From the NCBI GenBank assembly GCA_021779935.1, contig JAJXZT010000022.1, forward strand, positions 1 through 64,000: DNA of 64,000 nt, given 5' to 3'. Positions 1-64,000 of this stretch are shown piece by piece. The DNA comes from Acidobacteriota bacterium. Lineage in GTDB: Bacteria; Acidobacteriota; Terriglobia; Terriglobales; Acidobacteriaceae. A program made the translations under genes and the position numbers. Under the pieces are notes generated by a model. The model did not search any database, was not told the DNA's origin, and worked only from the letters and a program-made list of their open reading frames with translations. Position 1 is the first letter of the stretch. Each line of letters begins with the position of its first letter.

Positions 1-493
1 CACCCAGGCGGCGTAGTGTTTCTGGGCGTTGGCCAGTGATGTCTGAACCCGCAAGCCGCCCGAAACGCCCCCGGAAAACGCCGGCAACTTTGCTTCCGCC
101 CGCCCACAAAACCGGAACCCCGCCACGCTTCACAACTTGTGCAGAGGTTCCCTAACAGTGATCCGGCAATAGACGGCCCGCGCACTCTGCGCCCTTGCTC
201 CAGGGCGATCCCTGTCAGCCTTAACATCATCTTGCCGTGTATCTTGTCGGTTCCAAAAGTACCAACCCAAAAGTGGTGATATCGAGATCCCCCTCTGAAC
301 TGCGACAACGGCGGCTTCATACTAATTCTGGTTGCGAGTGCAATCGGCAAATTGTGGCAGAAGCAGTAACAGCGGGCGATTCGGGCCGTTGCCACGTGTT
401 CCAATGGAAAGAGTCGGCAGCAATCTCCGCAGAGAGACGGAACGGCAGTTTGATCGTTAAGTAATACTGAATGAAATATTTTAATCTTTAAAA
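1..493. other. No gene recognised upstream of the first receptor
   Basis: I see no convincing coding region here. A 75-codon open frame at 237-464 has no ribosome binding site, no hydrophobic or motif-like segment and a low-complexity composition, so I do not call it. The last 30 bases are strongly AT-rich and lead into the promoter of the TonB-receptor gene. The start of the window may hold the end of a neighbouring transcription unit, but nothing is identifiable. Confidence 0.5.
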
Positions 494-522
494 TTGACGC
501 AACAATTACAATCGCATATTTT
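494..522 (+). promoter_or_regulatory. Predicted sigma-70-type promoter of the pectin locus
   Basis: A -35 box TTGACG (494-499) is followed after exactly 17 bases by TATTTT (517-522), in an AT-rich stretch unlike the flanking DNA. A start point near 529 would leave a leader of about 75 bases before the receptor ATG at 604. The assignment rests on sequence match and position only. Confidence 0.55.
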
Positions 523-603
523 CACCGAGCTACAAAAAACCGGCCGGCACAACACAGACCGGAGTAAACACTACAACGCCCTCTGCTGAAGACGAGGTTG
601 TCC

Positions 604-3600
604 ATGAAAAAGAGATATTGGAGCCTTGCAATCCTTGTACTGGCTCTTTTCCTGTCCTCCATAGCGATGTACGCCCAGGAATATCGGTCAACAATCAGCG
701 GCTCCGTGACGGATCCATCCGGCGCCGCGATAACTGGCGCGAAAGTCACCATCACGGAAGTCCGTACAAATACCAAGACACAGACGACGACGGATAAATC
801 CGGACAGTACGTCGTTCCGTTCCTGGTGCCTGGCAAGTACCAGGTTGACGTCGATGCGCCAGGGTTCAAGCGCTACGTCCGCAAAGCGTTCACGCTGAAC
901 TCTGGAGATCATCCGATCATTGACGTTAAGTTGGAGATCGGCAGCACCTCCGAGACGGTGAACGTCACGGATGAAGCACCGTTGATCGATACGGCAAACT
1001 CCTCCACGGGACAAACGATCACGACAAGAGAAGTGGAGGATTTCCCGCTCAACGGCCGAAATCCGATGATGCTTGCGCAATTGGCAATTGGAGTCGTGGC
1101 TACCGGATCGCCCTCGATGGTGCATCCATTTGATAACGCGGCCGCCTCGGCGTGGAGCATCGGCGGTACGCCATCGCAGTCGAGCGAAATTCTACTGGAT
1201 GGCTCACCGAATGCGACGTGGGACAACCGTGTTGCTTACTCCGTGCCCCAAGACGCCGTGCAGGAAGTAAAAGTTAAAGCCTTCGACGTCGATGCGGCGT
1301 ATGGACACACGGGCGCAGGGACGATCAACCAAATCCTGAAGACCGGCACGAACCAGTTCCACGGATCGATTTACGAGTTTGCGCAGCCGAATGCGCTCAC
1401 GGCAAACACCTATTTCAATAATCGCCATAACAAACCTAGGCAAAACACGTCCTTTAACCAGTTTGGAGGTACGGCGGGAGGTCCACTGCGAATCCCACAT
1501 GTGTATGACGGAAGGGACAAGCTCTTTTGGTTTTTTGCCTACGAGAAGCTGAAGGATGGGCAGCCAAATACCGACCTCACCACGGTTCCGACGGCGGCTG
1601 AGCGCAACGGTGACTTTTCGGCACTGCTTAACATTCCGGGCAGCAGCAGTTGCATTGCAACGACTGGCTATAACTGTTACCAGATATTCAACCCATATTC
1701 AGGCGTGGTAAGCGGGAAGACCGTGGCGCGGCAACCATTCGCGAACAACATCATTCCGACGAACATGTTGAATCCGGTGGCGCTTGCTTACCTCAAATTG
1801 TTCCCACTGCCGAACACCGCCGGAAACTCGGACGGATTCCAGAACTACGCCAATAGCACAACAACTTCTGACAATTACAGCAACGAACTGGGACGGCTGG
1901 ATTACAACATGAGCGAACGCAGCCGTCTGTCGTTCGATATCCGCCACAACAACGAGTTCCAGACGAAGAACTACTACTTCAATAACCCGGCGACCGGATC
2001 GAACCTGACCCGAGAGAACTGGGGAGCCACGGTCGATGAGGTGTACACCTTTAATACGACGACGCTGCTGGACATACGCGCGAACTACACGCGCATGACC
2101 GAGATTCATGGTAGCCCGAGCGATGGGTTCGATCCCACAAGCTTGGGGTTCCCATCATCCATCGCAAGCACGTCAAATTACCTGCAGCTGCCTTATATCG
2201 CTTTCAGCGGAAGCTGTGGCAGCCAGAATAGTTTTCAGTGTCTCGGTCCCAGTGGTTCGTCCAGAACGCCGTCGCATTCTTACCAGATCTTTGGCGATCT
2301 GGTGAAAGTGATTGGCAACCATACTCTGAAATTCGGCATGGACCTTCGTCAGTACAATCTGGATGCCTTCACGTATGGCAATTCCACCGGGACGTACTCG
2401 TTCAACAGCAGCTGGACGAACGGACCGTTTACGAATTCGCCGAACGCAAATTTCGGGCAAGACTTTGCGGCATTTATGCTTGGATTGCCGAGCAGCGGGT
2501 CGTTGGATATCAACACCCGGGGTACTTACCACTCATACTACTATGCTGGTTTTGTGCAGGACGATTGGAGGGCGACTCCAACCCTGACGGTTAACCTCGG
2601 TGTCCGCTACGACCACGACACTCCGTATTACGAGAAACTCGGACGTACGGTCAACGGGTTTGACTTCACCGCGACCAATCCAATCTCGGCGGCGGCAAGC
2701 GCGGCTTATGACAAGAACCCGGTGCCGCAGATTCCGGTGGGAAGCTTTGTCGTTCCTGGCGGTCTGACTTTTCCGAGTGGTGACAACGGCGCGGTTTACC
2801 AGAACACGTCGCACTGGGTAAGTCCGCGTATCGGATTTGCCTGGAGTCCAGCGGCACTGAATAGCAAGACGGTGTTCCGCGGCGGATTTGGAATTTTCGT
2901 TCAACCGCTGACCATCTCCAACCTGAGCGTCGGCGGCAAGTATTCGTCCAATCCGATTCTCGATCAAGAAGGCTTCAGTCAGACGACGCCGATGATCGTT
3001 CCCTCGAACTACCTTCAACCGACGACGACCCTCAGCAATCCGTTTCCGAACGGATTCACCGCGCCTTCAGGATCGTCATTGGGGCTAGCAACATATAACG
3101 GGCAGAAGACTGTCAGCTTCCTTGCACCTGACATGAAGAACCCTTACGCGATTCGCTGGACGCTTGGCATTCAGCACGCGTTCAATCCAAGCCTGCTTCT
3201 CGAAGTTGCGTACATTGGAAACCACTCACTGCACCTGCCGGTCTCGATTACGCAGCTCAACGTGATCCCGCGTCAATACCTGAGCACGGCGACAACGCGT
3301 GACCAGACGCTCATCACCACCCTGACAGGATCTGTAGCAAATCCGTTCTATAACCTGTTGCCGGGCACGAGCTACAACGGCAAGACCATTCCCCTCGCGC
3401 AGCTTCTTTCTGCCTATCCGCAATATGGGGCGGGCGAAGGCAGCGGCAGCCAAGGACTGATCGAACAAAACGCCACGATCGGCAGCTCAACATTTAACAG
3501 CCTGAATGTTCGCCTTGAGAAGAGGCTGTCCAACGGGCTCTCGCTGACAGGCGTCTATATGTTCTCGAAGCTGATTGAGCAGGACACCTGGCTCAATGAC

Positions 3601-4182
3601 ACAGACACCCATCTCGAGAAACGAATCTCTCCCTTTGATCACACGCACCACTTCGTGTTGGCGGGATCGTACGCCTTGCCGATCGGAAGGGGAAAGCTAG
3701 TTAACCTGCAATCGCGCTGGGCAGACTACCTGTTGGGCGGTTGGCACCTGAACGGGATATACAGCTTCCAAACGGGAGCACCCATCTCTTGGGTCAATGG
3801 GAGCACAACGAACATTGGCGACTACGTCTATGCCGGCGGCCCGCTTAACCTCAATAACCGCCAGACGACTGGAACTGCGTTTGATACCACGCAGTTTGCG
3901 ACAAAATCAAATGCCCAGTTCCAGTACCACATCCGTACCTTCCCGACGACGTTCTCGAACCTTCGTCAGGACGGTATCAACAACTTCGACGCTTCCATTC
4001 TGAAGGATGTCAAGTTCACCGAATCCAGGTACGTGCAATTCAGGATTGAAGCATTCAACCTGGTGAATCACCCAACGTTCGACGCACCGAGTACCTCGGT
4101 GACCAGTTCGAGCTTCGGCGAGATTACGGCGCAGTCAAACTTGGCAAGGACCATCCAGATCGGAGCCCGATTCGTGTTCTAA
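604..4182 (+). CDS. Oar-like TonB-dependent outer membrane receptor
   Basis: 1192-residue outer-membrane receptor. The N-terminus (MKKRYWSLAILVLALFLSS...) is a Sec signal peptide ending near Ala-Gln at about residue 25. Residues about 30-115 form a carboxypeptidase-regulatory-like beta-sandwich (SGSVTDPSGAAITGAKVTI). A plug-like segment follows with PLNGRN near residue 145, then a long barrel ending in the aromatic residue Phe (GARFVF). This architecture and size are typical of the expanded Oar/CarboxypepD-TonB receptors of Acidobacteriota. I chose ATG 604 because GAGG at 594-597 is correctly spaced; a TTG at 598 would add only two residues. The next genes are for uronate and pectin use, so it probably imports pectin oligomers. 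That substrate is inferred from context only. Confidence 0.9.
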   Translation: MKKRYWSLAILVLALFLSSIAMYAQEYRSTISGSVTDPSGAAITGAKVTITEVRTNTKTQTTTDKSGQYVVPFLVPGKYQVDVDAPGFKRYVRKAFTLNSGDHPIIDVKLEIGSTSETVNVTDEAPLIDTANSSTGQTITTREVEDFPLNGRNPMMLAQLAIGVVATGSPSMVHPFDNAAASAWSIGGTPSQSSEILLDGSPNATWDNRVAYSVPQDAVQEVKVKAFDVDAAYGHTGAGTINQILKTGTNQFHGSIYEFAQPNALTANTYFNNRHNKPRQNTSFNQFGGTAGGPLRIPHVYDGRDKLFWFFAYEKLKDGQPNTDLTTVPTAAERNGDFSALLNIPGSSSCIATTGYNCYQIFNPYSGVVSGKTVARQPFANNIIPTNMLNPVALAYLKLFPLPNTAGNSDGFQNYANSTTTSDNYSNELGRLDYNMSERSRLSFDIRHNNEFQTKNYYFNNPATGSNLTRENWGATVDEVYTFNTTTLLDIRANYTRMTEIHGSPSDGFDPTSLGFPSSIASTSNYLQLPYIAFSGSCGSQNSFQCLGPSGSSRTPSHSYQIFGDLVKVIGNHTLKFGMDLRQYNLDAFTYGNSTGTYSFNSSWTNGPFTNSPNANFGQDFAAFMLGLPSSGSLDINTRGTYHSYYYAGFVQDDWRATPTLTVNLGVRYDHDTPYYEKLGRTVNGFDFTATNPISAAASAAYDKNPVPQIPVGSFVVPGGLTFPSGDNGAVYQNTSHWVSPRIGFAWSPAALNSKTVFRGGFGIFVQPLTISNLSVGGKYSSNPILDQEGFSQTTPMIVPSNYLQPTTTLSNPFPNGFTAPSGSSLGLATYNGQKTVSFLAPDMKNPYAIRWTLGIQHAFNPSLLLEVAYIGNHSLHLPVSITQLNVIPRQYLSTATTRDQTLITTLTGSVANPFYNLLPGTSYNGKTIPLAQLLSAYPQYGAGEGSGSQGLIEQNATIGSSTFNSLNVRLEKRLSNGLSLTGVYMFSKLIEQDTWLNDTDTHLEKRISPFDHTHHFVLAGSYALPIGRGKLVNLQSRWADYLLGGWHLNGIYSFQTGAPISWVNGSTTNIGDYVYAGGPLNLNNRQTTGTAFDTTQFATKSNAQFQYHIRTFPTTFSNLRQDGINNFDASILKDVKFTESRYVQFRIEAFNLVNHPTFDAPSTSVTSSSFGEITAQSNLARTIQIGARFVF

Positions 4183-4350
4183 CCACGTTAACCCCGCGAC
4201 CACAACCATGCGCGGGCCGATTGAGGACGATCGGATTGCGGGAGATAAATGGCCGGCAATCCGATCCACTCAGTGGTTCACACAAGGAATGGTTTTGCGG
4301 TAGAGAAAAGGTCAACGAGTAGACCAAGAACGGGCATCCAGGGAAGTTAT

Positions 4351-5793
4351 ATGGAATTCATCACTGAAGATTTTCTTTTGCAAAACGAGACGGCAAGCCA
4401 TTTATTCAAGACGTATGCGGTTGGACAGCCGATCATCGACTACCACTGTCATCTCTCGCCGAAGGACATTGCGGAAGACCGGCGGTTCAACGACCTGTTT
4501 GAGATCTGGCTTGAAGGCGATCACTACAAGTGGCGTGCCATGAGAGCAAATGGCGTTCCCGAGAAATACTGTACCGGAGATGTGTCGCCGTACGAGAAGT
4601 TTCAAGCCTGGGCGCGAACCGTGCCGTACACGTTGCGCAACCCGCTCTACCACTGGACGCATCTGGAATTGGAGCGTCACTTCGGGATCAACGAACTATT
4701 GGACGAATCCTCGGCGCGGCGCATTTGGGACGCGGCGAACGATGAATTGCGCAATGGCGAATTAACGGCAAGAGGGATACTGACAAAATTCAACGTGGCG
4801 ATTGTCTGCACCACGGACGATCCAACGGATTCGCTTGAATATCACAAGCGCATGGCTGAAGCCCCGTTTGGCACATGCATTTACCCGGCTTTTCGTCCAG
4901 ATCGCGTTCTGCGCATGGACAACGTGGCTTCATTCCGCGACTACGTTCATCAACTCGCGCAAGCTGCGAATATACACATCGCGCGTTTATCAGATTTGCT
5001 CGATGCGCTGGACCGGCGTCACGCATATTTCCACGAGAACGGATGCAGGCTCTCGGATCATGGGCTCGAAGTGTGCTTCGCCGACTTCCCGAGTGAAGCC
5101 GAAGCCAATGCGGTTTTTGACAAGCTCCAGTCGGGCAGAACGGTCAACCCGAGTGAAGCCACGAAGCTGGCAAGCTACCTTCTTCTGTTTTTTGGCCACT
5201 TGGACGCCAAGCGCGGATGGACGAAGCAACTGCACCTCGGGGCATTGCGCAACGCAAACAATGCCATGCTTCCGAAGCTCGGGCGGGATACCGGATTCGA
5301 CTCCATCGGAGACTGGCCGCAAGCAGAAAAACTTGCACGTTATCTCAGCCGGTTGGATGAAGAAGGTGCGTTGCCGAAATTGATCATCTACAACGCGAAC
5401 CCAGCCGACAACTATGCGTTTGCCACCATGATCGGAAATTTCCAGGATGGCAGCGTTCCAGGAAAATTGCAGTTTGGGAGTGGTTGGTGGTTCCTCGACC
5501 AGAAAGAGGCCATTGAGTGGCAGATCAACGCGCTCTCCAACTGCGGTTTATTGTCGCACTTCGTTGGCATGCTGACGGATTCGCGCTCTTTCATGTCGTA
5601 TCCGCGCCACGAGTATTTCCGGCGCGTGCTATGCAACATGATCGGGCGCGAAATCGAATCAGGGGAATTGCCGGATGATGAAAAACTGATCGGGCGAATG
5701 ATCAAAGGAATTTGCTATCGGAACGCTGAAGCTTATTTCGGTTTGCCCGCTGGACAAACTGTTGCACCGGCAACCACCTCTTCGCACAGGTAG
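4351..5793 (+). CDS. uxaC: Uronate isomerase (glucuronate/galacturonate isomerase)
   Basis: 480-residue protein of the amidohydrolase-fold UxaC family. It interconverts D-galacturonate and D-tagaturonate (or glucuronate and fructuronate), the first cytoplasmic step of pectin-sugar catabolism. The start MEFITEDFLLQNETA matches the usual UxaC N-terminus. The metal-binding H-x-H (DYHCHLSP, His32 and His34), the GDHYKWRAMR segment and NPLYHWTHLEL are all present. An in-frame ATG at 4249 also has a good GGGAG site and would add 34 unrelated residues. I prefer 4351 (GGGAAG just upstream) on family N-terminus. It follows the TonB receptor by about 170 bases and precedes the pectinase fusion by about 20, so co-transcription is likely. 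Confidence 0.95.
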   Translation: MEFITEDFLLQNETASHLFKTYAVGQPIIDYHCHLSPKDIAEDRRFNDLFEIWLEGDHYKWRAMRANGVPEKYCTGDVSPYEKFQAWARTVPYTLRNPLYHWTHLELERHFGINELLDESSARRIWDAANDELRNGELTARGILTKFNVAIVCTTDDPTDSLEYHKRMAEAPFGTCIYPAFRPDRVLRMDNVASFRDYVHQLAQAANIHIARLSDLLDALDRRHAYFHENGCRLSDHGLEVCFADFPSEAEANAVFDKLQSGRTVNPSEATKLASYLLLFFGHLDAKRGWTKQLHLGALRNANNAMLPKLGRDTGFDSIGDWPQAEKLARYLSRLDEEGALPKLIIYNANPADNYAFATMIGNFQDGSVPGKLQFGSGWWFLDQKEAIEWQINALSNCGLLSHFVGMLTDSRSFMSYPRHEYFRRVLCNMIGREIESGELPDDEKLIGRMIKGICYRNAEAYFGLPAGQTVAPATTSSHR

Positions 5794-5814
5794 CGCAATA
5801 TTTCCTCCGATTGG

Positions 5815-8163
5815 ATGACGATGAAATATGTTCGCCCAGTTGTTCTGCTTGCACTCTGTCTGACATATGGAAATGGCGCCCTTGCGCAAGATACGCGCAA
5901 CGTCAAGGAACCGAAGATTCCTCCGGTATGTACGTCGTTGGCGGCACGCCTCGCCGAGCAGGACGGAAAACTGGCTGAGGCGGACGAGGGTAAACTAGAT
6001 ACACTTCGTATTCAGGACGCGATCAATCAATGCAAGCCCGGCTCAGCCGTCGAACTGCGCAGCAGTGGCATTCACAACGCGTTTCTCTCTGGGCCACTGG
6101 AGCTGAAGAAGGGGATCACGCTTGTTGTCGCCGCAGGGACTACGCTCTTCGGATCGCGAAACCCTCGTGACTACGATGTGACTCCAGGGGCATGCGGGAA
6201 GGTTGATCACCACGGACGAGGTTGCAAGCCACTGATCCTGGCACACGATGCACCGGGCTCCGGAGTGATGGGCGATGGCGTGATCGACGGAAGAGGCGGC
6301 ACCAAGCTCGTTGGGCAAGATGTGACGTGGTGGGTTTTGGCGCATCAAGCCAAGGTTGAGAATGCCGCACAGAATTGTCCGCGGATTATCGTTGTCGAAC
6401 GGTCCGACAACTTCACGCTCTATCGCATCACGCTCCGGAACTCGCCAAACTTCCATGTGATGGTGAGCCGAACGAACGGATTCACGGCGTGGGGCGTAAA
6501 AGCAAACAGTCCGAAAACCGCGCGTAACACGGATTGTATAGACCCATCGGCATCGACCAACGTCAGCATTCTCTATTCCTATTTGCACTGTGGCGACGAC
6601 AACGTTGCCATCAAAGCGGGGAATGCCGGACCGTCAAGCCATATCACCGTGGCATACGATCACTTCTATACCGGCCACGGGATGTCGATTGGCAGCGAGA
6701 CAAATGGCGGAGTGAGCGACGTCGACGTGCACGACCTGACGATTGATGGCGCGGACAACGGAATCCGCATCAAGTCCAACTCAACAAAGGGCGGACTGGT
6801 CACGAACGTTTCCTATACGAATGTCTGCATTCGCAACGTGAAGGACCCGATCGTGATGGACCCGTTCTACAGCACCGAGCGTGGACCCTTGGTTCCGGTT
6901 TTCCAGAACATCACGCTGCACAATGTGCGAATTCTTACTCCCGGAAAAGTCACTCTGCTTGGAACCGATGCGCAGCATCTCCTGCGCGTGACCTTTGATG
7001 GCGTCCTTATCGACGGCTTGCGTTCGACACAGATTCGCGCAGCACACGCGCGGTTTATATTTGGGCCGGGAAAGGTGAATTTTCTGCCGCAAGGCGGCGA
7101 CGTAGAGGTCAAACGCATGCCTGGTTCGCGCGCTGTCCCGTTCTGTGACGGTAAGTTTGTTCCGTTCCCCGGGACGGTGGAAACACAGGAAAGTACGGCC
7201 TCGGCCGAAGGGGCCCCAAAAAGCGTTCTTGTGGTTGCACAAGATGGCAGCGGCGATTATCGCTCTGTGCAGGCTGCGGTCGATGCGTTGCCTGATTCAG
7301 GCGGGACGATTCACATCAAGCCGGGAACTTACCGTGAAGTTGTGCACGTCCGTAAACCGAATGTGCAAATTGAAGGCGATGGCAAGGATCCCGCAAAGGT
7401 AGTCATCGTCTACGACAACAGCGCGGGGAAGGTGGGTGGTACTTCCAAGTCCGCGACATTCTTTGTGGCAGGTGACAACTTCTTTGCGCGTGGTGTGACA
7501 TTCGTTAATGACTTCACTCATTTCCAGCAACTCCAGCCAGAGGGATCGCAGGCGGTGGCGCTCTCCGTTCGCGCCGATCGCGCGGTATTCAGGGATGTAC
7601 GCATTCTTGGGGCTCAGGACACACTCTATGCCGCAAGCAAGGGATGTTCCTCCGAGCAGGGGTCATGCACTCCCGCGCGCGAATATTTCTCGCACTGCTA
7701 CATTGCGGGGAATGTAGATTTCATCTTTGGCGACGCAAAGGCCGTGTTTCACGACTGCGAAATTCACGCAATCGCACATAAGACGGTTTACCTGACCGCA
7801 CAAAGTAAGCACTATCCAGAGCAGGAGAGCGGCTACGTCTTCGATCACTGCAAGGTGACGGCGGATCGCGACGCTACGAACATTTTTCTCGGACGTCCAT
7901 GGCGTCCATACTCAACCGTCGTGTTCCTCCACGCGGATTTGGCGGCGCACATTCAACCGGCGGGATGGCATGAATGGCATGCCGGAGAAACGCGCTCACT
8001 GGAAACTGCAACCTATGCCGAGTTCAAATCTACCGGTTCGGGCGCGGCCCTCTCTGGTCGCGAGCCGCATTCCCGGCAACTCACGCCATCGGAGGCGAAG
8101 AAGTTTTCTCCGGATGTGTTTCTAGCCGGACAGGATCACTGGAATCCTTCAGGTGTGCACTGA
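5815..8163 (+). CDS. Secreted polygalacturonase-pectinesterase fusion (GH28-CE8), both domains intact
   Basis: 782-residue exported bifunctional pectinase with a signal peptide ending in GALAQ near residue 26. Residues about 35-450 form a GH28 right-handed beta-helix with the full catalytic set: NTDCIDP, CGDDNVAIK, GHGMSIGSE and NGIRIKS. Residues about 470-780 form a CE8 pectin methylesterase with QAVAL, AQDTL, the catalytic-Asp motif GNVDFIFGD and LGRPWRP. Demethylation and cleavage of homogalacturonan would thus be coupled in one chain. It lies about 20 bases after uxaC and should be in the same operon. Start: ATG 5815 or ATG 5821 are both possible, neither with a clear Shine-Dalgarno. Downstream it converges on a paralogous fusion on the other strand. 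Confidence 0.92.
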   Translation: MTMKYVRPVVLLALCLTYGNGALAQDTRNVKEPKIPPVCTSLAARLAEQDGKLAEADEGKLDTLRIQDAINQCKPGSAVELRSSGIHNAFLSGPLELKKGITLVVAAGTTLFGSRNPRDYDVTPGACGKVDHHGRGCKPLILAHDAPGSGVMGDGVIDGRGGTKLVGQDVTWWVLAHQAKVENAAQNCPRIIVVERSDNFTLYRITLRNSPNFHVMVSRTNGFTAWGVKANSPKTARNTDCIDPSASTNVSILYSYLHCGDDNVAIKAGNAGPSSHITVAYDHFYTGHGMSIGSETNGGVSDVDVHDLTIDGADNGIRIKSNSTKGGLVTNVSYTNVCIRNVKDPIVMDPFYSTERGPLVPVFQNITLHNVRILTPGKVTLLGTDAQHLLRVTFDGVLIDGLRSTQIRAAHARFIFGPGKVNFLPQGGDVEVKRMPGSRAVPFCDGKFVPFPGTVETQESTASAEGAPKSVLVVAQDGSGDYRSVQAAVDALPDSGGTIHIKPGTYREVVHVRKPNVQIEGDGKDPAKVVIVYDNSAGKVGGTSKSATFFVAGDNFFARGVTFVNDFTHFQQLQPEGSQAVALSVRADRAVFRDVRILGAQDTLYAASKGCSSEQGSCTPAREYFSHCYIAGNVDFIFGDAKAVFHDCEIHAIAHKTVYLTAQSKHYPEQESGYVFDHCKVTADRDATNIFLGRPWRPYSTVVFLHADLAAHIQPAGWHEWHAGETRSLETATYAEFKSTGSGAALSGREPHSRQLTPSEAKKFSPDVFLAGQDHWNPSGVH

Positions 8164-8289
8164 CCTGGTTCAACACAGGATCTGAGTCATAGGACTTGCA
8201 TCGTGTGAGCCGTGACCAGCCATTTGGAGCCGAAGAGTTAATGCTCACGTATGCAGGTGTCCCTTGCTTGCTGGCGTTGGAGGGAGGTC

Positions 8290-10506
8290 TCAGTGTTTCC
8301 CTTGCTTTTTTGCTGGATCCCATCCATCGTCGCCGGCCAGGAAATTTCGTGCGGACCAGTGCTGCGCCTCGGTCTTCGTGAGTTGATGTGAGTAGGGTTC
8401 GCGCGCATTGGGATTTGCGCCGGGACCACTCGAGTTGAACTCCGCATAATAGGCAACGGGCAGACTAGATATGCCAAATCGCTTCCACTCCGTCCATCCC
8501 GCCGGGATCACCGGAGCATCGATACGCGTATTCAGGTAGACCACAGTGGCGTGGGGACGCCAAGGTCTTCCGAGCGAAACAGTTGCCGGACGCGGATCGG
8601 CTGTCAGGTGGCAGTGATCGAATACGTATCCGCTGGGCTGCACGCTAGAGTGTTTGTCCTGTGCGGTGAACATTACGTTCCCGTATGGCAGACCGTGCAA
8701 TTCGCAATGATCGAAGAAGGCTTTGCTGTCCCCGAATATAAAATCGACATTCCCTTCTATATAGCTATCTGCAAAGTACTGTCTTGCAGGTACGCACGGG
8801 CCATAGTCGCCATAACAGTACTTACTAGCCGCGAAGAGCGTATCCTGAGCGCCCAAGAGTCGCATGTGGCGAAAGACCGCGCGATCGGCCGTGACCGAGA
8901 GCGCTACCGCCTGTCCCTTGCCGAATCCAAAATCGTTCTCAATCGTGATCCCACTCATGGTGACATCATCAGCCTCAACAAATACGGTTGCGGTGTTGAA
9001 TGTCCCGCCGGAGTTCGGGGCTCCGTTGCCGTAGACAATTACAGTGCTGGCTGGGTCTGAGTCGTCACCATGTAAGTGAACGTGCGACTTCCGGATAGTG
9101 ACAACTTCGCGATAGGTTCCATGTTTAATCCTAATGTCTCCACCGGAGACAGGCAGCGCATCTACGGCTTGCTGGATGGAAGGGAAATCGCCGCTTCCGT
9201 CCATTGCGACGACAAGTGAACGGCGCGTGCCCGGAATCTGGATGGAACGCAGGTCTGGAATCGCCGCAAAGTGAGGCGCCAGTGAAAACGCCGGTAAATC
9301 GGCACAGGTTGAATTTGGTGCCGGCTCGAATGCACGTTGGTTGATACGACCCTTGCCGCTCACAATAACATTGTGGAACTGGATGCTTGGAAGTGGCGGC
9401 AGCGTGGTGGTTTGCAATCCATCCTTTTGTATGGCCTGAAGCGGATCACCCACGGAGCGCATACATACGTTGTTGAATGTAATGTTGTGCGCTGTTCCAC
9501 CATGAGAGCCTTTTAAGTCGAACGAGATTCCTGCCTGCATGTGGTCAAGAGAAACGTGATCTACGTCAACATCGCTTACATTGCCATAAACATCGTCACC
9601 AATCGATATTCCGCGTCCGCCGCAGATATGCACGTTGCGGATGCTGACTTTCGACGTAGGCCCGAGGATGCTGGCCTTGAGAGCGATGGCGTCAGCAGGC
9701 ACACGAATCCATGAATCCGCAATGACGGCGCCTGGCGAGTTACTGAGCAGAATACCCGTCGAATGATGGGAGGCACCGGAAGAGTCGATCTTCAATTGAG
9801 AAGCAGTGAATCCTATCGTTTTGTAAATCGCCGCATGAACACCGGCCGCGTTCCGCAGAGTGACGCCTGCCATCCTAAAGCCCTGCGATTCGTAGGAAGA
9901 GACAAGATCCGGGACGGCTATCTTCTTGTCGCTTTCGGTGCGACGATTCGCCAGTTGCCACCACGAATCCTGCGACCCATCGAGAGGGCGTCCGCCTTGT
10001 CCGTCAATCGTTCCGCCGCCGAGGATGCCGCTGTAGACTGCCTGGTATGCATAGATGAACGGTTTACATACCGGCACGCGGCCGCTAGCCGTTCCTCCAC
10101 ATGCGGAAGGGGACAAGTCGTAGTCGCGAGGATTGCGCGACGCATAAAGCGTCACACCATGATCAATCCAGAGCGTGACGCCGCGAGGCAAAATGAGAGG
10201 GGCCGAAAGAAACGCATCACTCTTCCCTCGTACTTGCAACACAACGGCCCGGCCGGGGCTGCACAGATTCAAGGCTTGCTGAATTCGTGCTGTGTCCATC
10301 GCAAGGTCAGCCCCGGGAGAATCGACTGCTGCATCTGTAAGGTGGGCTGTCAACACCGAGCAGGCTGGAGGCAAAGGTGTCTCAGCGCAAGCATTGCCGA
10401 TCATCATCAGACTGAGCACGGCCAGAGCCGCGGAGATTACCCGCACCTGCATCCGATTACTGCGCCACACGATAGCGGAAGTCACGTTGTATCTCTGAAG
10501 CAACAT
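8290..10506 (-). CDS. Secreted GH28-like/CE8 fusion with degenerate GH28 active site
   Basis: 738 residues from the first ATG. An internal ATG at 10452 gives a cleaner signal peptide (MQVRVISAALAVLSLMMIG) and is a good alternative start. Domain order is as in the neighbouring fusion. In the GH28 half every catalytic motif is changed: the NTD site reads HSTGI, the DD site reads PADAIALK, GHG reads GRGISIG and RIK reads SFDLK. The CE8 half keeps QAVAL, AQDTL, GNVDFIFGD and LGRPWRP. I infer a working pectinesterase attached to a non-hydrolytic beta-helix that may act as a pectin-binding module. It follows the upstream polygalacturonase gene by 10 bases, so the two form one minus-strand operon. 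Confidence 0.9.
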   Translation of the reverse strand: MLLQRYNVTSAIVWRSNRMQVRVISAALAVLSLMMIGNACAETPLPPACSVLTAHLTDAAVDSPGADLAMDTARIQQALNLCSPGRAVVLQVRGKSDAFLSAPLILPRGVTLWIDHGVTLYASRNPRDYDLSPSACGGTASGRVPVCKPFIYAYQAVYSGILGGGTIDGQGGRPLDGSQDSWWQLANRRTESDKKIAVPDLVSSYESQGFRMAGVTLRNAAGVHAAIYKTIGFTASQLKIDSSGASHHSTGILLSNSPGAVIADSWIRVPADAIALKASILGPTSKVSIRNVHICGGRGISIGDDVYGNVSDVDVDHVSLDHMQAGISFDLKGSHGGTAHNITFNNVCMRSVGDPLQAIQKDGLQTTTLPPLPSIQFHNVIVSGKGRINQRAFEPAPNSTCADLPAFSLAPHFAAIPDLRSIQIPGTRRSLVVAMDGSGDFPSIQQAVDALPVSGGDIRIKHGTYREVVTIRKSHVHLHGDDSDPASTVIVYGNGAPNSGGTFNTATVFVEADDVTMSGITIENDFGFGKGQAVALSVTADRAVFRHMRLLGAQDTLFAASKYCYGDYGPCVPARQYFADSYIEGNVDFIFGDSKAFFDHCELHGLPYGNVMFTAQDKHSSVQPSGYVFDHCHLTADPRPATVSLGRPWRPHATVVYLNTRIDAPVIPAGWTEWKRFGISSLPVAYYAEFNSSGPGANPNAREPYSHQLTKTEAQHWSARNFLAGDDGWDPAKKQGKH

Positions 10507-10516
10507 TCTTTAGCCA

Positions 10517-11839
10517 TCACTTCTGATGAATCTTCGCGTTTGCCATCATCGTAAGCGGGTCTCCCTGCATGGCCTGCACAGTAAAGTCATGCGCGGTGAC
10601 GGTGGCGTTACTGATCGTCATTCCCTTGCGCGCCGAAATATGCACATTCGTCAATGTAAGCGACGTAACGGGGCTCTCGGGCAAGCCGACGATAAAGCCT
10701 GCGGTCTTGGCGCCGACCGCCGTGAGGTTCTTGATGCTTATATCGTGAAAATGAGGAGTCAGCCTGGTTACTGGCTGCTTTTCGTCGTTGGCGGGAATCT
10801 TCGGATAGTACTCACTGATCAGGATAGGCGTTTTCACATCTTTCATTGTTATGTCGCGAAAATGCAGATCGCTGATGTCGTTTCCACGGTCGCGGTTCGA
10901 TTTCACGCGAATGCCATTATCAGTGTCCTTGAAGTGAATTCGCGCCACACGCACATTGTGCACGCCTCCGGCGACTTCGCTGCCGATGGACATTCCGTGA
11001 CCGTGCAGAAAAGTCGAATCCGTGATGGAGATGTCCGTGCTTGGTTCGTCACCGCCGGGCGATCCCGGCTGTCCTGACTTGATCGCAATGTCGTCGTCGC
11101 CGGTATCGATCGTGACATGGGAGATGGTCACATGGTGAGAAGAAAACGGATCGATACCATCCGTGTTGGGAGCGTTCCTGGGAGCAAGTATCCTGGCGTT
11201 GTCAATCGCGACGTCATCCGAATAATAAAGAACCACTTGCCACATCGGGGAGTTACGGATAGTAACGTTGTGAATGCGGATGTGGCGACAGTGGTCGAAA
11301 ACGACAAGGCGCGGCCTCAGGAGATCAGTATGGCGATGCTCGCGCCGCGCTTCCCACATCTCTTTCCACCAAACCTCTCCCGCTCCATCGATTGCACCGC
11401 CGCCCGTGATGGTGATGTCCTCGGAATTAGTCGCGCTTATCAGTGGCTGCAACGCTTGTTCGCGAAACTCTTCCACTGGAGGATAGTCTCGCCGATCCTG
11501 GCTGCCGAGAAGGGTCGCTCCGGGTGCGATGTCCAGCGTGACGTGACTCTTCAATGTGAGCGGTGCAGTAAGAAATGTACCGGCGGAAAGACGAACAGTG
11601 CCACCACCTTGGGCTGAACATTCGTCAATGGCGTGTTGAAGAGCGCCTGTATCTTTCGTCGTTCCGTCGGCCTTTGCGCCGTAGGTCATTGGATCGCAGA
11701 TCCGGCCGCCGGTGGATGCAAAGGCCGTTGGCGCAGCGCTGAAGAGCGATGCCAGAACGAGCAAGACAATTGGAAGAGGAACTCGAAATACACGGTTGAA
11801 GGAGGAAATCGTCACTTCGAAGGCAAGAGCACGGCGCAT
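10517..11839 (-). CDS. Secreted polygalacturonase (GH28)
   Basis: 440-residue single-domain GH28 enzyme for pectin backbone hydrolysis. The N-terminus has a basic start and hydrophobic core (PLPIVLLVLASLFS) ending near AFAS at about residue 42, consistent with export. The active-site series is complete: NTDGIDPF, TGDDDIAIKSG, HGHGMSIGSE and NGIRVKS. AGGA lies about ten bases before the ATG. It is the first gene of a two-gene minus-strand unit with the GH28-CE8 fusion. Its promoter region (11840-12007) is divergent from the proC leader, and a perfect inverted repeat lies between them. Confidence 0.93.
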   Translation of the reverse strand: MRRALAFEVTISSFNRVFRVPLPIVLLVLASLFSAAPTAFASTGGRICDPMTYGAKADGTTKDTGALQHAIDECSAQGGGTVRLSAGTFLTAPLTLKSHVTLDIAPGATLLGSQDRRDYPPVEEFREQALQPLISATNSEDITITGGGAIDGAGEVWWKEMWEARREHRHTDLLRPRLVVFDHCRHIRIHNVTIRNSPMWQVVLYYSDDVAIDNARILAPRNAPNTDGIDPFSSHHVTISHVTIDTGDDDIAIKSGQPGSPGGDEPSTDISITDSTFLHGHGMSIGSEVAGGVHNVRVARIHFKDTDNGIRVKSNRDRGNDISDLHFRDITMKDVKTPILISEYYPKIPANDEKQPVTRLTPHFHDISIKNLTAVGAKTAGFIVGLPESPVTSLTLTNVHISARKGMTISNATVTAHDFTVQAMQGDPLTMMANAKIHQK

Positions 11840-12007
11840 GGAAAAGTCCTAGAGGAACAGCATTCACAAATGGGTATCGCGCACACAGAACCGCGCATCA
11901 TTATTGTAGCTGCGAGAAGTACGTGCCATACGCCGAGAAGTGCCACATTTTTCAGAGTATTTATGGTGTTCACAGTACGAGACGACGTGCAGCATTGCCA
12001 AAACAAA

Positions 12008-12033
12008 TGCATGGAATCAAATCATTCCATGCA
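12008..12033. promoter_or_regulatory. Perfect 10-bp inverted repeat, candidate operator
   Basis: TGCATGGAAT and its exact reverse complement ATTCCATGCA are separated by six bases. The repeat lies 7 bases upstream of the predicted -35 box of the proC leader and about 170 bases upstream of the divergent polygalacturonase gene. It resembles the dyads bound by dimeric sugar-responsive repressors. No such regulator gene lies in the window, and which of the two promoters it serves is unknown. Confidence 0.45.
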
Positions 12034-12040
12034 CTGTTGA

Positions 12041-12070
12041 TTGACAGGTGCGGAGCGTGCCGTGCAGAAT
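12041..12070 (+). promoter_or_regulatory. Predicted promoter of the proC leader
   Basis: A perfect -35 TTGACA (12041-12046), an 18-base spacer and the -10 CAGAAT (12065-12070, four of six matches). The expected start point near 12077 lies only about four bases before the leader ATG at 12081. Translation of the leader would therefore be leaderless or nearly so, consistent with the absence of any Shine-Dalgarno there. Confidence 0.5.
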
Positions 12071-12080
12071 ACAACTTCCC

Positions 12081-12167
12081 ATGATACTTAAGCCATCCAT
12101 CCCGTCGCCGTTACCGTGCATGCCGCCGGTGTCTTTGCGACTGTGGGATTGGAGTGAGCGCCCTTAG
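12081..12167 (+). CDS. Proline-rich leader peptide upstream of proC
   Basis: 28-codon ORF, ATG to TAG, in the leader of proC. Seven codons are proline (four of the five between codons 5 and 15 are CCG; two adjacent CCG codons at 15-16). The core reads LPCMPP at codons 11-16 and the peptide ends SERP. It lies between a predicted promoter and an intrinsic terminator. Codons 21-23 contain CTGTGGG (12141-12147), which can pair with CCCACGG, the 5' arm of the terminator. A ribosome stalled at the proline codons would leave that segment free to form an antiterminator. The same layout and an LPC-PP core occur before proB. I infer a regulatory leader peptide sensing charged tRNA-Pro. Peptide function is not needed for this. 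Confidence 0.65.
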   Translation: MILKPSIPSPLPCMPPVSLRLWDWSERP

Positions 12168-12194
12168 CTGAAGCCAGACAATCAGCAGACATCC

Positions 12195-12228
12195 AAGCCC
12201 ACGGGTTACAAGCCGTGGGCTTTTTGTT
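12195..12228 (+). terminator. Intrinsic terminator (attenuator) before proC
   Basis: The arms AAGCCCACGG (12195-12204) and CCGTGGGCTT (12213-12222) form a 10-bp stem with an 8-base loop, followed directly by TTTGTTT. It stands 29 bases before the proC start codon. There is no complete upstream gene on this strand whose end it would serve. Its location inside the proC leader, just after the proline-rich ORF, argues that it is an attenuator. Confidence 0.75.
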
Positions 12229-12250
12229 TCTGAACCCAAGGAGAAGAAGA

Positions 12251-13111
12251 GTGAAGCGAACGAATGCACAGCACGTAACCGGCAGCCTCGAATCAAAGGT
12301 CATAGCAATTCTCGGAGCAGGCAAGATGGGTAGCCTGCTTGCAGTCTCGCTTCTACGCGACTCTGGAGTTCCGGCCGGCAGAATTCGCGCGACAGTCCGG
12401 CATGATGACAATGCCCGTGCGCTTGAAGAAAAGCTTGGCATTAAAGTGGGTACCGATAACCTCGCCGCAGTCAAGGGTGCGGATATCGTATTTGTCTGCG
12501 TCAAGCCGCAATATGTGTCCGAACTGCTGCAGGAAACACGTGCGGTGTTGGCTCCCACAGCGGTGGTGATTTCCATCGCAACGGGCATTGCGACTCGATC
12601 GATTGAAGACATGATCGGCGACGGGATAGCGGTCGTACGAGCCATGCCGAACACCGCTTGTAGAATCGGCCAAGGAATGACTGCCGTCTGTCTTGGCCGC
12701 CACGTATCGAAATCCGTTCTTGCGGACGCAGAGCGAATGTTTGCGAAGATGGGCAGGACAGCTGAAGTCGACGAACAGTTGATGGATGCGGTCACGGGGC
12801 TTTCGGCGAGCGGGCCGGCATTTGTGTACATCATCCTCGAAGCACTTGCCGAGGGAGGTGTTCGAGCGGGCCTGCCGCGGAGCCTCGCCACTCTGCTTGC
12901 TGCACAGGCAACTCTGGGAGCCGCATCGATGGTGCTGCACACGGGAGAACACCCAGCCGTCCTCAAGGCAGAAGTAACAACACCCGGTGGATGTACGGTT
13001 GACGGAATCCTGGAACTTGAGGACGGGAAGATTCGCGCCACTCTGATTCGCGCCATAGCAACCACGGCGGCAAAAGCTGGTCGTATGGCACCTCGGCCGC
13101 ATCCTGCCTAG
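12251..13111 (+). CDS. proC: Pyrroline-5-carboxylate reductase
   Basis: 286-residue NAD(P)H-dependent enzyme for the last step of proline synthesis. The Rossmann motif is GAGKMGSLLAVSLL. The family segments VVRAMPNTACRIGQGMTAVC and GLSASGPAFVYIILEALAEGGVR are present, as is TPGGCTVDGI near the end. I start it at GTG 12251 because AAGGAG lies exactly seven bases upstream. An earlier in-frame ATG at 12215 sits inside the terminator stem and is unlikely. It is probably monocistronic. The leader upstream suggests control by proline supply. proB and proA are 10 kb away on the opposite strand with a matching leader. Confidence 0.95.
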   Translation: MKRTNAQHVTGSLESKVIAILGAGKMGSLLAVSLLRDSGVPAGRIRATVRHDDNARALEEKLGIKVGTDNLAAVKGADIVFVCVKPQYVSELLQETRAVLAPTAVVISIATGIATRSIEDMIGDGIAVVRAMPNTACRIGQGMTAVCLGRHVSKSVLADAERMFAKMGRTAEVDEQLMDAVTGLSASGPAFVYIILEALAEGGVRAGLPRSLATLLAAQATLGAASMVLHTGEHPAVLKAEVTTPGGCTVDGILELEDGKIRATLIRAIATTAAKAGRMAPRPHPA

Positions 13112-13409
13112 CCGCCTGCCAGGGGCATTACCCGTTAATGGATTCTGTGCGCCGCGTATTAGCGGAGTTTTAATCGTTTTGTGCGTCGGTTCTTACTGAA
13201 CGCGTGCAGATTCGGACTGCTTCCCGATCCAGAACAGCCTCCTGACTATCGAACAGCTTCCCCCCCGCTCTACGCCGCTGCAATGAAAACTTCTGTCGAT
13301 GAATTACTTGACTCGGCAACTCGGAGCGCAGTGAAAACTCCTGCCTTGGATACCCCGCAACGAACGGACGCCAAACGAATGAAAGACATAAGAGTCTTCT
13401 TAGCTGGTC
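13112..13409. other. Intergenic region before the chemotaxis operon
   Basis: No gene called. An open frame at 13181-13435 (84 codons) lacks a ribosome binding site and any recognisable domain and overlaps the presumed che promoter, so I treat it as chance. No hairpin followed by a T-run was found after proC. Confidence 0.45.
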
Positions 13410-13425
13410 TGGCAATGTCTGTGCA
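13410..13425 (+). promoter_or_regulatory. Candidate sigma-54 promoter of the che operon
   Basis: TGGCA (13410-13414), seven bases, then GTGCA matches the -24/-12 pattern TGGCAC-N5-TTGCA at the invariant GG and GC with correct spacing. It lies about 70 bases before the cheA ATG. A NtrC-type activator is encoded at 42232-43623. One chance match to a pattern of this length is expected per window of this size, so confidence is moderate. Confidence 0.35.
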
Positions 13426-13495
13426 CTTCATCTAAGACGCAGGGGCAAAGTGTGCGTGTAGCCGGAGACAATGCAAGCCGACAGGATTAATCCTC

Positions 13496-15787
13496 ATGGG
13501 TGAACTCGACGAAATCATTAAAGAATTCCTGGTTGAATCGAACGAAGGCCTGGATCAGGTCGATTGCGACCTGGTCGCCCTGGAAAAACAGCCGGACGAT
13601 AAAGAGTTGATCGCAAGAATTTTCCGGGCGGTGCATACCCTCAAAGGCACGAGCGGCATTCTCGGTTTCCCACTACTTGAATCTGTCACGCACGCTGGTG
13701 AAAGCCTCTTGAGCCGGATTCGCGATGGCCGTCTGCCAATGACGCCTGCCATTGCGAGCGCGCTGCTTTCACTTATCGATTTTTCCCGCCGAGCGATTCA
13801 GCGTGTTGAATCCAATGGAAGCGACAGCGGAGAGGATGGCTCGTCGCTTGTCGAACAGTTGCGGTCCCTCACGGGCGTGTCTCCTTCCATTGGGGCATCA
13901 GCTGATGTCGATTTATATAGCGGCCAGCCTGAGACCCACCGTCTGGGCGAAATTCTCGTGGAAGATGGGCACTTGAGCCAGCAGGCCGTGCACGAAGCGC
14001 TTGCCCAGCAGCAAAGTGGAGATTCACGCAAGATTGGCGAGATTCTCGTCGGGACCGGCACGGTAGTTCCCAAGGCCGTCGTGCAGGCGCTGGGAACGCA
14101 GGCGGATGTTCGCAGCGCATCCAGCGCCAGCACCATCCGCGTGGATGTTGCGATGCTTGACCGTGTTATGAACCTTGTCGGTGAGCTCGTACTTGCCCGC
14201 AACCGTACCGTGCAATTTGCGGCAACCTCTGCGGATGCCGGTTTTCTCAGCACGGTTCAATCCCTGAATCTCATCACTGCCGAACTGCAGGAGGGCGTGA
14301 TGAAAATGCGCATGCTGGCGATCGGCAACGTCTGGAACAAACTTCCGCGGCTTGTCCGCGACATGGCGCAGGCGTGCGGTAAACAGGTTCGCATCGAAGT
14401 CGATGGAAGTGAGACAGAGCTCGACAAGACCATTATCGAGGCCATCAAGGATCCCCTCACGCATATTGTTCGCAACGCGATCGACCACGGTATTGAATCA
14501 CCGGAAGAGCGGCGTAACGCAGGGAAGCCCGTGGAGGGCGTCATAAGTCTGAGGGCCTTTCATGAGGGCGGATACGTCAACCTGAACATTTCCGATGACG
14601 GAGGCGGGATTGATGTCGAGCGCGTGAAGGCGAAAGCGCTTGCACGCGGACTAATGTCATCCGAGCAGCTTGCACGTGCATCCGAGCGGGAGATTCTGCC
14701 CCTGGTATTTGTGCCTGGCTTTTCCACCGCCGAGAAGGTCACCAATATTTCCGGTCGTGGCGTCGGCATGGACGTCGTGAAGACAAACATTGAGAAAATC
14801 GGCGGAACAGTAGACATCCATAGCAAAGTCGGACAGGGCACGTCTCTGCAAATCAAGATTCCACTCACTCTTGCGATTGTTCCTGCTCTAGTGGTGACGA
14901 GCCACGGTGAACGCTTCGCGATTCCACAGGTGAGCCTCGTGGAACTTGTCCGGCTCGACGCGACCTCCGGTTCGAAGCAAATCGAGAACGTCCGTGGAGC
15001 GGAAGTTTACCGGCTGCGGGGGAACCTGCTGCCGCTGGTGCGCCTGGACCGCCAGCTTGGAGTCGAGGATCGCAGCGCTACCGACGACAATCTGCAGATC
15101 GTGGTGCTTCAGGCGGACGGAAGGCAGTTTGGCCTCCTCGTCGATGAGATCAACGATACGGAAGAGATCGTGGTGAAGCCGCTCGGAAAGCACTTGAAGA
15201 ACGGTGCGTGTTTCGCCGGTGCGACCACCATGGGTGACGGAAGAGTCGCCTTAATTCTCGACGTACGGGGACTTGCGCAGGAAGCGCACGTTGTTTCGGA
15301 AAATCAACGTGCGATGCATGGAGAATCACTTTCCGCGGTGGCCAACAAGGAAGATCGCCAGCAATGGCTGTTATTCAAGGCTGGAGCGAACGCGCGCATG
15401 GCCATGCCTCTTTCGAGCGTGCAGCGACTGGAGGAAATCCGCAAGTCGGACGTGGAGCGTTCCGATAATCAGGATGTGGTGCAGTACCGCGGACAGATCA
15501 TGCCGCTGGTCAATGTTGCAGAGAGCTTCAGACTTGAACAGGCGACATCCTCCGATCCCCTGGAAGTCATCGTACACGCGCATCGCGGGCAAAGCGTGGG
15601 GTTCGTCGTAAGTGAAGTGCTGGATGTTGTGGATCAAACCGTTGTGCCCGAACTCTCCGGTGGACGGGCCATGCTTGGAACTGCAGTAATTCAGCAGCGC
15701 GTCACTGACATCGTAGATATCGATCAACTCGCCGAGATGGCTTTGAAGGCGGCCGCCCAGCCAAGCGCCGCGTTGATTGGAGCATAG
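13496..15787 (+). CDS. cheA: Chemotaxis histidine kinase with an MshEN-like insert and two CheW domains
   Basis: 763 residues. Hpt/P1 domain at 1-105 with phosphorylated His47 (RAVHTLKGTSG). The usual CheY-binding P2 domain is absent. Instead residues about 148-200 hold a two-part repeat (RLGEILVEDGHLS and KIGEILVGTGTVV) resembling the N-terminal domain of GspE/MshE ATPases, a known c-di-GMP-binding fold. P3 dimerisation starts near 214 (VAMLDRVMNLVGELVLARNR). P4 ATPase has DPLTHIVRNAIDHGIE (319-334), SDDGGGID and GRGVGMDV. The first CheW-like P5 domain is at about 470-605. A second CheW-like domain is at about 625-755 (QWLLFKAGANARMAMPLSSV). It heads the che operon and phosphorylates CheY and CheB encoded downstream. 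Whether the insert binds a nucleotide is unknown. Confidence 0.93.
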   Translation: MGELDEIIKEFLVESNEGLDQVDCDLVALEKQPDDKELIARIFRAVHTLKGTSGILGFPLLESVTHAGESLLSRIRDGRLPMTPAIASALLSLIDFSRRAIQRVESNGSDSGEDGSSLVEQLRSLTGVSPSIGASADVDLYSGQPETHRLGEILVEDGHLSQQAVHEALAQQQSGDSRKIGEILVGTGTVVPKAVVQALGTQADVRSASSASTIRVDVAMLDRVMNLVGELVLARNRTVQFAATSADAGFLSTVQSLNLITAELQEGVMKMRMLAIGNVWNKLPRLVRDMAQACGKQVRIEVDGSETELDKTIIEAIKDPLTHIVRNAIDHGIESPEERRNAGKPVEGVISLRAFHEGGYVNLNISDDGGGIDVERVKAKALARGLMSSEQLARASEREILPLVFVPGFSTAEKVTNISGRGVGMDVVKTNIEKIGGTVDIHSKVGQGTSLQIKIPLTLAIVPALVVTSHGERFAIPQVSLVELVRLDATSGSKQIENVRGAEVYRLRGNLLPLVRLDRQLGVEDRSATDDNLQIVVLQADGRQFGLLVDEINDTEEIVVKPLGKHLKNGACFAGATTMGDGRVALILDVRGLAQEAHVVSENQRAMHGESLSAVANKEDRQQWLLFKAGANARMAMPLSSVQRLEEIRKSDVERSDNQDVVQYRGQIMPLVNVAESFRLEQATSSDPLEVIVHAHRGQSVGFVVSEVLDVVDQTVVPELSGGRAMLGTAVIQQRVTDIVDIDQLAEMALKAAAQPSAALIGA

Positions 15788-15789
15788 AA

Positions 15790-16248
15790 ATGGCAGCCGC
15801 CCAGCAATTGTGCACATTCTTTCTTAATCCTTATTTCTTTGGGATTGAAGTTCACAAGGTGCAGGAAGTGCTTCGACCGCAAGACATCACGCGTGTTCCG
15901 CTGTCGGACGCCGTAGTTGGCGGGCTTATCAATCTGCGGGGGCAGATTGTGACGGCAATCGATCTGCGAGGCTGTCTTGGACTGGAGGCTTCGAGGAACG
16001 AAGACTCAATGAACGTTGTGGTTCGGACCGAGGAAGGCGCTGTCAGTTTCCTCGTGGATGAGATCGGAGACGTTGTCGAGGTTGAGGACGGCGGCTTTGA
16101 ACCTCCGCCGGACACCCTTGAAGGTCCAGTCAGGGAACTCGTGCGCGGCGTTTACAAACTCAAGGATCAGTTATTGATCGTGCTCGATACCGCAAAGGCG
16201 TTGCGCCAGAAAAACGAAGAAGCAGAGTTGCGGCCGGCAACCGAATGA
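15790..16248 (+). CDS. cheW: Chemotaxis coupling protein
   Basis: 152-residue CheW-domain protein linking chemoreceptor tips to CheA. Typical segments: FFLNPYFFGIEVHKVQEVLR, GGLINLRGQIVTAIDLRGCL and VSFLVDEIGDVVEV. GGAG of the upstream cheA end serves as its binding site. The gap to the cheA stop is two bases, so translational coupling is likely. The C-terminus is a short charged tail after the domain (RQKNEEAELRPATE). Confidence 0.93.
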   Translation: MAAAQQLCTFFLNPYFFGIEVHKVQEVLRPQDITRVPLSDAVVGGLINLRGQIVTAIDLRGCLGLEASRNEDSMNVVVRTEEGAVSFLVDEIGDVVEVEDGGFEPPPDTLEGPVRELVRGVYKLKDQLLIVLDTAKALRQKNEEAELRPATE

Positions 16249-16329
16249 AGTGTCCGCAAACACCATGAAATGCGGCGATAGGAATCGTAAGGCAAACGAC
16301 ACAGGAATTACTGAGACAGGAGCATAAAG

Positions 16330-18093
16330 ATGCTGAACAACATCAAACTGAAGACAAAGCTGATCGGGGGCTTTCTGGTTGTTACATTCGTGTGCGCGAT
16401 TGCCGCAGGTCTTGGCGCGTACAAGGTCAAGTCCGTGGATAAAACGTACACAGACGGATGGGAAAGCACGATGAGCAGCATGTCGAGCTTGAGCAACGTA
16501 TTGCTTGATGCCGGACTGGTTCGGGCCAGCCTTCTGCGCTTGTCGCTTGCCGGAACACCCGCAGAGACCCGCCAATTTATTGCACAGCTTCAGAGCAGCA
16601 AAGACGACTTCGAAAAGACAGTTGAAGAACACAATAAACATATCGACACTCCAGAGTCTGTGGCGGTTTTTTCGGACTTCAAGAGCGCCAAATCAAAGTA
16701 CGACGAGGTAATCGGTCAGGCAATCGTGCTGGCACAGGCAGGACGCAAGGCGGAATTGAACGATTTATTGGTGAGCACTGCCGTCAACGCTGCGCAGCGA
16801 GTGACAGACACGGCCATCAAGCTACGCGATATTGAGGATACCGAGAGACAGAAAGCATCGGCCACCATCACTGGGAATGCAGATTCAGCAGTAGTGGCCG
16901 TATCGACTATCAGCGTGCTGGCGATCCTGTTTGCAGTAGCTTTGGGTATCTGGGTGTCACGGTCGATAGCGCGTCCCGTAGGCGCGATGAGCCAGGTGGC
17001 TATAGATATTGCCAATGGAGAACTGAGTCACTTAATTGAATTTCATTCCGGAGACGAATTAGGAATATTGGCTGACTCATTGCGCTCCGTGCGAGCAAAC
17101 ATCCTCACACTCAGGTCAGAACTTGGTTCGCTCACCTCCGCCGTCCAGAAGGGGGATCTTACTGTTAAGGCCAACGATGGTAAGTTGACTGGCGAATATG
17201 CACAAGTGCTGAGCGGCATGAATGAAATGGTGGCGACTTTCCGTGGCACCGTGCAGAACATTGCGAGCATGACACATCCGCTGGCGTCATCTTCGGAAGA
17301 GTTGAACCAGGTGAGCCATCAGATGAGCGCCAGTGCGGAAGAGACTGCCACCCAGGCAAACCTCGTATCCGCAGCATCTGAACAGGTCAGCCGGAACATC
17401 CAGACTGTAGCGAGCGGCGCGGAGGAGATGGGAGCCAGCATCAAGGAGATCGCGAGACACACAGCGGAGGCAAGCAATGTCGCCATTTCCGCTGTGCGCT
17501 CGGCGGAAGCGACAAATCAGACGATTGAGAAGCTGGGGAACAGCAGCGCAGAAATTGGGCAGGTGATCAAGGTCATTACTTCCATCGCACAGCAGACAAA
17601 CCTGCTGGCCTTGAACGCCACGATTGAAGCCGCACGGGCCGGCGAAGCTGGCAAGGGATTTGCCGTGGTGGCGAATGAAGTGAAGGAACTGGCGAAAGAA
17701 ACGGCGAAGGCGACCGAGGATATCGGCCGCAAGATTGAAGCGATTCAGAACGACACGAATGGCGCAATCGAAGCGATTGGCGAGATTGGTAAGGTGATCT
17801 CCCAAATCAGCGATATCCAGAACAGCATCGCCAGCGCGGTAGAGGAGCAAAGTGCGACCACGTCAGAGATCAGCCGCAATCTTGCCGAGGCGGCAAGCGG
17901 CGGCGTGGAGATTACGCGCAACGTCGGAGGAGTTGCGGAAGCCGCGCGCACGACGACGGCGGCCGCCACCGACACGCAACGGTCGGCACAGAGCCTGGAA
18001 GCCATGGCTGCGGAGTTGCAGGCGCTGATTGCGCAGTTCAAATATGGCGAGGCTCGTCTTACTGTCGCCAAGACGGCGGAAATTGCCGCGTGA
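16330..18093 (+). CDS. Methyl-accepting chemotaxis protein
   Basis: 587-residue transmembrane chemoreceptor. TM1 is at about residues 12-33. A four-helix-bundle-type periplasmic sensor (about 35-185) is followed by TM2 (about 190-211, [20 protein letters not shown]) and a HAMP domain. The cytoplasmic signalling domain carries the highly conserved hairpin tip ([20 protein letters not shown], about residues 418-437). There is no C-terminal CheR-binding pentapeptide; it ends KTAEIAA. AGGAG is eight bases before the ATG. It lies inside the che operon, so it is probably the dedicated receptor of this array. The ligand cannot be predicted. Confidence 0.93.
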
Positions 18094-18178
18094 ACTACTT
18101 CATGAGCGCGGCGCTCCCCGTGGCTGCGCTCATCCTCTCTCGCTGACGGATAAGTTGACTCCGCCCAGGTGAATCACG

Positions 18179-18550
18179 ATGCGCGTACTGATTGTCGATG
18201 ACTCTTCCACGATGCGTTCTCTGCTGCGGATGCATATGAAACGAGCGGGGTTTGAAGTTGTAGAGGCGAAAGATGGCGTTGAAGCGCTTTCCATTCTGCC
18301 GCAGGCTGGGGCACTCGACCTAATGCTGCTGGATTGGAACATGCCTAATATGTCCGGGCTGGAAGTTCTGACCTCGGTGCGTGCCCAACAGGAGTACGAC
18401 TCAATGCGCATCATGATGGTCACAACGGAGATCGAAATAGGCGGAGTATCTGCCGCGCTGAAACTTGGGGCAAACGAATATCTCATGAAGCCCTTCAGCG
18501 CGGATGCAGTGCTAAGCAAGCTTGAGATTCTGGGGCTGAAGGTTGCGTAA
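18179..18550 (+). CDS. cheY: CheY-like single-domain response regulator
   Basis: 123-residue receiver domain with no output domain. The acidic pair is Asp7-Asp8, phosphoacceptor Asp52 (LLDWNMP), conserved Thr in VTTE and Lys in LMKPFS. It lies between the receptor and cheB in the che operon, seven bases before cheB. It is probably a switch-binding or sink regulator. A second CheY closes the operon and the division of labour is not evident from sequence. Confidence 0.9.
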   Translation: MRVLIVDDSSTMRSLLRMHMKRAGFEVVEAKDGVEALSILPQAGALDLMLLDWNMPNMSGLEVLTSVRAQQEYDSMRIMMVTTEIEIGGVSAALKLGANEYLMKPFSADAVLSKLEILGLKVA

Positions 18551-18556
18551 GAGACC

Positions 18557-19636
18557 ATGCCAAAGATCAGAGTATTGGTGGTTGACGATTCGGCGCTCAT
18601 GCGCCGCCTGTTGCGGGAGGCTATCGAGTCCGATCCATGCCTGGAGGTAGTTGCCGTCGCCGCCAATGGACGTATCGCCCTTTCCTACGTCGAACAGGTC
18701 AAGCCCGATGTGATGACGCTTGATCTTGAGATGCCTGAAATGGACGGCCTGGAAACGTTGCGTCGCCTTCAACAGATTCAACCGAAGCTTCCAGTCATTG
18801 TTTTCAGCACGCTGAGCGAGCATGGCGCCGCCGCCACGCTGGAAGCTCTTGCACTCGGTGCGACGGATTATGTCACCAAGCCTTCCGGAACGGCTGGCCT
18901 CGAGTCCACGATGGAACGAATCCGTCACGATCTTCTCCCGAGGTTGAAGGCGCTCGGAAGCGGTGCAAGGCCCCGGGCCGTCATTCGCCAGTTTGCTACT
19001 CGCTCGGCGCCTCGGCGGGATGTCCCCGTCGAGATTGTCGTTATCGGCACTTCCACTGGAGGCCCAAATGCGCTGGGCGAAGTGCTCCCCGGGATTCCGG
19101 AGAAATTTTCCGTGCCCCTGTTAATTGTGCAACACATGCCGCCGATCTTTACGGGATTTCTGGCACAGCGCCTTTCTTCTCGAACCGCATATCCGGTAAG
19201 AGAGGCGATTCATGATCAACGTATACACCCCGCCGAAGCGTGGATTGCCCAGGGCGACTTCCACATGGCAGTACGCAGGGAAGGGGTGCACACCCGACTT
19301 CTGCTGAACCAATCAGAGCCAGAGAACTTCTGTCGTCCGTCCGTGGACGTGCTGTTTCGTTCTGCCGCGGAATCTTTCGGCCCAGGCGTGCTGGCAGTGG
19401 TCATGACCGGCATGGGGCAGGACGGATTGCTGGGAGCGGAACAGATACGCAAAGCGGGAGGCACGGTGGTCGTTCAGGATCAACCGTCATCGGTTGTGTG
19501 GGGCATGCCTGGCGCGATCGTGCAAGCTGGTCTTGCCGACGAGATATTACCTCTCTCGCAAATTGGCCCTGCCATTGTCCGGCGGGTCCAGTCTCGCCCG
19601 TGCAATGCAGCGGTTGCCCAACGAGGATCCGTATGA
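18557..19636 (+). CDS. cheB: Protein-glutamate methylesterase/deamidase
   Basis: 359 residues: receiver domain (Asp10, Asp11, phosphoacceptor Asp56 in LDLEMPEMDG) plus a C-terminal methylesterase domain. The catalytic triad is visible: Ser166 in GTSTGGP, His193 in QHMPP and Asp289 in GMGQDG. It removes methyl groups from chemoreceptors when phosphorylated by CheA. The stop codon overlaps the cheR ATG (ATGA), indicating translational coupling of the adaptation pair. Confidence 0.95.
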   Translation: MPKIRVLVVDDSALMRRLLREAIESDPCLEVVAVAANGRIALSYVEQVKPDVMTLDLEMPEMDGLETLRRLQQIQPKLPVIVFSTLSEHGAAATLEALALGATDYVTKPSGTAGLESTMERIRHDLLPRLKALGSGARPRAVIRQFATRSAPRRDVPVEIVVIGTSTGGPNALGEVLPGIPEKFSVPLLIVQHMPPIFTGFLAQRLSSRTAYPVREAIHDQRIHPAEAWIAQGDFHMAVRREGVHTRLLLNQSEPENFCRPSVDVLFRSAAESFGPGVLAVVMTGMGQDGLLGAEQIRKAGGTVVVQDQPSSVVWGMPGAIVQAGLADEILPLSQIGPAIVRRVQSRPCNAAVAQRGSV

Positions 19637-20451
19637 GCCTGGCCACTCAGGAGTTTGAGTTTCTTCGCGACCTCGTCATTGCCGGGCCGGGGATTGTTCT
19701 GGAACCGGACCGCCAGCATGTCGTGGAAGCCCGTCTGGCACAACTTGCGTTGAACGAGGGCTTTGGTTCCGTGTCGCAATTGATCGAAGGCGTACGGAAA
19801 AATCCGCCCACTCAACTGCAGCGGAAACTGCTGGATGTCATTACAAATAACGAAACCTGGTTCTTTCGCGATACACAGCAATTTGAAGCGCTGAAAAATT
19901 TTGTACTCCCGGAGTTTATGGCTGCACGACGATCCGGCAGGAAGCTGGTGATCTGGTCCGCCGCATGCTCTACGGGGCAGGAACCATACAGCATTGCGAT
20001 GCTTGTGCGGGAACACTTTCCAGAACTGCTGAGCTGGGACTTTCAGATTATCGCAACTGATTATTCATCCAGGGTTCTGCAAAAAGCTCAACTCGGCAAA
20101 TACAGCAGATTCGAAGTGAACCGTGGGATGCCGGCCACGCTGCTTACTAAGTACTTCTTGCGTGACGGACTGGACTGGCAACTTCGGCCGGAAATTCGTG
20201 CGATGATCTCATTCCGCCAAATCAATCTAACGCAGCCGTCGGCGAACATACCGCGATCCGACATTGTGCTATTGCGGAATGTGCTCATCTATTTTGATCG
20301 CGGGACGCGCCATGAACTGTTGGACAGAATCCGTTTCTCGCTTGTGGAGGATGCTCTATTGGTCCTGGGGGCCGCGGAAAACATATCCGATTTACAAATC
20401 AGACTGAAACCCGTGCAAATCAACAATACATGCTGGTACCGCCCATGCTAA
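19633..20451 (+). CDS. cheR: Chemotaxis protein methyltransferase
   Basis: 272-residue SAM-dependent methyltransferase that methylates receptor glutamates. It has an N-terminal helical domain (about 1-75) and a Rossmann-like domain with SAACSTGQEPYSIAML. The family segments NNETWFFRD and IVLLRNVLIYFD are present. I start it at ATG 19633, overlapping the cheB stop by four bases. A longer open frame upstream is only the shadow of cheB. Together with cheB it provides adaptation for the receptor encoded in the same operon. Confidence 0.95.
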   Translation: MSLATQEFEFLRDLVIAGPGIVLEPDRQHVVEARLAQLALNEGFGSVSQLIEGVRKNPPTQLQRKLLDVITNNETWFFRDTQQFEALKNFVLPEFMAARRSGRKLVIWSAACSTGQEPYSIAMLVREHFPELLSWDFQIIATDYSSRVLQKAQLGKYSRFEVNRGMPATLLTKYFLRDGLDWQLRPEIRAMISFRQINLTQPSANIPRSDIVLLRNVLIYFDRGTRHELLDRIRFSLVEDALLVLGAAENISDLQIRLKPVQINNTCWYRPC

Positions 20452-20462
20452 CGAGGAACGAC

Positions 20463-20927
20463 ATGCAGATTTCGCAAGATCAGGTTGTGGAACTTACGCG
20501 CGAGATATGGGGAAACATGCTGGGTGTCGACGTGAATCCGGCCGATTCGTCGCACCAGCCAACGGCTCATGGCCGCGTAATCGTCGGTTGCGTTCAGATT
20601 GCCGGAGCTTGGGAAGGTGCAGTTCGTCTGGATTGCTCCGCCGGACTTGCCCGCCGCGCCGCTGCGGGATTCCTGGGGTTATCACCGGCGGGCGTTTCCG
20701 ACGACGAAATGTGCGACGCTGTCGGCGAACTTGCGAACATGAGCGCTGGGAGTGTTAAGGCTCTGCTTGTGCCGAATTGTCATTTATCGCTTCCATCCGT
20801 CATCGACGGCAATGATTTTGAGCTGACGGTCCGCAACGCATCGATCATTTGCCGAACAGCATTTCAATCCGAGGGCGATATGTTGTACGTCAGCATTGTT
20901 GAAGCGCAACGCGCGCATACATCCTAG
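20463..20927 (+). CDS. cheX: CheX/CheC-family CheY-phosphatase
   Basis: 154-residue protein with the CheX-like fold pattern. The helix DEMCDAVGELANMSAGSVK carries the E-x2-N phosphatase signature (Glu and Asn in GELANM) that inserts into the CheY active site. Only one such helix is visible, as in CheX rather than CheC. Start at ATG 20463, after GAGGAAC, 12 bases beyond the cheR stop. It supplies the signal-termination function otherwise missing, since no CheZ is present. Confidence 0.8.
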   Translation: MQISQDQVVELTREIWGNMLGVDVNPADSSHQPTAHGRVIVGCVQIAGAWEGAVRLDCSAGLARRAAAGFLGLSPAGVSDDEMCDAVGELANMSAGSVKALLVPNCHLSLPSVIDGNDFELTVRNASIICRTAFQSEGDMLYVSIVEAQRAHTS

Positions 20928-20990
20928 TCAGCCGGTTTGTTGCAGCGGGAAGTACCAGCCATGGTCCGAACCAGCGTGAGGGTTGCATCG

Positions 20991-21968
20991 ATGGATAAGG
21001 TTTTGACGCAGGAAGAAATCGACAATATGTTTGCAGCCGCGGTGTCGGCGGCAAAACCCAAGGAAGCGGCTTCAACTGTAGTGCCATGCGACTTCAGGCG
21101 CGCGGCACAGATCGACGCCGACCAGGTTCGATCTCTCAGTTTGTTACATGAGAGTTTTGCGCGAAATCTTACCTATGCGCTTGGAGCCTACTTGCGCGTG
21201 GGACTCGCCTGTAATCTGGTTGCGGTTGAGCACATCAGCTTTGAGGAAGTATTGTCGCGCAACCAGGAACACGCCTATGTCGCATCGCTTGTGGTGGAGC
21301 CATCCAACACGCTTGCAGCGCTCCAACTTGATCTTTCTCTCGCACTTCCGATGATTGATCTTCTTCTCGGGGGGCAGGGTGAACCTGACCAGCCGAAGCG
21401 GGAGATCACGGAACTTGAAGAGCAGATCATGGAGTATGTTGTCCGAATCATCTGCAGTGAGTTACATGCGGGATGGGATGTATTCGGAATTTCCTTTGCG
21501 TTCGATCACCGGCAGCGGTCGTCAGAGCTGTATCGACTCATGCATTCGAACGAGGCTGTTCTTGCACTGACCTTCGAAATCACAATGCCGCAAGTGCGTG
21601 GCAATCTCTTCCTGGTATTGCCGGGCGTGGTATCGCACGGGGTATTGAGAAAGCTCGCGACAGGAGGCCCGCCAAGGCGTGCCGTTGCGAGGACGTCCGC
21701 ACAAATCCGATCGCGGCTTCTAAACTGCCAGTTCACGGCGGAGCTTTCCTTGGATGGAGTCAACCTCCCCGCGCGCGAGTTGACGGCACTGGTGCCCGGG
21801 AAAGTCGTCATGCTTCCGCGTGTAATTACGACGCCGGCGACGTTTCTTGTTGCCGGAAGACCTATGTTCTCCGCAGCCATCCGTCGCTCCGGAAATCTCA
21901 GGGCAGCCGAATTGCTGATGCCCATGTGGCGTGAACACGCCGCAACATCCGTGGAGGCGCACCAGTGA
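20991..21968 (+). CDS. fliM: Flagellar motor switch protein FliM
   Basis: 325 residues. The N-terminal CheY-binding motif LTQEEIDNMFA is intact. The CheC-like middle domain contains LLLGGQGEPDQPKREITELE. The C-terminal SpoA-like region contains LSLDGVNLPARELTALVPG. Start at ATG 20991, with GAGGG eight bases upstream; an ATG at 20961 would add ten residues before the CheY-binding peptide. No other flagellar gene is in the window. Its presence between cheX and a second cheY shows that this array addresses a flagellar motor encoded elsewhere, or a motor-independent switch. Confidence 0.88.
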   Translation: MDKVLTQEEIDNMFAAAVSAAKPKEAASTVVPCDFRRAAQIDADQVRSLSLLHESFARNLTYALGAYLRVGLACNLVAVEHISFEEVLSRNQEHAYVASLVVEPSNTLAALQLDLSLALPMIDLLLGGQGEPDQPKREITELEEQIMEYVVRIICSELHAGWDVFGISFAFDHRQRSSELYRLMHSNEAVLALTFEITMPQVRGNLFLVLPGVVSHGVLRKLATGGPPRRAVARTSAQIRSRLLNCQFTAELSLDGVNLPARELTALVPGKVVMLPRVITTPATFLVAGRPMFSAAIRRSGNLRAAELLMPMWREHAATSVEAHQ

Positions 21969-22075
21969 AAATTGGCGGAAATCGCAGTAGCAGAGACCGA
22001 ATTTCGCAACATCACCCCAACACCGGCTGGGGAACTCAGCGCCGGAACAACGTAACAGCTTGAATAGGAAGTGCT

Positions 22076-22456
22076 ATGAAACAACTGCGTGCATTAATCG
22101 TCGATGATTCGTCTGTCATGAGAAAGATTGTTCAAAGAGCGTTTCAGCAAGCAGGCGTGGAATTTGCATCTGTCATGGAAGCAGGGAACGGACGGGAAGC
22201 TCTGGATCTCATAGCAAAAAATCAGTTTGATCTTATCCTCAGCGACATCAACATGCCTGTCATGGATGGACTTGCCTTTGTGCGAGAGCTGAAGTCGGTT
22301 GAAGCTGCAAAGGGCATACCGGTCATCATGATCACCACCGAAGGCAGTCAGGTACAGGTAATGGAAGCCATCCAATGCGGTGCACGGGGCTATATTCGCA
22401 AACCGTTTACCGCCGACCAGGTCAAGAGCCGCATCGCACCGTTATTCGAATCCTAG
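22076..22456 (+). CDS. cheY: CheY-like response regulator, second copy
   Basis: 126-residue stand-alone receiver: Asp10-Asp11, phosphoacceptor Asp57 (ILSDINMPVMDG), Thr in ITTEGS and Lys in IRKPFT. It resembles classical flagellar CheY more closely than the first copy, because it has the DINMPVMDG sequence. It begins 107 bases after fliM and ends four bases before the proA stop on the other strand, with no terminator hairpin visible between. Confidence 0.92.
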   Translation: MKQLRALIVDDSSVMRKIVQRAFQQAGVEFASVMEAGNGREALDLIAKNQFDLILSDINMPVMDGLAFVRELKSVEAAKGIPVIMITTEGSQVQVMEAIQCGARGYIRKPFTADQVKSRIAPLFES

Positions 22457-22460
22457 CTGG

Positions 22461-23822
22461 CTACGTAGTGAACTTGCTTGCTGCCGGAGACGATTGCGAA
22501 GTCAGTTGCCGGCATCTTCCGGCCGACGCGTGGCATTGTCGGTGTTTGAACGGCTTCGCGTTTTCACCTGTATAACTGGATGCGCAATGGCCGTTACCGC
22601 GTAGCAGCCACTTGTATGTCACGAGACCGTCGAGTCCAGCGGGCCCACGGGGCGGGAGTTTGCCCGTGCTGATCCCAACCTCGGCTCCAAGCCCGTAGCG
22701 GAAGCCGTCTGCAAAACGAGTGGACGCATTGTGAAATACTCCGGCAGAATCAACTTCGCGTAGAAAGCGTTGCGCCACTTCCGGGTTTGACGTCAAGATG
22801 GAGTCGGTGTGGCCTGATCCAAAGCGCGCGATATGTGTCATCGCTTGGTCGAGGTTTTCGACGACCCTTACTGCTATCGTCAAATCGCCGTACTCTGTCG
22901 CCCATTCGCTCTCGTCAGTGATCACATCGATCGGAGTGCCGGCAGCGAGTCGCGCCGTGACCTCGCATCCGCGCACCCTTACCGACGCATTCGCCAGTGC
23001 CTTCGCGAGCCTCGGCACAAAGTCCGCCGCATCACGGTGGATGAGCACCGTTTCCACTGCGTTGCAGGCGCTTGGAGCCTGAGTCTTGGCGTCAAGAATT
23101 ACGCGAGTAGCCATCTCGCAGTCCGCTTCTGCATCAACATATATGTGACAGATTCCCTCTGCGTGTCCGATTACTGGAATACGAGTGTTGTCCTGAACGT
23201 ATCGAATCAACTCCTTACTTCCTCGCGGAACGATCAGGTCGATCCAGTCAACCATGCCGAGAAGATCGGCTACCGCTTCACGACCGTAGATAACAGTGAC
23301 GCAGCCTTCGGGCAATTCTTGCTCGAGGAGTGAACACCGCACGAGTTGCTCGATTGCCGCAACCGTGGCGTTTGCCTCACGCCCGGCTTTGACTATCAGC
23401 GCATTCCCAGATTTCAAGGCGAGGCTGATCAGTTGCACAACCGCGTCGGGACGCGACTCGACAATTGCTGCGATGGTGCCGAAGGGTACGGTCACCTGCT
23501 GTAATTCCAGTCCGTCATCAAGCAGCGTATCGCGCAGGACTTGTCCCGTCGGATCATTCAATCCGACAACCTGCCGTACGGATGCCACCATCTGATGAAT
23601 TTTCGAATCACTGAGTTTCAAGCGTTCGATCAGGGAGCGATTGAGACCTTCGGCCTCGGCATTTCTTACGTCCTCCGCGTTCCGGGCAAGCAGTGTTCCA
23701 GCAGATTGCTCAATACGACACGCGAAGCTTTCGAGTGCCAGGTTTTTCGCACTGGTGCTTGCCCTTCCAAGGGCCCGGCTGGCCAGGCGCGCTCGTTCGG
23801 CGATTTCCTTTATGTCAGTCAT
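22461..23822 (-). CDS. proA: Gamma-glutamyl phosphate reductase
   Basis: 453-residue NADPH-dependent enzyme producing glutamate-5-semialdehyde. It has the ALDH-fold family sequences IVESRPDAVVQLISLALKSG and VIGHAEGICHIYVD. The catalytic Cys lies in AKTQAPSACNAVETVLIH. The late segment RYGLGAEVGIST is followed by GPAGLDGLVTYKWLLRG, where most ProA proteins end. Here about 40 further residues follow (Cys- and Ser-rich, no motif). The ATG at 23822 overlaps the proB stop (ATGACTGA), so the pair is translationally coupled. Confidence 0.95.
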   Translation of the reverse strand: MTDIKEIAERARLASRALGRASTSAKNLALESFACRIEQSAGTLLARNAEDVRNAEAEGLNRSLIERLKLSDSKIHQMVASVRQVVGLNDPTGQVLRDTLLDDGLELQQVTVPFGTIAAIVESRPDAVVQLISLALKSGNALIVKAGREANATVAAIEQLVRCSLLEQELPEGCVTVIYGREAVADLLGMVDWIDLIVPRGSKELIRYVQDNTRIPVIGHAEGICHIYVDAEADCEMATRVILDAKTQAPSACNAVETVLIHRDAADFVPRLAKALANASVRVRGCEVTARLAAGTPIDVITDESEWATEYGDLTIAVRVVENLDQAMTHIARFGSGHTDSILTSNPEVAQRFLREVDSAGVFHNASTRFADGFRYGLGAEVGISTGKLPPRGPAGLDGLVTYKWLLRGNGHCASSYTGENAKPFKHRQCHASAGRCRQLTSQSSPAASKFTT

Positions 23823-24636
23823 GCGCAGACTCCCTGTCGAGTATCGTCCCCACCGCATTCCCGGCCATGATTTCGCTGAGCACAGACGGGCGGCGTCCGT
23901 TGGCAATCACGGCTCGCAGGCATCCGTGCTTCACCGCATATTGTGCTGCGTGCACTTTCGCGGACATTCCTCCCCGGCCATGACGTCCCGTGTGAGGCTC
24001 GATGCCTGCACTCAGATCGCCGAGGTTGCGCAGAAGTCGTGCACCAGGCGCCGACGGATGTGCGGTATAGACACCGTCCACGTCGGTCAGCAGAATCAGG
24101 CAATCGGCATTGAGCGCTCCCGCAATGATTGCAGCCAACATGTCGTTATCACGAAACACTCGTGCCTCGGTGATCGCCCAGTGTGTGGCCGCATCATTTT
24201 CGTTGACGATCGCCGCGAAGCCCCTCCGCATTGAATGTTCAAGAGTGTGGCAGAGTCTCACAAGACGGGCCGGGTCTCTCACGTCATCGTTAGTTACCAG
24301 AACTTGCGCGCTGAGGATTCCAAGTTCGCGAAATGCTCTTTCGTACGTGGCCGTCAAAACGCTCTGGCCGACCGCAGATAGAATCGCAATCTCCGCGCCG
24401 TCGGCTGCCTCTCCAAGACGCGAGCGGCCCAATGCAATCGCTCCGGACGAGACGAGAACAACCTGCGCCCCGCCTTCCATGAGGTGATGCACGGAGGATG
24501 CAATGTCGCCAATTGTGTTTTCGATCGCCGTGTCATCCCCGCGCAACAATACGTTGCTGCCGATTTTGATAACGACTCGCCGGTGTACGTGTTCCCACCC
24601 TGTATGCGTGCTGTTCCTGAATGCTGGGTTTTCCAT
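23815..24636 (-). CDS. proB: Glutamate 5-kinase, short form without PUA domain
   Basis: 273 residues: an amino-acid-kinase domain only. Phosphate-loop KIGSNVLL, LVSSGAIALGRSRLG, ATHWAITEARVFRDNDMLAA, LLTDVDGVYTAHP and GRHGRGGMSAKVHAA are all seen. The C-terminal PUA domain of the longer ProB proteins (about 367 residues in E. coli) is absent, as in the known short-form kinases. I start at ATG 24636, five bases after AGGAG. The frame is open 70 codons further upstream into the terminator, but that part has no family similarity. It is first in the proBA operon behind an attenuator-like leader. Confidence 0.95.
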   Translation of the reverse strand: MENPAFRNSTHTGWEHVHRRVVIKIGSNVLLRGDDTAIENTIGDIASSVHHLMEGGAQVVLVSSGAIALGRSRLGEAADGAEIAILSAVGQSVLTATYERAFRELGILSAQVLVTNDDVRDPARLVRLCHTLEHSMRRGFAAIVNENDAATHWAITEARVFRDNDMLAAIIAGALNADCLILLTDVDGVYTAHPSAPGARLLRNLGDLSAGIEPHTGRHGRGGMSAKVHAAQYAVKHGCLRAVIANGRRPSVLSEIMAGNAVGTILDRESAHD

Positions 24637-24829
24637 ATGCACTCCTGCCATGCTTTCCGGTCGTTGTTGATTGAAGCGATTGTCGCGAAGGGGCCGTCGG
24701 TCACGGTCGTGACGGGACTGGCGAATTGGCGATGGCAGAGAGAACTGAAGTCGCGGAGACACGCAACATGCTTGATGCATGCGCTGCTGGAAGAAAATCC
24801 TTATTTTGCTTGCTGCCCATGACTTCTCC

Positions 24830-24865
24830 AAAACAAAAAAGCCCACCGGTTGCCGGTGGGCTTTT
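24830..24865 (-). terminator. Intrinsic terminator (attenuator) before proB
   Basis: Read on the minus strand, AAAAGCCCACCGG and CCGGTGGGCTTTT form a 13-bp perfect stem with a three-base loop, followed by further T residues (TTGTTTT). It lies about 190 bases before the proB start and 17 bases after the stop of the proline-rich leader ORF. The stem sequence is nearly the same as that of the proC attenuator. Confidence 0.78.
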
Positions 24866-24882
24866 CCTGAATGATTGCTGTC

Positions 24883-24981
24883 TTACTTAGTTTCAGCCGA
24901 TCTCTTCCAGGGCAAACCCACGCTCCGCGCCGGCGGGCACGGGAGAAGCGACAGGTTTGGGAAGATCATCATGATGTTCAT
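24883..24981 (-). CDS. Proline-rich leader peptide upstream of proBA
   Basis: 32-codon ORF from the first ATG (24981) to TAA. In-frame ATGs at 24972 and 24969 would give 29 or 28 residues. Five prolines, with the core LLPCPPARS (CCG TGC CCG CCG). Codons 21-23 contain GTGGGTTT, able to pair over 8 bp (one G-U) with AAAGCCCAC of the following terminator. CAAACCT at codons 8-10 can pair with the same segment when it is not occupied. This gives the classic 1:2, 2:3 and 3:4 alternatives of a translation-coupled attenuator. There is no Shine-Dalgarno, but the predicted promoter places the start point at about the third ATG-proximal bases. The LPC-PP core and length match the proC leader. Confidence 0.65.
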   Translation of the reverse strand: MNIMMIFPNLSLLPCPPARSVGLPWKRSAETK

Positions 24982-25010
24982 GGGATACAGGAATGCTCCG
25001 CAAAAGTCAA
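24982..25010 (-). promoter_or_regulatory. Predicted promoter of the proBA leader
   Basis: On the minus strand TTGACT (25010-25005), a 17-base spacer and TATCCC (24987-24982). The -10 is weak (three of six). A start point seven to ten bases downstream would fall near 24975-24972, at or next to the second ATG of the leader ORF, again implying a leaderless leader peptide. Confidence 0.4.
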
Positions 25011-25146
25011 TTCCTCCTGAGTGCCCCTCGGACCGCGCCAAGCCTCTACCCTGGCCGAGTTACAGGAACTTCACGCAACCCGTGGCATGCATTTGAACGC
25101 ATAATTATTCGCCATTTTTGTCCGAACCTTTGTTACGTTTATTTAT

Positions 25147-25806
25147 ATGGCTGAAGTTACCTTGAGTGCCTTCCTCTTTGATATGGACGGGGTCTTGATT
25201 GATTCGACACCGGCCGTCGCGCGCGTCTGGACTCAGTGGGCTCTTAAACACGGGTTCGATCCTGAATACGTCGTGCGCCGTGCGCATGGCTGTCCGAGTC
25301 TTACCACAATTCGTGAATTGCTCCGGGACAGCGATCACGAGGCAGAGAACCTTGAAGTTGAGAGACGAGAGATTGAAGATCTGGACGGTGTCGTTCCGCT
25401 TCCCGGTGCGGTGGAGTTATTGAGTGCGCTGCCGCCGGATCGGTGGGCGATTGTTACTTCCTGCACGGCACCCTTGGCAAAAGTTCGCATGCGCGTGGCG
25501 GGGCTACCAGCACCTCGCTTTCTTGTGACAGCCGATGATGTGCGCAATGGGAAGCCGGATCCAGAGCCGTACTTGAAAGGCGCGTCCCTGCTGGGCTACC
25601 CAGCCGCAGACTGTGTGGTGGTGGAAGATGTGCCGGCAGGAATTCGTGCCGGCAAGTCTGCGGGCGCTCGCGTATTAGCGTTGCGAACAACCTCAAGCCC
25701 AGCAGAACTAGCACTGGCTGCCCCAGACTGGATAGCCAGTAACTGCGCCGGAATCTCGCTGCGACGCGCAGACTCAACCGGTCTCACGGTTGCGATCGAT
25801 GAGTGA
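25147..25806 (+). CDS. HAD-superfamily phosphatase (beta-phosphoglucomutase/sugar-phosphatase-like)
   Basis: 219-residue HAD hydrolase, subfamily IA. Motif I is FLFDMDGVLID (nucleophile Asp12, acid/base Asp14). Motif II is the T/S in IVTSC. Motif III Lys is in NGKPDPEPYLKGA. Motif IV is VVVEDVPAGIRAGKSAG. The cap is inserted after motif I, as in small sugar phosphatases and glycerol-3-phosphate phosphatases. The exact substrate cannot be told from sequence. It is divergent from proBA with an AT-rich region between. No clear Shine-Dalgarno precedes the ATG. Confidence 0.85.
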   Translation: MAEVTLSAFLFDMDGVLIDSTPAVARVWTQWALKHGFDPEYVVRRAHGCPSLTTIRELLRDSDHEAENLEVERREIEDLDGVVPLPGAVELLSALPPDRWAIVTSCTAPLAKVRMRVAGLPAPRFLVTADDVRNGKPDPEPYLKGASLLGYPAADCVVVEDVPAGIRAGKSAGARVLALRTTSSPAELALAAPDWIASNCAGISLRRADSTGLTVAIDE

Positions 25807-26198
25807 ATATATACGCGAAAGAGACATGCGAATACTGACTTAGCCGTGCATCTGATGCCCCCTTACATCACCCGGACCGCTTGGAAAACGTGTGAATGCA
25901 GCACTCTAACTGCTTGTCTTTCCTGCGCGCGGCCAACTCAAAAAAACCAATGGCTAGTATTGGAAACTCTGTCCGTACTTCGATGAATCGGGATCGGTTA
26001 CCATGTGGGCAAGTCTTGGGAGCTGCAGTCCCATAAGGTGATATGTCGGCGGAAAACTGGTTTAATGTGGCGTTCGCGCCAGCCCATCGCCTCAGGTAGA
26101 ATGGAAATCTGCAGGCTGTAGGTTCTCCGGTGCTTCCGGTTGCCCATCCGACAAATGGGCCATGGTAGTCCCGAATCCTTATAGCAGTGTTTGTAATC
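25807..26198. other. Intergenic region before the efflux operon
   Basis: About 390 bases with no coding frame I can support. The last part is AT-rich and leads into a -10-like TATAAC (26199-26204) and the operator-like palindrome at 26207. No divergent TetR-family gene is present, which is where the repressor of such pumps is often found. Confidence 0.45.
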
Positions 26199-26206
26199 TA
26201 TAACTA

Positions 26207-26220
26207 AGTAAGTACTCACT
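26207..26220. promoter_or_regulatory. TetR/AcrR-type operator candidate before the efflux operon
   Basis: AGTAAGTACTCACT is a 14-bp dyad broken only at one symmetric pair of positions (A/G). Sequences of the type AGTGAGTACTTACT are common operators of TetR-family repressors of multidrug pumps. It begins two bases after a -10-like TATAAC (26199-26204), a position where a bound repressor would block initiation. The operon genes start about 90 bases downstream. Confidence 0.5.
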
Positions 26221-26306
26221 CCCAATGGGTCCAGAGCCGCCCCACCGTACGTCGCGGCCATACATTTTGAAGGGAAGTATCGTGCAGGCTGAGCCTGCGG
26301 CGGGAG

Positions 26307-27818
26307 ATGAACAGCGTGTTCAGGATCAGTTTAATAAGGACGTTTAGATCACCAATTTGCCGTTTTTTATCATTATTTATGGGGATTTCTTTTGCCTTGG
26401 CCGTCCTTCCCGGTTCGAGTGCGCTGGCACAGGCTGGTAGTCCCGGAGCGGCGCCGATGGCTTCTCCGGTATCTGCTGCGACTGCAATCCAGCAATTGGA
26501 AATGTCTGGAAATCCCCTGACCGGTTCTGTTTCTAACGAGAAGGTGAGCCCGAACCCTGTTTCGCTTACACTCTTGGACGCAATCAACCGGGGATTGAAG
26601 TTCAATCTTGGGATGTTGCTTTCCGAGCAGGGAAACTCGGCAGCTGCGGGAGCGCGCTACGGCGCCCTGAGCCGGCTTCTTCCAAACGTCGACGCACGTT
26701 ACGGACAGAGCGTTCAGCAGATCAACCTGGCTGCATATGGATTTCCGCCACCGGCAGGCACGTCAGGAATCGTTGGTCCATTCGGTGTCGCCGACCTTCG
26801 TGCCTCCGTTACCGATAACGTTCTAGACTTTCAGGCGCTCAACAATCTGCGTGCCGCCAACGACAATATTCGCGCGGCTCGCTACTCCTACCGAAACACG
26901 CGCGACCTCGTAGTCCTTGCCGTTGGCGCATCGTATTTGCAGGCGCTTGCTGATTCCGCACGCGTCGATGCCGTGCAGGCGCAGTACAACACGGCTGAAG
27001 CTCTCTACAACCAGGCCGTTGATTTGCGCAAGGCGGGTATGGTTGCCGGGATTGATGTGTTGCGTGCCCAGGTTGAGATGCAAACGGAACAACAGCGCCT
27101 CATCGTAGCGGGTAATGAGTACGATAAACAACTGCTGGCGCTTGCCCGGGTCATCGGATTGCCCGTCGCGCAGAAGTTCTCCCTCGCCGACAAGATGCCG
27201 GCTCCGGAGCCCGTAAATCTCACGCTTGAAGATGCGCTCCAGAGCGCGTATGCCAATCGTGCGGACTATAAGCAAGCCGAAGCACTTGTCCTCGCCGGCG
27301 AGCATGAAGTAGCTGCCGCCAGGGCTGAACGCCTTCCCACGATCGGCATCAGCGGTGACTACGGAGATATCGGCAAAAACCTTGGCAACTCCCATGGCAC
27401 ATTTTCCGCCGCCGCTTTCATCCGCATCCCGGTTTTCCAGGGCGGGAAGGTAAAGGGCGACGTGATGCAGGCCGAGGCTGAACTACAGCGCCGCCGGGCC
27501 CAATATGCTGACCTCCGTGGCCGTATTGAATACGAAGTTCGCACTGCATTGATGGATGTCGATGCAGCGACCAGGCAATTGCAGGTGGCATCCAGCGCTG
27601 TAAAGCTCGCACGTGAGCAGGTTGCACAGTCGCGCGATCGCTTCGCTGCCGGCGTCACCAATAACCTGGAAGTTGTGCAGGCCCAGGAGACCCAGACCGC
27701 CGCGGAAGAAAATTACATTTCGAGTTTATTCGCTCATAACTACGCCAAGCTGACGCTAGCCCGCGCGCTTGGTGTCGCGGAAGATGCGACAAAGAAATTT
27801 CTCGGAGGAAAGCAATAG
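26307..27818 (+). CDS. TolC-family outer membrane efflux protein
   Basis: 503-residue outer-membrane channel. The N-terminal signal has a hydrophobic core (FALAVLPGSSALAQA) ending near residue 42. Two tandem outer-membrane-efflux repeats follow (about 85-290 and 300-490), rich in the long coiled-coil segments typical of TolC, e.g. ALADSARVDAVQAQYNTAEA and ARFAAGVTNNLEVVQAQETQ-like helices. It is first in a three-gene operon with a membrane fusion protein and an MFS pump. The stop TAG overlaps the GTG of the next gene by one base. Together they form an EmrAB-TolC-type tripartite exporter. Confidence 0.9.
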   Translation: MNSVFRISLIRTFRSPICRFLSLFMGISFALAVLPGSSALAQAGSPGAAPMASPVSAATAIQQLEMSGNPLTGSVSNEKVSPNPVSLTLLDAINRGLKFNLGMLLSEQGNSAAAGARYGALSRLLPNVDARYGQSVQQINLAAYGFPPPAGTSGIVGPFGVADLRASVTDNVLDFQALNNLRAANDNIRAARYSYRNTRDLVVLAVGASYLQALADSARVDAVQAQYNTAEALYNQAVDLRKAGMVAGIDVLRAQVEMQTEQQRLIVAGNEYDKQLLALARVIGLPVAQKFSLADKMPAPEPVNLTLEDALQSAYANRADYKQAEALVLAGEHEVAAARAERLPTIGISGDYGDIGKNLGNSHGTFSAAAFIRIPVFQGGKVKGDVMQAEAELQRRRAQYADLRGRIEYEVRTALMDVDAATRQLQVASSAVKLAREQVAQSRDRFAAGVTNNLEVVQAQETQTAAEENYISSLFAHNYAKLTLARALGVAEDATKKFLGGKQ

Positions 27819-29059
27819 TGCCAGATCCTATCCAAGATCGCCCCGAAACCGAGCTCACTGATCCAGACCTTCGCGAGCCATGGCCGGAAGAAGAGGAAGA
27901 ACTGCGGGGAGGCAAGGCAAGCGGCTATTTTCGCGACCATCCCGCAGCGAAGTGGGCGATTATTGCCGCCGCCATTGTCGCTGTTGCTGGAGCAGTGTTT
28001 GTGTGGCGTTACTACTCGGTGCGTGAATCGACCGACGACGCGCAAATTGACGGTCACATTACTCCTATCAGTGCGCGAGTCAGCGGGACCGTCACTTCCG
28101 TGAAGTTTCATGACAACGAATTCGTCCATACCGGTGATGTGCTGGTGACGCTGGATCCCAGTGATTATCAGGTCGCGCTTGATCGTGCAAAAGCGGACTT
28201 GGCGGACGCTGAAGCCAGCGCCCATGCTGCTCAAACGAATATTCCGGTCTCCACCGTCAGCACGACGAACCAGCTCGCCACGGCCCAAGCTGCGGAGACA
28301 GCCGCAATGCGCGAGGTCGATGTCGCCAATGCTCGCGCTCGCGAGGCGGAAGCCAATTACACGAAGGTCTCGAAGGACCTCGAACGCATGAAACAGCTCA
28401 TCGCCCGCGACGAAATTTCCCGGCAACAATATGACTCGGCGGTTGCGGCCGATCAAGCCGCGGGTGCGACTGTTGACGCGGCACATGCCCAGATCGCCGC
28501 GGCTCAGAGCCATGTGGCTCAGGCCGTTGCCGCTGTGCGTACTGCGCAGACGGCGCCCGAGCAAGTCGCCATCATGCGTGCGCATTATGGCGCTGCCACT
28601 GCCATGGTGGAGCAGCGCCAGGCCGCCGTGGAACAGGCCAAACTGAACCTGGTGTACACCACCGTTCTTGCACCCGCCGATGGAATCGTCAGCAAGCGCG
28701 CGGTGGAAGTCGGACAGGTGGTGCAAGCGGGGCAGCCGCTTTGTGCCCTGGTCGATGTCAGCGATATATACGTCACGGCGAACTTCAAGGAAAACCAACT
28801 CCGGAATATGCATCCTGGACAACGAGCCACCATCGGCGTCGATGCCTACGATGTCGTACTCAAAGGGCACGTCGATAGCATCGGCGGAGCGACTGGTGCG
28901 CGCTTCAGTCTTCTGCCTCCTGAAAATGCGACCGGAAATTACGTCAAGGTTGTGCAACGCATTCCGGTCAAAATCGTTCTGGAGCCAGGACAGGACCAGA
29001 ACCACAGGTTGCGTCCAGGCATGTCCGTTGTACCCACGGTCTTTACCGGCGGCAAGTAG
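27818..29059 (+). CDS. EmrA-type membrane fusion (HlyD-family) protein
   Basis: 413 residues with a GTG start (GGAGGAA at 27804-27810, well spaced). A cytoplasmic acidic N-terminus of about 45 residues (EEEEELRGG) precedes one TM helix (about 48-68, WAIIAAAIVAVAGAVFVW). A lipoyl-like half motif (DGHITPISARVSGTV) is followed by an Ala/Gln-rich coiled-coil hairpin (about 110-270). The second lipoyl half (APADGIVSKRAVEVGQ) and a beta-barrel complete it. It would bridge the inner-membrane pump to the TolC-like channel. The gene overlaps the upstream channel gene and precedes the pump gene. Confidence 0.92.
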   Translation: MPDPIQDRPETELTDPDLREPWPEEEEELRGGKASGYFRDHPAAKWAIIAAAIVAVAGAVFVWRYYSVRESTDDAQIDGHITPISARVSGTVTSVKFHDNEFVHTGDVLVTLDPSDYQVALDRAKADLADAEASAHAAQTNIPVSTVSTTNQLATAQAAETAAMREVDVANARAREAEANYTKVSKDLERMKQLIARDEISRQQYDSAVAADQAAGATVDAAHAQIAAAQSHVAQAVAAVRTAQTAPEQVAIMRAHYGAATAMVEQRQAAVEQAKLNLVYTTVLAPADGIVSKRAVEVGQVVQAGQPLCALVDVSDIYVTANFKENQLRNMHPGQRATIGVDAYDVVLKGHVDSIGGATGARFSLLPPENATGNYVKVVQRIPVKIVLEPGQDQNHRLRPGMSVVPTVFTGGK

Positions 29060-29176
29060 CCTTGGAGGGAGCGGAATTCATCCTGCTCTTTCCTGGGCCG
29101 CCATATTCAAGGCAACCGCGTCTTGTGTGCGCCAGTATTGTCTGCGAACGCGGGAAATTTCGAGATATTAGAAAGC

Positions 29177-30742
29177 ATGGCTGCCAACGAACATCACGAC
29201 CACGAGTACATTAATCCCTGGATTATTGCCGTTGCGGTCATGCTCGGTACGTTCATGGAAGTGCTCGACACGACTGTTGTCAATGTCGCGCTGCCGCACA
29301 TCGCTGGTAGCCTCTCGGCCTCCATCGACGAAACCACCTGGGTTCTCACATCGTACCTCGTTTCCAACGCCATTGTTCTCCCCATGACCGGCTGGCTTGC
29401 GAACTACTTTGGACGCAAGCGCATACTCATGATGTCGGTATTTGGATTCACCGTTGCGTCACTGGCTTGCGGGCTTGCACCGAACCTTCCCATGCTCATC
29501 ATCTTTCGGGTGATCCAGGGTGCGACCGGCGGCGGACTGCAACCACTCTCGCAGGCAATCATGCTCGAAGCGTTTCCCTCCGAGAAGCGCGGGAAAGCGA
29601 TGGCATTCTGGGCGCTTGGCATTGTCGTCGCGCCCATGCTTGGCCCTGTACTCGGTGGCTGGATTACCGACACTTACACCTGGAGATGGGTCTTCTATAT
29701 CAATCTGCCGGTCGGAATTCTCGCCACCATCATGGCGAAGTTCTTCATTTTCGATCCGCCGTATATCAAGCGTGCATCGGAGAAGATCGATTACTGGGGA
29801 ATGGGCCTGCTGACAATCGGAATCGGATCGTTGCAGATCATGCTGGACAAGGGGCAAACGGAAGACTGGTTCTCCAGCAACATTATCCGCGTGCTTTTGT
29901 TTTTCGCTGTTGTTGGCCTGGCAGCCTTCGTGATTCGCGAACTGTTTACGGAGCACCCTGTTGTCGACCTGCGCGTATTCAAGAACCGCACGTATGCCAC
30001 TGGTGTCTTCATGATGACGGTTCTCGGGTTTGTTTTGTATGGAAGTACCGTTTTGCTTCCCATCTGGTTGCAGACCATCATGGGATATCCAGCGCTCCAG
30101 GCAGGTTTCGCGCTGTTGCCGCGTGGCCTTGGGTCCTTCTTGTTTATGCCAATTGTCGGCATTCTGATGAGCAAGATAGAGCCGCGCAAGCTTCTCATGA
30201 CAGGTCTCATCGTGGCTGGATACAGTCTTATCCTGCTAGGCGGACTCAATCTCAGTGCCGGTTATTGGGAAATTTTCTGGCCTCAGATTTTGCAGGGGAC
30301 CGCAATGGGGCTACTCTTCGTTCCGCTGACGACGATCACAAACGATCCGATTCCGCGCGAGAGAATGGGCAACGCCACCAGCATCTTTAATCTTATGCGC
30401 AACATCGGCGCCAGCATTGGCATCGCCGTGGTCGATACCATCTATTCGCGCAACATTCAGTCCAATATCAACGTTCTTGGCACACACGTGGATCAATACA
30501 GCCAGTCAACGCGCAGCATGGTTCACGGAATCGCCGGTGCGATGACCAGCGCCGGAGCTCCTCCGACAGTCGGACTGCAGCAGGCATACGGCATAATCTT
30601 CGGAATGGTAGCGCGACACGCTGCCATGATTTCCTTCGTCAAGTCGTTCCGCCTGCTGGGGATCATGTTCTTCGCCTTGATTCCACTCATTCTCCTGATG
30701 CGAAAGCCGAAGCACCTCGGCGGCGACGTCTCCATGCACTAG
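29177..30742 (+). CDS. EmrB/QacA-type MFS multidrug transporter (DHA2, 14 TM)
   Basis: 521-residue inner-membrane proton antiporter. It has the DHA2 signature LDTTVVNVALPHIAGSL in TM1. Motif A is NYFGRKR, motif C-like segments are in TM5 (GPVLGGWITD), and there are about 14 hydrophobic segments. The chosen ATG 29177 gives a short cytoplasmic His-rich start (NEHHDHEYINPW). An upstream ATG at 29123 would add 18 unrelated residues. It completes the tripartite efflux operon; substrates are not predictable. A bidirectional terminator lies 25 bases past the stop. Confidence 0.92.
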   Translation: MAANEHHDHEYINPWIIAVAVMLGTFMEVLDTTVVNVALPHIAGSLSASIDETTWVLTSYLVSNAIVLPMTGWLANYFGRKRILMMSVFGFTVASLACGLAPNLPMLIIFRVIQGATGGGLQPLSQAIMLEAFPSEKRGKAMAFWALGIVVAPMLGPVLGGWITDTYTWRWVFYINLPVGILATIMAKFFIFDPPYIKRASEKIDYWGMGLLTIGIGSLQIMLDKGQTEDWFSSNIIRVLLFFAVVGLAAFVIRELFTEHPVVDLRVFKNRTYATGVFMMTVLGFVLYGSTVLLPIWLQTIMGYPALQAGFALLPRGLGSFLFMPIVGILMSKIEPRKLLMTGLIVAGYSLILLGGLNLSAGYWEIFWPQILQGTAMGLLFVPLTTITNDPIPRERMGNATSIFNLMRNIGASIGIAVVDTIYSRNIQSNINVLGTHVDQYSQSTRSMVHGIAGAMTSAGAPPTVGLQQAYGIIFGMVARHAAMISFVKSFRLLGIMFFALIPLILLMRKPKHLGGDVSMH

Positions 30743-30766
30743 ACCGCAGCAATGATAGACAAAAAT

Positions 30767-30791
30767 GGGGCCACGCATGCAGCGTAGCCCC
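30767..30791. terminator. Bidirectional terminator between convergent genes
   Basis: GGGGC-c-ACGC, loop, GCGT-a-GCCCC forms a 9-bp stem with one mismatch. On the minus strand it is followed by ATTTTTG, a good U-run for the TPR-thioredoxin gene. On the plus strand by TTCTTCCTT, a weaker run for the efflux operon. Confidence 0.65.
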
Positions 30792-30815
30792 TTCTTCCTT
30801 GTAATGAATCTTGAA

Positions 30816-32975
30816 CTAGTTTCCGCTTGACGAAGTTTTCGTCTGGGTGCTCGTGCTGGCCGATCCCATCATCGCATCCAGCCGCCACGTGTATTCTTCC
30901 ATTAAGTCCTTGCTGTACCCCAATTTCTCAAACTCACGCTTACCATTGGGGTCAACAAACCACGTCATAGGAATGGCGTTGATGTTGTTCTTCGACGCGT
31001 ATTCCGGTCCGCGCACCACGGGGAACGTGTACTTGTTGTTCTTTACGAAGGTTTCCACTGTCTTCGTTGGAGTGTCCGCGGAGTCGGTGGCGATCGTCAG
31101 TACGACAACCTTGGGATCGTTTTTGTACTTCTCGTAAAACTTGTTAAGGTCGGGCAATTCCTTCCGGCAAGGCCCGCACCACGTCGCCCAAAAGTTGATG
31201 ATCACGTACTTGCCCTTGAGGCTGTCCGAGTCGACGGTTTTGCCGTCAAGGGATGTCAATTTGAATTCCGTCAATGGCTTGGGATCTTTGATCTGGGCCG
31301 AGAGGATCGCCTTCCTGCGACGTTCACGATCCTTCTCCAGGATCGGATTCATGAAGGCATCCAGTCCATCCGAACTGCCATGCTTGTGCACGTAGAACTC
31401 GCGAAGGGCTTTGACCGCCGGATGGTCACCATCACCGTAGTACGGCATTGATAATGCGGCTTCGAACAGCGATTCGGCTTTATCATTGTCGTTCTTTGCC
31501 TCGAAAACTTTGCCGAGGTGAATCGCGCATTCGGGATCTTTCGGGCTCAACTTGTGCGCCGCTTCCAGTTTTGCCATTGCGTCGTCGAGCCGGCCCTCGT
31601 TGAAGTAAACCCAGCCGAGTGCTTCCTGCCAGCCTTCTACATTCTGTTCGAGGAAGTAATTCAGGAATCCCTTTACCTGTGCATCCGGTTGGTTGGCGAC
31701 TGATTTCTTGAAATTCTCCCACTGCCCGTCAAGCTTTCTGGTCGATAGGCCCTCGAGTTCCTTCAAGTGCGATTTCTCGTCCGCCAGCTTGATCACACCC
31801 TCCGGGCTGCCGTCGATTGCCATGACCGCCTTGTAGAGAAGTTCTGCATTCGGCTTGTCCTGGCTCGACAAGTAGTACACCAGGTTTTCATTCGCGGATT
31901 TCAGCAAAGAATCGCTGTAGTGATTTGGACGATTGACGAATTTCTCCAGAGCAAGAATCTTTGCTTCCGTGTTCTGCTCGGGAGTCGCCATCGGCAGATC
32001 CTTCGTCGCGCGCACAAAGGCAACGGCATCGGACGCAGCAGAGTCTGGATAGGTCTTGAGGATCAGGTCGCCCATATCAGTGGCTACCTTCGACGAGACA
32101 TCGTCGAGAGCCGATAAACTAAGTCGTACGATATTTGCTGAAGGCCGCATCTTGGTGATGATCGCCGATGCGTCGTTCTCAACTTCTTTCGACTGCTCAT
32201 CCGCGATGCCATTCGGAAGCGCCATCACGCTTTTCCAGTACGCCATGTGCAGCGGGTAGGAGTCGGGAACTGTGTTTGCCCCCTTCTTCAACAATTCATA
32301 GGACTCTTTCAGTTTGTGGTTCTTGATCAGCTCGCTGGACTTCATCTGCAACATTGCGACATTGTTTGGATTAAGCTTCAACGCGCGATCGCAGGCGTCT
32401 TTCGCGGCCTGTGACTTTGAGTCGTGCGTGACACGTGCGACTGCGCTCAATGCGGACGCTTCTGCTGCAACTCCGTCGGCCGAGCGCTCAAAGTCCGCCT
32501 TGTGTTCGTCCAGAAGCTTTTTGAGAGCATCCGCTTTTCCAGTCCAGTAGGCCGCATCCGTCATCATCCGGGCGGCTAGCATGAGCACGTCTATATTCTG
32601 ACCATCTTTTGCGACTGCCTTCTCGCAAAGGTTAGGCTTCTCGGTATTCGGAGCGCCCGCCGCACTTGCCAGGAGTGTCCACGGACTATCGGGCGAAGAC
32701 TTCTTCATCTCGTTTACGAGGGCGTCAGTGTCATCGCCTGCGCCTTGCGCGACAGCCACCCAGGCGCGCAATTCCAGGTCGTTCGGATTTTCGGCGAGCA
32801 GCTGCTTGGATTCTTCGCTGACAATGGACAGATTGCCCACATCAAAAAGATGTTTTACCCGCAGCAAGGCAGCACTCGGCGCACCGGAAGAAGTCTGCGA
32901 AGCGCTCGACTGGGCCGCTAACAGCACACATAGCGTCAACAACATTAGAGAGACAATCAAAACTCTGTTCTTCAT
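30816..32975 (-). CDS. Exported TPR protein with C-terminal TlpA-like thioredoxin domain
   Basis: 719 residues. A signal peptide (VLIVSLMLLTLCVLLAAQS) is followed by a long helical TPR-rich region (about 40-560) with repeats such as ALKLNPNNVAMLQ and AAHKLSPKDPECAIHLGKVF. The C-terminal thioredoxin/TlpA domain has the CxxC motif at about 600-603 (WATWCGPCRKELPDL) and the cis-Pro segment NAIPMTWFVD. This places a periplasmic disulfide reductase on a protein-binding scaffold. An ATG at 33014 would add 13 residues; the GAGGAG site lies between the two starts, so the start is uncertain. It ends in a Ser/Thr-rich tail. Confidence 0.85.
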   Translation of the reverse strand: MKNRVLIVSLMLLTLCVLLAAQSSASQTSSGAPSAALLRVKHLFDVGNLSIVSEESKQLLAENPNDLELRAWVAVAQGAGDDTDALVNEMKKSSPDSPWTLLASAAGAPNTEKPNLCEKAVAKDGQNIDVLMLAARMMTDAAYWTGKADALKKLLDEHKADFERSADGVAAEASALSAVARVTHDSKSQAAKDACDRALKLNPNNVAMLQMKSSELIKNHKLKESYELLKKGANTVPDSYPLHMAYWKSVMALPNGIADEQSKEVENDASAIITKMRPSANIVRLSLSALDDVSSKVATDMGDLILKTYPDSAASDAVAFVRATKDLPMATPEQNTEAKILALEKFVNRPNHYSDSLLKSANENLVYYLSSQDKPNAELLYKAVMAIDGSPEGVIKLADEKSHLKELEGLSTRKLDGQWENFKKSVANQPDAQVKGFLNYFLEQNVEGWQEALGWVYFNEGRLDDAMAKLEAAHKLSPKDPECAIHLGKVFEAKNDNDKAESLFEAALSMPYYGDGDHPAVKALREFYVHKHGSSDGLDAFMNPILEKDRERRRKAILSAQIKDPKPLTEFKLTSLDGKTVDSDSLKGKYVIINFWATWCGPCRKELPDLNKFYEKYKNDPKVVVLTIATDSADTPTKTVETFVKNNKYTFPVVRGPEYASKNNINAIPMTWFVDPNGKREFEKLGYSKDLMEEYTWRLDAMMGSASTSTQTKTSSSGN

Positions 32976-33532
32976 GCGAGTACGTATGCTCCTCGTCGCG
33001 ATTTCGTGATCCATAGGTTGCCAGTTCCGGCGCGAGAATACCTGCCCTTATCGTCCGCCAGCTTCACTCTCCGTGGCCTCGGGTCCTATGGGTGAACATG
33101 CGCACCCAGACGGGCTCTTGGACATACTTGCAGTAGGTAGAGAGTGTAAGAATCTTATGGACTCTGCGCCTGCCCGTACATGCGTACTACGCGGATGTTT
33201 CTGTAAGATGCCGCACAAGATTAACTGTGGCATGTGTCCTGACTTCAATCATTAGGCATGATGCAAAACCGTGGTTTTGGCCGATCACCAGCCTCTTCGC
33301 GTAAAAACGGGAGGCCCGTCTATACGACACGACGATGCGGCTGATTGCAGCACGATCCTCTCGGACGATGCGCCACAATCGACGATTTGGGAGAGCAGTG
33401 CAGTGAAAGTGACGTGGAGTACGCACCAGTGAATAGACATATATAGATCGATGCATGGATGCGTGCAGTGCGGAACGGCCATCCGGTCAGGGTGCATGTT
33501 TGTTCGCCATGCGCTCGGGAATAACCTAAAAT
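32976..33532. other. Divergent intergenic region
   Basis: About 550 bases between the TPR-thioredoxin gene and nagA with no supported gene. Open frames at 33073-33255 and 33285-33554 lack start signals and motifs. Nothing resembling an NagC/DasR dyad was recognised before nagA. Confidence 0.4.
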
Positions 33533-34702
33533 ATGAACGCCATGACTCACGCACTCATCGCCTCTGGAATGATCACCCCCCTTGAGTTTGTTTCTGATGC
33601 AGTTGTGCTCATTGACGAGGGACGGATTGTCGCCTGCGGTGCGCGCGCGGCCATCGAAGTTCCCAGCGGCGCTCAACTACACGACTTCGGAGATGCTCTC
33701 ATTGCACCAGGCTTCATCGACATGCACATTCACGGTGCTGCCGGTTATGACGTCATGGCGCGCAGCGATTCCGGGCTTCGAACGATGGGCCAATTTCTCG
33801 CTCGGCATGGCGTCACGTCCTTTGTCCCTACAACGGTGACCGCCCCTACGGATACGATCATCGGTGCGCTGGAATATCTTGGCTCTCGTGCGGGGATACA
33901 TCCAGACAGTTCTGATGTTTGCGCCGTGCCGATCGGCATTCATATCGAAGGACCCTTTCTGAGCCAGGCGCGGCGCGGAGTTCATCCGCCGATTCACATT
34001 CAAGAGCCAAATCTCGCGACGTTTGCGCGCTTTTGGACGGCTTCGAACGGAGCAATTCGCGTGATCACTCTTGCGCCTGAATTGACGGGCGCTCTGGAGT
34101 TGATCCGCGAAGCTGTGCGGCTCGGAGTGCGAGTGTCCATGGGACACTCAAATGCTGATTATGATGCAGCCAAAAAAGCGATTTCGGATGGGGTGGTACA
34201 TGCGACGCATACGTTCAACGCGATGCGTCCGATGGAGCACCGCGCGCCTGGAATTGCCGGATGTGTACTTGCGAATCGCTCGCTGACAGCGGACATTATC
34301 GTGGATGGACTGCACGTCGTGCCGCCGGTGGTCGACATCTTTCTGCGATGCAAGGGACGGGAACTGGCCGTACTGATCTCCGATGCGACGAGCGCAACGG
34401 GGATGCCGGATGGAACGTATCGGCTTGGATCTTTTGAAGTGGAAGTGACGGGCTTGCGCTGCGAAAGCCACGGAAAGCTTGCTGGGAGCGTACTTACGCT
34501 GGATGTGGCAGTGCGCAATGTGATGGAATTTGCGCAGTGGCCACTGGCTGACGCGGTCCGTCTCGCAACATTAAATCCTGCACGCGTTCTTGGAATTGAC
34601 GATCGCAAGGGACAACTGAAACCGGGATATGACGCGGATATCGTCGTTCTCTCGAAGCATGGAGAAGTCATCCAAACCATAGCAGGGGAGCGGGGAATCT
34701 GA
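33533..34702 (+). CDS. nagA: N-acetylglucosamine-6-phosphate deacetylase
   Basis: 389-residue amidohydrolase that deacetylates GlcNAc-6-P to glucosamine-6-P during amino-sugar recycling or chitin/peptidoglycan use. Metal and catalytic residues are visible: H-x-H (His65, His67 in DMHIHGAAGYD), the metal-ligand Glu in HIEGPF, His in SMGHSNADYD and in ATHTFNAM, and the catalytic Asp in LISDATSATGM. It is not flanked by nagB or a PTS. ATG 33542 is a possible alternative start. A GC-rich dyad lies downstream, before the convergent phosphatase gene. Confidence 0.93.
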   Translation: MNAMTHALIASGMITPLEFVSDAVVLIDEGRIVACGARAAIEVPSGAQLHDFGDALIAPGFIDMHIHGAAGYDVMARSDSGLRTMGQFLARHGVTSFVPTTVTAPTDTIIGALEYLGSRAGIHPDSSDVCAVPIGIHIEGPFLSQARRGVHPPIHIQEPNLATFARFWTASNGAIRVITLAPELTGALELIREAVRLGVRVSMGHSNADYDAAKKAISDGVVHATHTFNAMRPMEHRAPGIAGCVLANRSLTADIIVDGLHVVPPVVDIFLRCKGRELAVLISDATSATGMPDGTYRLGSFEVEVTGLRCESHGKLAGSVLTLDVAVRNVMEFAQWPLADAVRLATLNPARVLGIDDRKGQLKPGYDADIVVLSKHGEVIQTIAGERGI

Positions 34703-34808
34703 CATTCATGCGAACACAATTCACGAAATATCTCCCCTTTGAAGGCACAGTGGCTGACTGGTAACGAGTGGCAATGCAGTAACACAAACTACTAACCAAG
34801 TGGTAACT

Positions 34809-34850
34809 GGGCCGTGTACTCCGGAGCAACAAATTCCGGGGTCACGGCCC
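34809..34850. repeat. GC-rich dyad between convergent nagA and phosphatase genes
   Basis: GGGCCGTG (34809-34816) and CACGGCCC (34843-34850) form a perfect 8-bp outer stem, with an inner CCGGA/TCCGG pairing. No T-run follows on either strand, so it is not a standard intrinsic terminator. It may still reduce read-through between the convergent genes. Confidence 0.4.
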
Positions 34851-34939
34851 TACTCTCGAAAATGGGGTATTTGGCGAATATGGAGGCCGCCAACGGACCC
34901 ACATCTGCCAACTGCTGGCAGAAATGAGACACCGTCAGG

Positions 34940-36586
34940 CTAAGCGTGCAAATGAGGGCCACCAGCCGCGGTCCCGGTAAACTGCAACTCAAGCACCGTG
35001 CAGTCGTCCGCGAGCGGAACGCTACCGATGAATGCGCGGAGTTCGGTGAAGATCTGTTCCATGCAATCGCCGTTTGCGGTGCAGCGCTGGAAGCGGTCCG
35101 TGCCGAACTCGTCGCCACCCGCGTCCTCAGCTTCGGTGATGCCGTCGGTGACGATGATGAGGCGGTCGCCGTAACCGAGCGTGAGATGCATGGACTCGAA
35201 GGTTGCCTGCGGAAGAAGCCCGATGGGAAGATTGCCTTCGAGGACGCGCTTTGGGGTGCCGCCAGCCACGAGGATGGGCGGCACATGTCCGCAGCAGATC
35301 AGTTCGGCGCTGCCGTCGGGCGCGATCTGGGCGGCGGCCAAGGTGGCGTACTTCTGGCCTTCCATGCGCGAGCAGACGAAGTGGTTCACGTTCACAATGG
35401 CTTCGACGAGGGTGGTGCCGGCCGAGAGCTGCGCATAGATCATTCCCTGCATGACGGATGCAAGCAGTGCCGCGGGGATTCCCTTGCCTGAAACGTCGGC
35501 CACGACGACGGCGAGCCCGCGTGGCGTGGAGATGAAGTCATAGAAGTCGCCTCCGATGTCCTTACAGGGCATGCTGCGCGCACTTACCTTTGCGAACCGG
35601 ACGTCAGGCACGCTCGCCGAGATGAGGCGTCGCTGGATGGATGCGGCGATCGACAGCTCCTGCTGGTACTGGCGAGAGGCAATCTCGGCCTGCATGAGCT
35701 GTGCATTCTCGACGAGCATGGCGGCTTCGTTGGCAATCGCGCGCAAGATGTCGTGACTGCATCCGGAGAGGCCGTGGATGGTGAACTTGCTATCGAGGTA
35801 AAGAACGCCGAGAGTGCGTGATGCTTCCGGTTCAGTCCCCGCCTCCTGCTGCCGGCGGATCGGGAGCGCAATAATCGTGCGCAGGTCAAAGTCGACGATG
35901 CTTTGCTGTCCGGCGAGATGGGTATCGGCGGAGGTATCTCCGATAAGAAATTCGCGGTTGGTATTGGCGGATTGTTCGAGCACCGATTGCGAGATGTTGG
36001 CCGCCTCGGTGAGGATTGTGCCACTCGAGTCACGTCCGGAGACGAGTTTCATCTCGCCCGCGGCATCTCGCAGGAAGACGAAGCCGCGCGCGGCCCCTGT
36101 GATTTTGAGCGTGTATTCAAGCAGCACGCCAACGATGTCGTCGACCACCCGGCTGGTGTTAAGCGAACGCGCAGCCTGAAGAAAGAGCGTGAGCTTGTCC
36201 AGTTCAGAGGCGTTGTGCAATTCCGCGACGCGTGAGAGCAGCGCGCCGGCGGTGCTCATCTGCGTGTCGGAGCTGCGGAACACCATCGCGACGGTGCCTT
36301 GACCGAGTTCGATACGGTCGCCGTCGCACAGCAGTGCGCGTTCGATGCGAGCGCCGTTCAGAAAAGTGCCGAAGCGGCTGTTCTCGTCCACGAGCACGTA
36401 CGCACCGTTCTCGGAGACGATGCTTGCGTGGGCACGAGAGACGCGCGAGTCATTGAGCTTGAGGTCACGGTCCGGCAGGCGTCCGATGCGGAACGGCAGC
36501 GAGTTGATAAAGACGGTCTGCTTGGTTCCTGCGTCGCTAACGACGAGAAGAGGCGATTTTGCTGCCACAATGAATGAGCTTGTCAT
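34940..36586 (-). CDS. FHA-GAF-SpoIIE (PP2C-type) protein phosphatase
   Basis: 548 residues. An FHA phosphothreonine-binding domain at about 12-105 has RIGRLPDRDLKLND, SRVSRAHASI and NSRFGTFLNG. A GAF domain at about 140-300 contains GFVFLRDAAGEMKLVSGRD. The SpoIIE/PP2C phosphatase domain at about 325-540 has the metal-site segments DIGGDFYDF, VVADVSGKGIPAALLAS and GDRLIIVTDGITEAED. It probably dephosphorylates a Ser/Thr partner such as an anti-sigma-factor antagonist. A Ser/Thr kinase is encoded just beyond on the other strand, but no anti-sigma gene is adjacent. Confidence 0.92.
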   Translation of the reverse strand: MTSSFIVAAKSPLLVVSDAGTKQTVFINSLPFRIGRLPDRDLKLNDSRVSRAHASIVSENGAYVLVDENSRFGTFLNGARIERALLCDGDRIELGQGTVAMVFRSSDTQMSTAGALLSRVAELHNASELDKLTLFLQAARSLNTSRVVDDIVGVLLEYTLKITGAARGFVFLRDAAGEMKLVSGRDSSGTILTEAANISQSVLEQSANTNREFLIGDTSADTHLAGQQSIVDFDLRTIIALPIRRQQEAGTEPEASRTLGVLYLDSKFTIHGLSGCSHDILRAIANEAAMLVENAQLMQAEIASRQYQQELSIAASIQRRLISASVPDVRFAKVSARSMPCKDIGGDFYDFISTPRGLAVVVADVSGKGIPAALLASVMQGMIYAQLSAGTTLVEAIVNVNHFVCSRMEGQKYATLAAAQIAPDGSAELICCGHVPPILVAGGTPKRVLEGNLPIGLLPQATFESMHLTLGYGDRLIIVTDGITEAEDAGGDEFGTDRFQRCTANGDCMEQIFTELRAFIGSVPLADDCTVLELQFTGTAAGGPHLHA

Positions 36587-36906
36587 CGGGGGACTCCCGG
36601 AAAGCGGTGCTCTATCCTACCCGCAATACCCACGGGCGTAAAGTCCCTGCCGTGCCGCCAGTCGCATTAGGATATCCAAAAAATAGGGTTGTAGCCGCAG
36701 GGGGAAAGGGGGTAACATCCGCTACCTCTCCTCACCCGACAGGTGGAGTGTTCGGGGGGATAGCGCGCCTCAAGTGGGGTTGAGTTCGCGCACTGCAAGC
36801 AGCACCACATATTCGAACCCAGGAACATGCAACAAACACGGTCTACACACGCGGACTGTGCGTATGCGTATATGTGTCAAAAATCAATTTCAACCGGAGG
36901 ATCGTT
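36587..36906. other. Divergent regulatory region between phosphatase and small protein
   Basis: 320 bases with no supported gene. It contains G-rich runs (GGGGGAAAGGGGG at about 36700 and GGGGGG at about 36753) and presumably the promoter of the small protein at 36907. No known riboswitch architecture was recognised. Confidence 0.4.
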
Positions 36907-37221
36907 ATGCCACCAAGTACGCCGCCGAATGGAACCTATACATCCGCGTTGGGCGGAAGTCTTAGCTCCTGGAGCGGCAGTTTCACTTATACGGACGGGG
37001 CCATTGCCTACACTCGGACAAGCCCGTCTGGAAACTACACGGCGAGCAACACGTCGAACGGAAACGCGATCGTGTTTTCGATCTCGGACGGCACGACCAC
37101 TGTTCACTTCAACGGCGGAACTCACGTAAGCCTTCCCGGTGGAAAGTCAAAGTACACGGGGAACGCCAATGATGGCGGCCCGGCGATGACGCAGGATGCC
37201 TGGACGGCGACTCAGGATTAG
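36907..37221 (+). CDS. Small Ser/Thr/Gly-rich protein of unknown function
   Basis: 104 residues, not recognised. ATG 36907 follows GGAGG with seven bases spacing, a strong site, so I believe it is a real gene. The composition is rich in Ser, Thr, Gly and Asn with few charged residues (GGSLSSWSGSFTYTDG) and is probably all-beta. It ends MTQDAWTATQD. There is no signal peptide, no TM segment and no cysteine. It is 58 bases upstream of the Ser/Thr kinase gene on the same strand and is probably co-transcribed. Its many hydroxyl residues make it a conceivable kinase substrate, but that is speculation. Confidence 0.7.
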   Translation: MPPSTPPNGTYTSALGGSLSSWSGSFTYTDGAIAYTRTSPSGNYTASNTSNGNAIVFSISDGTTTVHFNGGTHVSLPGGKSKYTGNANDGGPAMTQDAWTATQD

Positions 37222-37279
37222 CGGGTAAGGCGCCCGGTTTCGACCGGGCGCGTGCTCCTGCCATTGAACGGAGCGGGTA

Positions 37280-40093
37280 ATGACTGAGCCAAGCCCTGAC
37301 GTAAATCCTTCTTATAAAGACAGCGGTGAAGTTCCTGAAACCGTCGCTGACGCGAGTGGTGCGGCACCCGCGCGGGCACGGGCAATCCCTGACCGGATCG
37401 GCAGGTACCACATTCTCCGCTTGCTCGCGGAAGGCGGAATGGGTGCGGTGTACGAGGCCGAACAGGAACATCCACACCGACTGGTGGCGCTGAAGGTCAT
37501 CAAGACGGGCTATGCGGACCAGGAGATGATCCGGCGGTTCGAACAGGAATCGCAGGCGCTCGGACGGCTGCAACATCCGGGAATCGCACAAATCTACGAA
37601 GCCGGCCAGGCCGAGACTGCGGCGGGCACTCAGCCGTATTTCGCGATGGAAATGATCCATGGGCTGCCGCTGGTGCGGTACGCGAATGAGCGGAACCTGA
37701 GCGTGCGCGAACGATTGTTGCTGCTGGCGCGCACCTGCGAGGCGGTACACCACGCGCATCAACGGGGATTGATCCACCGGGACCTGAAACCGGGGAACAT
37801 CCTGGTGGACGAGACTGGCCAGCCCAAGATCCTTGATTTTGGGATCGCGCAGATGACGGATTCCGATGCCGAACTCACGCGGCAAACAAGCGTTGGCCAA
37901 TTGATCGGCACGCTGTCGTACATGAGCCCCGAACAGGTAATGGCGGATCCGTATGAAATCGATACAAGGTCCGACGTCTACGCGCTGGGAGTGATCCTGT
38001 ATGAACTGCTTGCCGGGAAGCTTCCGTACAACCTGAGCCAAAAGCCGTTACACGAGGCGGTGCAGATCATCCGCGAGCAAGAGCCGACGAGGCTGAGTTC
38101 GTGGGACCGGCTTTACCGGGGTGATGTTGAAACAATCGTCGCAAAGGCGCTGGAGAAGGACAAAACACGTCGATACGCTTCGGCGGCGGGGCTGGCGGCA
38201 GATATTCGGCGCTACTTGAATGACGAGCCGATCACGGCACATCCGCCATCGGCACTGTATCAACTGCAGAAACTGGCGCGGCGGAACCGGACGGCGGTGG
38301 CGGGAATCCTGGCAGTGTTCTTCGTGTTAGTTGCTGGGGTAATCGTAAGTTCCGTGGAGTCGCTGCGTGCAAAACACGCGGAAGTGTCCGCACGGCAGGC
38401 GGAAGTACAGGCGGAGAGTCAGCGCGACCGCGCCGTAGTCGCCGAAAAAGAAGCGACCGAAGCGCGCGATCTCGCGTTGAAAGCCGAGGCGCAGTCGAAG
38501 CGCGAACGCGATAAGGCGGTGGCGGAGAGGCGACGCGCCGACAATGAAGCCGCGACGGCCACGGCGATCAGTAATTTTCTGCAAACCGATCTTTTGCAAC
38601 AGGCGAGTGCCGTGGGGCAAGGGCCAGGCGCGAAGGCAGATCCAGACATAAAGGTTAGAACAGTACTGGATCGTGCGGCGGGCCGTATTGGTAAACGCTT
38701 TGCCGAGAGGCCACAAGTGGAGGGCTCGATTGAGGCGACGATCGGCACGGCGTACTGGAACATCGGCGTGCTGGGCGCTGCGAAGGAGCACCTGGAGAGG
38801 GCGTTGCAACTGCTTCGCCGGACGCTGGGTGCCGACAATGCGGCGACACTGGCGGTGGCGGAGACGCTGGGAGAAACGTATCGAAGCGCCGGCAATTACC
38901 GCCAAGCCGAATCGCTGTTGCATGACACAGTGGATGCGTATGTTCGCTCGCGCGGCGCGGATGATCCGGGGACGTTGAAAGCGATGGGCGCACTGGCCGG
39001 CGTCTACGTGATGGAAGGAAAGATGGCCAAAGCGCAAACGCTTCTGACAGACGTTCTGGCACGCGACCGAAGAGTTCTGGGTGAAGACAACGAAACGACG
39101 CTGGATACGATGGGAGTGCTGGCGCGCGTTGATTTCATGAGCGGCAAATTGGCGGAAACCGAACAGCTTCTGCTGGCTGTGATCGCCGGACAGAAGCGGA
39201 CGTTTGGGCCCGAGCATCCGTACACGATCAGCACCATGAACAACCTGGCTGTGCTGTATCAGCGTGAAGGCCGGTACGCAGACGCAGAGAAACTTTACGC
39301 GAAGGTGATCGATATACGAAGCCGTGTGGAAGGGCCGGACCACCCTGAAACTCTGAACAGCCTGAACAATCTCGGCGTGCTGTATGCCGTGGAGGGTAAG
39401 TATACCGAGGCCGAAGCCCTGTACGACCGGGTGCTGAAAATGTGGCGGAAGCAACTGGGGCCGGACCACCCGCGCACACTGTCGGTTATGTCGAACATCG
39501 CGGTGCTGAAACTGGGGCAACGGAAATACGCGGAAGCGGAGGCACTGGCGAAAAGCGTGCTCGATACCCGCACAAGAGTACTGGGCGCGGAGCACGTGGA
39601 TACGCTGACGTCGATGAGGATACTGGGAGATATCTACGAGAGCGAAGGAAAGTATGCCGAGGCCGAGCCGCTGTACACAAAAGCGCTGGAGATCCGCAGG
39701 CGCGTTTCCGGCCCGCGAAACAGCGAAACACTCGCAATGCTTACGAGACTGGGAGAACTGCGGCTCGATCAGAAGCGATATTCAGAAGCCGAGACCCTGC
39801 TGCGCGAATGCCTGGAAGTGCAGAAACAGACCATGCCCGATAACTACAAACTCTACTGGACGGAAAATCTGCTGGGGGCAAGCCTTGCCGGCGAACAGAA
39901 GTACGCCGAGGCCGAACCGCTACTGGTTTCGGGATATGAAGGCATGAAAGAAAAAGCACAAAGCGTATCCGACCTTGACCGTCAGGAGTTAAAGAAAGCC
40001 GGCGAGCGGGTTCTGAATTTGTATATGGCATGGGGGAAAGCAGACAAAGCCGCTGAGTGGAAGAACGCGCTGGCATACGCCGGTAAATCCTGA
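37280..40093 (+). CDS. Transmembrane Ser/Thr protein kinase with TPR sensor
   Basis: 937 residues. A Hanks-type kinase domain at about 40-310 has the Gly loop LLAEGGMGAVYEA, ATP Lys72 (ALKVIK), HRDLKPGN (Asp168) and DFG (186-188). A single TM at about 338-362 (AVAGILAVFFVLVAGVIV) is followed by an Ala/Glu/Lys/Arg-rich coiled coil (about 365-425). The C-terminal part (about 480-920) is a long tetratricopeptide array of the Kinesin-light-chain type (YRQAESLLHDTV, YADAEKLYAKVI, YTEAEALYDRVL, YAEAEPLYTKAL). This kinase-TM-TPR architecture is common in Acidobacteriota. The TPRs would be on the far side of the membrane and may sense a protein partner. Confidence 0.93.
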   Translation: MTEPSPDVNPSYKDSGEVPETVADASGAAPARARAIPDRIGRYHILRLLAEGGMGAVYEAEQEHPHRLVALKVIKTGYADQEMIRRFEQESQALGRLQHPGIAQIYEAGQAETAAGTQPYFAMEMIHGLPLVRYANERNLSVRERLLLLARTCEAVHHAHQRGLIHRDLKPGNILVDETGQPKILDFGIAQMTDSDAELTRQTSVGQLIGTLSYMSPEQVMADPYEIDTRSDVYALGVILYELLAGKLPYNLSQKPLHEAVQIIREQEPTRLSSWDRLYRGDVETIVAKALEKDKTRRYASAAGLAADIRRYLNDEPITAHPPSALYQLQKLARRNRTAVAGILAVFFVLVAGVIVSSVESLRAKHAEVSARQAEVQAESQRDRAVVAEKEATEARDLALKAEAQSKRERDKAVAERRRADNEAATATAISNFLQTDLLQQASAVGQGPGAKADPDIKVRTVLDRAAGRIGKRFAERPQVEGSIEATIGTAYWNIGVLGAAKEHLERALQLLRRTLGADNAATLAVAETLGETYRSAGNYRQAESLLHDTVDAYVRSRGADDPGTLKAMGALAGVYVMEGKMAKAQTLLTDVLARDRRVLGEDNETTLDTMGVLARVDFMSGKLAETEQLLLAVIAGQKRTFGPEHPYTISTMNNLAVLYQREGRYADAEKLYAKVIDIRSRVEGPDHPETLNSLNNLGVLYAVEGKYTEAEALYDRVLKMWRKQLGPDHPRTLSVMSNIAVLKLGQRKYAEAEALAKSVLDTRTRVLGAEHVDTLTSMRILGDIYESEGKYAEAEPLYTKALEIRRRVSGPRNSETLAMLTRLGELRLDQKRYSEAETLLRECLEVQKQTMPDNYKLYWTENLLGASLAGEQKYAEAEPLLVSGYEGMKEKAQSVSDLDRQELKKAGERVLNLYMAWGKADKAAEWKNALAYAGKS

Positions 40094-40226
40094 ACAGATG
40101 AAAAGCCCTGCGTAACCGATAAACCACCTGTTGCCCCTTCGCGTGTGTAAGTGGCCCGCTTTCGGATTCGCAAAACACGCAATCCATAAGCTCGTGGCCC
40201 ACCCTTTCCGTTCCACAAAACCAATT

Positions 40227-40312
40227 GTGCCCCACCCTATCGCGAACTGCGCGACCAGAGTAGGGCACGAAGAGCCTGATGTTGCGATCCCATGCAAAAG
40301 AGGCTTGCATGG
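40227..40312. repeat. Intergenic inverted repeats (composite repeat family, copy a)
   Basis: Two palindromes stand in tandem. GTGCCC..TA at 40227 pairs with TAGGGCAC ending at 40268, with GCGCGA-like sequence in the middle. CCATGCAA (40290-40297) pairs with TTGCATGG (40305-40312) around AAGAGGC. The second is almost identical to the element near 46905. Both belong to the C-module family described under findings. Confidence 0.6.
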
Positions 40313-40346
40313 TTCACGCATCAACACATTGACACACATCAATACA

Positions 40347-40937
40347 TTACGGGCGGGCGGCGACGACGAGATAGATGCTGTCGTTGATGTCTTCCGCCTT
40401 CTGGACGTGCCAATGACTGTCCGTGAGCGTGCGTTCGACTGTCGAGCGCGGGATGCGGTGGTCCTGCGGAGGGCCGGGTGGGCGCATGCCTTCGGGGCGC
40501 CAGTCGAGGATGGCGATGCGGCCGCCGGATTGCAAGATGCGCGCGGCTTCGGCGAGTACGGCGGAGTGATCGTCAAACTCGTGCCAGACGGATGCCATGA
40601 AGACGAGAGCGCAAGTGGCGTCGGGAAGATTCGTCGCGACGTCGGTACCGAGAAGTGGGACGACGTTGGCCGGCGCATCGGGAGCGGACAGTTTTTCGCG
40701 CAGATGGCCAAGCATTTCCTGAGAGATGTCGACGGCGAAGAGCTTGTACGCGGGGCCGATGCGGAGGGCGATGGGAAGAGCAAAGTATCCGTTGCCAGCA
40801 CCGACGTCGGCGACGTTGCCGGACGCGGTGAGGCCGATGGTGTCGAGAATTGCGTCGACGGGGAGGTAACGGTTGCGTTCGGGATCGTCGAGGCGATGGA
40901 CGTTCTGCGGATCAAAGCGCTTGTGGTCGTGAGGCAT
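40347..40937 (-). CDS. Class I SAM-dependent methyltransferase
   Basis: 196-residue Rossmann methyltransferase with motif I VADVGAGNGYFALP and the acidic loop FAVDIS. The post-motif segment is CALVFMASVWHEFDD, and a later helix-strand is GGRIAILDWRPEG. The start MPHDHKRFDPQNVHRLDDPERN has the short N-terminal helix seen in UbiE-like small-molecule methyltransferases. The substrate is not predictable. It is isolated between repeat-bearing intergenic regions. Confidence 0.85.
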   Translation of the reverse strand: MPHDHKRFDPQNVHRLDDPERNRYLPVDAILDTIGLTASGNVADVGAGNGYFALPIALRIGPAYKLFAVDISQEMLGHLREKLSAPDAPANVVPLLGTDVATNLPDATCALVFMASVWHEFDDHSAVLAEAARILQSGGRIAILDWRPEGMRPPGPPQDHRIPRSTVERTLTDSHWHVQKAEDINDSIYLVVAARP

Positions 40938-41167
40938 GGTGTAAGGGTACTAGGTATCAGGTGCTGGGCGCTAGGGGGTGCCGATTGGGGGACAGATTTT
41001 CGAATTAAAAAGCAAAGACAGAAATGCAGAGGTGCGCTCGGGGATGGACGAATGAGGGTGGATGAACGGGCGGAGGCGGTGAGGGTCACGGGTTGCCGTG
41101 ACCCGAATCACTGTAGGAAGAACGGCTGGGGCCAATCATAGAGCCGAGGCTCTGCTGAGCCGCCGCT

Positions 41168-42232
41168 ATGACTTCCAATTGGGTGACGTGTGCTGTCGCG
41201 GAACAGATGGCAGTGAGCACGATCGCGCTCCACGATCTGAAAGGCTTCCGCCCAATGCCACCGCGTCCCGCGTGGATTCCCGCAAATATTCCGTTTGAAC
41301 TGGTGGTGCTGGTGTGCGTGGCGGTGGCGCTGACGATCATCCTGGGAGCAGTGCTGCTGCGCATTCGTGACCTGAGGGGAATAAACGCGGAACTGCAACG
41401 CACGCGCGAACTGGCTGCGGCTCGCGAACACGAACGCGACCTGGCTCAACAGGAACTGCTGCGCAAGCTGGAAGAAGAGCGCGAACTGGCGAAGCAGAAG
41501 ATGCAGTTCGAAGCGCAGTTGAGCGAGTACGAGAAATACGCGTCACTGGCGCAACTGGCGCTGGGCGCGGCACACGAGATCAACAACCCGCTGCTGGGAA
41601 TTCTGTCGCACCTGGAACTGGAACTGAACGAAGCGACGGACGGCGAGAGGCGTAGCGAGATTGAACAATGCATCGAGGGGACGAAGCGGATTTCGTCGGC
41701 GGTGCGCGGGCTGCTGAATTATGCGCGACCGGGACCGCTGATGATCACGAAGATCAGCCTGGAACGGCTGGTGGCGGAGACGATCAACTTTCTTCAGCAT
41801 CAACCAATGTTTCGCGGAATTGGACTGCTGCGGCAGATTGCGCGCGACGTCCCGCAGATCAGCGCGGATGCGAACCAGTTGTCGCAGGTGATGATGAACC
41901 TGCTGCTGAACGCGGCACAGGCGATGCCGGAGGGCGGCACGATCACGATTTCATCGGCGAAGGTGAAATTCGAGGAGAACATTGAAATCACCGTCACGGA
42001 CACGGGATGCGGCATTCCGGCGGACATTCTGCCGCACGTGTTCGAGCCATTCTTTACGACAAAGCGCGGAAAAGGTACGGGGCTGGGATTGAGCATCAGC
42101 CAGGCGTACATACGCAGCCACGGCGGAGATATTCGCGTGGAGAGCATTCCGGGGCGGGGAACGACGGTGCGGATGACGCTGCCGATAAGACAGGAGCAGC
42201 ACGTGAGCGATACGGGAGAGGTGGTGGCCTGA
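41168..42232 (+). CDS. Sensor histidine kinase
   Basis: 354 residues from the first ATG; starts at 41207 or 41255 are also possible and none has a strong binding site. One TM at about 43-66 (FELVVLVCVAVALTIILGAV) is followed by a coiled coil (about 72-122). HisKA has His136 (ALGAAHEINNPLLGIL). The HATPase has NLLLNAAQAM, TDTGCGIPADI and GTGLGLSISQAYI. There is no periplasmic sensor domain, so it may sense through the membrane or a partner. The stop overlaps the ATG of the NtrC-like regulator (TGATG), so the pair is a two-component system. Confidence 0.93.
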   Translation: MTSNWVTCAVAEQMAVSTIALHDLKGFRPMPPRPAWIPANIPFELVVLVCVAVALTIILGAVLLRIRDLRGINAELQRTRELAAAREHERDLAQQELLRKLEEERELAKQKMQFEAQLSEYEKYASLAQLALGAAHEINNPLLGILSHLELELNEATDGERRSEIEQCIEGTKRISSAVRGLLNYARPGPLMITKISLERLVAETINFLQHQPMFRGIGLLRQIARDVPQISADANQLSQVMMNLLLNAAQAMPEGGTITISSAKVKFEENIEITVTDTGCGIPADILPHVFEPFFTTKRGKGTGLGLSISQAYIRSHGGDIRVESIPGRGTTVRMTLPIRQEQHVSDTGEVVA

Positions 42233-43623
42233 TGTCGTACTCGATTCTGGTGGTGGACGATGAGGCTCTGACGCTGCGGACGATTGGGCGCGCGCTGCAG
42301 AACGAAGGATATGAAGTGTCAGTGGCGATGTCGGCCGAGGAGGCGCTGCAGAGCTTTACGGAATTCCACACGGACCTGGCGCTGCTGGACGTGGTGTTGC
42401 CGGGAATGGATGGAATCGAGTTGCTGCGGCAGATCAAGAAGATGAATCCGGGGACGGTCGTGCTGATGATGAGCGCGTATCACATGGTCGATCGCGCCGT
42501 GGAAGCGATGAAGCTGGGCGCGTACGACTACCTGATCAAGCCATTCCACATCACGGACATGCTATCGACGATGCAACGCGCAACGGAGATGCTGGCGCTG
42601 CGAGTGCGAGTGCGCGACACGGTGCAGGCACAGAAGGGGAGATACGACTTTGGCAAAGTGGTGACGCACAACGCGGCGATGCGCGAGATGCTGGAGATGG
42701 CGCGCAAGGCGGCAGAGAGCGATAAGACGACCATCCTGATACAAGGAGAGAGCGGAACCGGAAAAGAAGTGCTGGCGAAGGCGATTCACTATCACAGTCC
42801 GAGAGGGAACAACCCGCTGGTGGAGTTGAACTGCGCGGCGCTGCCGGAGACCCTGCTGGAGAGCGAGTTGTTTGGATACGAACCGGGGGCGTTTACGGAT
42901 GCGAGGCGGAGAAAAGAAGGGCTGATAGAAAAAGCAAATGGCGGAACGCTGTTCCTGGACGAGATTGGAAATATGTCGCTGGCGGTGCAGGCAAAGCTGC
43001 TGAAGGTGCTGGAAGACAGTACGTTCACGAGACTAGGGGGGACGCGTCCAATTACGGTGGATGCGCGGCTGATTTGCGCGACGAATAAAGTGCTGAAGGA
43101 CGCTACGGATCGAGGAGAATTTCGCGACGACCTTTTCTACAGGCTAAACGTGATGCCGCTGATGATTCCTCCACTGAAGGACCGGAGAGAAGACATCATG
43201 CCGCTGTCGCTGGACATCATGGCGCACTTCAACAAGGAGTTGAAAAAGAGTTTTACGGGATTCACGCCGGCGGCGGCGGAACTGCTGACGCAGTATCCAT
43301 GGCCGGGAAATATCCGCGAGCTGAAGAACGTGATTGAGCGGACGATGATACTGTCGCCAGAAGGAGATATCGACGCGTTGCACCTGCCGGAAGAGATTCG
43401 CGAATATGAATCCATGGAGAAAGCGACGGATCACCTGGCGATGGTAGAGGCAGCGCCGGGTAGCGGAACTCAACTGCGATCACTGCGGGAATTGGAGCAG
43501 ATGTATATCCACGAAGTGCTGACGGCGACGGGGAACAACAAGGCGCAAGCCGCAAAAATACTGGGGATTCATCCGACATCGCTGATGAGGCGCCTGAAGA
43601 GAGAAGAAGGCGACGGGGAGTGA
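42232..43623 (+). CDS. NtrC-family sigma-54-dependent response regulator
   Basis: 463 residues. Receiver domain with Asp9-Asp10 and phosphoacceptor Asp53 (LLDVVLPGMDG). AAA+ domain at about 145-385 with Walker A GESGTGKE and FLDEIGNM. The sigma-54-contact loop reads GAFTDA instead of the canonical GAFTGA. The Fis-type HTH at the end is NNKAQAAKILGIHPTSLMRR. Coupled to the upstream kinase by overlap. Targets should have -24/-12 promoters; one candidate in the window precedes cheA. The loop variant is a natural substitution seen in some members of the family. Confidence 0.94.
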   Translation: MSYSILVVDDEALTLRTIGRALQNEGYEVSVAMSAEEALQSFTEFHTDLALLDVVLPGMDGIELLRQIKKMNPGTVVLMMSAYHMVDRAVEAMKLGAYDYLIKPFHITDMLSTMQRATEMLALRVRVRDTVQAQKGRYDFGKVVTHNAAMREMLEMARKAAESDKTTILIQGESGTGKEVLAKAIHYHSPRGNNPLVELNCAALPETLLESELFGYEPGAFTDARRRKEGLIEKANGGTLFLDEIGNMSLAVQAKLLKVLEDSTFTRLGGTRPITVDARLICATNKVLKDATDRGEFRDDLFYRLNVMPLMIPPLKDRREDIMPLSLDIMAHFNKELKKSFTGFTPAAAELLTQYPWPGNIRELKNVIERTMILSPEGDIDALHLPEEIREYESMEKATDHLAMVEAAPGSGTQLRSLRELEQMYIHEVLTATGNNKAQAAKILGIHPTSLMRRLKREEGDGE

Positions 43624-43639
43624 AAGGAGAGACACGAGT

Positions 43640-43705
43640 CGCGAGCTGCGAAAGACGAGAGAGAAGAAGAGCGTAAGAAACAACGGCAAAGGCAATAGCG
43701 ACAGA
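43640..43705. repeat. Composite repeat family, copy b (A and B modules)
   Basis: A GAGCTGCGAAAGACGAGAGA string is followed by AACAACGGCAAAGGCAA, matching the hexamer-periodic module found at 59760 and 61180. It lies between the convergent NtrC-like and MFS genes. Confidence 0.45.
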
Positions 43706-43816
43706 CCGATGCGTGCCCATTATTAGCAGGCATTGGGCCATTGGCCCCAGGGATATTGGAGAGGACAAAGGACGCCGGGGCAACTTGAGGACGAGTTGCC
43801 GCCGGCGTTGCTGCGT

Positions 43817-45229
43817 TCAGTGAGAAATTTCCTCGAGAGCAAGGCCGCGGGTGCGCGGTCCGAAGACGCCAATGGAGACGACGACGACGACCATGCTGGC
43901 GGCGATGAAGGCGAAGACGCCGATGTCGCCGAAGTTTTGGAGGAAGAAGGCGATCATGAAGGCAGAGATGGCGGCGGAGATCCGGCTGAAGGAATAGACG
44001 AATCCGACGGCACGGGCACGCACGCGCGTGGGGAAGAGTTCGGCCTGGTAGGCGTGATAGGAGTAGGACATCAAGATGATGGAGAGCGTGATGCCCGCTC
44101 CGAAAAGCACCAGCATGGCAGGTGAGGATTGCATGGCAAAGATGATGCCGAAGACACCAATTCCAATGGCGGCCACGACGATCTGCCACTTACGCTCGAA
44201 CTTGTCAGCGAAGAGGCTGAACAAGAGCGGCGCAACGGGATAAAGCGCGGCGATGAAAAAAGAATACTCGAGACTCTTGGTGACGGTGTGACCACGGGCG
44301 GCGACAAGGGCGGGCACCCAACTGGCAAATCCGTAGAAGCCGATGCTCTGGAAGAAATTGAAAACCGACATCATAATGGTGCGCTTGCGGAATGGCGGAT
44401 GCCAGATCTCAGAGAAGCTGGCCTTGCTGGTGTCAATGACGAGCGCACCCGGAGGGGGAAGCTCGGCGCCGATGTCGGCGGCGACCTGCGCTTCAAGCCG
44501 AGAGGTGACGCGATCCGCATCCTCCACGTAGCCGCGTCCGGCGAGCCAGCGAGGAGATTCAGGCACACGACGCTGGATGAACCAGACGAAGATGGCGCCG
44601 AGAGCGGGGAAGAGTACGACAAAGCGCCAGCCTGCAACGCCCAAAGGAGCCATGGGGATGAGTCGCCAGGAGAGGAAGGCGACGATGGGCACGGCGATGA
44701 ACTGGATGCACTGGTTGATGGCGAAGGCGCGTCCGCGGATGGATTTTGGCACCAGTTCGGAGATGTAGGAGTCGATGGTTACGAGTTCGACGCCGATGCC
44801 AACTCCGGCAATGAATCGAAACACATCGATGCCAATGGCGGCGTGCTGCATGGACAGGAAAATGTCGGCAACGGCATACCAGAGAAGAGAGAGCATGAAG
44901 ATAATTCGGCGGCCGAAGCGGTCGGCAACGAAACTGAATGCCATGGTTCCGATGAACAGGCCGATGAACGTGACAGAAGCGAAGGTTGCCTGGTCGGAAA
45001 AGCCGAACAATCCCTGCGCACCGTTGTGAAAGATGCCGGCGCGAATGAGGCCGGGGCTGACGTAGCCGACGACGAACAGGTCGTACATCTCAAAACAGCC
45101 GCCGATCGACAGCAGGATGACCAGCATCCAGATGGAACGCGTCGCGGGCAGACGATCAAGTCGAGCGGTGATTGCCGCAACCTGTTCCGCCGCGGATGAG
45201 CGAGTGGATGTCGAGGAATTGGAATTCAT
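43817..45229 (-). CDS. MFS transporter, organic-acid/aromatic-acid type (12 TM)
   Basis: 470 residues with about 12 hydrophobic segments. Motif A is FVADRFGRRI. The segment GVGIGVELVTIDSYISELVP after TM4 resembles the sugar-porter/aromatic-acid symporter (AAHS) group. The central loop (about 225-270) is cytoplasmic and hydrophilic. The ATG overlaps the stop of the upstream PrpD-like gene by four bases (ATGA), so it is the last gene of the PrpD operon. I infer uptake of the acid handled by that enzyme; the substrate is unknown. Confidence 0.88.
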   Translation of the reverse strand: MNSNSSTSTRSSAAEQVAAITARLDRLPATRSIWMLVILLSIGGCFEMYDLFVVGYVSPGLIRAGIFHNGAQGLFGFSDQATFASVTFIGLFIGTMAFSFVADRFGRRIIFMLSLLWYAVADIFLSMQHAAIGIDVFRFIAGVGIGVELVTIDSYISELVPKSIRGRAFAINQCIQFIAVPIVAFLSWRLIPMAPLGVAGWRFVVLFPALGAIFVWFIQRRVPESPRWLAGRGYVEDADRVTSRLEAQVAADIGAELPPPGALVIDTSKASFSEIWHPPFRKRTIMMSVFNFFQSIGFYGFASWVPALVAARGHTVTKSLEYSFFIAALYPVAPLLFSLFADKFERKWQIVVAAIGIGVFGIIFAMQSSPAMLVLFGAGITLSIILMSYSYHAYQAELFPTRVRARAVGFVYSFSRISAAISAFMIAFFLQNFGDIGVFAFIAASMVVVVVSIGVFGPRTRGLALEEISH

Positions 45230-46770
45230 GCAATTGAAGGCCCGCCGCTGGAGCGGACCATTTCCTCCAAGGTAAAGATTCCGCGCCTTCCTTCAAGAAG
45301 CTTGCCTTGGGGAAGCGCGAGTGCGAGCCGATGCAATTCTCCGGAAGCGAGATGCGGCAGACGATCCGCAGCATCGAGGAACCGGTTGGATGCATCCACG
45401 GTGATGAGTCCGTCAGTAAGAGAACGAAACTTGCGCCGATAATCGTCGCGGCTGAAGGGCCGGGCGCCGAAGGGATGCGCGTTGGCGACAGCGAGTTCGT
45501 CGACGACGCATGATCCATCGCGCAGGAAAATCTCGACACGTCCACCGAACGCTTTCTCCGTGGGATCGGGAGAGTGATAGCGGCGAGTCCATTCGGGATC
45601 TTCACGGGTTTCAATCGTCCGCCAGAGACGCATGGTGGAAGGACGATGGGCGCGGACGGGAGCGAAGCTGTCGACGTGATGCCAGCGGCCATCCTCGAGG
45701 GCGACGGCGAACATGTACATCAAGGAATGATCGAGAGTCTCACGGGAGGCATCGGGATCGAATTTCTGCGGATCGTTGGCGCCGGTGCCGATGACCTTGT
45801 GAGTGTGGTGGCTGGTATGGATGAGAATCCGCTCGATGTCCGAGAGCGAAGAAATTTTCTCACGCATGCGGAAAGCGAGATCGATGAGCGCCTGCGCCTG
45901 GTACTCGGCGCTGTGCTGCTTGGTGAAGCTGTCCATGATGGCGCGCCGGGGCTCGCCGGGTTCGGGAAGCGAGACGGTGTAAGCCGCATCGGGCCCACCG
46001 AGCATGGTGGCGATAACGCTGTCTTCGCCCTCGTAGATGGGACTGGGCGAAGTTTCGCCGCGCATGGCACGATCGACGGACTCGATGGCGAGCTTGCCGG
46101 AGTGAGCGGGTGCGAATGCCTTCCAACTGCTGATCTCTCCCTTGCGCGCCTGGCGCGTGGTGAACGAGACATGCACGGCCTGTTGCACGGCCTGATAGAT
46201 GGTCTCCACCGGGAGAGATAATAACGATCCGATGCCGGCGACCTGCGCAGGACAAAGATGCGCGATGTGATCGATGTTGTGCTGGTGCAAAGAAATAGCG
46301 CGAGCAAGAGCGATGTGAATTTCGTAGGCGGTGACGATGGCGCGAATGAGATCGCGGCCAGTGCTGCCGGCGGTTTCCGCGACGGCGAGGATGGGAGGAA
46401 TGTTGTCGCCGGGATGGGCGTATTCGGCGGCGAGGAACGTGTCGTGCATGTCGAGTTCGCGCACGGCGGTTCCGTTGGCCCACGCGGCCCACTCGGGCAA
46501 GAATCGAAGCGAGGAGTCAACACCAAAGAGAGTCGCTCCATTGGCGGAGGGACGATCAAGGGCCATGGCGCGCGCGGCGACAACAGGATGCCGATTGATG
46601 GCCGCAATGGCGACAGCAGCATTGTCGATGATGCGATTGACGGCCATGGCAGCGACCTCGTCCTGCACGGCTTCACGGCCGGCGGCAACCTCGGCGATCT
46701 TCCAGGCGAGTTGCCGGTCGCGCGGAAGAAACGCCTTCGATGGATGGACCTTCACGGTGTACGACTGCAT
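45226..46770 (-). CDS. MmgE/PrpD-family dehydratase
   Basis: 514-residue member of the MmgE/PrpD family, which includes 2-methylcitrate dehydratase and immune-responsive cis-aconitate decarboxylase. Recognisable segments: FLPEWAAWANGTAVRELDMH, EYAHPGDNIPPILAVAE, ISSWKAFAPAHSGKLAIESV and EDGRWHHVDSFAP. The domain is complete and of usual length. The upstream gene belongs to the isocitrate-lyase family, so a methylcitrate-cycle role is attractive. No methylcitrate synthase is nearby, so the substrate could be another tricarboxylate or branched acid. Confidence 0.85.
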   Translation of the reverse strand: MQSYTVKVHPSKAFLPRDRQLAWKIAEVAAGREAVQDEVAAMAVNRIIDNAAVAIAAINRHPVVAARAMALDRPSANGATLFGVDSSLRFLPEWAAWANGTAVRELDMHDTFLAAEYAHPGDNIPPILAVAETAGSTGRDLIRAIVTAYEIHIALARAISLHQHNIDHIAHLCPAQVAGIGSLLSLPVETIYQAVQQAVHVSFTTRQARKGEISSWKAFAPAHSGKLAIESVDRAMRGETSPSPIYEGEDSVIATMLGGPDAAYTVSLPEPGEPRRAIMDSFTKQHSAEYQAQALIDLAFRMREKISSLSDIERILIHTSHHTHKVIGTGANDPQKFDPDASRETLDHSLMYMFAVALEDGRWHHVDSFAPVRAHRPSTMRLWRTIETREDPEWTRRYHSPDPTEKAFGGRVEIFLRDGSCVVDELAVANAHPFGARPFSRDDYRRKFRSLTDGLITVDASNRFLDAADRLPHLASGELHRLALALPQGKLLEGRRGIFTLEEMVRSSGGPSIA

Positions 46771-46787
46771 CGAACTCCTCGAAAGAT

Positions 46788-46965
46788 AGCTACTAGCTAC
46801 TGGGTGTTAGCTATTAGCAACGGCAAAGACAACATCAAAGCCAACCAACGCGCTCTGCTTCCCACCCTTCGCTGCGCTCAGGATGGGACACCCACATTCT
46901 GCCGATCCCATGCAAGCAACAGAGGCTTGCATGGGCCACCCGGTCCTGCTCAGGATGGAGCGTCC
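46788..46965. repeat. Composite repeat family, copy c
   Basis: The order is: AGCTACTAGCTACTGGGTGT and TTAGCTATTAGC (A), CAACGGCAAAGACAACATCAA (B, period about 6), then two C-type palindromes. One is CCCACCCTTCGCTGCGCTCA with its returning arm TGGGACACCC. The other is CCCATGCAAGCAACAGAG with GCTTGCATGGGCCACCC. It separates the PrpD-like gene from the isocitrate-lyase-family gene. Confidence 0.65.
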
Positions 46966-47846
46966 GGGGAATATTTGCGTTCCAATACATCGAACTCCGG
47001 TTTGCCTACGAGACGCTGGCGCTCAGAGAACGAAGCGACAGAGGAACTTGTCTCATCGAGACGGCCGTCCTGCTTCAGTTCGCGAAGCGCGGCCGACATA
47101 CCAGCTATTGCTCCCTGCAATGCAGCGTTGGCGTAGAGAACCATACCGAAACCCATCGCCGCGAGATGCGCATGATCGACGATGGGCGTGCGTCCGCCGA
47201 CGACCATGTTGGCCACCTGCGGCACGGAAAGCAGTTGCGGAATGCGGCGCAGTTCCTCTTCCGTCTCCGGAGCCTCGACGAAAGTGACATCGGCGCCGGC
47301 CTCAATGAAGCGCGCGGCGCGTTCGATGGCAGCGTCAAAGCCGAGCTCGGCACGCGCGTCAGTGCGGGCGATCACGAGGAAATCAGAATGACGGCGCGCG
47401 TCCACCGCGGCGGCGATCCTGGCGAGCATTTCTTCGAGGGGGACGACTTCCTTGCCGGAGAAGTGGCCGCAGCGCTTTGGCATGACCTGATCCTCGATCT
47501 GCACGGCGTTGGCTCCGGCACGCTCGAGCACGCGGACAGCATGGCGGACGTTGAGCGCGTTTCCGAAGCCGGTGTCGGCATCGACGATGATGGGCAGATC
47601 GACGGCGTTGCGAATGGCGGCGGTGTGCTGCGCGATTTCATTGAGGCCGATAAAGGCGAGGTCGGGCATGCCAAGGTATGTGTTGGTGATGCCCGCACCG
47701 GTAACATAGACGGCCTCGAACTGGAGATCGGCGATGATGCGGGCGGTCAGCGCATTGGGTGCGCCGGGAACAAGCAGTGCACGGCGCTCGGCAAGCTTCG
47801 CGCGAAGAGTTGCACCAGAATCGTCGAGTTTGGAGTCAATGGTCAT
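46950..47846 (-). CDS. Isocitrate lyase/PEP mutase-family carbon-carbon lyase (PrpB-like)
   Basis: 298 residues. The TIM-barrel signature VPGAPNALTARI is followed by metal-site IVDADTGFGNALN and AVQIEDQVMPKRCGHFSGKE. The KRCGH loop carries the catalytic Cys of methylisocitrate, dimethylmalate and isocitrate lyases. IARTDARAE and VTFVEAPET are also present. It probably cleaves a methylisocitrate-like substrate made with the PrpD-like protein downstream. I start at ATG 47846 (MTIDSKLDDSGAT). The frame is open 39 codons further, but that part is repeat-derived. The 3' end overlaps the neighbouring intergenic repeat copy. Confidence 0.85.
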   Translation of the reverse strand: MTIDSKLDDSGATLRAKLAERRALLVPGAPNALTARIIADLQFEAVYVTGAGITNTYLGMPDLAFIGLNEIAQHTAAIRNAVDLPIIVDADTGFGNALNVRHAVRVLERAGANAVQIEDQVMPKRCGHFSGKEVVPLEEMLARIAAAVDARRHSDFLVIARTDARAELGFDAAIERAARFIEAGADVTFVEAPETEEELRRIPQLLSVPQVANMVVGGRTPIVDHAHLAAMGFGMVLYANAALQGAIAGMSAALRELKQDGRLDETSSSVASFSERQRLVGKPEFDVLERKYSPDAPS

Positions 47847-47856
47847 GGGGAAAGAA

Positions 47857-47912
47857 GTCACAAGTCTCAAGTCACGAGCAAAAGCAACTGCAAGATCAAA
47901 GTGAACCAATGC
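47857..47912. repeat. Composite repeat family, copy d (A and B modules)
   Basis: AAGTCACAAGTCTCAAGTCA (tandem 7-base-like units) leads into CGAGCAAAAGCAACTGCAAG, the hexamer-periodic module. The C palindrome is absent or decayed. Confidence 0.45.
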
Positions 47913-48466
47913 GTTCTGGGTTCCTGCGGTATCACCTAACAACGAGGCGCGAGCGTGGGGCATCTGGCATTCGCCTGCCGGTACATAATTCGTCGCGAAT
48001 AACCACGAAAGCGCCTTTGTAGCTTAATCGACATGTGTAAATATTCATCCTCTTGGCAGCGAATGGTGCGCGATTTGCGACCGTGTCGATGCGCCAACAG
48101 GGTCTTCAAAATATCACAATGTCTGCGCGATGAAAGCTGCATGGAAGCGAGTTTGAGGTTTCTGTAGTTTTTTTAATCTTTGATTAATGAGTGGTTCATC
48201 TAATCCACAAAGAATCATCGGGCTCAGTCAGTGGGCCGGATCAGGGACGGCAAGCGGTTCACGGCATCAACTTTCAAATTGCAGAAAACCTAGGGACTGG
48301 CTGAAAACCACGCACTGGCGGAGGTTGGGAGACCACGAACAAAAGCCACGCGGCGAGAATATGAGAGCGCACGCGTGCGGTGGCCAGTCTACTCAAGGAC
48401 GACGGAGTTCAGCTCCGCGTTCATCACGGAAACGCAGGGCTGGCACTTAATGGCCAGGGAGGAATT
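47913..48466. other. Divergent intergenic region before the second receptor
   Basis: About 550 bases with no supported gene. An AT-rich tract (TTTTTTAATCTTTGATTAAT at about 48170-48188) is a plausible promoter region for the TonB-receptor operon. A palindrome CGCACGCGTGCG lies at about 48368-48379. Frames at 48187-48450 have no start signals or motifs. Confidence 0.4.
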
Positions 48467-51400
48467 ATGCAGCGGATGTTGAAGTGGTTGTTTTGTGTGT
48501 CCTTGCTGGCGGGCGCCGCGTGGGCGCAGGTGTCGGGCGGCGCGATCCAGGGAACGGTTGCGGATCCCTCGGGCAGCGTCGTACCGGGAGCGAAGGTTGA
48601 AATTCGAAACACGTTGACGGGGGTAGTGCGCGGCGTGGTGACGGACGCGCGCGGAGTGTACAACGTGCCGAACCTTGTGCCGGGTCCGTACGAGGTGACG
48701 GCTACGGCGAAGGGATTTGCAAAAGCGGTGATCTCGCACGTGGGGCTGACGGTTGGCGGCGAACTGGTGGAGAACCTGACATTCAAAGTCGGGAACGTGA
48801 ATCAGCAAGTGAACGTGAGCGCAGCCCCTCCATCTGTGAATACATCGAACGCGACGATCAGCGGAGTGGTGGGAGCGAAGACGGTGAAGGAACTGCCACT
48901 GAATGGACGCGACTGGTCTTCACTGGCGGTGCTGGAGCCAGGCGTGTCACAGATTCTGACGCAGCCGGCGAATTCGGTGACGAACAGCACACGGTTGAAC
49001 CGCGGCGTGGGCGCGCAACTCACGATCGGCGGGAACCGTCCGCAGCAAAACAACTATCGCGTGGATGGCGTGAGCATCAACGATTATGCGAACGCGGCGC
49101 CGGGCGGAGTGCTGGGCGCAAACCTGGGCGTGGATGCGGTGCAGGAATTTTCGGTGATCACGAGCAACGCGCCGGCTCCCTATGGAATGAGCTCGGGCGG
49201 AATCATCAACGCGCAGACGGACTCAGGAACGAACAAGTTCCACGGGTCGGCATACGAGTTCCTGCGCAACAGCGCATTGGACGCGCGCAACTACTTCGAC
49301 GGGCCGAGCGTACCGCCGTTCCGGAGAAACCAGTTTGGCGCATCGTCGGGCGGACCACTCATCAAGAACCGGACGTTCATCTTTGGAGATTACGAGGGAG
49401 TGCGGCAATCGCTGACGGGCTCGGATGTGATCTTTGTGCCGACAGCGGCGGCGCGAGCGGGGCACCTGGTGAGCGGAAACGTGACGGTGAATCCGCAGGT
49501 GGCGCCGTATCTTGCGTTGTGGCCGCTACCGAACGGAGCGATCAAAGGCGATACGGGAGCCTATACGTTCGGAAGCAAAGAAGTGTCGAGCGAGGATTTC
49601 TTTACGACGCGACTGGACCACACAATTTCCAAGAACGACTTTGCGCACGCTACATATCTCTTCGACAACGGCAACTCAAGCGGTCCGGACAACATGAACG
49701 AACTGGTGATTGGGACTTCGATCGGGCGGCAGATGGCATCGGTGGAGGAGACGCACATCTTCAGCTCGGCGCTGCTGAACACGGCGCGTTTCGGATTTAC
49801 ACGGTCAGTGGCGGATGCGCCGAAAGTATTTTCAGTGGTCAACAACCTGGCGAACGATCCATCGTTGGGATTCCTGCCGGGGCTGCCTCCGGGACAGATT
49901 GCAGTGACGGGGATAGAGAGTTTCCAGGGCGGACCGAACGGACTGGGAGAATTCAAATACCACTACAACACGTTCCAGTATTACGACGATGTTTTCCTGA
50001 CGAAGGGAAATCACTCGATGCAATTCGGCGGAATGGTGGAACGGATACAGTCGAACGAAGTTGGAAGCTCGCACGCGCTGGGATCGTATAAGTTCGGCTC
50101 GCTATCGAACTTCCTGCAAAACAAGCCGACATCGCTGCAATCGGCATTGTCGCCGAATTTGTCGGAGATGGGAATCCGGCAGACGATTTTTGGAATTTAC
50201 GTGCAGGATAACTGGCACGCGCGCAAGAACCTGAACGTGAACCTGGGCATGCGATATGAAATGTCGACGGTGCCGACGGAAATCCACGGAATGCTGTCAA
50301 CCCTGGCGACGCCGGAGTCGGTGACGCCGCGGACGGGAAATCCGTACTTCAATAATCCGACGCTGAAGAATTTCGAGCCGCGCATTGGACTGGCGTGGGA
50401 CCCGTTCGGCGATGGCAAGACCTCAGTGCGAGCGGGCTTCGGCATGTACGACGTGTTGCCGCTGCCATACCTGTTCGAACTGGAAACGATGCTGTCAGCG
50501 CCGTATTTTGCGCAAGGCAGCAACGCGAAACTGCCGGCGGGAACCTTCCCGACAAAAGCAGTATCGCTACTGACCGGATTGCGGCAGGCGTACATACAGC
50601 CGAATCCGGGACGGAATTACGTGATGCAGTGGAACCTGACGGCGGAACGGCAAGTGACGCCGTGGATGGCGGCGTCGCTGGGATACATCGGGTCGGAGGG
50701 AGTGCACCAGCCGTTCAACGCGCCGGACATGAACATGGTTCTGCCGACGAAAACGGCAGCGGGTTATGTGTGGCCGAGCCCGAAAGGAAGCGGTACGACG
50801 ATCAATCCGGCGAACGGCGACGTTGCAGGACTGCTGTGGGAAGGCACGTCTTCGTATAACGGCATGCAGGTGAAGATCAACGGAACGATCAAGGGCTCGC
50901 TGCGGTACGAAGGATCGTATACGTGGTCGAAGAATTTCGACACAAGCTCGTCGTCGGTGGCGGGTTCGACGTTCGACAACTCAGTGGTGAACATGCCGTG
51001 GTTCGACCTGAGCCTGAACCGCGCGCTTTCGGATTACGACGTGCGAAACGTGGCGACGATCAACTACCTGTGGGCACTGCCGAGCGCGGCGAAGTCGTGG
51101 GGCGCGGCGGGATGGGCCCTGCGCGGATGGACCTGGGGCAGCATCCTGACGCTGCGCAGCGGACTGCCGTTTACGCCGCAGATCAGCGGAAACATCCTGG
51201 GACAGAACAGTACATTGACAGTTGACTATCCAAATGTGGTGCCGGGCTGCAAGGCGACGAATCCGGGGAAAGTAGATTATTTAAATGCCTCGTGCTTCAC
51301 GCTGCCGGCGCCGCTGACGCTGGGGAACGCAAGACGGAACTCACTGACGGGACCGGGATTGTTCAACGTGGACACGACGTTCATGAAGGACACGCACATT

Positions 51401-51601
51401 CCGCGGATCTCGGAGACGTTCGACGTGCAGTTCCAGGCGCAACTCTTCAACGTGTTCAACCATACGAACTTCGCGCCTCCGCTGAAGGGGACGACGAACA
51501 TCTTCAACGCAAACGGAGCGCTGCTGGCAAATGCCGGACAGATCACCAGCACGGTGACGACGTCACGACAGATACAGTTTGCACTGAAGTTTATCTGGTA
51601 G
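48467..51601 (+). CDS. Oar-like TonB-dependent outer membrane receptor, second
   Basis: 1044 residues. Signal peptide MLKWLFCVSLLAGAAWAQ (cleavage near residue 20). Carboxypeptidase-regulatory domain at about 23-105 (QGTVADPSGSVVPGAKVEI). Plug segment KELPLNGRDWSSLAVLEPG at about 140-158. Long beta-barrel, ending in FALKFIW with a terminal aromatic. The ATG 48467 follows GGAGG closely; the 29 codons upstream in frame have no family similarity. Two PstS-like binding proteins, a beta-propeller and a tandem-domain secreted protein follow on the same strand. This points to uptake of a specific nutrient rather than a general role. Confidence 0.92.
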   Translation: MQRMLKWLFCVSLLAGAAWAQVSGGAIQGTVADPSGSVVPGAKVEIRNTLTGVVRGVVTDARGVYNVPNLVPGPYEVTATAKGFAKAVISHVGLTVGGELVENLTFKVGNVNQQVNVSAAPPSVNTSNATISGVVGAKTVKELPLNGRDWSSLAVLEPGVSQILTQPANSVTNSTRLNRGVGAQLTIGGNRPQQNNYRVDGVSINDYANAAPGGVLGANLGVDAVQEFSVITSNAPAPYGMSSGGIINAQTDSGTNKFHGSAYEFLRNSALDARNYFDGPSVPPFRRNQFGASSGGPLIKNRTFIFGDYEGVRQSLTGSDVIFVPTAAARAGHLVSGNVTVNPQVAPYLALWPLPNGAIKGDTGAYTFGSKEVSSEDFFTTRLDHTISKNDFAHATYLFDNGNSSGPDNMNELVIGTSIGRQMASVEETHIFSSALLNTARFGFTRSVADAPKVFSVVNNLANDPSLGFLPGLPPGQIAVTGIESFQGGPNGLGEFKYHYNTFQYYDDVFLTKGNHSMQFGGMVERIQSNEVGSSHALGSYKFGSLSNFLQNKPTSLQSALSPNLSEMGIRQTIFGIYVQDNWHARKNLNVNLGMRYEMSTVPTEIHGMLSTLATPESVTPRTGNPYFNNPTLKNFEPRIGLAWDPFGDGKTSVRAGFGMYDVLPLPYLFELETMLSAPYFAQGSNAKLPAGTFPTKAVSLLTGLRQAYIQPNPGRNYVMQWNLTAERQVTPWMAASLGYIGSEGVHQPFNAPDMNMVLPTKTAAGYVWPSPKGSGTTINPANGDVAGLLWEGTSSYNGMQVKINGTIKGSLRYEGSYTWSKNFDTSSSSVAGSTFDNSVVNMPWFDLSLNRALSDYDVRNVATINYLWALPSAAKSWGAAGWALRGWTWGSILTLRSGLPFTPQISGNILGQNSTLTVDYPNVVPGCKATNPGKVDYLNASCFTLPAPLTLGNARRNSLTGPGLFNVDTTFMKDTHIPRISETFDVQFQAQLFNVFNHTNFAPPLKGTTNIFNANGALLANAGQITSTVTTSRQIQFALKFIW

Positions 51602-51711
51602 TACGAGCCGTCAAAGGCGCGCGAATCAACGCACGCGCCAGAGGCGATCCGGCAGCGTGTTTCCCCGGTGCGCTGCCGGCCTTTCATGATTCGAGAGAAG
51701 GTTTCTTACCA

Positions 51712-52833
51712 ATGAAAAAGACTCTGCTCGCAGTTGCGCTCGTGTTGGGAACTACTCCGTTTGCGGCCGGACAGACGAAGCCGGCAAAACAGGAAGAGCC
51801 GGATACGTACAAACTGCCGGTGAATCCGCCGTCGTGGGACGATACGGCGCGTCCGCTGCCGACGCCGGATTTTCTACAGCCGAGGCTGGACGACGAGTTG
51901 ACGACATTCAAGCCGCAGTATGGAAAAAATCTCACGGGAAAGATTACGTGCACATCGTTCAACGTGTTGCCGCAACTGGTAGATATGTGGGTGGAGGGAT
52001 TCAAGGAGTATTACCCGAACGTGCAGGTGAGCAATCCGCCGCCGTACTCGGGGAAGGCGGCGCTGTGGCTGATCGATGGGAAGATCAACTGCGCGTTCAT
52101 TTCGCGGGAGCTGAAGCATTCGGATGTCACGCAGTTCCAGCAGAAGTATGGATATCCGCCGACAAGCATTCCGGTGGTGGGCGGGAGCTTCGACCACTAC
52201 GGCTTCCTGGACTCGATCGCGTTTATCGTGAACAAGGACAACCCCATCAACAAGCTGACGTATCAGCAACTGGACGCGATTTTTTCGCGCACGCGGTACA
52301 GAGGCGCTCCGCAGGCGATTACGACGTGGGGGCAACTCGGGCTGAAAGGCGAATGGGCGGACAAGCCGATTCACGTTTATGGAGTGAAGCCGTGGAACGG
52401 ATTCGAAGAATTCGTGCGCGAGAAAGTGTTGTCAGTGGGCGACAAGCGCGGCGAATGGAGCGACACGATGGACCTCTCAAACAAGGTGATTATGCCGATT
52501 CCACTGTGGGTGGGCTGGGATAAGTACGGCATCAGCTATAGCGGGATGGCGTTCATCACGGAGAGCACGAAGCCGATTGCGGTGGCAGAGAACTCGAACG
52601 GCCCGTATTATGCGCCAACCTATAAAGAAGTGGCGCTGGCGAATTATCCGCTGGCAAGAGTTTCGTACATCAATGTGAACAAGCAGCCGGACAAGCCGCT
52701 GAATCCGGCGATGGAAGAATTCATTCGCTACATCCTGAGCAGGCAGGGGCAGCAGAAGGTGCTGGATGAAGGCATCTATATGCCGCTGCGCGAGAAACAG
52801 GTCACGCCGAGCCTGAAGTATTTGAGTAAATAA
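51712..52833 (+). CDS. PstS-like periplasmic substrate-binding protein 1
   Basis: 373 residues. Signal peptide MKKTLLAVALVLGTTPFAAG. The PBP-like fold of PstS is visible: LTGKITCTSFNVLPQLVDMW, INCAFISRELKHSD, the hinge segment IAFIVNKDNPINKLTYQQLD and ITTWGQLGLKGEW. The C-terminal FIRYILSRQGQQKVL is typical of the PstS family. The canonical phosphate-pocket loop G-R-x-x-S-G-T is replaced by YGVKPWNGFEEF. The ligand may therefore not be phosphate. No pstCAB permease is present. GAGAAGG lies about eleven bases before the ATG. The stop overlaps the next start by one base (TAATG). Confidence 0.85.
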   Translation: MKKTLLAVALVLGTTPFAAGQTKPAKQEEPDTYKLPVNPPSWDDTARPLPTPDFLQPRLDDELTTFKPQYGKNLTGKITCTSFNVLPQLVDMWVEGFKEYYPNVQVSNPPPYSGKAALWLIDGKINCAFISRELKHSDVTQFQQKYGYPPTSIPVVGGSFDHYGFLDSIAFIVNKDNPINKLTYQQLDAIFSRTRYRGAPQAITTWGQLGLKGEWADKPIHVYGVKPWNGFEEFVREKVLSVGDKRGEWSDTMDLSNKVIMPIPLWVGWDKYGISYSGMAFITESTKPIAVAENSNGPYYAPTYKEVALANYPLARVSYINVNKQPDKPLNPAMEEFIRYILSRQGQQKVLDEGIYMPLREKQVTPSLKYLSK

Positions 52834-53993
52834 TGATGCGAAGGGTAAGAGTTGCGGCGATTGCGCTGGCCGTTACGTGGACTAGTGTCTGTGCATGGGG
52901 ACAGGCACGACTGCCGGAATATCGGGCGGAACGTCAGGTGACGGGCACGATACGAAGCTGGGGCAGCGCGCAGATGCAGGATTTGATGCAGCGCTGGGAG
53001 ACGGGGTTCCACAAGTACCAGCCGCAGGTGAAATTTGAAGACAAGTTGAACGGCGTGGTATCGGCGATGGGCGGGTTATACAGCGGCGCGGCAGACCTGG
53101 CGCTGATGGGACGCGAAATATGGCCGATGGAGAGCATGGCGTTCCGGCAGGCGACGGGCTATCGCGCAACGGGAGTGGAAGTAGCGACGGGAAGCTTCGA
53201 CGTCCCGACAAAAGCGGATGCGCTGGTGATCTTTGTGCACAAGGGTAATCCGATTTCACACCTGACGCTGCAACAACTGGACGCGATCTTTGGCGCAGAG
53301 CACAGACGCGGGACGACAAATTTCCGTACGTGGGGTGACTTGGGATTGACGGGAGAGTGGGCGCATCATCCGATCGATCTCTACGGCGCGAGGCTGGACA
53401 GCGCAGTGGCGATCTCTTTCCGCAACGTGGTGATGAAGGGAAGTTTGCAATGGCACTGCGGGATCCATGAGTACGCGAACCGTCCGAAACCGGGCGGAGG
53501 GCGGATTGACTGGGGAAAGCAAATTTTGGATGCGTTGGCCAAAGACCGCTACGGGATCGCAATTTCGAATCCTTATTATGCGGGACCAGAGGTGAAGGCG
53601 GTGGCGCTGGGCGAGCACGCGCAAGGACCATTCGTGGCCGCGACGAGAGAGAGCGTGCAGGACCGGAGCTATCCGCTGGCGCGGGCGGTGTACATCTTCT
53701 ACCGGCACGCGCCGGGGAAAGAGATTGATCCGGCGCAAGAGGAATTCCTGAAGTACGTACTGAGCCGGCAGGGACAGGATGACGTGAAACAAGAGGGAGC
53801 ATATCTTCCGTTGCCGGTGCAGATGGCGGAGAAAGAACGATGGAAGCTTTCCCACGTTATCGCCCAACAACAGGGCGCGAACGTGGGGCAGCCGGGGAAG
53901 AGTTTCGAGTTTCGAGTTTCAAGTTTCGAGAAAAAACGAAACCAAAAGCAAAGACGAATACAACTACCCCACTCAAGCCAAAAGAAGGCTTGA
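52833..53993 (+). CDS. PstS-like periplasmic substrate-binding protein 2, repeat-derived C-terminus
   Basis: 386 residues; paralogue of the upstream protein. Signal peptide near residues 1-25 (VAAIALAVTWTSVCAWGQ). Shared segments: GTIRSWGSAQMQDLMQRWE, LALMGREIWPMES, LVIFVHKGNPISHLTLQQLD and FLKYVLSRQGQDDV. Pocket residues again differ from phosphate-binding PstS (GARLDSAVAISFRN). After about residue 352 the chain reads into an intergenic repeat (EFRVSSFEKKRNQKQRR) and stops inside its palindrome. The last 35 or so residues are therefore not part of the fold. It may deliver ligand from the TonB receptor, or act as an extracellular scavenger. Confidence 0.85.
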   Translation: MMRRVRVAAIALAVTWTSVCAWGQARLPEYRAERQVTGTIRSWGSAQMQDLMQRWETGFHKYQPQVKFEDKLNGVVSAMGGLYSGAADLALMGREIWPMESMAFRQATGYRATGVEVATGSFDVPTKADALVIFVHKGNPISHLTLQQLDAIFGAEHRRGTTNFRTWGDLGLTGEWAHHPIDLYGARLDSAVAISFRNVVMKGSLQWHCGIHEYANRPKPGGGRIDWGKQILDALAKDRYGIAISNPYYAGPEVKAVALGEHAQGPFVAATRESVQDRSYPLARAVYIFYRHAPGKEIDPAQEEFLKYVLSRQGQDDVKQEGAYLPLPVQMAEKERWKLSHVIAQQQGANVGQPGKSFEFRVSSFEKKRNQKQRRIQLPHSSQKKA

Positions 53994-53999
53994 ATGAAA
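53903..53999. repeat. Composite repeat family, copy e, overlapping a coding end
   Basis: GAGTTTCGAGTTTCGAGTTT repeats (A-like, 7-bp period GAGTTTC), then AAACCAAAAGCAAAGACGAA (B), then CTACCCCACTCAAGCC returning as GGCTTGAATG (C). The stop codon of the second binding-protein gene lies within the palindrome (TGA at 53991-53993). Confidence 0.7.
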
Positions 54000-54016
54000 T
54001 ACCCGGCAGGTGGGCG

Positions 54017-55024
54017 ATGAGAGAAATGAAACGAAGGAACGTTGTCACATTTGTTGCGATTGCCGCAATGCTGCTGCTGGGCGCGGCGACGGCGACGGCT
54101 GCAGATGCCACGTATCACGTGGTGGCGACGTACAAGGTTGGTGCGGGAAGTCCCGGAGACATCCAACTGGACGCGGCGGCACGCAGGATTTACCTGGCGC
54201 ATGGTGACCGCGTGGATGTGCTGGACGCGGACACGGGGAAGAAAGTCGGCGAGATCGCGGCGAAGGGCGCAAACGACATCGCGCTGGCACCGGAGTTCGA
54301 ACACGGCTTCGCGAGCAACGGCGGCGGCAACACGGTGACGATGTTCGACACGGCGACGCTGAAGGTTCTGAAGACGATCAAGCTGGACGGGAAGACTCCC
54401 GACGCGATGGTGTACGACGGCGGAAGCAAACGAGTATTCGTAGCGGAGCCCGGCAGCGGAACGGTTGCAGCCATCGATGCGGCGACAGGCGACGTGATCG
54501 CGACATCGGCGCCGCTGGGCGGCGAACTGCGAGGGATGGCAACGAACGGATATGGCGATCTCTACGTGGCGGCCGAGGACAAGAACGTGGTGCACGTGAT
54601 GGACACGAAGACGCTGGGGGCGCTGGGAGATTTTCCGGTGGGCAGCGGCGAGGGGCCGACGGGGCTGACGATCGACGCGATGGGGCGGCGGCTGTTCGTG
54701 GCGTGCAAGAACGGCACGATGCCGGTGATCGACACGGACATAGGTTTCACGTTCGAGGAACTACCGATGGGGACGGGCGAAGCGGGCGACACGTTTACGT
54801 TTGCGCCGCAAGGCAAGGGCGGATGGAAGGGCGCGATCTTTGTGGCGTCGGCGGATGGGACGCTGAGCATCGAGCGGATGCTTGCGTTCATCAGCTACGA
54901 GGCGGGGACGAAGGTGACGCTGGTGAAGGGGATTTATGCAGTGGCATATGACCCGAAGACGCATCGCGTGTTCGTCCCGGCAATGAGCGGCAAGGAAGCA
55001 GTAATCCTGGCCGTGGGACAATAA
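54017..55024 (+). CDS. Secreted YVTN/YncE-like beta-propeller protein
   Basis: 335 residues. N-terminal signal sequence (VVTFVAIAAMLLLGAATATAA, cleavage near 28). The rest is about seven blades of YVTN-type repeats: RIYLAHGDRVDVLDADTGKK, NTVTMFDTATLKVLKTIKL, KRVFVAEPGSGTVAAIDAAT, DLYVAAEDKNVVHVMDTKTL and RVFVPAMSGKEAVILAVGQ. Such proteins are secreted scaffolds that bind partners or metals. It follows the second binding protein across the repeat and probably shares its transcript. ATG 54017 or 54026 is the start. An exact role cannot be assigned. Confidence 0.85.
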   Translation: MREMKRRNVVTFVAIAAMLLLGAATATAADATYHVVATYKVGAGSPGDIQLDAAARRIYLAHGDRVDVLDADTGKKVGEIAAKGANDIALAPEFEHGFASNGGGNTVTMFDTATLKVLKTIKLDGKTPDAMVYDGGSKRVFVAEPGSGTVAAIDAATGDVIATSAPLGGELRGMATNGYGDLYVAAEDKNVVHVMDTKTLGALGDFPVGSGEGPTGLTIDAMGRRLFVACKNGTMPVIDTDIGFTFEELPMGTGEAGDTFTFAPQGKGGWKGAIFVASADGTLSIERMLAFISYEAGTKVTLVKGIYAVAYDPKTHRVFVPAMSGKEAVILAVGQ

Positions 55025-55045
55025 CGATTTTTTGGAGTGGGCATC

Positions 55046-56557
55046 ATGAAGCTATCTTCCATGAAGAAATTGCTGGCGGTGGCGGCGACGGTGGCCGCAT
55101 TGCTGCTGTCCGTCCCTGTATTCGCGCAAATGTTGCCGGTGTCGGCGCTGAAGGGAAAGAAAGTGCTGTTTGTGACGGGTGAGCCGGAGGCGGACCATCC
55201 CACGGACGATGGGCTGGTGAAAAAGCACCTGGAGTCGCTGGGGTTCGTGGTGACGATGGCGAAGGAGACGGACCCGGCAACGAAGGCGAACGGGATGGAC
55301 CTGGTGGTGATCTCGTCGACGGCGAATGCACACGTGTTGCAGGCGACATATCGAGATGTGTCGATCCCTGTGTTTACGTGGAACACCTACGAATATCCGG
55401 AGATGAGGATGACGGGGCCGCACTTGCACACGGATTTTGAAGTGGTGGATCCGGTGCAGCACTATGCGCAGAGCTTCTCGGAACTCTACGGATACATCGC
55501 GAGCGCGACATCGCCGATTACAGAATCGTTGGGACTGAAGAGCGAGCTGTTTGGAACGCTCTACCTGCGACCGGCGACGGTGGGCTGGGGCAAGCCGGCG
55601 GCGAGTGCAAGGGTGGTCACGAACTTCGAGGGATTTCCGCGCCGGGCGGGGATATTCACGTACGAAAAAGATTCATCGATGTATGACGATTTTGTCGCGC
55701 CGGCGCGGAGAGTGGGGTTCTACCTTTCGGACGATAACTTCCATCTGCTGACGGCGGTGTATGGGCCGGGCGCGAAAGACCCGGAGCTGCGGGCGTGGTA
55801 CTCCGGGCTGAAACTGTTTGACGCGTCGGTGCGTTGGGCGGTGAGCCCGCCGGTGACGCCGCAGGCGTATGACCCGTCGCGTCTGCACGAGGAACTGGCA
55901 CAGGCAGCGAAAGGAAAGAAGCTGCTGTTCGTGGAACGAATCAACGCCGGCGAAGGAAAGGAAGCGGACGAGCACATGGTGGCGCATCTGAAGGCGCTGG
56001 GGTTCGACGTGACGATTGCCGACCAGATGGATCCGCAGGCGAAGGCGGACGGAATGGACATGGTGGTGTTGTCGGCGACGTGTTCGAAATACAAGCTGGC
56101 AAATAAATATCGCGATACGACGGTTCCGGTGCTGGTGCTGGAAGGGCTGTTTGCGGACACGATGCGAATGGCAGGACGTGGCCGGTATGTGGATTACGGC
56201 GAGCACGGAGAAGAAAAAGAGAGCGACGATCCGCCGGAAAATTACCTGAACATCGTGGGCGCGTGGAGTCCGATGGCGGCGGGGCTGAAGCCGGGACTGG
56301 TGAAGTTTACCAACGAGACCGGGACGATCAAGTGGGCGCGTCCGACGCCGGATGCAACCGTGATCGCGACGCTGCCAAACGAAGACGAAGAGCGGGCCAT
56401 CTTCGGATACGCAAAGGGCGCGACGATGGACGGAGGATTCCTGGCTCCGGCAAGGAGGACGTTGTTCCCGTTGGATAACCCGGCGTTCGATGACCTGACG
56501 CCGCAGGGAGTGGCGCTGTTCGATGCGACAGTGATGTGGACGCTGACGGGGAAATAG
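55046..56557 (+). CDS. Secreted protein with two tandem Rossmann/ThuA-like domains
   Basis: 503 residues, not assigned to a named family. Signal peptide MKKLLAVAATVAALLLSV ending near FAQ. Two homologous halves are visible: GKKVLFVTGEPEADHP / HLESLGFVVTMAKETDPATK / GMDLVVISSTANAHVL, and GKKLLFVERINAGEGKE / HLKALGFDVTIADQMDPQAK / GMDMVVLSATCSKYKL. Each half continues through a YRD-x-PV segment and a domain ending APARR. The pattern resembles class I amidotransferase-like or ThuA-like folds, but I see no catalytic Cys/His pair shared by both halves. The start ATG 55046 is eight bases after GGAG. It ends the TonB-PBP gene cluster. Confidence 0.75.
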   Translation: MKLSSMKKLLAVAATVAALLLSVPVFAQMLPVSALKGKKVLFVTGEPEADHPTDDGLVKKHLESLGFVVTMAKETDPATKANGMDLVVISSTANAHVLQATYRDVSIPVFTWNTYEYPEMRMTGPHLHTDFEVVDPVQHYAQSFSELYGYIASATSPITESLGLKSELFGTLYLRPATVGWGKPAASARVVTNFEGFPRRAGIFTYEKDSSMYDDFVAPARRVGFYLSDDNFHLLTAVYGPGAKDPELRAWYSGLKLFDASVRWAVSPPVTPQAYDPSRLHEELAQAAKGKKLLFVERINAGEGKEADEHMVAHLKALGFDVTIADQMDPQAKADGMDMVVLSATCSKYKLANKYRDTTVPVLVLEGLFADTMRMAGRGRYVDYGEHGEEKESDDPPENYLNIVGAWSPMAAGLKPGLVKFTNETGTIKWARPTPDATVIATLPNEDEERAIFGYAKGATMDGGFLAPARRTLFPLDNPAFDDLTPQGVALFDATVMWTLTGK

Positions 56558-56600
56558 CTGCTGAGCTACTAAGCTGCTGAGCTACTAAGCTGCTGAGCTA
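56556..56600. repeat. 16-bp tandem repeat overlapping a stop codon
   Basis: AGCTGCTGAGCTACTA occurs twice in full and a third time in part (56556, 56572, 56588). It starts within the TAG stop of the tandem-domain gene. It is of the same AGCT-rich type as the A modules of the composite repeats. Confidence 0.8.
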
Positions 56601-56765
56601 AGGCAAGAGCAGGAGAGGTTTCGGAAGTGTCGAAGGTTTCAAAAGGCCAACGCTGAAGCAAAAGCAAAAACGAACAGCCGCGGGCAAGGGCGATCACCCC
56701 AGCGCCGGAGTCGCCGGGGACCCCGACGCCCGCACCACATAAACAACATCAAAAGCAAAGGCAGC
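56601..56765. repeat. Composite repeat family, copy f
   Basis: After the AGCT tandem repeat: GGCAAGAGCAGGAG, then GCAAAAGCAAAAACGAACAG (B), then CACCCCAGCGCCGGAGTCG with GGGGACCCCGACGCCCGCAC, then ACAACATCAAAAGCAAAGGC. The palindromic part is degenerate here. Confidence 0.5.
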
Positions 56766-57029
56766 AGACGTATCTGCAAGAAAATGCAGTGCTGCAATTT
56801 GCCACAGAAACTGCAAAATGCACTGGTTCCACAACATAGTTCTTTGTAAGTCCCTCCTAAGTTACTGAAAACACAAGCGACATATTGAAAGCGAGAGTTG
56901 CCACCAAAGTGCATGTATGAGAGCGGTGGTTGCTCGCCGTGAGTCGTACTTCGGTACGGCGGCCGCGACACGGCGAGTAGCCGCTATAAGCCCGGAGAGA
57001 AAGATTCCGGGAGAGATGGAGGCACTCAT
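56766..57029. other. Intergenic region before the electron-transfer module
   Basis: About 260 bases with no gene. It is more AT-rich than its surroundings (56780-56890) and probably contains the promoter. A dyad GTACTTCGGTAC lies at about 56946-56957. GGAGG at 57016 is the binding site of the next gene. Confidence 0.4.
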
Positions 57030-57698
57030 ATGTCAATCCTTTTCGTACTTCTTACTTTCCTAGTGGTGATTTCGATTACGTACATGATGAGGCGTGAAGA
57101 GCAGCCGGGCGAGGCGCGGGTGGCGGACCCGTGGGCGCGCATGGAGGCACCGTCAATTTCTCGCGAACTTGGCTTCGAAATTCCGAAGGACTTCTGTTTT
57201 CATCCGGGGCACACGTGGGTTCGCGACGAAGGACGCCAGAACGGCCGCATAGGAATGGATGCGCTGGCGACGAAGATCCTGGGCAAGATTGACCGGATCG
57301 AGGTGGCTGGGTTGAACCGGTGGGTAAGGCAGGGTCAGAAGCTGATGACGATTACGCGCGAGGGACAGACGATTGACCTGCTGTCGCCGGTGGAAGGCGT
57401 GATCACGTCGGTGAACCACGAGGTGGTGAAAGACCCGAGCCTGGTGCTGAGCGATCCCTATAACAAAGGATGGGTGTGCGTGGTGAAGTCGCCGGAGATG
57501 ACGACGAACCTGAAGAACCTTGTGCGGGGTCCGCTGATTGGACCGTGGCTGCATAACAGCGTGCAGCGGATGAATAACCTGCGGATGACGGCGAATCCGG
57601 CGATGGCGCAGGACGGCGGCATTCCGACGGGCGACATGCTGAGTGGCCTGGATCCCGAGGCGCAACGCAGGTTGATCCAGGAAGTGTTCCTGACATAA
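57030..57698 (+). CDS. Membrane-anchored GcvH-like protein without the lipoyl lysine
   Basis: 222 residues. An N-terminal TM anchor at about 2-20 (ILFVLLTFLVVISITYM) precedes a lipoyl/H-protein-like domain at about 48-165 (FHPGHTWVRDEG, IGMDALATKILGKID, LLSPVEGVITSVNHE, NKGWVCVVK). GcvH carries its lipoate on Lys in the turn E-S-V-K-A. Here that turn reads ITREGQTIDL, so no lysine is available. It cannot be a glycine-cleavage H protein in the usual sense. It is first in an operon with a 4Fe-4S protein and a HybB-like membrane subunit, so it is likely a structural or adaptor subunit of a membrane redox complex. Confidence 0.82.
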   Translation: MSILFVLLTFLVVISITYMMRREEQPGEARVADPWARMEAPSISRELGFEIPKDFCFHPGHTWVRDEGRQNGRIGMDALATKILGKIDRIEVAGLNRWVRQGQKLMTITREGQTIDLLSPVEGVITSVNHEVVKDPSLVLSDPYNKGWVCVVKSPEMTTNLKNLVRGPLIGPWLHNSVQRMNNLRMTANPAMAQDGGIPTGDMLSGLDPEAQRRLIQEVFLT

Positions 57699-57729
57699 CA
57701 GCGCTTACATCGGCGAAAGGAGGAATCTC

Positions 57730-58488
57730 ATGGCGAAGAAGAAAGCAATTCTCGTGGATGTAAAGCGCTGTATCGGCTGCCAGGCTTGCGAACAGGCATG
57801 CGAGCAGGCACACGGGTTTCCGGTGGAACATCCGGCGGGGCTCAGCGATAAAGCATTGACATTTGTCGATCAAAAGGGTGCGAAGTCGGTGCGGCGGATG
57901 TGCCTGCACTGCGAAGAACCGGCGTGCGTGTCGGCGTGCCTGGTGGGAGCGCTGCACAAGACTCCCGAGGGACCGGTGGCGTATGACGCGAGCAAGTGCA
58001 TGGGCTGCCGGTATTGCATGATCGCGTGCCCGCAGAGCGTCCCGAAATACCAGTGGACGAAGCTGGCGCCCTACATGAAGAAGTGCGACATGTGCTACGA
58101 CCGGGTGAAGGAAGGAAAGCCGACGGTGTGCGCCGAGGCGTGTCCGGTGGGCGCGACGACGTTCGGCGACCGCGACGAACTGATCAAAGAAGCGTGGAAC
58201 CGCATACGGACCGAGGGCGACTACGTACCGAGGATCTATGGGACGGAGGAGTTCGGCGGAACAAGCGTGCTCTACATCTCCGATGTGCCATTCGAACAAC
58301 TGGGCTTCGTGATGCCTCCGACGGGCAATGAACCGCTGCCGATGTTGTCGGCGGCGGCCCTGGGTGAGTCGCCGACGGTGGTGCTGGTGGGCGGGTCGAT
58401 GCTCTCGGCACTGTACTGGATTACGCGGCGGCGCAAGGCCGTGGCAGAGGCGGAGAAGTTCGGCAAGTTCGAAGGAAAGGGGAAGTAG
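57730..58488 (+). CDS. HybA-like 4Fe-4S ferredoxin with C-terminal membrane anchor
   Basis: 252 residues with four cysteine clusters for 4Fe-4S centres: CIGCQACEQACEQAHG, CLHCEEPACVSACLVGAL, CMGCRYCMIACPQSV and CDMCYDRVKEGKPTVCAEAC. A hydrophobic segment near 213-230 (PTVVLVGGSMLSALYWI) anchors it, as in HybA. There is no Tat signal peptide, so the iron-sulfur domain may face the cytoplasm. It lies between the GcvH-like gene and the HybB-like gene with normal spacing. It should pass electrons to or from the quinone site of the membrane partner. Confidence 0.92.
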   Translation: MAKKKAILVDVKRCIGCQACEQACEQAHGFPVEHPAGLSDKALTFVDQKGAKSVRRMCLHCEEPACVSACLVGALHKTPEGPVAYDASKCMGCRYCMIACPQSVPKYQWTKLAPYMKKCDMCYDRVKEGKPTVCAEACPVGATTFGDRDELIKEAWNRIRTEGDYVPRIYGTEEFGGTSVLYISDVPFEQLGFVMPPTGNEPLPMLSAAALGESPTVVLVGGSMLSALYWITRRRKAVAEAEKFGKFEGKGK

Positions 58489-58490
58489 CC

Positions 58491-59672
58491 ATGAAAGCAC
58501 TGATAGGAAAGATCACGTTGTGGCGCGCCGTCAGCACGATCATCCTGGCGGTTGGCGCATATGCGGCGTACCTCCGCTTCTTCGAGGGCTGGGTGGTTTC
58601 GACGAATTTGACGGACGCGCAGCCGTGGGGATTGTGGGTCGGATTCGGAACACTGTGCGGAGTGGGATTATCGGCTGGGGGGTTCTGCATTGCAGCGGCC
58701 GTGTACCTGCTGGGGATGGAGCGATACCGGCCGCTGCTGCGGACCTCGATCCTGCTGTCGTTCCTGGGATACTGCTCGGTGTGCGTGGGCATGCTGTATG
58801 AACTCGGGCTGCCGTGGAGGATCTGGCACCCGATCATTTATTGGAACAAGCACTCGGTACTGTTTGACGTGTCGCTGTGCGTGATGTGCTACACGACAGT
58901 GCTGGCGCTGGAATTTTCACCGTCGCTGGTTGAGAAAGCGATCCCGTGGAAGGGGCTGCGCCGGTGGTACCTGAAATGGCAGCATCGCATCCTGATCGGG
59001 CTGGTGATGGCCGGCGTGCTGCTGTCGTCGATGCATCAGTCGTACCTCGGCGGACTGTTCCTGATCGCGAAAGGGAAAGTTCACCCGCTGTGGTATAGCC
59101 CGTACCTGACGACGCTGTTCTACCTGTCGGCGATTCCGGCGGGAATGGCGCTGCTGGTGATGGTGCTCTACCTGTGCGTGAGGTCGTTGCAGGCGAAGAT
59201 TGAGTACTCGCTGCTGCAAGACCTGAGCCGGATCATGATGATCCTGCTGGGCGTGTACGCGGTGTTCCGCGCGCTGGACCTGGTACGCAACGGCGCGACG
59301 CATTACGCGTTCATGATGAATAAGGAAGCAGGATATTTCTGGCTGGAGATCGTGCTGTTCCTGGCGGCACCCCTGGCGCTGCTGAGCTGGAGGAAAGTGC
59401 GCGACACGCCGCTGTACCTCTATTGGACGTGCGCGACGGTGGTGATGGGTTTCATGGCGAACCGGCTGAACGTGTCAATCACCGCGCTGGACGCGATGAG
59501 CGGCGCACAGTATGTGCCGAAGTGGCCGGAAATCGCGCTGACCATGGCGGTGCTGACAGCGGGTGTAATCGCATTCCGGCTGGCAGTGCTGTATCTCGAT
59601 ATCGTGCCGCGGTACGAGGAGCCGAAAGAGTTCCGATGGCTGGCCAGCGATGGCGCAGTCGCGGAAGCCTGA
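58491..59672 (+). CDS. HybB/NrfD-family integral membrane quinone-interacting subunit
   Basis: 393 residues with about ten TM helices. Segments shared with HybB: DAQPWGLWVGFGTLCGVGLS, LLGMERYRPLLRTSILLSFL, ELGLPWRIWHPIIYWNKHSV and LSSMHQSYLGGLFLIAKGKV. The ATG follows two bases after the HybA-like stop, so the two are coupled. These proteins oxidise or reduce menaquinone in the membrane. No hydrogenase or other catalytic subunit gene is present in the window. A strong intrinsic terminator follows 22 bases after the stop. Confidence 0.92.
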   Translation: MKALIGKITLWRAVSTIILAVGAYAAYLRFFEGWVVSTNLTDAQPWGLWVGFGTLCGVGLSAGGFCIAAAVYLLGMERYRPLLRTSILLSFLGYCSVCVGMLYELGLPWRIWHPIIYWNKHSVLFDVSLCVMCYTTVLALEFSPSLVEKAIPWKGLRRWYLKWQHRILIGLVMAGVLLSSMHQSYLGGLFLIAKGKVHPLWYSPYLTTLFYLSAIPAGMALLVMVLYLCVRSLQAKIEYSLLQDLSRIMMILLGVYAVFRALDLVRNGATHYAFMMNKEAGYFWLEIVLFLAAPLALLSWRKVRDTPLYLYWTCATVVMGFMANRLNVSITALDAMSGAQYVPKWPEIALTMAVLTAGVIAFRLAVLYLDIVPRYEEPKEFRWLASDGAVAEA

Positions 59673-59693
59673 GATGACCCTTTGTAGTGGCTG

Positions 59694-59727
59694 GGGCTCC
59701 GCGACGGAGGTTGCGGGGCCCTTTTTT
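59694..59727 (+). terminator. Intrinsic terminator after the HybB-like gene
   Basis: GGGCTCCGCGA (59694-59704) and TTGCGGGGCCC (59711-59721) form an 11-bp stem with two G-U pairs and a six-base loop, followed by six T residues. It closes the GcvH-like, HybA-like and HybB-like operon. Confidence 0.8.
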
Positions 59728-59731
59728 GAAA

Positions 59732-59885
59732 AGCAGCTAATAGCTATTAGCTGCTAGCTAAAAGCAAAAGCAAGAGCAACAGCAAAGACAAAGACAACGG
59801 CAAAGGCAACTACCCCACTCAAGCAAAAGAAGCTTGAATGGGGCACCCGCAGTGGCCAGGCGCAAAAGCAAAGACAACGGTAGAA
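59732..59885. repeat. Composite repeat family, copy g (complete)
   Basis: The best-preserved copy. A: AGCTAATAGCTATTAGCTGC. B: a run of about 55 bases with 6-bp period (CAAAAG, CAAGAG, CAACAG, CAAAGA, CAACGG, CAAAGG). C: TACCCCACTCAAGC with returning arm GCTTGAATGGGGCACCCG. A short second B run (GCAAAAGCAAAGACAACGG) follows. Confidence 0.8.
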
Positions 59886-59904
59886 GTGAAGCGTGGAGGA
59901 CGAG

Positions 59905-61146
59905 ATGACGACGCGAGAACTGATTACATCCCACCTACCAGACCTCGACCGGCTGGACGATCCGTTTGTGCAGGCGGTGGTGGCGTTTGAGCGAGCGGCG
60001 CTGTTGCTGGACCTGGAAGACTGGATGGTTGAACGGTTGCGGCATTGCGAGCGGGAGTGTACGGCGCGATTACCACTGATGCGCGAAGATGGGCGCGCGG
60101 TGACGGTGACGGCGCAGGAGGCAGTCCATCACACAATCCATCCGTACTCGATTGCGCGGCTGGAGGTGAGGCCGCAGGGTTCGCAGAGCGAAGTGCGGGC
60201 GCACGCGATGCGGATGTCGTGGACATGCGCGCTGATGAACGTGGCGGCGAGCGGCGGAGGCGTGCTGCTGGGATGTCAGTCGATGGAGCACTCGGAGACG
60301 GAGATGCGGCAGTTGACGAGAGAGTTTGCGCCGGCACTGCGGGCGCGTACGACGGCGGGAGCGATAACAGGCGGAAACGGCGCAAACGATTACGTGATGG
60401 CATGGCTGGCGCAGGAGTGCGCGGGAGCAGCGGTGCGCGTGTTGCCGGGTTCCGACGTGGAGCGGGCTTGCCAGTGCGAAGCAGCGACGCAGTGGGTGAT
60501 GCGAATACTGCACGCACGGATGGGACGAATGGAGGGAGCGAGGATCGCGTTGCAGGGGTGCGGGCGGAAGGCGCTGGATGTGGCGGAGGCGCTGGCAGGA
60601 CATGGAGCAAAATTGATTGCGCTGGCGGACGGGTCGGGCGGAGTGATGGACGCACGGGGGCTCGACTTGGGAGCGGTGCGAAAACACCTGGAGAGGGAAG
60701 GAGTACTGCTGGGATTTGAAGCAGGAGAGGCAGTGTCGAACGCAGAGGTGCTGGCAATGGAATGCGAGGCATTGCTGCTGGCGTCCGGGGCGAACCAGGT
60801 GACGGCAGGGAACGGCGGACTGGTGCGGGCGCGAGTGGTGGCAGAGCTGGAGGCAGACGCAATCACGCTGGATGCGATGCAGGCATTGGCGGAGAGAACA
60901 GAGGTCGCACCACATTGGATGATGGACGCAGGAACGGTGGTGTCGGCAACGCTACAGGCGAAAGAGTGGATGGGATTGCAGATGCCGGCGCGGCGAGCGC
61001 GTGCGGTGATTCGGCGGGCAGTGGGTGAGACGTGGGTGGATATTCAGCAGGCTCGGCGACGGTGGAACGTTCCGGTGCACGAAGCCGCACAACTGGTGGC
61101 AGTGGATCGGCTGGCGGAGAGATTGCGATTCCAGAGGCCGGGGTGA
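59905..61146 (+). CDS. Glutamate-dehydrogenase-like protein lacking catalytic lysines
   Basis: 413 residues with the two-domain layout of the Glu/Leu/Phe/Val dehydrogenases. The N-terminal domain contains HTIHPYSIARLEV and MSWTCALMNVAASGGGVLLG. The NAD-binding domain contains IALQGCGRKALDVAEALAGH. In active enzymes the first segment reads M-T-x-K and then G-G-x-K-G-G; both substrate lysines are missing here (Thr and Val). The Rossmann fingerprint is also altered (G-C-G-R). It is therefore probably a pseudoenzyme or a regulator. It is translated from ATG 59905 with GGAGG well placed. A genuine glutamate dehydrogenase gene starts 2.7 kb downstream. Confidence 0.8.
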   Translation: MTTRELITSHLPDLDRLDDPFVQAVVAFERAALLLDLEDWMVERLRHCERECTARLPLMREDGRAVTVTAQEAVHHTIHPYSIARLEVRPQGSQSEVRAHAMRMSWTCALMNVAASGGGVLLGCQSMEHSETEMRQLTREFAPALRARTTAGAITGGNGANDYVMAWLAQECAGAAVRVLPGSDVERACQCEAATQWVMRILHARMGRMEGARIALQGCGRKALDVAEALAGHGAKLIALADGSGGVMDARGLDLGAVRKHLEREGVLLGFEAGEAVSNAEVLAMECEALLLASGANQVTAGNGGLVRARVVAELEADAITLDAMQALAERTEVAPHWMMDAGTVVSATLQAKEWMGLQMPARRARAVIRRAVGETWVDIQQARRRWNVPVHEAAQLVAVDRLAERLRFQRPG

Positions 61147-61310
61147 GAAGAAGCTACTAGCTTTTAGCTATTAGCTAAAAGCAAAAACAAAAGCAAGAGC
61201 AACAGCAAAGGCAAAGACAAACGCAAGAGCAAAGACAAATAAAAAGACCACAACGGCGACTACCCCGCCCTATTGCAAACGACGGCGCGAGCAGGGCAGG
61301 GCACGGCTTG
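61147..61310. repeat. Composite repeat family, copy h
   Basis: A: AGCTACTAGCTTTTAGCTAT. B: about 80 bases with 6-bp period (CAAAAG, CAAGAG, CAACAG, CAAAGG, CAAAGA, CAAACG). C: ACTACCCCGCCCTATTGCAA returning as GAGCAGGGCAGGGCACGG. Only short unexplained sequence separates it from the pseudo-GDH stop. Confidence 0.75.
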
Positions 61311-61335
61311 GTCCGTGGGGAATTACCTTGGGCAG

Positions 61336-61349
61336 GTGATCTAGATCAC
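61336..61349. promoter_or_regulatory. CRP/FNR-type binding site before the di-heme cytochrome gene
   Basis: GTGATCTAGATCAC is a perfect 14-bp palindrome. It matches the CRP half-sites GTGA-N6-TCAC and also the FNR core TGAT-N4-ATCA. It lies 194 bases upstream of the ATG at 61543, with about 190 bases of presumed leader/promoter. Cytochrome c peroxidases are often under FNR-family control. No cognate regulator is in the window. Confidence 0.55.
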
Positions 61350-61542
61350 GGCAGAGACTTACTGGCGGGCATCAACTATGGCACATAAGTGTTTTGCCTA
61401 TCGGGCCTCCAAACAACGGCCATACATTGAATGCGCGGCGACATGCGCGCTAGACACTCGTGCATGAGCGATGCCGGCAGATGTATTTGCTGGCGAGCGC
61501 ATTCGGGAATGGTCATCTCGTGTGCCAACGACGGAGGAGTCT

Positions 61543-62946
61543 ATGAAATGGAAATATGCGACGGCGGGGTGGATCGCAGGATTCTGCTTCGTGGTGGTGG
61601 TGTTTCTCGGGCTGGCGCTTGCCCAGGAGCCGGGGAAGCGCCAGTCCAGCTATATGCCGGTTAACCTCGATGAAGACTTTCCGGCAACCATGTCTCGCAT
61701 GAAGGCAGCGAAACCTGACTTGATGAAGCGCCAGATGGAGCTGCTGAATCAACGTTACGACCTTAGCAATCGTCCGGCGAAAGATGCCACGATGAGTCGC
61801 GGCAAGCCACTGCAGGAGGGCGTGCGGGTAAAACTCCCAAAGGGGATTACGTGGGATCAACTGGCGGCGATGTCGCCGGAAGAGATCAAAGAGAAAGACC
61901 TGTTCCCGGCGGGATTCATGCCTCTGCCTTTCCCCAACCATCCAGAAGGGGGAATGCTGTTCCCAACCTATGTGATTGATGAAATCAACAAGCTGGAAGG
62001 ACGGGATCTGACGCGCTTCGATCTTGACTTCGATATTCCGGACCACTTCCTGCCGGAGTATCCACCGCCGCTTTACCTGACGACGCGGCCCGACCTGGGG
62101 GACGTTTCGCAGGGAAAAGTGGTGAACCTGGTTAACTACTACGAACTCTTCAACGGCATTCTGAATCCGAAACAGTTGGAGGGACTGCGGCTGCTGCTGA
62201 CTCCGTTCCCGCAACAGCAGTTCAACCAGACGGCGGACCGGCGGTCGGCGTTGCCGAGCCGTGGCGTCGCCTGTCTCGACTGCCACGTGAATGGCCATAC
62301 GAACCGGGCCACGCACCTGGTGGGAGATATACGTCCGCAGGAGTACCGCCATCGCATCAACACACCCAGCCTCCGGGGTGTGAACATTCAACGGTTGTTC
62401 GGCTCGCAGCGGGCGCTGAAGAGCGTGGAGGATTTTACGGAATTTGAGCAGCGCGCCGCATACTTCGATGGCGATCCCGTGATCGCGACGAAGAAAGGCG
62501 TCAACATACTGGACCGGGGCAGCCAGGTTCACTTCATGGCCGAGTTCCAGTCCATCCTCGACTTTCCTCCGGCACCGAAGCTGGGCATCGATGGCCGGCT
62601 CAACCCGAAGAAAGCCAGCGCGGCCGAGCTTCGCGGAGAAGCGCTGTTTTTTGGGAAAGGGCAGTGCGCATCCTGTCATACGCCTCCGTATTACACGGAC
62701 AACACGATGCACAACATGCAGACGGAACGCTTCTACACGCCGCGGATGATTAACGGGATGATGGCCTCGCACGATGGGCCGATCAAGACGTTTCCACTGC
62801 GCGGGGTGAAAGACTCGCCGCCATATATGCACGACGGACGGTTGCTCACGCTGGAAGATACGGTTGAGTTCTTCAACTTGGTGGATGAAGTCAAGCTGAC
62901 CGAACAGGAAAAGAAAGACGTCGTCGCGTTCTTGCGGACACTGTAA
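61543..62946 (+). CDS. Di-heme cytochrome c, MauG/CCP family
   Basis: 467 residues. Signal peptide with hydrophobic core (WIAGFCFVVVVFLGLALAQ). Two haem-binding CxxCH motifs, CLDCH (about residue 246) and CASCH (about residue 381), are separated as in the cytochrome c peroxidase/MauG superfamily. Late segments FFGKGQCASCHTPPYYTDN and PLRGVKDSPPYMHDGRLLTL are family-typical. It is longer than classical CCP because of an N-terminal extension of about 150 residues (PLQEGVRVKLPKGITWDQLA). GGAGG is about six bases before the ATG. It ends in a terminator. Peroxidase activity is not certain. Confidence 0.88.
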   Translation: MKWKYATAGWIAGFCFVVVVFLGLALAQEPGKRQSSYMPVNLDEDFPATMSRMKAAKPDLMKRQMELLNQRYDLSNRPAKDATMSRGKPLQEGVRVKLPKGITWDQLAAMSPEEIKEKDLFPAGFMPLPFPNHPEGGMLFPTYVIDEINKLEGRDLTRFDLDFDIPDHFLPEYPPPLYLTTRPDLGDVSQGKVVNLVNYYELFNGILNPKQLEGLRLLLTPFPQQQFNQTADRRSALPSRGVACLDCHVNGHTNRATHLVGDIRPQEYRHRINTPSLRGVNIQRLFGSQRALKSVEDFTEFEQRAAYFDGDPVIATKKGVNILDRGSQVHFMAEFQSILDFPPAPKLGIDGRLNPKKASAAELRGEALFFGKGQCASCHTPPYYTDNTMHNMQTERFYTPRMINGMMASHDGPIKTFPLRGVKDSPPYMHDGRLLTLEDTVEFFNLVDEVKLTEQEKKDVVAFLRTL

Positions 62947-62970
62947 AACGGAAGAACGTGAGGATTCAGT

Positions 62971-62999
62971 AGAGGCGGGGCAGCTCCCCGCCTCTGTGT
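62971..62999 (+). terminator. Intrinsic terminator after the di-heme cytochrome gene
   Basis: AGAGGCGGGG (62971-62980), loop CAGCT, CCCCGCCTCT (62986-62995): a 10-bp perfect stem. The following GTGTTTAT is a weak T-run. Confidence 0.65.
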
Positions 63000-63002
63000 T
63001 TA

Positions 63003-63130
63003 TAGCGGCCAGGTGTTAGCGCTTAGCTATTAGGAAAAGTAAAGGCAACAGCAACGGCCCCACCCTCTCGCGAAAAAAGCGCGAGAAGGGTAGCGACTGT
63101 CTGGTTTGTGTGAGCGAAGGGGGCACCCGG
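63003..63130. repeat. Composite repeat family, copy i
   Basis: A: GTTAGCGCTTAGCTATTAGG. B: a short run AAGTAAAGGCAACAGCAACGG. C: CCCCACCCTCTCGCGAA returning as GCGCGAGAAGGG, ending GGGGGCACCCGG. The inner stem here is CTCGCG/CGCGAG, different from the CAAGC/GCTTG version of copies e and g. Confidence 0.65.
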
Positions 63131-63815
63131 CGCGGATTTGGGGTGGAGGGGAGGGACTGGCGGAGGGGGAGAGTGTCCGTGTAAGATGTGATGATTGTCA
63201 CCTGGATCCCGCCCATGGAGCCAGCGAAAACCCGCTCTGGGAGCGGGTTTATGGAGAGGCCGGGAGGTCACTCTCCGGGGTGATTATGGTCACTGCCCCG
63301 CCCTGCCCCGGCAACGTTAAATGCCGAAGCTAAGCACGGGAAAGAGTTTGAGCGCGATTCTCGCGACAAGGTCCCGCCCGTGCACCCGCGGTAAGTGTTT
63401 GGACCGCGTAGGATATTCGGCCCTGTTTTGCCCGGAGTTGTGCGTTCGGGGGATGCGGGATGATCGAAGCCTCGAGACCGGCGAGTGCGGAAAGCGCTAG
63501 GCGGCTAGTGTGCCGCAGCGTGGTTCGCACGGCACGGACCGAAGCCTTCCAGCGGCTTCGGGAATGGGACACACCTCGTACAAAGCAAAATTACATGGAC
63601 CAGGCATCGCACGAGAGTGCACTGCTTCGCGAGCCCAAGTCCGCTCCGCGCGCTTCCGGTTACAGGGGGTTCACCTGCGCCTGTGGTGAAACCTACGGAT
63701 AGCGACACAAACCGCCAGAATGTCCAGCCGGAGGAGAGAGACTCCGGCAAGCATGCCAAACGAGGTTGATAGCCGGAGCCGGCAGGACCGGGTCCGCGTT
63801 GGAGGGAACTTACTT
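63131..63815. other. Long leader region before glutamate dehydrogenase
   Basis: About 690 bases with no supported gene. A hairpin stands at 63228-63250. A frame at 63460-63702 (80 codons) has no start signal or known domain. Further dyads lie at 63729-63746 (CGGAG/CTCCG). I could not match any riboswitch class by eye. Confidence 0.4.
63228..63252 (+). terminator. Hairpin with T-run in the gdhA leader region
   Basis: AAACCCGCTC (63228-63237), loop TGG, GAGCGGGTTT (63241-63250), then AT: a perfect 10-bp stem with A/T tails on both sides, typical of an intrinsic terminator that works in both directions. No gene end lies nearby, so it may end a small RNA or be part of a leader attenuator. Confidence 0.55.
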
Positions 63816-64000
63816 ATGAGCGCAGGTATTATGACGCCCGGAATCAAAGCACCGGGAACGTACATTGAAGAAGTCATGACCAAGGTGAAGTCAAAGAACC
63901 CGGCCGAGCCGGAATTTCACCAAGCCGTGCAGGAAGTTTTCGAATCTCTGCGGCTGGTGCTGGAGAGACATCCCGAGTACATCTCGGAGAAGATTCTTGA
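63816..64000 (+). CDS. gdhA: NAD(P)-dependent glutamate dehydrogenase, N-terminal part (cut by the window end)
   Basis: Only the first 61 codons are in the window. ATG 63816 follows GGAGGG by nine bases. The visible sequence YIEEVMTKVKSKNPAEPEF and HQAVQEVFESLRLVLERHPE is the usual start of hexameric GdhA enzymes (family pattern R/K-x-P-x-E-x-E-F-x-Q-A-V-x-E-V). The catalytic region lies beyond the edge. The link between the enzyme, the catalytically altered GDH-like protein at 59905 and proline synthesis from glutamate is metabolic only. Confidence 0.85.
   Translation, partial: MSAGIMTPGIKAPGTYIEEVMTKVKSKNPAEPEFHQAVQEVFESLRLVLERHPEYISEKIL

Follow-up and report, generated by a model that had tools for sequence, protein, structure and literature searches.

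The 64,000-nucleotide stretch of Acidobacteriota DNA analysed here (the window) carries upstream of proC a short proline-rich open reading frame (ORF) followed by an intrinsic terminator, and we consider this leader, with a probability of about 0.88, to be a classical ribosome-mediated transcription attenuator through which charged tRNA-Pro would control proline synthesis, forming a matched pair with a second leader upstream of proBA. The weight of the case rests on codon content, gene function and the co-occurrence of the parts.

Leaders of proC and proBA in the window

The ORF of the proC leader, its codon content, the terminator and the possible alternative pairings with their register are shown here. 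On the plus strand, a promoter-like sequence (TTGACA-18-CAGAAT, 12041-12070; as good in 0 of 200 shuffles) has its -10 end 10 nt before the ATG of the leader ORF (MILKPSIPSPLPCMPPVSLRLWDWSERP, 12081-12167), which runs for 28 codons from the ATG at 12081 to the TAG at 12167 and contains seven Pro codons (five of them CCG), including the adjacent CCG CCG at 12123-12128 (codons 15-16), the presumed control codons. The terminator with its U-tract occupies 12195-12226 and has a 10-bp stem and an 8-nt loop (AAGCCCACGG-GTTACAAG-CCGTGGGCTT at 12195-12222, followed by TTTTGTTT; -19.2 kcal/mol). Direct reading bears out the ORF, its proline codons and the 10-bp terminator as a sequence-only reading had described them, and corrects the distance from the terminator to the proC GTG from 29 bases to 28 nt. 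The gene itself (12251-13111, plus strand) starts with this GTG behind a GGAG and encodes pyrroline-5-carboxylate reductase (TIGR00112, 252 bits, cut-off 197).

The proC terminator has the most G-C pairs of nine terminator-like sites between 11000 and 14000 (both strands; shuffles 3.2), and a stricter scan of both strands of the whole window gives eight terminators, two of which (those of proC and proBA) have a short Pro-rich ORF before them and a gene after them. Since the gene next upstream of proC (10517-11839) is on the opposite strand, the terminator has no upstream gene to serve, and the divergent orientation of the nearest neighbours of both proC and proBA rules out an ordinary terminator of an upstream gene. 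A repeat element is also ruled out, the proC leader DNA having no second close copy in the genome (next best E 0.13). Just upstream of the proC -35 lies a 10-bp palindrome (12006-12035, TGCATGGAAT-CAAATC-ATTCCATGCA), which could be an operator or a minus-strand terminator-like hairpin upstream of the divergent gene.

The second leader is on the minus strand (whole element 24981-24833, followed by proB and then proA) and was recovered both by a covariance model of proC leaders (R1, below) and by the stricter terminator scan. Its Pro-rich ORF (MNIMMIFPNLSLLPCPPARSVGLPWKRSAETK, 24883-24981) is separated from proBA by a terminator of -22.2 kcal/mol (24836-24866). Glutamate 5-kinase, encoded by proB (23815-24636, minus strand; TIGR01027 194.6 bits, cut-off 186), is short here (273 aa, AA_kinase match only), with the C-terminal part of the family model unmatched and no C-terminal domain found; proA (22461-23819, minus strand, start provisional) encodes glutamate-5-semialdehyde dehydrogenase (NF001221, 504 bits). 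By eye, TTGACT-17-TATCCC directly precedes the first ATG of the proBA leader, so that the ORF may begin at the ATG of 24972 or 24969. Between the proBA terminator and proB there is also a 39-codon ORF (MGSKQNKDFLPAAHASS..., 24820-24701, minus strand) with a GGAG, perhaps the remnant of a proC copy, since a related genome (G102) has leader-proC-proB operons.

Distribution of proline leaders in related genomes

Regions upstream of proC were taken from 70 of 358 matching family genomes (the 30 best-scoring loci and 40 picked across genera, not a random sample) and from 32 of 35 other loci (L059, L071 and L072 left out); among these 102 regions, at least two loci apparently occur in both sets (L042/L095, L048/L098), and L025 and L039 have under 100 nt of upstream sequence. 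A short PC-x-PP- or PCPP-containing ORF is present in six of the 102, and these are also the six with a terminator no more than 120 nt from the proC match, so that this ORF and the terminator always occur together. Terminator-like sites without a PC leader were seen in three regions (L041, L091 (~185 nt upstream) and L092 (inside the gene)), and ORFs with at least six Pro but no terminator nearby in L028, L031, L041, L064, L080, L082, L096, L097 and L111. The six leaders belong to the window (genus g1), four genomes of genus g54 and one of genus g46, and the residues M1, P8, P12, C13 and P15 of the window peptide are common to all six. In a 38-row proC tree with long branches and a root placed by midpoint only, the leader-bearing proC proteins, among them the second copy of G102, cluster together in a single group of 7 rows (100/100 support).

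The covariance model of these six leaders (R1), searched on 398 family genomes with stricter large-search filters, found one further copy in each of the six genomes, located before proB in g54 and before a second proC-proB operon in the g46 genome G102. Pro leaders were found by this search in 3 of 79 genera, so the leader does not extend across Terriglobia. Matches to proB at E 1e-20 occur in 109 of the 398 family genomes, and of 30 proB loci surveyed out of these 109, five have Pro leaders (three whole, and two with the ORF beyond the 400-nt limit, read separately). Elsewhere in the proB survey, L222 has no Pro leader, L213 and L217 have terminator-like sites without a Pro ORF, and L199 (the second gene of a proC-proB operon) and L223 have Pro-containing ORFs without a terminator. 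A leader common to all Terriglobia is ruled out by these counts (6/102 proC and 5/30 proB regions). A model of 12 Pro leaders (R2), searched on g46, g54 and a phylum sample, found no leader in two of the six genomes of g54 (completeness 88 and 83 percent), and in the phylum sample of 396 genomes its strong matches were the two window copies only (next best E 2.6e-4). Judged from these searches, the proline version of the attenuator appears to be narrowly spread.

The 16 Pro leaders found in total (proC 7, proB 5, ornithine cyclodeaminase 4) have 4-7 Pro codons each. CCG accounts for 73 of their 88 Pro codons, versus 60 of 156 in nine window genes, a bias that may reflect the sensing of one tRNA-Pro species or merely a need for GC-rich hairpins. 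By eye, the window proC peptide is likest the g54 proB peptides (IPSPLPC-PPV-LR--DW-ER) and the window proB peptide is likest the G102 proC peptides (LPCPPAR--GL-W); because peptide likeness crosses proC and proB, leader types do not follow gene types. The homologous proC leaders keep the ORF, the terminator and a strand that can pair with the arm of that terminator, and of the GTGGG segment, for which conservation had been expected, the role is kept and the letters are not.

Leaders on other genes

Searching g46 with R2 revealed Pro-rich leaders before a gene matching TIGR00300 ('ornithine cyclodeaminase, nickel-pincer nucleotide-dependent'; 557 bits for the G102 protein, cut-off 411), the product of which is non-homologous to those of proC and proBA. 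The protein has matches in 7 of 260 family genomes, five of them strong; four of the five are the g46 genomes, all of which have a Pro-rich leader (TNP-P-PRP), and the fifth is G018 of genus g19, where reading upstream of the gene gave no Pro leader. Among the g46 genomes with the cyclodeaminase, the proC search gave no match in G131 and one at only E = 2.1e-4 in G045. Since the cyclodeaminase has leaders and two genomes lack a convincing proC, the sensor goes with making proline and not with one gene. The recurrence of the anatomy before proBA and before this unrelated proline-making enzyme supports the original reading of the proC leader as a ribosome-mediated attenuator. Family-model support covers the genes of the window, one cyclodeaminase and one further proC.

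The R1 and R2 searches also returned 11 leaders for other amino acids (Thr 4, His 1, Cys 5, Trp-Trp 1), which are absent from both training sets. Thr-codon leaders precede aspartokinase in the four g54 genomes that also have the proC leader (L150, L151, L184-L187); two of them apparently start at TTG, the gene identity was tested on one of the four, and no Thr leader precedes the closest aspartokinase of the window genome. The leader before hisI in G045 (MTSLLHHRHHHHHDVVSAEAHGSL; L177, upstream of 1113-1454, minus strand) has eight His among 24 residues and is, by its sequence, a textbook-looking histidine attenuator. Cys-rich leaders with terminators (L154, L155, L158, L179 and L188, in genera g7, g46 and g54) precede cysK (G045), nitrite/sulfite reductase-type genes (G227, G266) and genes for a TauE/SafE exporter (G134) and a YeiH-type putative sulfate exporter (G107). 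In another Acidobacteriota family, a Trp-Trp leader (MLSEPSATIRLARTFPSSCWWRVRAEVGAGR; G654, L163, about 1480-1700, plus strand) with a terminator precedes trpE, and an antiterminator of -32.4 kcal/mol forms in the fold of its free RNA. The NCBIfam cut-offs are not reached by the reductase genes, the YeiH-type exporter or the truncated trpE. Four of 14 model-match regions (L152, L153, L156, L157) have no leader, and seven of 16 model-match loci (L190, L191, L162, L164, L165, L166, L171) have no callable one; L171 (minus strand; G567, another family) has, upstream of a 3-deoxy-7-phosphoheptulonate synthase gene, a terminator and an ORF of 14 codons (MLPVGTCMHFLVLL), and is a candidate only.

Gene function thus tracks leader codon content, with Pro codons on proC, proB and the cyclodeaminase gene, and codons for Thr, His, Cys or Trp on the corresponding genes; both the recurrence on unrelated proline genes and the matching residues on genes of other pathways are observed. 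This bears on a reading in which the same switch senses trouble at proline stretches (EF-P activity, or a stalling PC-x-PP nascent peptide) and not tRNA-Pro charging. All 12 proC/proB leaders have PC with a Pro closely after it and 11 of them have adjacent Pro, and EF-P is reported to act on proline-rich stretches in the case of Salmonella magnesium transporter genes. Sensing of such trouble is nevertheless unlikely, considering the PSP of the G134 proB leader, the cyclodeaminase leaders (adjacent Pro missing in three of four, the PC motif in all four) and the same layout elsewhere, where the codons are for Thr, His, Cys or Trp and the genes match them.

Promoters and start of the leaders

In all 25 leaders examined (16 Pro and nine others, their sequences related to one another), the end of the best sigma-70-like -10 lies 5-12 nt upstream of the start codon, compared with 504 of 2248 shuffles (22%), so the leaders are probably near-leaderless, with ORFs that would start at or near the mRNA 5' end. 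The promoter score is strong (reached by at most 5 of 200 shuffles) in 16 of the 25; the nine weak scores are those of four g54 and two G102 proC leaders, the window proBA leader and two Cys leaders. No Shine-Dalgarno-like run is present 4-18 nt before the start in 20 of the 25.

Alternative pairings and the position of the ribosome

In the attenuation mechanism, a ribosome would start at or close to the mRNA 5' end and read the Pro-rich leader. When charged tRNA-Pro is plentiful, it would reach the stop codon and cover region 2, the 5' strand of the antiterminator, leaving the terminator to form before proC; when charged tRNA-Pro is scarce, it would stall on the last Pro codons with its front just short of region 2, which would pair with region 3 (2:3), prevent the terminator and allow proC to be transcribed. 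Without a ribosome, a hairpin inside the ORF (1:2) would hold region 2 and lead to termination by default. Translation of the leader, its start near the 5' end, stalling, termination and a response to proline are what we infer.

In the window proC leader, duplex computation pairs region 2 (CTGTGGG-A-TTGGA, 12141-12153) with region 3 (TCCAA-G-CCCACGG, 12192-12204), which overlaps the 5' arm of the terminator, through 12 core pairs around one mismatch. The seven pairs between CTGTGGG (12141-12147) and CCCACGG (12198-12204) proposed earlier are present as stated, and their length was understated: the antiterminator passes a 1x1 mismatch (A12148/G12197) into TTGGA (12149-12153) and TCCAA (12192-12196), with a few looser pairs beyond, giving a duplex of -23.2 kcal/mol versus -19.2 for the terminator. 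The TCCC-GTCG/CGAC-TGT-GGGA protector pairing, proposed at the same time, appears in the minimum-energy fold. As regards the protector (1:2) more widely, the ORF RNA is steadier than the shuffle mean in 12 of 12 proC/proB leaders (z -0.5 to -4.2), with z at or below -1.9 in nine.

This stability above shuffles, together with a CCCGTGC-type stretch nearly invariant in 12 sequences, would also suit a metabolite- or protein-binding (riboswitch-like) RNA in which the ORF is incidental. Such an element is very improbable, given that the window has no Rfam match at gathering scores and that peptide content shifts with the downstream pathway at a constant layout. A T-box riboswitch is ruled out, the T-box covariance model having no match in the window and none in 41 genomes including the window genome (5 of 14 control genomes were positive).

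The register of the pairings suits a stalled ribosome as the sensor. PMC4833913 gives a ribosome footprint of ~12 nt downstream of the codon in translation, and in the window proC leader the 2:3 pairing begins 15 nt downstream of codon 16, counted from first base to first base. With the entire leader ORF left free to pair with region 3 and the best duplex scored, 12 of the 16 Pro leaders have a duplex that starts 11-15 nt past the last control Pro codon (measured from its first base), the exceptions being the window proBA leader (0), the G134 proB leader (+7) and the cyclodeaminase leaders of G102 (+4) and G045 (-4). When the ribosome is placed on the last control Pro codon and the polymerase at the terminator loop, the minimum-energy fold contains the 2:3 pairing in 15 of the 16, and in the sixteenth likewise after its terminator was set by hand. 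When the ribosome is placed at the stop codon, only the terminator is left in five of six proC leaders (those whose structures were shown; energies only for the remaining leaders). The ribosome-free fold contains the terminator hairpin in five of the six (the sixth was folded in truncated form), which would also be expected of a promoter-proximal terminator that is unregulated and does no more than fix a low basal level, since a terminator alone would suffice for this. We give this reading hardly any credence, as it leaves unexplained the Pro-rich ORFs on three unrelated proline genes and the strict pairing of ORF and terminator (6/6).

Nine of the Thr, His and Cys leaders form the 2:3 pairing with the ribosome on one or more of their last three control codons, and with the ribosome moved to the last control codon the pairing is clearly broken in three, weakened in five and left in one (n=9). 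Because each of the last three control codons was tried and one chosen for the nascent-fold shuffles, the nascent-fold figures of these nine are favourable; the Cys leader L158 was left out of the ribosome-position folds, its start codon not being settled.

In comparisons with dinucleotide shuffles, each of the 12 proC/proB leaders has a 2:3 duplex that surpasses at least 287 of 300 shuffles in strength, and the energy of the nascent-RNA fold is as low in 20 of 300 shuffles for window proC, in 1 of 300 for window proBA, and in 0-92 of 300 over 25 leaders. Counts of 2:3 pairs do not discriminate for GC-rich strands (for window proC, as many pairs in 192 of 300 shuffles), and the region 3 flank alone, reached by at most 21 of 300 shuffles in just 4 of 12 leaders, is mostly no better than shuffles. 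When strands were swapped among the 12 proC/proB leaders, the best region 2 of another lineage paired better than the leader's own in nine, so the swap gives no support for lineage-specific covariation. For the complete terminator, the unconstrained fold beyond the ribosome lies 1.1-13.3 kcal/mol below the antiterminator form in 16 of 16 Pro leaders, so that the attenuation model leans on folding order. Fold statistics for single leaders are modest, and the pairing evidence as a whole is supportive, short of covariation proof.

Relation to known attenuators

The classical amino-acid operon attenuators of Proteobacteria are the trp, his, leu and thr leaders, and Firmicutes have T-box leaders before proline genes. 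The leaders described here resemble the former in their control codons for the product amino acid, terminator, alternative antiterminator and 1:2 protector, but differ in that they concern proline, occur in Acidobacteriota, apparently have their ORF at or near the 5' end and mostly lack a Shine-Dalgarno-like run. With the proline T-boxes of Firmicutes they would share the sensing of tRNA charging before proline genes, although no T-box is found in the window or the 41 genomes.

Proline-sensing attenuation has been shown experimentally for Salmonella mgtCBR and is cited for mgtA, both of them magnesium genes; according to PMC3641672, proline limitation raises mgtC mRNA about fivefold in a manner dependent on Pro codons. 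Such mgtP/mgtL-type leaders (mgtCBR, mgtA) likewise have a short ORF with consecutive Pro codons, but they serve magnesium transport and virulence genes and not proline synthesis, and mgtP has a Shine-Dalgarno-like sequence (same paper). The leaderless polycysteine ORF attenuators of mycobacteria (Canestrari 2020 as cited in PMC9031893) are similar in that a short ORF at the 5' end carries the codons of the sensed amino acid in a contiguous run, but concern cysteine only, and the review speaks of the translation of downstream genes. For mycobacterial Cys leaders, PMC1262725 finds no terminator hairpins and suggests Rho; for Actinobacteria, it reports Trp, Cys and Leu leaders, and the word proline is absent from it. 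Earlier work knew of leader-peptide systems in Proteobacteria and Actinobacteria, and one for hisS was added for Firmicutes; because a leucine-rich attenuator peptide is also reported in Staphylococcus, leader peptides are not confined to Proteobacteria and Actinobacteria. Among the literature matches listed, which cover subscription journals thinly, none describes a leader peptide that attenuates genes of proline biosynthesis, and none an attenuator particular to Acidobacteriota. For other amino acids, switches of this kind are textbook knowledge from other bacteria, and that the proline-synthesis version was not found described is weak evidence.

Considering all leaders together, we somewhat favor the view that amino-acid synthesis in members of this Acidobacteriota family is governed by a wide range of near-leaderless attenuators (for Pro, Thr, His and Cys), the proline version of which would have arisen on or moved to whichever proline enzyme is used (proC, proBA, or the nickel-pincer ornithine cyclodeaminase where proC was not found). 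If this is true, it would be, to our knowledge, the first feedback attenuation of proline synthesis. The result is a concrete and testable set of leaders in Acidobacteriota, with sensors matched to genes and one sensing logic placed on unrelated enzymes of the same pathway.
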